From Betaproteobacteria bacterium (GTDB lineage Bacteria; Pseudomonadota; Gammaproteobacteria; Burkholderiales; SG8-41), in contig JANYCE010000256.1 of the NCBI GenBank assembly GCA_025360445.1, positions 1 through 37,401 of the forward strand: a stretch of 37,401 nt of DNA. The letters run 5' to 3'. Shown here piece after piece: positions 1 to 37,401 of the stretch (positions are counted from its first letter, which is position 1; each line of letters starts with the position of its first letter). The notes beneath the pieces were generated by a model, which did no database searches, was not told where the DNA came from, and worked only from the letters and a program-made list of their open reading frames with translations. The position numbers and the translations under genes are program-made.

Positions 1-495
1 GCCGAGCAGCGCTGATACCCACGGCGTCTCGCGCAAACGCTGATACTCGGTCGGGTCTTGCGCGATGGTGGCGCGGCCGGCCGAGCCCATGCGATCAGGC
101 ATGCGCGCGCCGCTCGATTCCCCCAACAGCACCAGTGGCAGCCCGCGTTTCGCCACCACTTGCTTCACGTGCTTGATCTTTTTCATGTTGATTACCGACG
201 ACGAGGCGCCGAGCACAGTGAAATCGTTCGATACGAGCCCGATTTCACGGCCGGCGATACGCGCAAAGCCTGCGATTTTGCCGTCGGCCGGGGTTTTATG
301 GCGCACTTCTGGCCGCACACCGACTGCAAACATGCCGGATTCGAAGAAGCTGTCGGCGTCAACGAGATAGTCAATGCGCTCGCGCGCGTTGAGATGGCCC
401 TCGGCTTTGCGCTTCGCCAATTTATCGGCGCCGCCCATCGCGAGAACGCGTGCGGTGCGCTCGCGCAACTGCTGCAATAGTTCGTTAAATGCCAC
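1..495 (-). CDS. Acyl-CoA carboxylase carboxyltransferase (beta) subunit, 3' part truncated by window edge
   Basis: Reverse-strand translation from GTG at 495: MAFNELLQQLRERTARVLAMGGADKLAKRKAEGHLNARERIDYLVD...VSNDFTVLGASSSVINMKKIKHVKQVVAKRGLPLVLLGESSGARMPD; typical PccB/MccB-type carboxyltransferase N-terminal half. Runs off position 1. Confidence 0.85.
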   Translation of the reverse strand, partial: MAFNELLQQLRERTARVLAMGGADKLAKRKAEGHLNARERIDYLVDADSFFESGMFAVGVRPEVRHKTPADGKIAGFARIAGREIGLVSNDFTVLGASSSVINMKKIKHVKQVVAKRGLPLVLLGESSGARMPDRMGSAGRATIAQDPTEYQRLRETPWVSALLG

Positions 496-531
496 TATTC
501 GATTTCCTTTGTGATTGCGCGCGTTAAAAGT

Positions 532-1686
532 CTAGCGGCCCGCATTGCGAATCATTTGACGCGCGATCACCAGTTGCTGGATCTGGCTGGTTCCTTCGTA
601 TAAGCGGAACAGCCGCACGTCGCGGTAAAAACGTTCAATTGGCGAATCGGCCATGTAACCGGCGCCGCCGTGAATCTGGACGGCGCGGTCGGCCACGCGT
701 CCGCACATTTCGGACGCGAAGTATTTGCAGCACGACGCTTCCATCGTCACATTGCCGCCGTCGTCGCGTTTGCGTGCAGCCTCGAGCGTCATGCTGCGCG
801 CCGCGAAAATTTCCGTCTGGCAATCAGCCAGCATCGCCTGCACCAACTGAAACTCGGCTACCGGCTGGCCAAACTGCTTGCGCTCCATCGCGTAAGTGAG
901 TGCCTCCTCAAGCATGCGGGTCGCAGCGCCGACACAGACCGCTGCGATATTGAGCCGCGCCTTGTCGAGCACCTTCATCGCGGTTTTGAACCCGCGGCCT
1001 TCGTGTCCACCAATAATGTTTTCGGCCGGAACTCGCGCGTTTTCGAAGATCACATCAGCGGTATGCGAGCCGCGCTGGCCCATTTTGCGATCGGGTTTGC
1101 CGACCGACAACCCCGGCGTATCGCGCTCGACGATAAACGCCGACACGCCGCGCGCATCCTTTGAGTCGGGATCCGTGCGCGCCATCAGCGTGAACACACC
1201 GGCTTCCGGTGCGTTGGTGATGTAGCGCTTAACGCCGTTGATCACGTAATGGTCACCGTCGCGCCGCGCGCTGGTGGTTAATGAGCCGGCGTCGGAGCCT
1301 GCGCCCGGTTCGGTCAACGCGAACGAGCCAATTAGCTCGCCGCTCGCGAGTCGCGGCAGATATTTTTTCTTTTGCTCGTCAGTGCCGTCGATTACGATGC
1401 CTTGCGAGCCGATCCCGTTATTGGTGCCCGCGATTGAGCGAAAGGCCGGCGATGCATGGCACATTTCAATCGACGTCAGCGCCTCTTCTTCCGTCGTGAG
1501 GCCAAGACCGCCATATTCGACTGGAATGGTCAGGCCGAACAAACCCATCTCGCGCATTTCGCTGAGAATGGCAGGCGGGATTGCGTCGTTTTCGACCAGT
1601 TGTTCTTCAGCCGGGATCAGCCGCTCGCGCACAAATCGGCGCAGCGTGTCGAGCAGTATGTTGAATGTTTCGGGATCGCGGATCAT
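532..1686 (-). CDS. Acyl-CoA dehydrogenase
   Basis: 384 aa ORF; FALTEPGAGSDAGSL, YITNAPEAGVFTLMARTD, AVQIHGGAGYM and FYRDVRLFRLYEGTSQIQ motifs of the acyl-CoA dehydrogenase family. Confidence 0.95.
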   Translation of the reverse strand: MIRDPETFNILLDTLRRFVRERLIPAEEQLVENDAIPPAILSEMREMGLFGLTIPVEYGGLGLTTEEEALTSIEMCHASPAFRSIAGTNNGIGSQGIVIDGTDEQKKKYLPRLASGELIGSFALTEPGAGSDAGSLTTSARRDGDHYVINGVKRYITNAPEAGVFTLMARTDPDSKDARGVSAFIVERDTPGLSVGKPDRKMGQRGSHTADVIFENARVPAENIIGGHEGRGFKTAMKVLDKARLNIAAVCVGAATRMLEEALTYAMERKQFGQPVAEFQLVQAMLADCQTEIFAARSMTLEAARKRDDGGNVTMEASCCKYFASEMCGRVADRAVQIHGGAGYMADSPIERFYRDVRLFRLYEGTSQIQQLVIARQMIRNAGR

Positions 1687-1701
1687 CGAGTGCGCGTTAC
1701 A

Positions 1702-2676
1702 TCATTGCAGTTCGACACTGGCGTCCTTAATCACCTTCGCCCATTTAGCGATTTCAGCTTTCATGTGCGCACTAAACTGCTCCGGTGTTCCGCCCACCGG
1801 TTCTGCTCCTAAATCGGCCAAGCGAGCGCTAACATCCGGCAGCTTGAGGATGCGCGCCGTCTCGCGGGACAGTTTGTTCACGATGTCTTTAGGCGTGTTG
1901 GCCGGCGCGACCAGGCCAAACCACGCGCCGGAGTCATAGCCGGCCACCCCCGCCTCAGCGACCGTTGGCACTTCGGGCACGGCGGGCGAGCGGCGCGTGG
2001 TGCTCACAGCGAGTGCGCGAATCTTGCCTGCTTTCACTTGCGGCACGTACGGCGGCATGTTGTCCATGGTCAGCACAATTTGCCCGCCGATCAAGTCCGC
2101 TAATACACCGGCACTGCCTTTATACGGTATATGCAGCATCTGCAGACCGGTCATGGTTTTGAAGAGCTCCATGGATAAATGCGCGGTGCTGCCATTACCG
2201 GGCGAACCGTAATTGAGTTTGCCTTGATTATTTTTCGCGTACGCAATAAATTCTTTGAGGTCTTTGGCCGGCACCGCGTTGTTGACGACGAAGATGTTCG
2301 GCACCATTGCGACCAGGCTGACCGGTGCGAAATCCTTAACCGCATCGAAGCCGAGCTTGCGGTACAAGCCAGGATTAATTCCGTGGGTGCCTGCCGTCAC
2401 CATCAACAAGGTATAACCATCGGCAGTTGCTTTAGCGGCATATTCAGTGCCGATGTTGCCGTTGGCGCCGGGCCGGTTGTCGATAATTACGGACTGGCCC
2501 CATGCCTCGGTCAATTTTTGTCCGATGGTTCGCGCAAGAATATCGGTGGTGCCGGCCGGCGTGTAGGCCACCACGATGCGAATTGGTTTCGCCGGATAGT
2601 TTGCCGTCTGCGCGAGCACTGGAGCGTTCGAGACAAGCAAGGAAAAACTAAGGACGGCCGCGCTGCGGATTAACAT
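1702..2676 (-). CDS. Tripartite tricarboxylate transporter substrate-binding protein (Bug/TctC family)
   Basis: 324 aa with signal peptide; YPAKPIRIVVAYTPAGTTDILARTIGQKL, VIIDNRPGANGNIGTEYAAKA, GSPGNGSTAHLSMELFK typical of Bug proteins. Confidence 0.95.
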   Translation of the reverse strand: MLIRSAAVLSFSLLVSNAPVLAQTANYPAKPIRIVVAYTPAGTTDILARTIGQKLTEAWGQSVIIDNRPGANGNIGTEYAAKATADGYTLLMVTAGTHGINPGLYRKLGFDAVKDFAPVSLVAMVPNIFVVNNAVPAKDLKEFIAYAKNNQGKLNYGSPGNGSTAHLSMELFKTMTGLQMLHIPYKGSAGVLADLIGGQIVLTMDNMPPYVPQVKAGKIRALAVSTTRRSPAVPEVPTVAEAGVAGYDSGAWFGLVAPANTPKDIVNKLSRETARILKLPDVSARLADLGAEPVGGTPEQFSAHMKAEIAKWAKVIKDASVELQ

Positions 2677-3131
2677 TTAGTATCCTTTGAAAGCTTGGGC
2701 GCGTACCGCGATTTAATTAATTCAAGCGTTTTCCTGACCGGGTCGACGCGCACCATATCGCCCGTACGGATCCACGCATACGGATCGCGCGCCCAGCCTT
2801 CGGTGATGGTAATGCCGGCGAATACCGCGCCCTGTACCATTACTGGATTGGTGACGCCGAAAACAAAGGCTTTAGGCGCGATGCCTTTATGCTTGATATC
2901 GTAAAATGCCCAGCCCGCAGCAATTCCGCCCTTGGCGCTTGGCGTGATCAGAACTTTATCCTTTAGATTGTGGCCTTCAAGCGCATGACCAGGCCGCGAT
3001 ATCAGGCCTGTCCAGCGATCGAGATCGTAGCGCGGACTAAATCCCTCGCGCGAGACCAGCGCCTCGCCTTCGACCACCGCACCAAACGCGCGCTTGAGCT
3101 TGATGACGGGCGCCCTGCCGCGCTCGCGCAT
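2670..3131 (-). CDS. Aconitase X small subunit / swivel domain (DUF126-type)
   Basis: Start ATG at 3131 overlaps the stop of the upstream ORF (TAATG). Product MRERGRAPVIKLKRAFGAVVEGEALVSREGFSPRYDLDRWTGLISRPGHALEGHNLKDKVLITPSAKGGIAAGWAFYDIKHKGIAPKAFVFG; fits the AcnX swivel subunit. The ORF-track version starting at 3302 reads through the large-subunit gene out of frame. Confidence 0.85.
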   Translation of the reverse strand: MRERGRAPVIKLKRAFGAVVEGEALVSREGFSPRYDLDRWTGLISRPGHALEGHNLKDKVLITPSAKGGIAAGWAFYDIKHKGIAPKAFVFGVTNPVMVQGAVFAGITITEGWARDPYAWIRTGDMVRVDPVRKTLELIKSRYAPKLSKDTKC

Positions 3132-4372
3132 TACCGATCCTCGCCGGTCAATGCGATGTGCACGCAGTCGTCGGTTCGCCGCAAAATCGTGTTGAATTTG
3201 TGCGCGCCAATAATGTTCGCCAGTTTGGCTGAATTGGTCACGAGGTTGCTCCAGCCGTTTTCCACGCGCATCTGCCCGATGTTCTGCAGAATATAGAAGC
3301 ACACGCCTTCCAGCACGATGCCGCCGGCGGCTTCGATGGATGCCAGGTAGCCTAGCGCGCGCGCTGCGCTTTTGACACCGTTACTGGTCGTCACAAACAG
3401 TTGGTTGCGCGGCTTAATTTTTTTTCCGGCGAGAAGCCGCGCCAGATTTTTCATCTCGAACAGCGACTGTTGCGGACCCGAGAACACTACAAGGTTCAAT
3501 GGATTGTTCTTCGCGCTATAACCAGCGTAAACGCGCGCGATATCGCGACTGGTAATCGTCATGGCAGCTGCGGGTTTGCCGCCGCCGAACGCGGCTTTTA
3601 TCGTCGGCGCCTCGGGGGTAACGCCGATCATGTGAAACATACCCATCGAGCCATAGCTCGCGAGGGACGCCCCCAGATGCTTCAGTTGATCGGCAGTCGG
3701 TCGCCGCTTGATGCCGGTGAAAACCGGGACGGCGAAATAATTTTGGTGTGCTTCACCCACCAGTTTACCTAGCGCGCCCCAATCCGCGAGATCGTCAAGG
3801 TCAGCTTTGACGTTGACGAGCACCGTGCCATTGCGATGGGCGTCGAGCTGAAAACCATATTCTGCAACGCGTCCGGTAATGCCGGCGGCCAGCGCAGCGG
3901 GTCCCGCTTCAAAGTTGGAGCGCGCACCGAATACAGAGTTCGCGTATATGACGGTACCGGTGTCACCCCAAGCCACGCGTTCGCCCAGGTGCGGCTGGTA
4001 CAGCGTCTGGTAATTGATGCAAGTGTCGGCGGTGATTACGTCCATCTTGCGCAAATACGCGATCAACTGGCGCTCTTTGGCTGCCTCGTCGGGATCCTGC
4101 TTGAGCTTTTCGACGTACTCGAAATCGATACAGCGTGCATTGGTGGTAGTCGGGACCGCGCAGTGCGCGCCGCTTTCGCTCATACGCTGGAGGAACGCTT
4201 TACCACTGTCGCCCATTACCTCAATGTCGCCCATCATGTGGGCATTCGAGATGGGAACCAGCCGTTTCGCACCGAAAAACCTGCCCACTTCGATTTGGAG
4301 TTCGAGTGCTTCCTTGACGGCCGCGCCCTGCCCACCGCGCAGCATTTTTTTTTCGTCCGGGGTGAGCTGCAT
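3131..4372 (-). CDS. Aconitase X catalytic (large) subunit (DUF521-type)
   Basis: MQLTPDEKKMLRGGQGAAVKEALELQIEVGRFFGAKRLVPISNAHMMGD...DTCINYQTLYQPHLGERVAWGDTGTVIYANSVFGARSNFEAGPAALAAGITGRVAEYG; AcnX family. Probable ATG at 4372 (ORF extends to 4432). Confidence 0.9.
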   Translation of the reverse strand: MQLTPDEKKMLRGGQGAAVKEALELQIEVGRFFGAKRLVPISNAHMMGDIEVMGDSGKAFLQRMSESGAHCAVPTTTNARCIDFEYVEKLKQDPDEAAKERQLIAYLRKMDVITADTCINYQTLYQPHLGERVAWGDTGTVIYANSVFGARSNFEAGPAALAAGITGRVAEYGFQLDAHRNGTVLVNVKADLDDLADWGALGKLVGEAHQNYFAVPVFTGIKRRPTADQLKHLGASLASYGSMGMFHMIGVTPEAPTIKAAFGGGKPAAAMTITSRDIARVYAGYSAKNNPLNLVVFSGPQQSLFEMKNLARLLAGKKIKPRNQLFVTTSNGVKSAARALGYLASIEAAGGIVLEGVCFYILQNIGQMRVENGWSNLVTNSAKLANIIGAHKFNTILRRTDDCVHIALTGEDR

Positions 4373-4401
4373 GGGGTAACTCCCTGTTGCGGAGAGCGGA
4401 G

Positions 4402-4432
4402 AAAAAATTGCCCCGGAGGTCGTCCGGGGCAA
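4402..4432 (-). terminator. Rho-independent-terminator-like hairpin between tctA and acnX
   Basis: Perfect 10-bp inverted repeat ttgccccgga (4408-4417) / tccggggcaa (4423-4432), 5-nt loop, followed on the - strand by TTTTTT (4407-4402). Confidence 0.7.
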
Positions 4433-4465
4433 AATTTATATCTGACTGTAAGGCTGCGGGGTTGC

Positions 4466-5977
4466 TTAGTCCGCGCTTTCGTAAGCCACTTCTTCGCGTT
4501 TCTTGCGCACCTGCGGTACAACAATAATCAGCAGGAGGAAGATGGCGACGATCAACATGCCCGCACTAATCGGACGGGTGAAGAATACCGTTGCATCACC
4601 GCGCGAAATCAGCATGGCGCGGCGCAGGTTTTCCTCCATCAGCGGTCCGAGCACGAAGCCCAGCAGCAAAGGTCCGGGTTCGCAACCCCATTTGTTGGAG
4701 AAGTAGCCGAAAAATCCGAACATGGCCGCGAGATAAACTTCAGCCGGGCTGTTGTTTACGCTGAATGCGCCGATGCAGCAGAACAGAATGATGCCGGGGT
4801 ACAACAAGCGATACGGGATCTTCAGGAACTGCACCCACATGCCGATCAGCGGCAGATTCAAAATCACCAGCATAAGATTGCCGACCCACATTGACGCGAT
4901 CATGCCCCAGAACAAATCGGGCTTTTGCGTCATCACTTGCGGGCCCGGTGCGATGCCCTGGATTGTCATCGCGCCGACCATCAGCGCCATGACCGCACCC
5001 GTCGGAATTCCCAGCGTCAGCAGCGGAATGAACGAGGTTTGCGCCGCGGCGTTGTTAGCGGATTCGGGCCCCGCCACGCCCTCGATTGCGCCTTTGCCGA
5101 AACGCGACGGATCCTTAGTCAATTTTTTCTCTAAGGTATACGACGAGAACGCGGCGATAACCGTATGCGAACCGGGCAGAAGGCCGAAGATCGTGCCCAA
5201 TGCAGTGCCCCGCATAATGGGGCCGAAGGACATCTTCAAGTCCGTCCATGAAGGCATCAGGCTGCCGACCTTGGAAGTATTGACTTCGCGCTGTATACCC
5301 TGTTCAAGGTTGGCGATAATTTCGCCGAACCCGAACATGCCCATCGCCACCGACACGAAGCCGATGCCGTCCGAAAGTTCGGAGATACCAAAGCTGTAAC
5401 GCGCCATGCCAGAATTCACGTCGGTGCCGACAATGCCGAGCAACAAGCCGACCAAGATCATACACACGGCTTTTATCAGCGAACCGTGCGCAAGCACGAC
5501 GGCGGAGACGAGACCCAGCGCCATCATCGAAAAGTATTCGGCGGCGCCGAATTCAAACGCCAGCTCAGCCAAGGGCGGACCGAACAGCGCGATCAATACG
5601 GTGCCGACGGTGCCGGCGAAAAACGAGCCGATCGCCGAAATCGCGAGCGCTGGACCGGCCCGCCCCTGGCGGCCCATCTGATAACCGTCGATACAGGTCA
5701 CCACCGATGACGACTCGCCTGGCAGATTAACCAGAATGGCCGTGGTCGAACCACCATAACTTGCGCCGTAATAAATGCCGGCCAGCATGATGAGCGCAGG
5801 GGTAGGCGGCAAATTAAAAGTGATCGGCAACAACATCGCGATGGTTGCCACCGGGCCGATGCCCGGCAAAACGCCGATCAGGGTGCCCAGAAATACCCCG
5901 ATAAAACAATACATCAGATTCGTCAGATTCAGCGCTACGCTGAAACCTAGAGCCAAGTTGCTAAAAAGTTCTGTCAT
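4466..5977 (-). CDS. tctA: Tripartite tricarboxylate transporter large permease (TctA family)
   Basis: 503 aa polytopic protein; GVLPGIGPVATIAMLLPITFNLPPTPALIMLAGIYYGASYGGSTTAILVNLPGESSSVVTCIDGYQMGRQGRAGPAL is a TctA hallmark. Confidence 0.97.
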   Translation of the reverse strand: MTELFSNLALGFSVALNLTNLMYCFIGVFLGTLIGVLPGIGPVATIAMLLPITFNLPPTPALIMLAGIYYGASYGGSTTAILVNLPGESSSVVTCIDGYQMGRQGRAGPALAISAIGSFFAGTVGTVLIALFGPPLAELAFEFGAAEYFSMMALGLVSAVVLAHGSLIKAVCMILVGLLLGIVGTDVNSGMARYSFGISELSDGIGFVSVAMGMFGFGEIIANLEQGIQREVNTSKVGSLMPSWTDLKMSFGPIMRGTALGTIFGLLPGSHTVIAAFSSYTLEKKLTKDPSRFGKGAIEGVAGPESANNAAAQTSFIPLLTLGIPTGAVMALMVGAMTIQGIAPGPQVMTQKPDLFWGMIASMWVGNLMLVILNLPLIGMWVQFLKIPYRLLYPGIILFCCIGAFSVNNSPAEVYLAAMFGFFGYFSNKWGCEPGPLLLGFVLGPLMEENLRRAMLISRGDATVFFTRPISAGMLIVAIFLLLIIVVPQVRKKREEVAYESAD

Positions 5978-6006
5978 GATGCGCTCCGTTATCTCGCGTC
6001 AGTCGC

Positions 6007-6459
6007 TTAGGACCAGGGGAACAGCTGAAATGGCAGGCCGAGTCCCTTGAGGAAAATCGCCCACATCGCGATCGATAAAATGATTGCCGAGGTGATTGCG
6101 GCTTTCCAGGTGAACTCATGGCCCCCGAGAGCACTGATGATGACCACCGCAAGAGTTGCAGCGATAAGACCGCCGGTATTGATAAGGGCGCCAAATGCGC
6201 AAACTGCGCCCAGTACGAGAATCAGCGCCCGCCATGCCGTAGGGGTCGGCGGCTTATCTTCAGATACAAACGATTGAATCAGCACGAACAGTCCTAAAGC
6301 GATTGTTCCCCATCCGAGAAAAGTGGGGAAATACGCCGGACCCATTCTGACTGCGGTACCCATCGGATATTGGCTCGCACCGAATGCGAATACGCTGCCG
6401 ATGCCGATAAACATTAACCCGGCATTAAAGTCTTTGATGCTCCGGATTTTCAAGGCCAT
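6007..6459 (-). CDS. tctB: Tripartite tricarboxylate transporter small permease (TctB family)
   Basis: 150 aa, four hydrophobic segments, FNAGLMFIGIGSVFAFGASQYPMGTAVRMGPAYFPTFLG; adjacent to tctA; GGAGGAG Shine-Dalgarno-like sequence upstream. Confidence 0.93.
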   Translation of the reverse strand: MALKIRSIKDFNAGLMFIGIGSVFAFGASQYPMGTAVRMGPAYFPTFLGWGTIALGLFVLIQSFVSEDKPPTPTAWRALILVLGAVCAFGALINTGGLIAATLAVVIISALGGHEFTWKAAITSAIILSIAMWAIFLKGLGLPFQLFPWS

Positions 6460-6592
6460 TTAAGCTCCTCCAAAATGATAAATATTATTTGTTTGCCGTG
6501 CTTTATATCGCTTGCCGGCCAGCGTGACGGCGCATGATAACCGGTTTTTTGGCGCCTAGCCACAACCGCACGGCCATGTTAGCAGGGCACTA

Positions 6593-6706
6593 TTAAAGGG
6601 CAACCGCTGGATTGATCAAGCCGCCGCCGGCTGCGCTTTCCACCTCTGCCTTGTGCTGATATTTGATGACCGCACGCACAATGCGCCGCAGTTGCTCCGA
6701 GTCCAC
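6593..6706 (-). CDS. Candidate small ORF (37 aa), function unknown
   Basis: GTG-initiated reading frame VDSEQLRRIVRAVIKYQHKAEVESAAGGGLINPAVAL* in the pyk-tctB spacer; below the cutoff of the supplied ORF track. Only amino-acid plausibility supports it. Confidence 0.25.
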   Translation of the reverse strand: MDSEQLRRIVRAVIKYQHKAEVESAAGGGLINPAVAL

Positions 6707-6963
6707 GCTCAAACACTCTCACTTCTCGAACTGCTGACGCCAAACATTACTCGACACGATGCAGCAATTTATATTTTACCCTCGAGAATTAGGGTTGACT
6801 ACGTTCGCGACAACGCGGCGGCGGGCTGCTTCAACTGTTGAGGCGCACAGTCTAGCGAGCTGCGCTTACGCCGAACTTACGCACTCATGCGGGTTGCCAT
6901 CGCCAGATATTTTCTCGGCCGCTTTGCAAAAGCGGCACGCACTTCAACATTCGGACACTTGAT

Positions 6964-8391
6964 TTACGAATGACGGTGTTCGCCCACCTTGACAATTTTC
7001 ATCGTATTCGTACCTCCGGCTTTGCCGAACGGCTCGCCGATCGTCAATATCATGTAGTCGCCGGGATTGACCGCCCCGCGCTTCAATAGCTCGTCCTCCG
7101 CCATATAAAGTGCGCGTTCGGGATCTCTCGCACCTTTAAATTTGACGGGATAAACGCCGCGAAACAACGAAACGCGCCGGCGCGTTTCGACTACCGATGA
7201 CAGCGCGTAAATCGGCACGCTCGAGTTCATGCGCGACATCAATAACGCCGTTTTGCCGCTTTGAGTCAGCGCTGCGATTGCCTTGATCGACAGGCTGTTC
7301 GCCGTAAAAATGGTCGCGCGCGCAATTGCCTCTTCGACGGTTTCGGGTGGCCCTGGACGCCGGCGCTCGATGCTGAATGCATCTTCCTTTTCCGCCTCGA
7401 GGCAGACGCGAGCCATCGCGGCGACAGTCTCAACCGGGAACATGCCCGCCGCCGTTTCCGCAGACAGCATGACCGCATCAGTCCCGTCGAGCACGGCATT
7501 GGCGACGTCCGACACTTCAGCGCGCGTCGGGATTGGATTGTTGATCATCGACTCCATCATCTGGGTCGCCGTGATGACGAGTTTGTTGCGCTCGCGCGCC
7601 ATGCGGATCATGCGCTTTTGCAACGCCGGCACCACTGCGTCACCAACTTCGACCGCGAGGTCACCGCGCGCCACCATGATCGAATCCGACGCGTCGATGA
7701 TTTCCTCCAGCGCTGGAATCGCTTCGGCGCGTTCTATCTTGGCGCACAGCAATGCCTTGCCGCCCGCTTTGAGCATCAAGTCGCGCGCCCACTGGATGTC
7801 AGCGCCCGAGCGCGGAAACGATACCGCAAGATAATCGGCCTTGAGCTCCGCTGCGGTCTTGATGTCCTGCATATCTTTTTCAGTCAGCGCGGGCGCCGTC
7901 AGACCGCCGCCTTTGCGATTGATGCCTTTGTTGTTCGACAGCTGGCCGCCTTGCTCAATGAGGCAATAAATGCGCGACCCTTTGACCGCGGTCACCGCAA
8001 GCACGATGCGGCCGTCGTCGAGCAATAGCGTGTCGCCGGTTGACACGTCCTGCGGCAGATTTTTGTAATCGAGCCCGACGCGCGTCGCATCGCCGAGTTT
8101 ACATTCGGCGTCGAGCACGAACTTTTCGCCGCTTTTCAGCACGATACGGTCGTGCTCGAAGCGGCCAATGCGGATTTTGGGGCCTTGCAAGTCGACCAGC
8201 ACCCCGATCGAGCGGCCTGCTTTGCGCGCCAAAGCACGCACGAGTTCGACTCGCGCGCCGTGTTCCCTGGCAGTGCCATGCGAAAAATTCATGCGCACGA
8301 CGTCGAGGCCGGCGTCGATCATTCGCGCGAGCGTTTTACTATCGCTCGAAGCGGGTCCGAGCGTGGCAACTATTTTTGTGCGACGGGGCAT
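6964..8391 (-). CDS. pyk: Pyruvate kinase
   Basis: 475 aa; MPRRTKIVATLGPASSD, GLDVVRMNFSHGT, SIMVARGDLAVEVG, ITATQMMESMINNPIPTRAEVSDVANAVLDGTDAVMLSAETAAG. Confidence 0.98.
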   Translation of the reverse strand: MPRRTKIVATLGPASSDSKTLARMIDAGLDVVRMNFSHGTAREHGARVELVRALARKAGRSIGVLVDLQGPKIRIGRFEHDRIVLKSGEKFVLDAECKLGDATRVGLDYKNLPQDVSTGDTLLLDDGRIVLAVTAVKGSRIYCLIEQGGQLSNNKGINRKGGGLTAPALTEKDMQDIKTAAELKADYLAVSFPRSGADIQWARDLMLKAGGKALLCAKIERAEAIPALEEIIDASDSIMVARGDLAVEVGDAVVPALQKRMIRMARERNKLVITATQMMESMINNPIPTRAEVSDVANAVLDGTDAVMLSAETAAGMFPVETVAAMARVCLEAEKEDAFSIERRRPGPPETVEEAIARATIFTANSLSIKAIAALTQSGKTALLMSRMNSSVPIYALSSVVETRRRVSLFRGVYPVKFKGARDPERALYMAEDELLKRGAVNPGDYMILTIGEPFGKAGGTNTMKIVKVGEHRHS

Positions 8392-8475
8392 GTGAGTCAG
8401 GATTCAGTTAAAAGGAATGAAGATCGAACAGCGAGGAGCCTAGCTTGTTTTTAACCAATCCTCAATCCGGAATCC

Positions 8476-9660
8476 TCAAACTTTTCTCGCGCGTTGCTCG
8501 AGTATGTCCACAGCCGGCAGCTTTTTACCTTCAAGAAATTCCAGGAAAGCGCCGCCGCCGGTCGACATGTACGACACCTTGTCGGCGATTCCGTACTTCG
8601 CAATCGCTGCAAGCGTGTCGCCGCCGCCGGCGATTGAAAATGCGGCCGACTCTGCAATCGCGCGTGCTATGCGCGCAGTGCCGCCGCCAAACTGATCGAA
8701 TTCGAACACGCCGACCGGCCCGTTCCAGATGATTGTGCCCGCCTGAGCGATTAAACCTGCAAACATTTCAGCAGTGCGGGGTCCGATGTCTAGAATCATG
8801 TCATCGGCGCCGACGGCGTCCGCCGCTACCAGATTTGCGCGTGCACGCGCGGACAGCTCGGCCGCGACGACCACATCAACCGGCAGAGGTACTTGGGCGC
8901 CGCGTGATTTCATGTAATCAATGATCGCGTGCGCTTCGCTGATCAAGCCGGGTTCAGCGAGCGATTTACCGACCCGCAGCCCCATGGCCAGCATAAAGGT
9001 ATTGGCGATGCCTCCGCCCACGATTAACTGATCAACCTTTTCGGCGAGCGTTTTCAGAATAGTCAGCTTGGTCGAAACTTTCGACCCGGCGACGATTGCG
9101 ACGAGCGGATGCCCAGGTTCGCGCAATGCTTTGCCAAGCGCTGCAAGTTCGGCCGCCATCAGGGGGCCCGCACAGGCAACTGGCGCAAACTTCGCGATGC
9201 CATGGGTGGTCGCCTCGGCGCGGTGGGCGGTGCCGAATGCATCGTTCACATATACGTCGCATAACAACGCCATTTTTTTTGCGAGCGCGTCGTCATTTTT
9301 TTTCTCGCCTTTATTGAACCGGCAATTTTCAAGCACGACGACGTGGCCGGGATCAACAGTTACACCCTCTACCCAGTCAAGCAGCAAAGGCGCCGGGGCC
9401 TGCAGCAGTTGGCTTAAACGCTGCGCAATCGGAGCTAAAGAGTCCGCGGTGTTGAATTCCCCTTCGGTCGGGCGCCCAAGATGCGAAGTCACCATCACCG
9501 CGGCGCCCGCTTTTAGCGCGGCCTGAATTGCCGGTAACGATGCACGTATGCGTGTGTCGTCCGTGATGGTGCCCGCGGCGTCTTGCGGCACATTAAGATC
9601 AGCGCGAATAAACACCCGCTTGCCGGCGAGGTTTACTTCCTCCATTTTAATGACCGTCAT
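8476..9660 (-). CDS. pgk: Phosphoglycerate kinase
   Basis: [50 protein letters not shown]. Likely start ATG 9660 ([10 protein letters not shown]) or 9645; the ORF to 9732 overlaps gap. Confidence 0.97.
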
Positions 9661-9680
9661 GGCGATCGCAGGCGATGCCC

Positions 9681-12765
<3,085 letters not shown>

Positions 12766-12875
12766 TGGGAGAATGTTCCTTGCGGGGGGAGCCGAGTGAC
12801 GTGCGGGGAGGCGCGATTATCTTAGAATCCGCCGCCTTTGGCTACGTGGCAGTGCCGGTCTTGCGCGTATCACAA

Positions 12876-14156
12876 CTATTCTTCGGTGCGCCGCGCGAGC
12901 TTGATGCCAAGTTGCTTGAGCTTGCGATAGAGGTGCGTGCGTTCGAGGCCAACGCTGTCGGCGACGCGGCTCATGTTGCCGCCTTCTTTGATGATGTGAT
13001 GCTCGAAATACACGCGCTCGAATGCATCGCGCGCTTCGCGCAGCGGTACATCAAGCGGCATCGCGGACGATGCTACTGCCGGCTGCGCGCCATAGGCAGG
13101 CAATGCCTGGTTCACTTCATTGACGCCGATTTCCTCGCCGGTCGCCGTCAAGGCAAGCGTGCGCACGACGCTTTCGAGTTGGTTAAGATTACCGGGCCAG
13201 TCATAATTTCGCAGCGCATTCAAGGCGGCGGTGCTGAAGTGACGCGGCGGCACTTCCTTCGCTTCGATTGCGCGCAGCAAAAATAAATTCGCGAGGTCCG
13301 GCACGTCTTCACGATGTTGGCGCAGGCTCGGTACGTTAACTGTTACCGCCGCAATGACGGCATACAGTTTGGCGTCAAATCCGCCTTGCGCGACGAGTTC
13401 CGGCAGCGCGCGCGAAGTCGCGCAAATGAGCCGCGTGTTGTATTTTTCCAGCTTGCCCGCAATCAGCAACAAGCCTTTTTGCTCCACCCGATTCAAGTCG
13501 CCGACTTCAGGCAGAAACAAAGTACCCTCGCGCGCCTGGTTTAAAAGATCGAGCGGTGTCTCAGCAAGTGCGGCAAGATTCTCGGGCTCGACCCACGGTG
13601 CATTCGGTTTGCCGGGTAACGGATTCGGTTGATGCACGAATCTCGCGCAGAGTTCGGCACCGCTGCCTGGTTCCGCCACCATCAACAGTGGCGACTTCAA
13701 ATTAGCCACGCGCTCAAGCCGCTGTTTCAGTTCTGTGACCACCGCCGCGCGCCCGAGCGTCGCCAGCATTAATAACGGCTTCATTTGGGGTTCGCCGCGT
13801 TTCAATGCGCGGCCTACGGTGCCAAGTAGTTTTTGCAGCGCGATCGGCTTTTCAAGGAAATCGAAGGCGCCGATGCGCGTCGCTTCGACCGCGGTATCGA
13901 TCGTGCCGTGGCCGGACATCATGACGACCGGCATGGTCAGCAGTCCTGCGCTTGCCCATTCTTTGAGCAACGTGATGCCATCAGTATCGGGCATCCAGAT
14001 ATCCAGCAACACCAGGTCGGGGCGGCCCTGCGAGCGTTGGGCGCGGGCCTGCGCGGCATTTTCAGCCAGCCGCACCTGATAACCCTCATCGCGCAGGATT
14101 TCCGACAGAAGCTCGCGAATTCCGACTTCATCATCGACCACTAAAATTTGCTGCAT
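12876..14156 (-). CDS. NtrX-like response regulator: intact receiver and Fis-type HTH, degenerate AAA+ sigma-54-interaction domain
   Basis: 426 aa; receiver ILVVDDEVGIRELL, LVLLDIWMPDTDG, FDFLEKPI; C-terminal Fis-like HTH GNMSRVADSVGLERTHLYRKLKQLGIK; central domain aligns to NtrC-family AAA+ but catalytic motifs are substituted. Confidence 0.9.
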   Translation of the reverse strand: MQQILVVDDEVGIRELLSEILRDEGYQVRLAENAAQARAQRSQGRPDLVLLDIWMPDTDGITLLKEWASAGLLTMPVVMMSGHGTIDTAVEATRIGAFDFLEKPIALQKLLGTVGRALKRGEPQMKPLLMLATLGRAAVVTELKQRLERVANLKSPLLMVAEPGSGAELCARFVHQPNPLPGKPNAPWVEPENLAALAETPLDLLNQAREGTLFLPEVGDLNRVEQKGLLLIAGKLEKYNTRLICATSRALPELVAQGGFDAKLYAVIAAVTVNVPSLRQHREDVPDLANLFLLRAIEAKEVPPRHFSTAALNALRNYDWPGNLNQLESVVRTLALTATGEEIGVNEVNQALPAYGAQPAVASSAMPLDVPLREARDAFERVYFEHHIIKEGGNMSRVADSVGLERTHLYRKLKQLGIKLARRTEE

Positions 14157-14166
14157 AACTCCATCC

Positions 14167-14195
14167 TGCTTTAGTTTCGTTTAGTTTAGTTTTAA
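14167..14195. repeat. Short imperfect TTTAGTT tandem-like repeat in the ntrY-ntrX spacer
   Basis: Read directly: ctgctttagtttcgtttagtttagtttt. Confidence 0.5.
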
Positions 14196-14208
14196 GGCCA
14201 GGGTGCCG

Positions 14209-16410
14209 TCACGCACGCGCCGCGGTTTTGGCGGCCACGATTTGCACCGCACCGGCCGGAAAATTCAGCGTAACGCGCGCACCGTGCGGCGCCACGTTCG
14301 CCACTTCCACGCTGCCGCCATGCTCCTCGATAATTTTTTTCACGATCACCAGACCCAATCCGGTGCCCTTGGGCTTGGTCGTCACATACGGCTCGAACAC
14401 ACGCTGCATCAGATCCTGCGGAAACCCGCTGCCGTTATCGGCGATGGTCACGCGCATTCCGCTCGCGCGCGGCTCCGTGCGCACGACGATGCGCGGACTG
14501 TCCGCGTCGGCCAGCGCATCCTCGGCGTTCTGCAAAAGATTGTGGATGACCTGCCGTAACTGCGCGGGATCACCGACGATTCGCGGCAGATCAGGTGCGA
14601 GTTCGACCTGCAGCCGCCCGGCCAGCGACTCATACAACATCAAGACTTCGCGCAGCAATTCGTTGAAGTCGAGCTCCTGCCGGGTGGGTTCCGGCATGCG
14701 CGCATATTGACGGAACGCCTCGACCATATTTTTTAGAGCGCTTACCTGGTTGACAATGGTTTGAGTGGATCTCTTTAACATATCGGCGTCGGCGAGCCCG
14801 AGCTTGGCCGCGAGCTTGTGCTGCAATCGTTCAGCCGACAATTGAATTGGCGTAAGCGGATTTTTTATTTCATGGGCGAGCCGGCGCGCAACTTCGGTCC
14901 ACGCCGCATCGCGTTGCGCCTGCAACACGTGCGTGATGTCGTCGAATACGACGACCAATCCGGTGCCGCTGCCTGCCGGCAGCCGCGTGCCGCGCAACAG
15001 CAACATCTGATTGCCGCCTTTACCAGGGCGCTCGATTTGCTTGGACCATTCGTTGCCGGTACCGGCGTCGAACGCCGCTGCTATGTCGGCAGCGAGCTCC
15101 TTCAGTGCCGGCACGCGCTCATGCCAGTGTGCGAGATCAACTCCGCTGATCTGCGAAAAATCGGCGTCGAGAATAGCGCAGGCGCTGTGATTGAACGAGC
15201 GCAAGCGCAATGTTTCGTCGAATGCGAGCACGCCCGCCGACAAATTCGCCAGGATGCTTTGCACGTAGGTGTGCGCATCGGTCAGCTGCGCCTGATTGCG
15301 CTCGGCGGTCGCACGTGCATCGGCCAACTGCTGCCGCATCGCGTTAAACGATTGGGTGAGCACGCCGAGTTCGTCGCCGCTCGCAACGGTATCGCGCTGA
15401 CTGAAGTCACCTTGAGCCACCGCGCGCGTGCCCTCAACCAAAAAACTCAGTGGCGCAGACAACCGTTCACTGAGAACGACCGCAAACGACATCGCGGTCA
15501 GCAACGCGAGCAGCAGCGTTAGCGATAGCGTTATCCCGTACAGGCGCTTCAAGCCCAGCCGCGCGAGCAACAATTCCTGGTATTCGCGCTGGCCGGTTTG
15601 CACAATCTCCGCGTCGAGCGCAAGTTGCTCGGGCACGCGCTGCAAAAGTTGCAGAACGCGCATATCTTCACTAAGACTGATGGTATTTACCGCCACCAGC
15701 ACGCGTAAATACAGGCCTTTCTCCGGGAGCGCTTCGACCGCGCTATAGACTTGCTGCTGGCGCAATTGCCGCAACACATTTTGGCCGGGCAGGTCCGGCA
15801 TCAGCCCGGTCCGTTCGCTGCCTGCGTGCACAATAATCTTGCCGCGCGGCGTAAACAAGGTGGCTTCCTGCGCCCCGGCCTGCTCGCGCAACATGTTGAG
15901 GGCCGCGAAGTGTTCAAGCGCCGGCCGCGCTGACAGTGAAGCTGCCATGATGTCGGCTTTTTTTCGCAGATCCTGCAGCAGGTTGTCGAGCGTGGTGCGG
16001 CCCAGATTAAGACCGCCTTCAAGCGCCTTTTCAACCCGCACGTCAAACCACGACTCAATACTGCGCGAAACGAACTGGACGGACACACCATAAACGAGTG
16101 CGCCCGGTAGCACTGCCACCAGCGTGAAGAGCAGAACAAGGCGCAGGGTGAGCTTGGCGCCAAACACGCCGGCCTTGAGCTTCCGGCGCAACGCATACAG
16201 CTGATATCCGAGCAGCGCGGCCAGACAAACGGCAAGACCGCCGTTCAATGCGAGCAATGTCGGATAGTGTTGAGCGAACATCGTGGTGTTGGCGCTGGCT
16301 GTCGCGAGCAGGTACAGCGTGACGGCACCGACGACCGCGCACACAATCAGCAGATACTTGACCGCCGCGCTGCCAAACGCCATGCGGATGCCGGCAACGC
16401 CGGGAGTCAT
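14209..16410 (-). CDS. NtrY-like membrane sensor histidine kinase (HAMP, PAS, HisKA, HATPase)
   Basis: N-terminal TM segments, HAMP (SERLSAPLSFLVEGTRAVAQGDFSQRDT), H-box HEIKNPLTPIQLSAERL, N-box VIHNLLQNAEDAL, G-box GTGLGLVIVKKIIEEHGG. ATG at 16410 overlaps the DUF4390 stop by 4 bp; the ORF extends to 16434. Confidence 0.95.
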   Translation of the reverse strand: MTPGVAGIRMAFGSAAVKYLLIVCAVVGAVTLYLLATASANTTMFAQHYPTLLALNGGLAVCLAALLGYQLYALRRKLKAGVFGAKLTLRLVLLFTLVAVLPGALVYGVSVQFVSRSIESWFDVRVEKALEGGLNLGRTTLDNLLQDLRKKADIMAASLSARPALEHFAALNMLREQAGAQEATLFTPRGKIIVHAGSERTGLMPDLPGQNVLRQLRQQQVYSAVEALPEKGLYLRVLVAVNTISLSEDMRVLQLLQRVPEQLALDAEIVQTGQREYQELLLARLGLKRLYGITLSLTLLLALLTAMSFAVVLSERLSAPLSFLVEGTRAVAQGDFSQRDTVASGDELGVLTQSFNAMRQQLADARATAERNQAQLTDAHTYVQSILANLSAGVLAFDETLRLRSFNHSACAILDADFSQISGVDLAHWHERVPALKELAADIAAAFDAGTGNEWSKQIERPGKGGNQMLLLRGTRLPAGSGTGLVVVFDDITHVLQAQRDAAWTEVARRLAHEIKNPLTPIQLSAERLQHKLAAKLGLADADMLKRSTQTIVNQVSALKNMVEAFRQYARMPEPTRQELDFNELLREVLMLYESLAGRLQVELAPDLPRIVGDPAQLRQVIHNLLQNAEDALADADSPRIVVRTEPRASGMRVTIADNGSGFPQDLMQRVFEPYVTTKPKGTGLGLVIVKKIIEEHGGSVEVANVAPHGARVTLNFPAGAVQIVAAKTAARA

Positions 16411-16988
16411 GGCGTCATACTCCAGCGATGCCACTCTGAGCCGAAATTCCAGTCGCGCGAGGCGAGCGCATTCAACTGGAACGGTTTAGGCAACTGCGAC
16501 ACGTCCAAACGCATTCGCACGCCGGCGGTATAGGTGTTGCCTTTTTCGAGCATGCCGGACTCGAGCACCTGGCGGCGGCGCACCCGCGACAGAAAATCAA
16601 GTGCTTCGGATAAAGAACCGAAATTCTGAAACAACGCACCGAGGCCAAGCCGGTACTGGCGGGTCAATGCGTGATACGCAAGCCGATACTGTTGTTGGTT
16701 GTTCAGCACTTTCTCGTTCAACCAATACCAACGCGGCCTTATCACCTCGAATTCAAGCAGGAAGTACAAAGGCACGCCTTTGTTGAGAGCCTCTTCCAGT
16801 GTGGGATTGAGCGCGATTTCGAAGTCAGCCTCGAGAAAATAACCTTCCTCGCCAACGACGAGCGCGGCGTTGCGCACGTCGATACCTTCGGCTTGCGCAG
16901 CGACGCCCAGCACCAGCGCCAATGCGCAGGCGAGCAGCGCGATGAGGCGGCTAAGTTTTTTGGAGCAGCGCGTAAAAAAAACCGTCAT
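16407..16988 (-). CDS. DUF4390-type protein upstream of NtrY-like kinase
   Basis: Signal-peptide-like N-terminus MTVFFTRCSKKLSRLIALLACALALVLGVAAQA, then IDVRNAALVVGEEGYFLEADFEIALNPTLEEALNKGVPLYFLLEFEVIRPRWYW; conserved position between rsmB and ntrY. Confidence 0.85.
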   Translation of the reverse strand: MTVFFTRCSKKLSRLIALLACALALVLGVAAQAEGIDVRNAALVVGEEGYFLEADFEIALNPTLEEALNKGVPLYFLLEFEVIRPRWYWLNEKVLNNQQQYRLAYHALTRQYRLGLGALFQNFGSLSEALDFLSRVRRRQVLESGMLEKGNTYTAGVRMRLDVSQLPKPFQLNALASRDWNFGSEWHRWSMTP

Positions 16989-18234
16989 GCTCGCTATCAG
17001 GCAGCAATTGGCCGTCCGGTGTCCCGTCCAAGGCATGCACTCCGCTTAATGGCAGCTGTTTGGCGTCGGCGTGCCGCACCAGAAAATCGGCTACCTGCAG
17101 TGAGTTTTCTTCCTGGAAAATTGAGCACGTTGTATATAGCAATTTACCACCACTGGCCAGCAATCGCCACAGACTATCGAGCATAAGTTGCTGTTGTTTC
17201 ACGAATTGCGGGATGTCGCTCATGCGCCTCAACCACTTGATGTCAGGATGACGGCGCACCACGCCCGACGCGCTGCACGGCAGGTCAGCGAGGATGCGCT
17301 CGAACGGCGTGCGATCCCACCACGCGTCGGTATCGGTTACGTCGGCGCTCAACAGTGCGGCCTTCAAATTTAGCCGCGACAGATTTTGCTGAACACGCGC
17401 AAGCCGGGTTGCGTCATGGTCGACGGCGATTAATTCGAGATCGGCAATTTCCAGCAGATGCGTGGTCTTACCGCCCGGCGCGGCACACGCATCCAGTACG
17501 CGCATCCCCGCCTGCGCATCAAGGAGCGGTGCGGCACATTGCGCAGCCGCGTCCTGCACGGACACCAAGCCCTCGGCAAAACCCGGCAACCGCTCGACCG
17601 GCATTGCGCGCGCGAGCGTGACGCCATCTTCGCCAACAGCAGTGGCCGCGATATCGTTTTCTGTAAGCAGTCCGAGGTAGGCGTCGCGCGTTGTGCGGCG
17701 GCGATTCACGCGCAGGGTCAGCGGCGGGTGCAGATTTCCCGCCACAAGAATGTCCGCGAATTTGCGCGAATACTGCTTACGTAATTTATCGATCCACCAT
17801 TGCGGATAAGCATAGCGGCCGCTGTCAGTGGCGGCCGCTCTTGCCAGCAACGCCTCGCGCTTACGCAAAAAATTGCGCAGGACTGCATTGACGAGGCCGC
17901 GCGCTTGCGGCTTGCCAAGCGCAGTCGCACATTGTACGGCGTGATCGACAATCGCATACGGCGCCGCCCGTGTGTATTGCAACTGATACAACGCCACTAA
18001 CAGCAACCAGCGCAACGCTTCGTCCTGCAGAGTTTTGGTCAGAAGCTGCGCCAGGATGGCGTCGAGCTGGCCGCCGAAGCGCAGGGTGCCGTAGCATAAG
18101 TCGGTGATTGTCGAGCGTTGTTGTGGACTTAACTGCGGGTGACGCGGCCACAGTTCGGCCAGCGCTGAATTCAGATTGCGGCCGCCCGCCACTGCGGCGA
18201 CTGTAGCGCAGGCAAGCCGCTGGATTTCTAGCAC
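16951..18234 (-). CDS. rsmB: 16S rRNA (cytosine-967-C5)-methyltransferase RsmB
   Basis: 427 aa, GTG start; N-terminal NusB-like region, VLDACAAPGGKTTHLLE, LPCSASGVVRRHPDIKWLRR, LYTTCSIFQEEN. Confidence 0.95.
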   Translation of the reverse strand: MLEIQRLACATVAAVAGGRNLNSALAELWPRHPQLSPQQRSTITDLCYGTLRFGGQLDAILAQLLTKTLQDEALRWLLLVALYQLQYTRAAPYAIVDHAVQCATALGKPQARGLVNAVLRNFLRKREALLARAAATDSGRYAYPQWWIDKLRKQYSRKFADILVAGNLHPPLTLRVNRRRTTRDAYLGLLTENDIAATAVGEDGVTLARAMPVERLPGFAEGLVSVQDAAAQCAAPLLDAQAGMRVLDACAAPGGKTTHLLEIADLELIAVDHDATRLARVQQNLSRLNLKAALLSADVTDTDAWWDRTPFERILADLPCSASGVVRRHPDIKWLRRMSDIPQFVKQQQLMLDSLWRLLASGGKLLYTTCSIFQEENSLQVADFLVRHADAKQLPLSGVHALDGTPDGQLLPDSEHDGFFYALLQKT

Positions 18235-18253
18235 AGCCGACCGCGCGTTACTG

Positions 18254-19093
18254 TCAACGTGCTATCGCGAGCAAGCGGGCGATACGATCGGCAGTGGCCG
18301 GGTGGGTGCTGAACAATCCCGCGATTCCGCCCGCGGTCAGAGGATTAATTATCATCATCTGCGCGGTTTCGGGATGTTGCTCGGCGGCCGCCATCGGCAC
18401 GCCCTTCGCGTACCGCTCCATTTTTTGGAGCGCCGACGCGAGTGCTTGCGGGTCACCCGAAATCTCGGCACCGCCACGGTCAGCGCCAAATTCGCGTGCA
18501 CGTGAAATGGCGAACTGGATCAGCATCGCAGCCATCGGTGCGAGAATCATCACTATGATTGCGACCACCGGATTGGGCCGGTCGCCGCCGCGTCCCCCAA
18601 ACAAAAATCCAAAGTGCGCAATCGATGAAATTGCACCGGCCATCGTCGCTGCGATGGTTGAAGTCAAAATGTCGCGGTGTTTGACATGAGCGAGTTCATG
18701 CGCCATCACGCCGCGCAATTCGCGCGCGTTAAGCAGCTGGAGAATGCCGGTCGTGGCCGCCACTGCGGCGTGCTGCGGGTTGCGTCCCGTGGCGAACGCG
18801 TTCGGTTGCGCCTCGTCGATTAAATACACTTTCGGCATCGGCAGGCCGGCACGGCCGGCGAGTTCATGCACCACCCCGTAATATTCCGGCGCACTTGCCG
18901 CGTCGACTTCGCGCGCACCGTACATGCGCAGCACCATCTTGTCGGAGAACCAATACGCGAAGAAATTCATCGCGCCGCCGAATGCCAGCGCAACGAGCAT
19001 GCCTTCGGCGCCGCCCACGGTAGCACCGACGATGCCGAACAGCGCCACTACTGCTGCCATCAGCAAACTTGTTTTAAACCAGTTACCCAACAT
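18254..19093 (-). CDS. htpX: Zinc metalloprotease HtpX homolog
   Basis: [77 protein letters not shown] at 19093 preferred over 19141. Confidence 0.96.
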
Positions 19094-19160
19094 CGACTTT
19101 CCTTTTCGCGGCAATAAAATCATTTTCCGCTTCAATAACATATGGATGATAGCCGCTATT

Positions 19161-20078
19161 TCAAGTGCCTAAGCGCGAACCGGGCACCAGCGCCGCACCA
19201 GCAAGAAAATTTTCAGCCGTGAGGCGTTTTGCCCCGGCCTTTTGTAGCTCGACGATTCTGACCGCATCTTTGCCGGCTGCCACTACGATGCCATCCGAGT
19301 CAATACTAGTCACCGTACCCGCCGGCGCCGCGGCATGCTCCATCCGCTGTGCGCTCCATATTTTATGCAGCACGCCTTTGAATACAGTCGTCGCGCCGGG
19401 CGTCGGATTGAAAGCGCGCACCTGACGACAAATCTCGTCTGCGCTGCGCGACCAGTCGATCAAAGCCTCGGCCTTGGTGATTTTGGCGGCATACGTTGCA
19501 CGCGCTGAATCTTGCGGATGCGGTAATGGTCGTTCGCGCAGCGCGCGCGTTACGCATCGCGCACCAAGCAGCGCAAGCTTGTCATGCAACGTTTGTGCGG
19601 TGTCTGCTGCGCCGATGGCGATCCGTTCCTGCATCAATATAGCGCCGGTATCGAGCCCCTCGTCCATTTGCATGATGGTAATTCCGGTTGCATCGTCACC
19701 CGCCAGCAAAGCGCGCTGTATCGGCGCGGCGCCACGCCACCGCGGCAGCAACGACGCGTGAATGTTCAAACAACCACGTGGCGGAATGGCCAGCACCTCA
19801 GCGGGCAGGATGAGTCCATAGGCTGCGACGACCATGGCATCGACCGCCACGGTTTGCAGCACCGCGTGCGCCGCGGGGTCCCTGAGATTCGCGGGTTGGG
19901 CGAGCGCCAAACCATGCGCGATCGCTCGCTGCTTGACCGCACTGGGCTGCAGCCGCAGGCCGCGGCCGGCGGGGCGATCGGGTTGTGTCAATACCAATGC
20001 GATCTCGAATCCGGCGGCGACCAGCGCATCAAGCGCGATGGCCGCAAATTCCGGCGTGCCGGCAAACAGAAGCTTCAT
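19161..20078 (-). CDS. fmt: Methionyl-tRNA formyltransferase
   Basis: [67 protein letters not shown]. Confidence 0.97.
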
Positions 20079-20165
20079 GTGTTTTCAACCTTGAAATCGA
20101 CGCCATGCGTGCATGCATGCTTGCGTGCGCGAAGCGGCCATCCCGCCGATGCAAGCAGCGGGAGG

Positions 20166-20669
20166 TTACATGACCAGGCGCTTTTGTTTCTTGAGCTTGG
20201 CGAGAATGCGTCGTTGTTTCAGGCGCGACAAGTAATCGACGAAAACCTTACCCTCAAGGTGGTCCATTTCATGTTGAATGCACACCGCCAGCAAGCCCTC
20301 GGCTTCAAGCGTGAACGTTTTGCCTTGTGCGTCAAAAGCGCGGACCGATATGCGCTCGGCACGCGCGACTTTGTCGAAGATTCCCGGCACGGACAGACAG
20401 CCTTCCTCGCACGTCGCGGTGCCGCTTGAAGTCACAATTTCGGGGTTCACGAACACCTGGAGATGATCTCGCGTTTCCGAAATGTCAATTACGATCACTC
20501 GCCGATGGTCGTCGACTTGAGTCGCCGCGAGGCCGACCCCCGGCGCCGCATACATTGTTTCAGCCATGTCCCTAATCAGGCGACGAATTTCGTCGTCAAC
20601 CGTTATGACTGGCGAAGCCACCGTATAGAGCCGAGAATCGGGGTATTGCAGGATCGCTAATAAAGCCAT
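20166..20669 (-). CDS. def: Peptide deformylase
   Basis: [19 protein letters not shown] and QHEMDHLEG motifs. Confidence 0.97.
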
Positions 20670-20779
20670 AACTCTTGCAAATTTATAGAATTAGGGACAC
20701 AATTTAATCTAAGTTATAAAGTTCGCAGCCGGTCCGCAATCTGCCACACCGAGCCTGCAAAAGACAAGACGGGAGTGCG
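20670..20779. promoter_or_regulatory. Divergent def/LysM intergenic region expected to carry promoters
   Basis: Head-to-head arrangement and locally AT-rich stretch (tttatagaattagggacacaatttaatctaagttataaag). No individual promoter resolved. Confidence 0.4.
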
Positions 20780-21955
20780 ATGAACAAGCTGATTATATCG
20801 CTGATCATTTTATGGAGTTATGCGGCGATGGCTTCCGCCGCCACCATCGGCGATCTCGCCGCCGACGCTCCTGACCGCTATATCGTCGTCAAAGGCGACA
20901 CCTTGTGGGGGATTTCCAAGCGTTTCCTCAAAGACCCGTGGAAATGGAACGATTTGTGGAAGGCCAATCAAGAACAAATTCGCGATCCTAACCGGATTTT
21001 TCCGGGTGACGTGCTGGTACTCGATCGCTCCGCCGATGAATTGCGGCTGAGATTGGTGCGCATGGAGCCAATTAAAGTCATCCCTTCCGCGCGCGCAAGC
21101 GAACTTGCGCTGGCGCCGATTTCCACTATTCCGACGGCTGATATTGAGCCGTTTTTAAGTAAGCCGCTCGTCATCGCCCACAATCAGCTGGCCGATGCGC
21201 CGCGCATCGTGCGCACGCAGGAAAGCCGCGTGGCAGTAGGCGCGGGCGATACCGCGTACGCCAAGGGCATCACGAAGGACAACGGCCTGTATTGGCAGGT
21301 GTTCCGGCCGGGGTCGCCATTGATCGACCCGATCAGCAATGAAACGCTCGGGTATATCGCGGTCTTTCTCGGTGAAGCCAAGGTCTCGCGGCTCGGTGAT
21401 GTAAGCACCCTTAATATAGTCAGTGCGACGCAGGAAATTTATGCCGGCGATTACCTGCAACCTTCGCCGCGTGAAATCCCGATGGACGGGTATGCGCCGC
21501 ATCCGCCGGCTAAAAAAGTCGATGGGCGCATCATTGCGCTATATAACCAGCTTTATGAAACCGGCCCCAACGCGATAATTACGATCAATCAGGGCACGCG
21601 CGACGGGCTAGAGGTCGGCAATGTGCTGGCAATCTACCGAAACCTGAACGCGCCGACGTTCACCCTCCGCGAAAGTCCGCTATGGGGACGAACCGGCTTG
21701 ATTTATAGCGCCAGCAACCCCTCCACCGCTTACAAAAACGAGCCTCTTGGCAACCGCAACTCTCCGCTCTACGGCCGTATTGGACCGATGGGCGCGCAAT
21801 TTAAAAATGACAAAACGAATGTCCCAATCGTCGCACTACCTGACGAGCGCTACGGATTGCTGCTGGTGTTCCGGGTGTTTGATCGCGCGTCTTATGCGCT
21901 TGTTATGAATGCATCGCGCCCGGTCAACGTGCTGGATATCGTAACCAATCCCTAA
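20780..21955 (+). CDS. LysM-domain peptidoglycan-binding protein
   Basis: Signal peptide, then RYIVVKGDTLWGISKRFLKDPWKWNDLWKANQEQIRDPNRIFPGDVLVL (LysM). Confidence 0.93.
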   Translation: MNKLIISLIILWSYAAMASAATIGDLAADAPDRYIVVKGDTLWGISKRFLKDPWKWNDLWKANQEQIRDPNRIFPGDVLVLDRSADELRLRLVRMEPIKVIPSARASELALAPISTIPTADIEPFLSKPLVIAHNQLADAPRIVRTQESRVAVGAGDTAYAKGITKDNGLYWQVFRPGSPLIDPISNETLGYIAVFLGEAKVSRLGDVSTLNIVSATQEIYAGDYLQPSPREIPMDGYAPHPPAKKVDGRIIALYNQLYETGPNAIITINQGTRDGLEVGNVLAIYRNLNAPTFTLRESPLWGRTGLIYSASNPSTAYKNEPLGNRNSPLYGRIGPMGAQFKNDKTNVPIVALPDERYGLLLVFRVFDRASYALVMNASRPVNVLDIVTNP

Positions 21956-22023
21956 TCGCAACATTCGTTGCGAGTCGACTACTCCTCAATCGCCCATACG
22001 GCTTTGCCGGTTGCACTTCCTGC

Positions 22024-23127
22024 GTGCCCACCACTGATTTAACTGAAGCAGGCGATTGGCTGCGCCTGACGCTGGTGTCGGGCGTCGGTCCCATCACGCT
22101 GCGCAAATTACTGACGGAATTCGGCTCGCCGGAGGCGGTATTTTCCGCAACCCATGCAGCACTGCGGAGTTTTGTTCCCGCCGATGTCGCGTCAGTGATT
22201 GTAGGCGGCGGCGACGCTCAGGGCGCTCAAGTCGCGCTTGCCTGGCTTACGGAGCCGGGCAATCACATCGTTACTTTGGCCGACGCCGACTATCCACAGC
22301 TTCTGCTACAGACCGCGGACCCGCCGGCGCTGTTGTATGTTAAAGGCCGGCTGGACCTGCTCAATGCGCCCTCGCTCGCCATCGTCGGCAGCCGCAATTC
22401 TTCCACGCAAGGCGCAGAGAACGCCGCCGAATTTGCGCGCACCCTCAGCGCCGCAGGAATTACGATCGTCAGCGGTCTTGCGCTCGGCATCGACGCCGCC
22501 GCGCATCGCGGCGGGCTGACGGGCGCCGGCAGCAGTATCGCGTTGGTTGGCACCGGGCTTGATGTTGTGTACCCGGCGCGCAACAAGGCGCTTGCGCATG
22601 AACTCGCGGCCATGGGCACGCTAATCTCTGAATTTCCGCTTGGCACGCCACCGCTAGCCGCCAATTTTCCGCGGCGCAATCGCCTCATCAGTGGGATAAG
22701 CCTGGGTTGCCTTGTCGTTGAAGCCGCGTTACAAAGCGGTTCATTGATTACGGCGCGTCTGGCGAACGAGCAGGGCCGCGAAGTGTTCGCGCTGCCCGGG
22801 TCAATCCATTCACCGCTGGCCAAAGGCTGCCATGTCCTGATCAAACAAGGCGCTAAACTTGTCGATAATGCCAATGACATTCTTGACGAACTAAAACTAA
22901 AGCTGCCGGTATTGGCGAACGCAACGAACGCAGCGTTTGAAATGCCCGTTATCGATCACGCCGAAGCGATGTTACTTGACCATTTAGGGCATGCGCCGTG
23001 CAATCTCGACGCGTTATGCGCACGCGCCGAACTCGGCGCTGATGTGACAATGGCTCTGCTGCTGAAGCTGGAACTAAAGGGGCTGATTGAAAGCCTGCCC
23101 GGCGCGCGTTACCAGCGTATTCGCTAG
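22024..23127 (+). CDS. dprA: DNA-processing protein DprA/Smf
   Basis: 367 aa, GTG start; SLAIVGSRNSSTQGAENAAEFAR, IVSGLALGIDAAAHRGGL, GTGLDVVYPARNKAL, EFPLGTPPLAANFPRRNRLISGIS. Confidence 0.96.
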   Translation: MPTTDLTEAGDWLRLTLVSGVGPITLRKLLTEFGSPEAVFSATHAALRSFVPADVASVIVGGGDAQGAQVALAWLTEPGNHIVTLADADYPQLLLQTADPPALLYVKGRLDLLNAPSLAIVGSRNSSTQGAENAAEFARTLSAAGITIVSGLALGIDAAAHRGGLTGAGSSIALVGTGLDVVYPARNKALAHELAAMGTLISEFPLGTPPLAANFPRRNRLISGISLGCLVVEAALQSGSLITARLANEQGREVFALPGSIHSPLAKGCHVLIKQGAKLVDNANDILDELKLKLPVLANATNAAFEMPVIDHAEAMLLDHLGHAPCNLDALCARAELGADVTMALLLKLELKGLIESLPGARYQRIR

Positions 23128-23263
23128 GCGCACTAAAGGCCAAAACGACGCGTAATTTAATTTGCTGGCGTCGGTATGCGCTTGCCTAGTCTGCTTTTTG
23201 TTCTTATTATCTTGCGCTCGCTGGGCCCCGGCAGTGCGCCGCGACTTAACTTACAAACTACTG

Positions 23264-25822
23264 ATGGCCACCAAAAAACCTATTGCAACAAAAAAAGCCG
23301 TCGTCGCAAAAAAATCCGCGACGGGCGGCAAGAAACTGATCATTGCCGAGAAGCCGTCGGTCGCGAACGATATCGCGCGCGTGCTGGGTGGCTTCACAAA
23401 ACACGGCGATTATTTCGAGAGCGACGACTACGTGCTGTCGTCGGCGGTCGGGCACCTGCTGACCATCGTTCCGCCGGAGGGCGCTGAGGTTAAGCGGGGC
23501 AAATGGTCGTTGACCAATTTACCGGTTATCCCGCCGCACTTTGATTTGCTGCCGATCGAAAGGTCGCAGGAACGTTTGAAGTTGCTGACCAAGTTAATCA
23601 AACTGAAAAGTGTTTCCGGGCTGCTTAACGCGTGCGACGCGGGCCGCGAGGGCGAGCTCATCTTTCGTTATATCGCAAGCTACGCCAAAACCACTAAGCC
23701 CGTTGAGCGGCTTTGGCTGCAATCGATGACGCCGGCGTCGATCCGCGACGGCTTCGAGCGTTTGCGCAGCGATAAGGAAATGCTGCCGCTCGCCGACGCC
23801 GCGATCTGCCGTTCGGAGGCCGACTGGCTGGTCGGCATCAACGCGACGCGCGCAATGACCGCTTTTAATTCCAAGTCAGGCGGCTTTCATCTGACGACCG
23901 TGGGCCGCGTGCAAACACCGACGCTCGCGATCCTGGTCGAGCGCGAAGAGAAGATCAAGAAATTCGTGTCGCGCGACTATTTTGAAGTGCACGCGACATT
24001 CGCCTGCAAAGCGGGACATTATGAAGGCCGCTGGTTTGGCGAAAAATTCAGCCGCGATAAAAAGTCCGAAGACAGCGACATCAGGGCAGAGCGTCTGTGG
24101 GAACGCGCGCGCGCCGACGCGATCCGCGCGAAATGCGAAGGCAAAAGCGGCATTGTCGAAGAAGAAAGTAAACCAACGACCCAGCAATCGCCGTTGCTGT
24201 ACGACCTGACCAGTTTGCAACGCGACGGTAACTCGCGCTTCGGGTTCTCCGCCAAAACGACGCTGTCGATCGCGCAAGCCTTGTATGAAAAACACAAGGC
24301 ACTGACTTATCCGCGCACCGACTCGCGCGCGCTACCCGAAGACTATCTGCCGACGGTTACTGCTGCCATGCAGGCGCTCGACAAACCCTATCAGCCGTTC
24401 GTGAAGCAGATCCTTGCCAACCAATGGGTGCGTCCGAACAAGCGCATATTCAATAATGCAAAAATTTCAGACCACTTTGCAATTATCCCGACTTCGATTG
24501 CGCCCCAGCATTTAACCGAAGCCGAAGCCAAGATTTACGATCTCGTCACCAAACGGTTTCTCGCGGTATTTTTCCCGCCGGCCGAATTCCAGATTACCAC
24601 CCGCATCACCCGCGTCGAGAAGGAGCCGTTCAAAAGCGAGGGGAAGATCATGATTAATGCGGGCTGGTTGCAAATTTACGGCAAAGAAGCTGAGACTGAC
24701 GACACGCCGGCACTGATGCCGGTAGTCGCCAGGGAAACCCCTAAAGTCGCCGACATCAAGGTCGCGGACCTGCAAACGAAACCTCCCGCGCGATATTCAG
24801 AAGCCACGTTATTGTCGGCAATGGAAGGCGCGGGCAAACTCGTCGAGGACGAAGAATTGCGCGACGCAATGCGCTCCAAGGGCCTCGGCACACCGGCCAC
24901 TCGTGCGACGATCATCGAGGGGTTGATTTACGAGCGATACGTGCATCGAAGCGGGCGCGAGTTGCAGCCGACGGCCAAGGCGTTCTCGTTGATCACTCTA
25001 CTACGTGGCCTCCAGATCGCCGAGTTGAGCTCGCCAGAATTAACTGGCGAGTGGGAATTTAAACTTGCTCAGATTGAGCAGGGCAAACTATCGCGCGATC
25101 AATTCATGCGTGAAATCGCCGACATGGTTCGGCGACTGGTACAACACACCAAAGAACACGAGAGTGACACCGTGCCGGGGGATTTTTCGACGCTCGCAAC
25201 TGGGTGCCCGAAGTGCGGCGGCGTGGTTAAAGAAAATTACAAGAAATTCCAATGTCAGCAGTGCGACTTTGCGTTGTGGAAAATCCTTGCCGGCCGCCAA
25301 TTGGAACCAGCGGAGGTGGAGGAACTCATTACCAAAGGCAGCGTTGGCCCGCTACAAGGCTTTCGCAGCCGCATGGGCAAGCCTTTTGTTGCACTGATCA
25401 AGCTAAGCGCAGATTTTAAAACCGAATTTGACTTTGGCCAGAGCGGTAGCGACGCCGACGCCGGGCCGGTTGATTTTTCGGGCCAGGAGACGCTCGGCGC
25501 GTGCCCAAAATGCGGCGGCGCGGTGTTCAGCCATGGGGTCTCCTACATCTGCGAAAAAGCGACTGGTGCCGAGCGCACATGTGATTTCCGCTCGGGCCAG
25601 ATCATTCTGCAGCGCCCGATAGAAACCGAGCAAATGCAAAAGCTTTTGACGGGTGGTAAAACGGACCTCTTACACCGATTTATTTCCAAGAAAGGCCGCC
25701 CGTTCTCGGCTTACCTGACGCGCGGCGACGGTGGCAAGGTGACGTTTGAATTCGCGCCGCGCGAACCCAAGGCGGCGAAACCGAAAGCGCCGCTTAAGGC
25801 GAAGAAGGCGGCCGCCGGGTAA
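23264..25822 (+). CDS. topB: DNA topoisomerase III (type IA) with Lys/Ala-rich N- and C-terminal tails
   Basis: KKLIIAEKPSVANDIARVLGG (TopB-type), CDAGREGELIFRYI, TVGRVQTPTLAILVERE, LTYPRTDSRALPEDY; CPKCGG modules near the C-terminus. ATG at 23264 preferred over the TTG ORF start at 23162. Confidence 0.93.
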   Translation: MATKKPIATKKAVVAKKSATGGKKLIIAEKPSVANDIARVLGGFTKHGDYFESDDYVLSSAVGHLLTIVPPEGAEVKRGKWSLTNLPVIPPHFDLLPIERSQERLKLLTKLIKLKSVSGLLNACDAGREGELIFRYIASYAKTTKPVERLWLQSMTPASIRDGFERLRSDKEMLPLADAAICRSEADWLVGINATRAMTAFNSKSGGFHLTTVGRVQTPTLAILVEREEKIKKFVSRDYFEVHATFACKAGHYEGRWFGEKFSRDKKSEDSDIRAERLWERARADAIRAKCEGKSGIVEEESKPTTQQSPLLYDLTSLQRDGNSRFGFSAKTTLSIAQALYEKHKALTYPRTDSRALPEDYLPTVTAAMQALDKPYQPFVKQILANQWVRPNKRIFNNAKISDHFAIIPTSIAPQHLTEAEAKIYDLVTKRFLAVFFPPAEFQITTRITRVEKEPFKSEGKIMINAGWLQIYGKEAETDDTPALMPVVARETPKVADIKVADLQTKPPARYSEATLLSAMEGAGKLVEDEELRDAMRSKGLGTPATRATIIEGLIYERYVHRSGRELQPTAKAFSLITLLRGLQIAELSSPELTGEWEFKLAQIEQGKLSRDQFMREIADMVRRLVQHTKEHESDTVPGDFSTLATGCPKCGGVVKENYKKFQCQQCDFALWKILAGRQLEPAEVEELITKGSVGPLQGFRSRMGKPFVALIKLSADFKTEFDFGQSGSDADAGPVDFSGQETLGACPKCGGAVFSHGVSYICEKATGAERTCDFRSGQIILQRPIETEQMQKLLTGGKTDLLHRFISKKGRPFSAYLTRGDGGKVTFEFAPREPKAAKPKAPLKAKKAAAG

Positions 25823-25832
25823 GCGTTTTTAG

Positions 25833-28259
<2,427 letters not shown>

Positions 28260-28320
28260 TTAATGTACAAAAATAATTTTAAATATCTGCGCATCGGAAC
28301 TGCCGGAAGAATTCGCAAGA

Positions 28321-29430
28321 TTAAATCCGCATCGGCATGACGACGTAGCGAAAATCCACATCTTCAGTGATGGTGATGAGCACGCTGCTGTTCGCGTCGC
28401 CGAACGAACAAGTCACTTTTTCACTCGATAAATTGGCAAGGACATCGAGCAGGTAAGTGACGTTAAATCCTATGTCCAGCGCTTCGCCCGAATAACCAAT
28501 TTCGATTTCTTCGAACGCTTCCTCTTGTTCTGTGTTGGTGCACGAAATGCGCAATTGACCCTCGGTGAGGGTCCAGCGCACGCCACGAAATTTTTCATTG
28601 GACAGGATGGCGACCCGCTGCAAAGCCTGTTGAAGAATACTCCGTTCGATCAAAAATTGCTTCTGATAATTTGTCGGAATCACACGCGTGAAATCCGGAA
28701 ACTTGCCGTCTACAACCTTGCTCACGAGTTCGACTTCTTGAATGGTGAACTTTACCTGCGTCGCCGCGAGTTCGATGCCGACATCATCATCGCTGTCGCC
28801 CAGCAACTTGACCAGTTCCTGCACGGCCTTGCGCGGCAGGATGACTTCCAGCGGTTCAACTGCCTGCGAAAGCTTCATGCTCGCATAAGCGAGCCGGTGC
28901 CCGTCGGTTGCGACGACCTTCAGCACGTCCCCACTCAGAACAAGCAGCATGCCGTTCAGGTAATACCGGATGTCCTGCTGAGCCATCGCGTATTGCACCA
29001 ACAGCAACAGCGATTTAAAGGCCTTTTGCGATAACTTTATTCTGGTGGCGGCAGCCGGAGCCTTCGGTAGTTTTGGAAAATCTTCAGCCGGCAAGGTTTG
29101 CAAAGTAAAGCGGCTTTTACCGGACTTCACGAGCAGCCGGTTGTTTTGCGCTTCGAGGCCGATATCCGCTTGTTCGGGCAGTGCGCGCAGAATGTCCTGC
29201 AATTTACGCGCGGACGTAGTGACCGCATATTTGTCAGCGCCGCTTTGCGCGTTTGCAAAGCTTGTGGAAACCTGAATTTCCAGATCGGTGGCCAATAGAT
29301 GAAGACGATCATCGATCTGCTCAATCAAAACATTGGAGAGAATCGGCAAAGTATGACGTTTTTCTACGATGCCAGTCACGGCCTGCAGCGGCTTTAACAA
29401 GTTGTCCCGCTTGGTCTGTACTAGTTTCAT
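28321..29430 (-). CDS. dnaN: DNA polymerase III beta subunit (sliding clamp)
   Basis: 369 aa; MKLVQTKRDNLLKPLQAVTGIVEKRHTLPILSNVLIE, C-terminal VDFRYVVMPMRI. Confidence 0.98.
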   Translation of the reverse strand: MKLVQTKRDNLLKPLQAVTGIVEKRHTLPILSNVLIEQIDDRLHLLATDLEIQVSTSFANAQSGADKYAVTTSARKLQDILRALPEQADIGLEAQNNRLLVKSGKSRFTLQTLPAEDFPKLPKAPAAATRIKLSQKAFKSLLLLVQYAMAQQDIRYYLNGMLLVLSGDVLKVVATDGHRLAYASMKLSQAVEPLEVILPRKAVQELVKLLGDSDDDVGIELAATQVKFTIQEVELVSKVVDGKFPDFTRVIPTNYQKQFLIERSILQQALQRVAILSNEKFRGVRWTLTEGQLRISCTNTEQEEAFEEIEIGYSGEALDIGFNVTYLLDVLANLSSEKVTCSFGDANSSVLITITEDVDFRYVVMPMRI

Positions 29431-29619
29431 AGTTTATATATCCTAGTAGTAGTAATAGGAGTCGCCTTTTTTGTGGATAAGTTGGCAATCATAAGGTGGC
29501 GGCGACTCTTGAGGCATTATGTAGATCGATAAAATACGCGTTAGCGTGTGGATGATTTGTTAATGAACAATTTGCGAGGTCGCCGATTGCCTTGTTATTC
29601 ACAAGTTGAAAGCGGGTTG
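29431..29619. promoter_or_regulatory. Candidate chromosomal origin (oriC) in the dnaA-dnaN spacer
   Basis: Perfect DnaA box TGTGGATAA (29472-29480); one-mismatch boxes TGTGGATGA (29547-29555) and TTATTCACA (29595-29603); TAGTAGTAGTAATAG trio-like repeat at 29444-29458; AT-rich tttatatat next to dnaN start. Confidence 0.75.
29472..29480 (-). promoter_or_regulatory. Consensus DnaA box (TTATCCACA on - strand)
   Basis: Exact match to TTATCCACA. Confidence 0.85.
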
Positions 29620-30942
29620 TTAGCCACGGAGAACTTTGAGGAGTGAATCAAAATCTCGGGTGATCTCATGGCTTGTCGTTTTCAACGCGGCAATTTTTCG
29701 GCATGCGTGCAGAACCGTTGTATGGTCGCGGCCGCCAAAAGCCTCGCCGATGTCAGGCAGGCTAAAATGCGTGAGCTCTTTAGCCAATGCCATTGCAACC
29801 TGGCGCGGACGCGCGATATTGCGACTGCGCTTCTTTGAATACATCTCTGAGACTTTGATCTTGTAATAGTCGGCGACGGTTTTTTGAATATTGTCGATTG
29901 AGATCTGACGGCTCTGCAGAGCGAGCAGGTCCTTTAGCGCGTCGCGGCAGAGATCGACCGAGATCTGCTGGCCGAAAAATCGTGAATAGGCAAGAATGCG
30001 CTTGAGCGCGCCCTCCAACTCACGGATGTTGGACTGGCTATGTGTAGCAATGAAAAACGCGACTGTTTCGTCGAGCACTACGTTCTCAGCTTCGGCTTTT
30101 TTCAACAGAATCGCGACCCGCATCTCTAGTTCCGGCGGTTCCACCGCGACCGTCAAGCCCCAGGCGAAGCGGGATATCAGGCGGTTTTCCATGCCAGGAA
30201 TTTCGCGTGGATAGGTGTCGCAGGTGATCACCACCTGTTTGCGTGATTCGATCAGCGCGTTAAATGCGTAAAAAAACTCTTCCTGAGTCCGGCTTTTTCC
30301 GCTGAAAAACTGAATGTCGTCGATCAGCAGCAGATCAAGTGAGTGGTAATAGCGCTTGAAGTCATCGAAGGATTTGTGTTGGTACGCACGCACCACGTCG
30401 GACACATATTGTTCAGCATGTATATAGCGAATGCGGCTTTGCGGATTACGCTGCAGCAACAAATTGCCGATTGCATGTATCAGGTGCGTTTTGCCCAGGC
30501 CAACGCCGCCATAGACGAACAAGGGGTTGTAGGCTTCGCCGGCGCGTTCTGCGACCTGAATGGCCGCCGCGCGCGCCAGTTCGTTGGCTTTTCCGGTAAC
30601 AAACGTGCCGAAATTAAAATCCGGATTCAGGCGCGAAATATCGCGCGCGCCGGGCTTGATGGCGCCTGCAACCGGCACCAGCGCCTTGGGCGCCGGTGCG
30701 GCTTCTTTTTCGGCCAAGACCAAGGTCACCGTGACCTCATTGCCGAATCGCTCATTAGCGAGGCGCTCGATTTCGGCCAGAAAGCGATCGCGGATCCATT
30801 GCAAAACGAAGCGGTTCGGCGCGGTCAGCGTGAGCAGATTTTCTGATGCTTGAAACTTAAGGGGTTTAATCCAGGTTTTGAATTGCTGAGGCGGCAGCTG
30901 TTGTTCAAAATGAGAGAGACAAGAGCGCCAAAAGCTATTCAT
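29620..30942 (-). CDS. dnaA: Chromosomal replication initiator protein DnaA
   Basis: [95 protein letters not shown] at 30942 preferred over 30993. Confidence 0.98.
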
Positions 30943-31021
30943 CGAGAGGCAGACAATGTGGTTATAAATGGACGAAAATGGGCGGTGGGGCAATGGTCGA
31001 TTTTAGCTTTTTTGAGCGCAG

Positions 31022-31030
31022 TTATCCACA
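31022..31030 (+). promoter_or_regulatory. Consensus DnaA box in the dnaA-rpmH divergent intergenic region
   Basis: Exact TTATCCACA; position suits dnaA autoregulation. Confidence 0.8.
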
Positions 31031-31133
31031 ACCCGGATTACGCAACCGCACGTCAGCGGCGCAAAATCGGATTGACAGAAGCAGGCGCTAACGGTTGTAA
31101 TGGCGGGCTTTTCAAACGAGCTCAGGCAAGATC

Positions 31134-31268
31134 ATGAAACGGACCTATCAACCGTCTACCACCCGCCGCAAGCGCACGCACGGATTCAGGGTGCGCATGA
31201 AAACGCGCGCCGGCCGCGCCGTATTGCGTTCGCGCCGCGCAAAGGGGCGCGTGCGTCTCGGCGTTTGA
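31134..31268 (+). CDS. rpmH: 50S ribosomal protein L34
   Basis: [44 protein letters not shown]; absent from the ORF track because it is only 44 aa. Confidence 0.98.
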
Positions 31269-31657
31269 AGCGCGCCGCTAGTCCTAATTCTTTTTCAAAA
31301 GCCAGTCGACTAGTGGGGCAGAACGCATTTGCCCCGGTGTTCGCCTATAAGTGCTCGGTGGCCGGTAAGTTTTTTCAGGTCTATGCCCGACCCAACCTCT
31401 CAACGGGGTCCCGGCTCGGGATATCAGTCAATAAACGCTATGCGCCGCGAGCAGTCGCGCGTAACTCCTGCAAACGGCTCGCGCGCGAAATGTTTCGCAT
31501 TAGTCGCAATGAGTTAACGGGGGCAGATTTTATTGTGCGCGCCCGTGGCGCAGTTTTAGCGGCTTCAAGGGCGGAGGCGCGGACCGAAGTTCTCGATCTG
31601 CTGCGCCGCGCCTGGCAATTGTGTTCAGGCGGCGTCGCGGCCGCGCAAAATCGCTAA
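31265..31657 (+). CDS. rnpA: Ribonuclease P protein component
   Basis: [21 protein letters not shown]...[29 protein letters not shown] (RnpA signature). TTG at 31265 overlaps the rpmH stop; alternative in-frame ATG at 31100 would span all of rpmH. Confidence 0.9.
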
Positions 31658-31683
31658 GCGCGATTTAACCACTCGGTTCATTC

Positions 31684-33333
31684 ATGGATACTCAGCGACT
31701 AATCCTGTTTATGTTGTTTACGTTCTCGACGTTTTTTCTGCTCGACGCGTGGCAGAAGGACTCGCGTCCGCCGATGACGATCCCGGCCGCAGCAATACCA
31801 GCGGGTACGCCATCGGCGTCACCGGTTCCAACGGCGAGCCAACCGTTAGTGACTTCACCGTCCGCAACCGCGCCGGTTGTCAGCGGTGAGTTGCAAAAAG
31901 GCCAGCAGGTTCGGGTGCAAACGGACACGTTCATCGCCGTAATCGATACGGCGGGCGGAGATTTGCGTCATCTGGAATTGCTCGGCCAGCGCGATACGCT
32001 AGACAAGAAAAAGAATTTTGCGTTGTTAGAATTTCAACCTGAACGCACGTATATCGCACAGTCCGGTTTGATCGGCAATGACCTTCCGAACCACCGTACC
32101 GTTTATACGACGAGCGAACGCGAGGTGAAACTTCTCGATGGCACGAACGATATTGCCGTGCGCCTGTCGGCGGTGACGGCGAGCGGCGTTAACGTGACCA
32201 AAGTTTACGGCTTTCATCGCAACAGTCATGTGATCGACGTCAGTTACGAAATTAACAACAAGAGCGCGGCGCCCATCCACGCCGACAGTTATTTTCAGCT
32301 TGTACGCGACGGCAGGCCGCCGGTGGGCGACTCGGCGATGCTGCCCACCTATACCGGCATTGCCGTATATACCGACAAGGAAAAATTTCAGAAAGTCGCG
32401 TTTAGCGACGTTGACAAAGGGAAGGTGAGTTATCCCAAGAAAAGCACCGACGGCTGGATCGCGATGCTTCAGCATTACTTTTTAAGCGCCTGGCTACCAG
32501 CGAACAACGTTCCGCGCGAGTTTTACACACGGCATCTCGACAACGGTCTTTACTCCGCGGGCGTGATCCTGCCCGTCGGCAACATTGATTCGGGTGCAAG
32601 TGCCAAAATCACCGTGCCGCTCTACGCAGGACCGCAAGAGGTCGAGAACCTCGCCAATCTGGCGCCGGGGCTCGACCTTACTATCGACTACGGCTGGCTG
32701 ACGATCATCGCCAAACCGTTGTTTTGGTATTTGCAGTGGTTGCATCAATGGGTCAGCAATTGGGGCCTTGCCATAATCATTTTGACCGTCTCTCTAAAAG
32801 CGGTTTTCTATCCGTTATCCGCAGCGAGCTACCGCTCGATGGCAAGGATGCGAATGCTCGCTCCTCGCCTCCAAAAGCTCAAGGATCAATATGGCAGCGA
32901 CCGTCAGCGCATGAATCAGGCGATGATGGAACTGTACAAAACAGAGAAAATCAATCCGCTTGGCGGATGTTTGCCGGTTGTGGTACAAATACCTGTTTTT
33001 ATTGCACTTTATTGGGTTTTGCTGGCAAGTGTGGAGCTCCGACACGCACCGTTTATATTGTGGATCGACGATTTGTCGGTCGCAGATCCCTACTTCGTGC
33101 TGCCCATTTTGATGGGGGCCACCATGATTTTTCAAACCTATCTGAATCCCGTCCCTCCCGACCCCGTGCAAGCCAAGATCATGAAAATCATGCCGATAGC
33201 ATTCAGCGTCATGTTTTTCTTCTTTCCCGCCGGTTTGGTGTTGTATTGGTTGGTGAATAACATCCTGTCGATTGCCCAACAATGGCAAATTACCCACGCC
33301 ATGGAGCATGCCAAACCGGCGCATGTTAAATGA
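31684..33333 (+). CDS. yidC: Membrane protein insertase YidC
   Basis: 549 aa; periplasmic domain, then WGLAIIILTVSLKAVFYPLSAASYRSMARMRMLAPRLQKLKDQYG, INPLGGCLPVVVQIPVFIALYWVLLASVELR. Confidence 0.98.
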   Translation: MDTQRLILFMLFTFSTFFLLDAWQKDSRPPMTIPAAAIPAGTPSASPVPTASQPLVTSPSATAPVVSGELQKGQQVRVQTDTFIAVIDTAGGDLRHLELLGQRDTLDKKKNFALLEFQPERTYIAQSGLIGNDLPNHRTVYTTSEREVKLLDGTNDIAVRLSAVTASGVNVTKVYGFHRNSHVIDVSYEINNKSAAPIHADSYFQLVRDGRPPVGDSAMLPTYTGIAVYTDKEKFQKVAFSDVDKGKVSYPKKSTDGWIAMLQHYFLSAWLPANNVPREFYTRHLDNGLYSAGVILPVGNIDSGASAKITVPLYAGPQEVENLANLAPGLDLTIDYGWLTIIAKPLFWYLQWLHQWVSNWGLAIIILTVSLKAVFYPLSAASYRSMARMRMLAPRLQKLKDQYGSDRQRMNQAMMELYKTEKINPLGGCLPVVVQIPVFIALYWVLLASVELRHAPFILWIDDLSVADPYFVLPILMGATMIFQTYLNPVPPDPVQAKIMKIMPIAFSVMFFFFPAGLVLYWLVNNILSIAQQWQITHAMEHAKPAHVK

Positions 33334-34660
33334 TGCCGTAGCTGCAATCGCTACGCCGCCGGGTCGTGGCGGCATTGGTGTCGTGCGAGTATCGGGCTCA
33401 CACCTAAGAGGCATGTTAGGAGGCTTGGTTGCCACCGAAGTTATTCCTCGTCACGCAACGCGCGCAGATTTTCTGGACGCCGCCGGCGGTATTATCGATC
33501 AAGGCTTGGTGCTTTATTTTCCTGCGCCACATTCGTACACGGGTGAGGACGTTATTGAGTTGCAAGGGCATGGCGGACCGGTCGTCCTCGGCCTACTTTT
33601 GCAGCGCTGCTTCGAACTCGGCGCTCGCGCCGCCGAGCCGGGGGAGTTCACTAAACGGGCGTTTCTTAATAATAAGATCGATCTGGCGCAGGCGGAAGGT
33701 GTCGCGGATCTCATCAACGCATCGACCGTCACGGCGGCGCGTTCCGCGGTTCGATCGCTGCATGGAGAGTTTTCGCAGCACATCAGCGGCATGGTGCAGG
33801 CACTCACTCAGCTACGCGTAGCCGTTGAGGCGTCGCTCGATTTTCCAGAGGAAGATATAGATTTCACAATTCGAGCTGAGATAAACGAGAAGCTCGAATT
33901 TATCCAACGCCGGTTGGCGAGCATTATCGGCTCGTCACAGCGTGGCCAGATATTGCGAGAGGGTATACGCGTCGTGCTAGCCGGCCATCCCAACGTCGGC
34001 AAATCGAGCCTGCTAAATGCGCTAGCAGGTGCCGAGTGCGCGATCGTTACGGCTGTGCCGGGTACGACCCGAGACGCGATTAAAGAAACGATAAGTATTG
34101 AAGGTGTGCCGTTGCACTTGGTCGACACCGCTGGTTTGCGCGAACCGCAGGACGCGGTAGAAAAACTGGGCATCGGCAAAACGTGGGATTCGATCCGCAC
34201 GGCCGATCTGGTGGTGTGGGTTAGCGATATATCCCGGCCCGAAACACGACTGGTAGATTCGGCGGTGACTGCGCTGACTCAAACTGCCCCTTGTTTGAAC
34301 GTAATTAATAAAGTCGACTTGATTGGCATCGCTCCGTATCGTCGAAAGCACGCTGACGGCAATGAGGTTGCGGTGTCGGCGAAATCAAGCTTGGGGATCG
34401 ATTTGTTGCGCCACGCAATTCTTGAAACCGTCGGGTGGCGGGGAGAGGGGGAAGGGGTGTTTATGGCGCGGGAGCGACATATGCAGGCCCTCCGCCGAGC
34501 GGAAGCGAGCCTTGCCCAGGCGGGTGATAAGTCAATTCCCTTCGAACTCATGGCGGAAGAACTCAGGCTGGCTCAAGAAGCCTTGGGCAGTATCACTGGG
34601 CGGGTGTCCGCAGACGATCTCTTAGGCAAGATATTTTCGACTTTTTGCGTTGGAAAATAA
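33323..34660 (+). CDS. mnmE: tRNA-modifying GTPase MnmE (TrmE)
   Basis: MLNDAVAAIATPPGRGGIGVVRVSG, HPNVGKSSLLNALAG, VPGTTRDAIKETISI, C-terminal IFSTFCVGK. ATG at 33323 overlaps the yidC end by 11 bp. Confidence 0.97.
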   Translation: MLNDAVAAIATPPGRGGIGVVRVSGSHLRGMLGGLVATEVIPRHATRADFLDAAGGIIDQGLVLYFPAPHSYTGEDVIELQGHGGPVVLGLLLQRCFELGARAAEPGEFTKRAFLNNKIDLAQAEGVADLINASTVTAARSAVRSLHGEFSQHISGMVQALTQLRVAVEASLDFPEEDIDFTIRAEINEKLEFIQRRLASIIGSSQRGQILREGIRVVLAGHPNVGKSSLLNALAGAECAIVTAVPGTTRDAIKETISIEGVPLHLVDTAGLREPQDAVEKLGIGKTWDSIRTADLVVWVSDISRPETRLVDSAVTALTQTAPCLNVINKVDLIGIAPYRRKHADGNEVAVSAKSSLGIDLLRHAILETVGWRGEGEGVFMARERHMQALRRAEASLAQAGDKSIPFELMAEELRLAQEALGSITGRVSADDLLGKIFSTFCVGK

Positions 34661-34670
34661 TTTGTGTCAC

Positions 34671-34686
34671 CGTTTCACGTGAAACG
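34671..34686. promoter_or_regulatory. parS-like centromere site 1
   Basis: CGTTTCACGTGAAACG, a perfect 16-bp palindrome containing the parS core GTTTCACGTGAAAC. Confidence 0.9.
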
Positions 34687-34718
34687 TTTACGCCACTGAT
34701 TAAGATTCTAGTTGGGCA

Positions 34719-34734
34719 TGTTCCACGTGAAACC
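34719..34734. promoter_or_regulatory. parS-like centromere site 2
   Basis: TGTTCCACGTGAAACC matches TGTTNCACGTGAAACA at all but the last base. Confidence 0.85.
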
Positions 34735-34800
34735 GAGCGTTAGGTTTATATCGGCGGGTAGTTTTTGGTAACATTGTTGTCCTATTTGAGCGGCAAGCGT

Positions 34801-36693
34801 ATGCAATTTTCTGAGAAATTTGATGTGATTGTCGTCGGCGGCGGCCACGCCGGAACCGAAGCTGCGCTGGCGAGTGCGCGCATCGGGCGTCGAACGCTGT
34901 TGCTAACTCACAACGTCGAAACGCTCGGCCAGATGTCGTGCAATCCCTCGATTGGCGGGATCGGTAAAGGGCATCTGGTCAAAGAAGTTGACGCGCTGGG
35001 CGGCGCAATGGCCGCTGCGACCGACGAAGCGGGGATCCAGTTTCGAACGCTTAATTCGAGCAAGGGGCATGCGGTTCGCGCAACCCGCGCGCAAGCGGAC
35101 CGCGTTTTATATCGGCAAGCAATCCGGAGCCGCCTTGAGAATCAGGATAACCTTTTTATTTTCCAACAGGCAGTCGATGATTTGACCCTTGAGGGCGACG
35201 CAGTTACGGGGGTGGTGACGCAGCTCGGGTTAAGGTTTTCTGCAAAGTCCGTGGTGTTGACGACGGGTACGTTTCTCGCGGGTTTAGTTCACGTAGGCCT
35301 CAAAAATTATAAGGCAGGCCGCGCCGGGGATCCCCCGGCGATCACTTTGGCGGCGCGATTGCGCGAGCTTAAACTGCCGGTCGGACGCCTCAAGACTGGA
35401 ACGCCGCCGCGCCTTGACGGGCGGAGCATCGATTTTTCGCAACTGTCTGAGCAGCCTGGCGACGATCCAACGCCGGTGTTTTCATTTTTGGGAACGCGCG
35501 CGCAGCATCCACGACAAATGGCCTGCTGGATTACGCACACAAGTGCCCACACGCACGACATTGTTCGCAGCGGGCTTGATCGATCGCCGATGTTTACTGG
35601 CGCGATTGAAGGTGTCGGTCCTCGTTACTGTCCGTCGATTGAAGACAAGATCACCCGCTTCGCGGACAAATCGTCGCACCAGATATTTCTTGAGCCGGAA
35701 GGTTTGACGGTCAACGAGTTTTATCCCAATGGCATATCGACCAGCCTGCCTTTCGATGTGCAGCTCGCGCTCGTGCGCTCGATTCCGGGACTCGAAGCGG
35801 CGCACATCACGCGACCAGGGTATGCGATCGAGTACGATTATTACGATCCGCGTGCGCTCAAAAGCTCACTTGAAACCAAGGCGATCAAAGGCCTTTTTTT
35901 CGCCGGTCAAATCAACGGCACGACGGGATACGAAGAGGCCGCGGCGCAAGGCCTGCTTGCCGGGGTCAATGCCGCGCGGTTGGTCGCCGGCGATGATGCG
36001 TGGTGCCCGCGCCGCAGTGAAGCGTATCTCGGTGTGTTAGTTGACGATCTGATCACGCGTGGTGTCGCCGAGCCGTATCGCATGTTTACCAGTCGTGCCG
36101 AATACCGCCTCAGCCTGCGCGAAGACAATGCTGATATGCGGTTGACGGAAATCGGGCGCACCTTAGGGTTAGTGAACAACGAGCGCTGGGAGCAATTCGA
36201 TCGCAAACGTGAAGCCGTGACGCGCGAGTTTGAACGGCTCAAATCAACCTGGGTCAATCCAGCGGTCGTCGCGCGGCATGACTGTGAGCGGGTGCTTGGG
36301 CAGACGATAGAGCGCGAATACACATTGCTCGATTTATTGCGGCGGCCTAATGTTAGCTATGCCACGTTGATGACGCTGCCGACCGCGGGGCCCGCGGTAA
36401 CCGATTTTAAGGTTGCGGAGCAAGTTGAAATCCAGTGCAAGTATCAAGGCTACATCGCGCGCCAGCAGGACGAGATCACGCGCCAGGAAGCGTCTGAAAC
36501 GACGCGCTTGCCGGCGGAGCTTGACTATCGCAGTGTGCACGGGCTGTCGATCGAAGTGCAGCAAAAGCTAAATCAATTTCGGCCCGAGACGCTCGGCCAG
36601 GCCGCGCGTATATCGGGAATCACGCCGGCAGCGATTTCGTTGTTGCTCGTCCATTTAAAGCGGGGTTTCGGTGCTGCGCAGAAAACGGCATGA
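34801..36693 (+). CDS. mnmG: tRNA uridine-5-carboxymethylaminomethyl modification enzyme MnmG (GidA)
   Basis: [65 protein letters not shown] at 34801 preferred over TTG 34765. Confidence 0.98.
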
Positions 36694-37319
36694 CGCCCGA
36701 CCAACAACTCGCGCAAGGCATCGCGGAACTCGGCCTAAAGGTGTCGCCTGAGGTCCTGACGAAGCTCGACGAGTATCTGGCGTTGATCGCCAAGTGGAAC
36801 CGGGTGCACAACCTCACTGCTGTACGAGACAGCGTAAAAATGGTTAGCGTGCATGCGCTTGATTCCCTTGCCGTGGCCCCGCATCTGCACGCGACATCAG
36901 TCGTCGACGTCGGCAGCGGCGCTGGCTTACCGGGAATTCCGCTGGCGCTCCTGTGGCCTCAGACGCGCTTCGTTCTGCTCGACAGCAACCATAAGAAAGC
37001 CGCGTTTTTGCGGCAGGCCGCGATAGAACTCGCATTGACGAACGTGGCAGTGGTGTGTGAAAGAGTCGAGGCGTGGCAGCCGCGGCAAAAGTTTGATCTT
37101 GTAATTTCGCGCGCATTCTCGGATCTGCCGGAATTTCTTAAGCTGGCTGGCGCACTGTGCGCGGATGGCGGCGTAGTTGCGGCAATGAAAGGTGTTTATC
37201 CTGATGAAGAACTCGCGCAGCTTCCGGCGACCTTTAAACTCGTGCGCACAGTGCCGCTCAAGGTGCCGGGCTTGAACGCCAAACGTCATCTGGTTTTACT
37301 CAGCCCCGCGAGCGCCTGA
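36690..37319 (+). CDS. rsmG: 16S rRNA (guanine-527-N7)-methyltransferase RsmG (GidB)
   Basis: [42 protein letters not shown]; 4-bp ATGA overlap with mnmG. Confidence 0.97.
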
Positions 37320-37401
37320 TGGCGAGAATTCTTGCGATAACGAATCAAAAAGGCGGCGTCGGCAAGACCACGACCGGCGTCAACCTCGCTGCGAGTCTGG
37401 C
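37319..37401 (+). CDS. parA: Chromosome-partitioning ATPase ParA (Soj), 5' fragment truncated by window end
   Basis: [27 protein letters not shown] (deviant Walker A); start overlaps the rsmG stop (TGATG). Confidence 0.95.

Follow-up and report, generated by a model that had tools for sequence, protein, structure and literature searches.

The window analysed here is a stretch of DNA of 37,401 nucleotides, and it carries on its minus strand an ntrX gene (12876..14156), whose open reading frame and Pfam matches define a response regulator of 426 aa with a receiver domain, a pseudo-AAA+ domain, an AAA+ lid and a Fis-type helix-turn-helix (HTH) region. The initial annotation had given exactly these coordinates without naming the strand; the plus-strand reading contains stops. 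Upstream of ntrX, three neighbours lie on the same strand: ntrY (14209..16434, minus), which encodes a PlrS-like sensor kinase with HAMP, HisKA, HATPase_c and NtrY_N matches and, as had been noted, an intact H-box (HEIKN); the gene for a DUF4390 protein, a PlrP homolog (16407..17036, minus; PF14334, 2.3e-56); and rsmB, encoding a 16S rRNA methyltransferase (16951..18234, minus; PF01189, 3e-55). The order rsmB-plrP-plrS-plrR is known from beta- and some gamma-proteobacteria (PMC13001219). Just downstream of ntrX, the minus-strand ORFs at 6964-12765 look by eye like transketolase, glyceraldehyde-3-phosphate dehydrogenase, phosphoglycerate kinase and pyruvate kinase, with a gap of ~110 bp between ntrX and the transketolase-like ORF. 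No evident conserved promoter or operator was seen in a genus alignment of the gap between ntrY and ntrX. The published candidate NtrX site GCAn9TGC (PMC7240162) was sought upstream of mraZ, the sole target-motif test made, and found in 1 of the 26 upstream regions, compared with 1.4 expected, which lends it no support.

The two ends of NtrX are intact by Pfam match and alignment, as had been annotated for the phospho-acceptor Asp and the HTH. The receiver domain (residues 1-120; 13797..14156, minus; PF00072, 2e-29) keeps D8, D9, D52 (the phospho-acceptor), S81 and K103, and the Fis-type region (residues 367-420; 12897..13058, minus) matches PF02954 and shows HTH helices in the structure model. 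Between them, the pseudo-AAA+ core (residues 134-278; 13323..13757, minus) matches PF14532 (4e-38) and has an AAA+ fold in the model, and its lid (residues 279-353; 13098..13322, minus) matches PF25601 (1.5e-16). The strings quoted in the initial annotation (AEPGSGAEL, GTLFLPEVGDL at 211-221, FDAKLYAVIAA at 260-270, LEKP and WPGNLNQLE) are all present in the translation, and alignment to canonical bEBPs bore out most of what had been concluded from them. The Walker A segment AEPGSGAEL (residues 161-169; 13650..13676, minus) has lost its Lys to Ala167. The ELFGHxxGAFTGA loop is deleted, with the stretch NPLPGKPNAPW...LLNQ (residues 178-207; 13536..13625, minus) in its place, and both Arg-finger arginines are gone, their positions in the segment FDAKLYAVI (residues 260-268; 13353..13379, minus) being taken by D261 and V267. 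In Walker B (GTLFLPE, residues 211-217; 13506..13526, minus), the Asp has indeed been replaced by Pro216, but the second acidic residue, Glu217, is still there. The WPGNxxQLE landmark, which had been counted as retained, is present as a string, but the sensor II Arg within it is lost (N325).

Profile searches gave a concordant domain assignment (Response_reg, Sigma54_activ_2, AAA_lid_14 and HTH_8). PF14532 (Sigma54_activ_2) matched NtrX over positions 1-138 of 138 with 131 bits against a curated cut-off of 25, and it matched 52 of 52 NtrX orthologs, while PF00158 was matched via its C-terminal half only. The NCBIfam NtrX equivalog NF051870 was the best-scoring family and aligned over its full length (1-418), at 302 bits, which is below its curated cut-off of 600. 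In sum, the GAFTGA loop, the Walker A Lys, the Walker B Asp, the Arg finger and the sensor II Arg that mark a canonical bEBP are missing, and the features of the beta/PlrSR branch of the NtrYX family, namely a receiver and a Fis-type HTH with a conserved phospho-Asp and the rsmB-DUF4390-ntrY-ntrX synteny, are present. Judged by its sequence, NtrX should be unable to hydrolyse ATP or to remodel the sigma-54 holoenzyme.

To place these substitutions, NtrX sequences extracted from the relatives and from 200 genomes of the order were aligned together with those from named records and from a sample spanning the class, and 158 distinct full-length beta-type proteins remained after the removal of duplicates. 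An NtrX match was found in 60 of the 60 relatives searched. Some of the orthologs are full length (~410-440 aa), and the others consist of receiver and HTH alone (~206-302 aa). D52, S81 and K103 are invariant in all 158 full-length beta-type orthologs, among which the Walker A Lys occurs once, the Walker B Asp in eight and the first Arg-finger Arg (position 261) in none, this position being Asp in 135 and Glu in 16. The substitutions are thus lineage-wide, as the initial annotation had proposed to check, and the pseudo-AAA+ state, being common to the whole lineage, is not peculiar to the window's genome. A loss unique to the window's ntrX is ruled out, since its relatives have the same kind of change. 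The earlier picture of a dead ATPase and sigma-54 function between a maintained phospho-switch and DNA-binding end is supported by sequence, but its restriction to a single ORF is not. Carriers of the pseudo-AAA+ form include Nitrosomonas, Nitrosospira, Thiobacillus, Chromobacterium, Neisseria, Snodgrassella, Dechloromonas, Accumulibacter and Methylotenera. Nine gamma-type NtrX, encoded at DUF4390-linked loci in other parts of the class, all lack GAFTGA as well; their Walker A position is Lys in seven and Arg in two, and eight of the nine have the first Arg-finger Arg.

Several single sequences deserve mention. The one beta-type protein with a Walker A Lys (L124) was considered as a surviving ATP-site form and rejected, as it has Arg in Walker B and Asp at the Arg finger and is nested in the pseudo-AAA+ clade; its Lys is probably a chance re-substitution. 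One gamma-type NtrX (L107, genome G292) is without the Arg finger, the Walker B Asp and the sensor II Arg; it seems to have lost them separately from the beta lineage. Genome G058 encodes a second NtrX-like protein (L075; G058:C29:91241-92587) of 42-47% identity, a separately degrading copy with a gamma-like loop length, in which the Walker A Lys is replaced by Arg and the Walker B Asp by Lys. Five MAG records titled Bordetella parapertussis or Klebsiella pneumoniae (L170, L171, L182, L220 and L239) contain a pseudo-AAA+ NtrX resembling environmental beta-proteobacterial ones, and their species titles look misassigned.

The history of the domain was traced on a tree of NtrY and the receiver, from which the columns of the trait itself were excluded (101 rows, quick IQ-TREE, root set on the outgroup). 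The gamma type grouped in a single clade, and the beta forms all fell into the other. The AAA-less proteins, which are clean receiver-linker-HTH proteins, are nested among pseudo-AAA+ forms as an 18-row clade, a two-row clade (L142 and L147) and one single sequence (L119); they require three changes on this tree, and three are forced by well-supported branches. The domain has hence been deleted whole in at least three beta lineages, from pseudo-AAA+ ancestors, to yield PlrR-like proteins. The simplest history is that GAFTGA was lost before the ATP site, which disappeared at the base of the beta forms, and that repeated deletion of the domain followed; we infer the sequence of the earliest steps from the root placed on the outgroup.

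Where the domain persists, it is not decaying but under purifying selection. The median dN/dS within the genus was 0.042 for the receiver and 0.044 for the HTH, 0.090 for the lid and 0.585 for the linker after it; the value for the pseudo-AAA+ core was 0.134. Many pairs have a saturated dS, and the less saturated ones gave 0.03-0.18 for the core. A canonical paralogue from this genus gave 0.105 over its AAA+ region. An AlphaFold model built on a 52-sequence alignment yielded an AAA+ core and lid with a mean pLDDT of 86, and its pTM of 0.55 means that the relative placement of the domains is uncertain. The closest solved structures, both by sequence and by fold, were those of Brucella NtrX, and PspF and similar single AAA+ domains reached a target-normalised TM of ~0.7 against the model.

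Overall, we consider it probable that NtrX is a phosphorylation-switched, sigma-54-independent DNA-binding regulator that retains a dead AAA+ domain as a scaffold. NtrY would phosphorylate D52 of the receiver, with the DUF4390 protein PlrP probably tuning the kinase, and phosphorylation may alter the dimer or the domain arrangement of NtrX. The Fis-type HTH would then bind target promoters and regulate transcription by the housekeeping polymerase, presumably at sigma-70 promoters; by analogy, the original proposal that NtrX represses, or acts through sigma-70, is plausible. The AAA+ domain itself, predicted to be incapable of normal ATP binding, of hydrolysis and of sigma-54 contact, would remain as a folded scaffold which evolution can dispense with and which spaces the receiver and the HTH or dimerises them.

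The purifying selection on the pseudo-domain could also reflect an active role beyond that of a scaffold. According to this alternative, which we regard as unlikely, the pseudo-AAA+ domain has been repurposed as a module that binds a ligand or partner (e.g. another nucleotide or a second messenger) and modulates DNA binding. Its constraint (0.134 for the core and 0.090 for the lid) is close to that of the canonical AAA+ region (0.105), a new acidic residue stands at the Arg-finger position in 151 of the 158 orthologs, W188 is 88% conserved among beta-type orthologs, and VpsR and FleQ, related folds that bind c-di-GMP, are among the fold matches. However, the conserved columns are mostly fold-core residues common to canonical AAA+ domains, and D261 immediately precedes the modelled helix 262-268, so the acidic residue could be a helix N-cap in this model. 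The at least three deletions also speak against such a role. In a further version, to which we likewise give little credence, the domain would join a second signal to receiver phosphorylation and would have been lost independently where this signal was unneeded.

Far less probable than either of these readings is that NtrX remains a residual sigma-54 activator with non-canonical residues. The source genome (3.19 Mb, 431 contigs) would permit it: a genome without sigma-54 is ruled out by rpoN on contig C295, the presence of which had been another check proposed at the outset, and four other PF00158 proteins each have canonical Walker A, GAFTGA, Walker B and Arg-finger motifs by alignment. The same facts show that the loss is confined to NtrX and is no consequence of rpoN loss here, and against residual activity stands the lineage-wide loss of the GAFTGA loop, the Walker A Lys, the Walker B Asp, the Arg finger and the sensor II Arg. 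Furthermore, NtrX is kept in genomes in which rpoN was undetected. A Sigma54_DBD match was missing in 14 of the 200 genomes of the order, and NtrX was sought in eight of these. A full-length pseudo-AAA+ NtrX is kept in G350 and G392 (98-99% complete, DUF4390 present) and in G454 (91% complete), and a full-length NtrX is kept in G396 despite DUF4390 being undetected; if these genomes truly lack rpoN, the maintained function of NtrX is independent of sigma-54 there. One family (f199; G351, G393, G428, G460 and G489) lacked DUF4390 and Sigma54_DBD matches in five of five sampled genomes, and a search of G351 for NtrX gave no match; this family may have lost the NtrYX cluster together with rpoN. 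As for an assembly artefact or a decaying pseudogene, which a fragmented assembly (84% complete) might invite, the chance is negligible, as an independent genome with 98% identity (L008) has the same residues, the orthologs in relatives are open frames, and dN/dS is far below 1.

Among characterised systems, Brucella NtrX is likewise a GAFTGA-less protein, and the aligned Brucella abortus chain (PDB 5M7N/5M7O/5M7P), with the same REC-AAA+-Fis layout, agrees. In the work of Fernandez et al. 2017 (J Mol Biol 429:1192), it reportedly binds ATP without ATPase activity and autorepresses. Unlike the window's NtrX, it has the Walker A Lys, the Walker B acid, the FREDL Arg finger and the sensor II Arg; of these residues, the window's protein retains the Walker B Glu alone. 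Other GAFTGA-less bEBP relatives, namely VspR and the NtrC proteins of R. capsulatus and Caulobacter, are reported to work at sigma-70 promoters, and Caulobacter NtrX is GAFTGA-less too (PMC10274813). Those relatives, however, are separate lineages with a retained ATP site, and ATP binding is still required by R. capsulatus NtrC (PMC10274813). Closer in lineage are two Neisseria sequences (L240 and L241), ~50% identical to the window's NtrX and of the same pseudo-AAA+ form; Neisseria ntrX mutants express respiration genes at a lower level and have an abnormal morphology. In Azoarcus olearius, ntrX is putatively essential (PMC9769520), and a review (PMC12697260) states that NtrX proteins fall into "four different classes" but cites a MisR/MisS paper for this.

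Bordetella PlrR, the regulator of PlrSR, shares with the window's NtrX the rsmB-plrP-kinase-regulator cluster and the type of receiver and HTH, and its phosphorylation is essential (PMC13001219). PlrSR has been assigned to the NtrYX family with the statement that beta NtrX "lacks AAA+" (PMC13001219); unlike in that picture, the NtrX of the window has the domain, as a pseudo-domain. What is already known, then, is that atypical NtrX proteins can be without GAFTGA and that beta NtrX has been described as AAA+-less. To this our analysis adds a folded, constrained pseudo-AAA+ domain in many beta-proteobacteria and its complete loss on at least three occasions, findings that may be partly published. 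An annotation as "sigma-54 dependent regulator" would mislead on how such proteins work. The pseudo-AAA+ form stands midway between NtrX proteins with an ATP site and Bordetella PlrR, which has no AAA+ domain, and the three together offer a natural series for studying the conversion of a sigma-54 activator into an ordinary response regulator.
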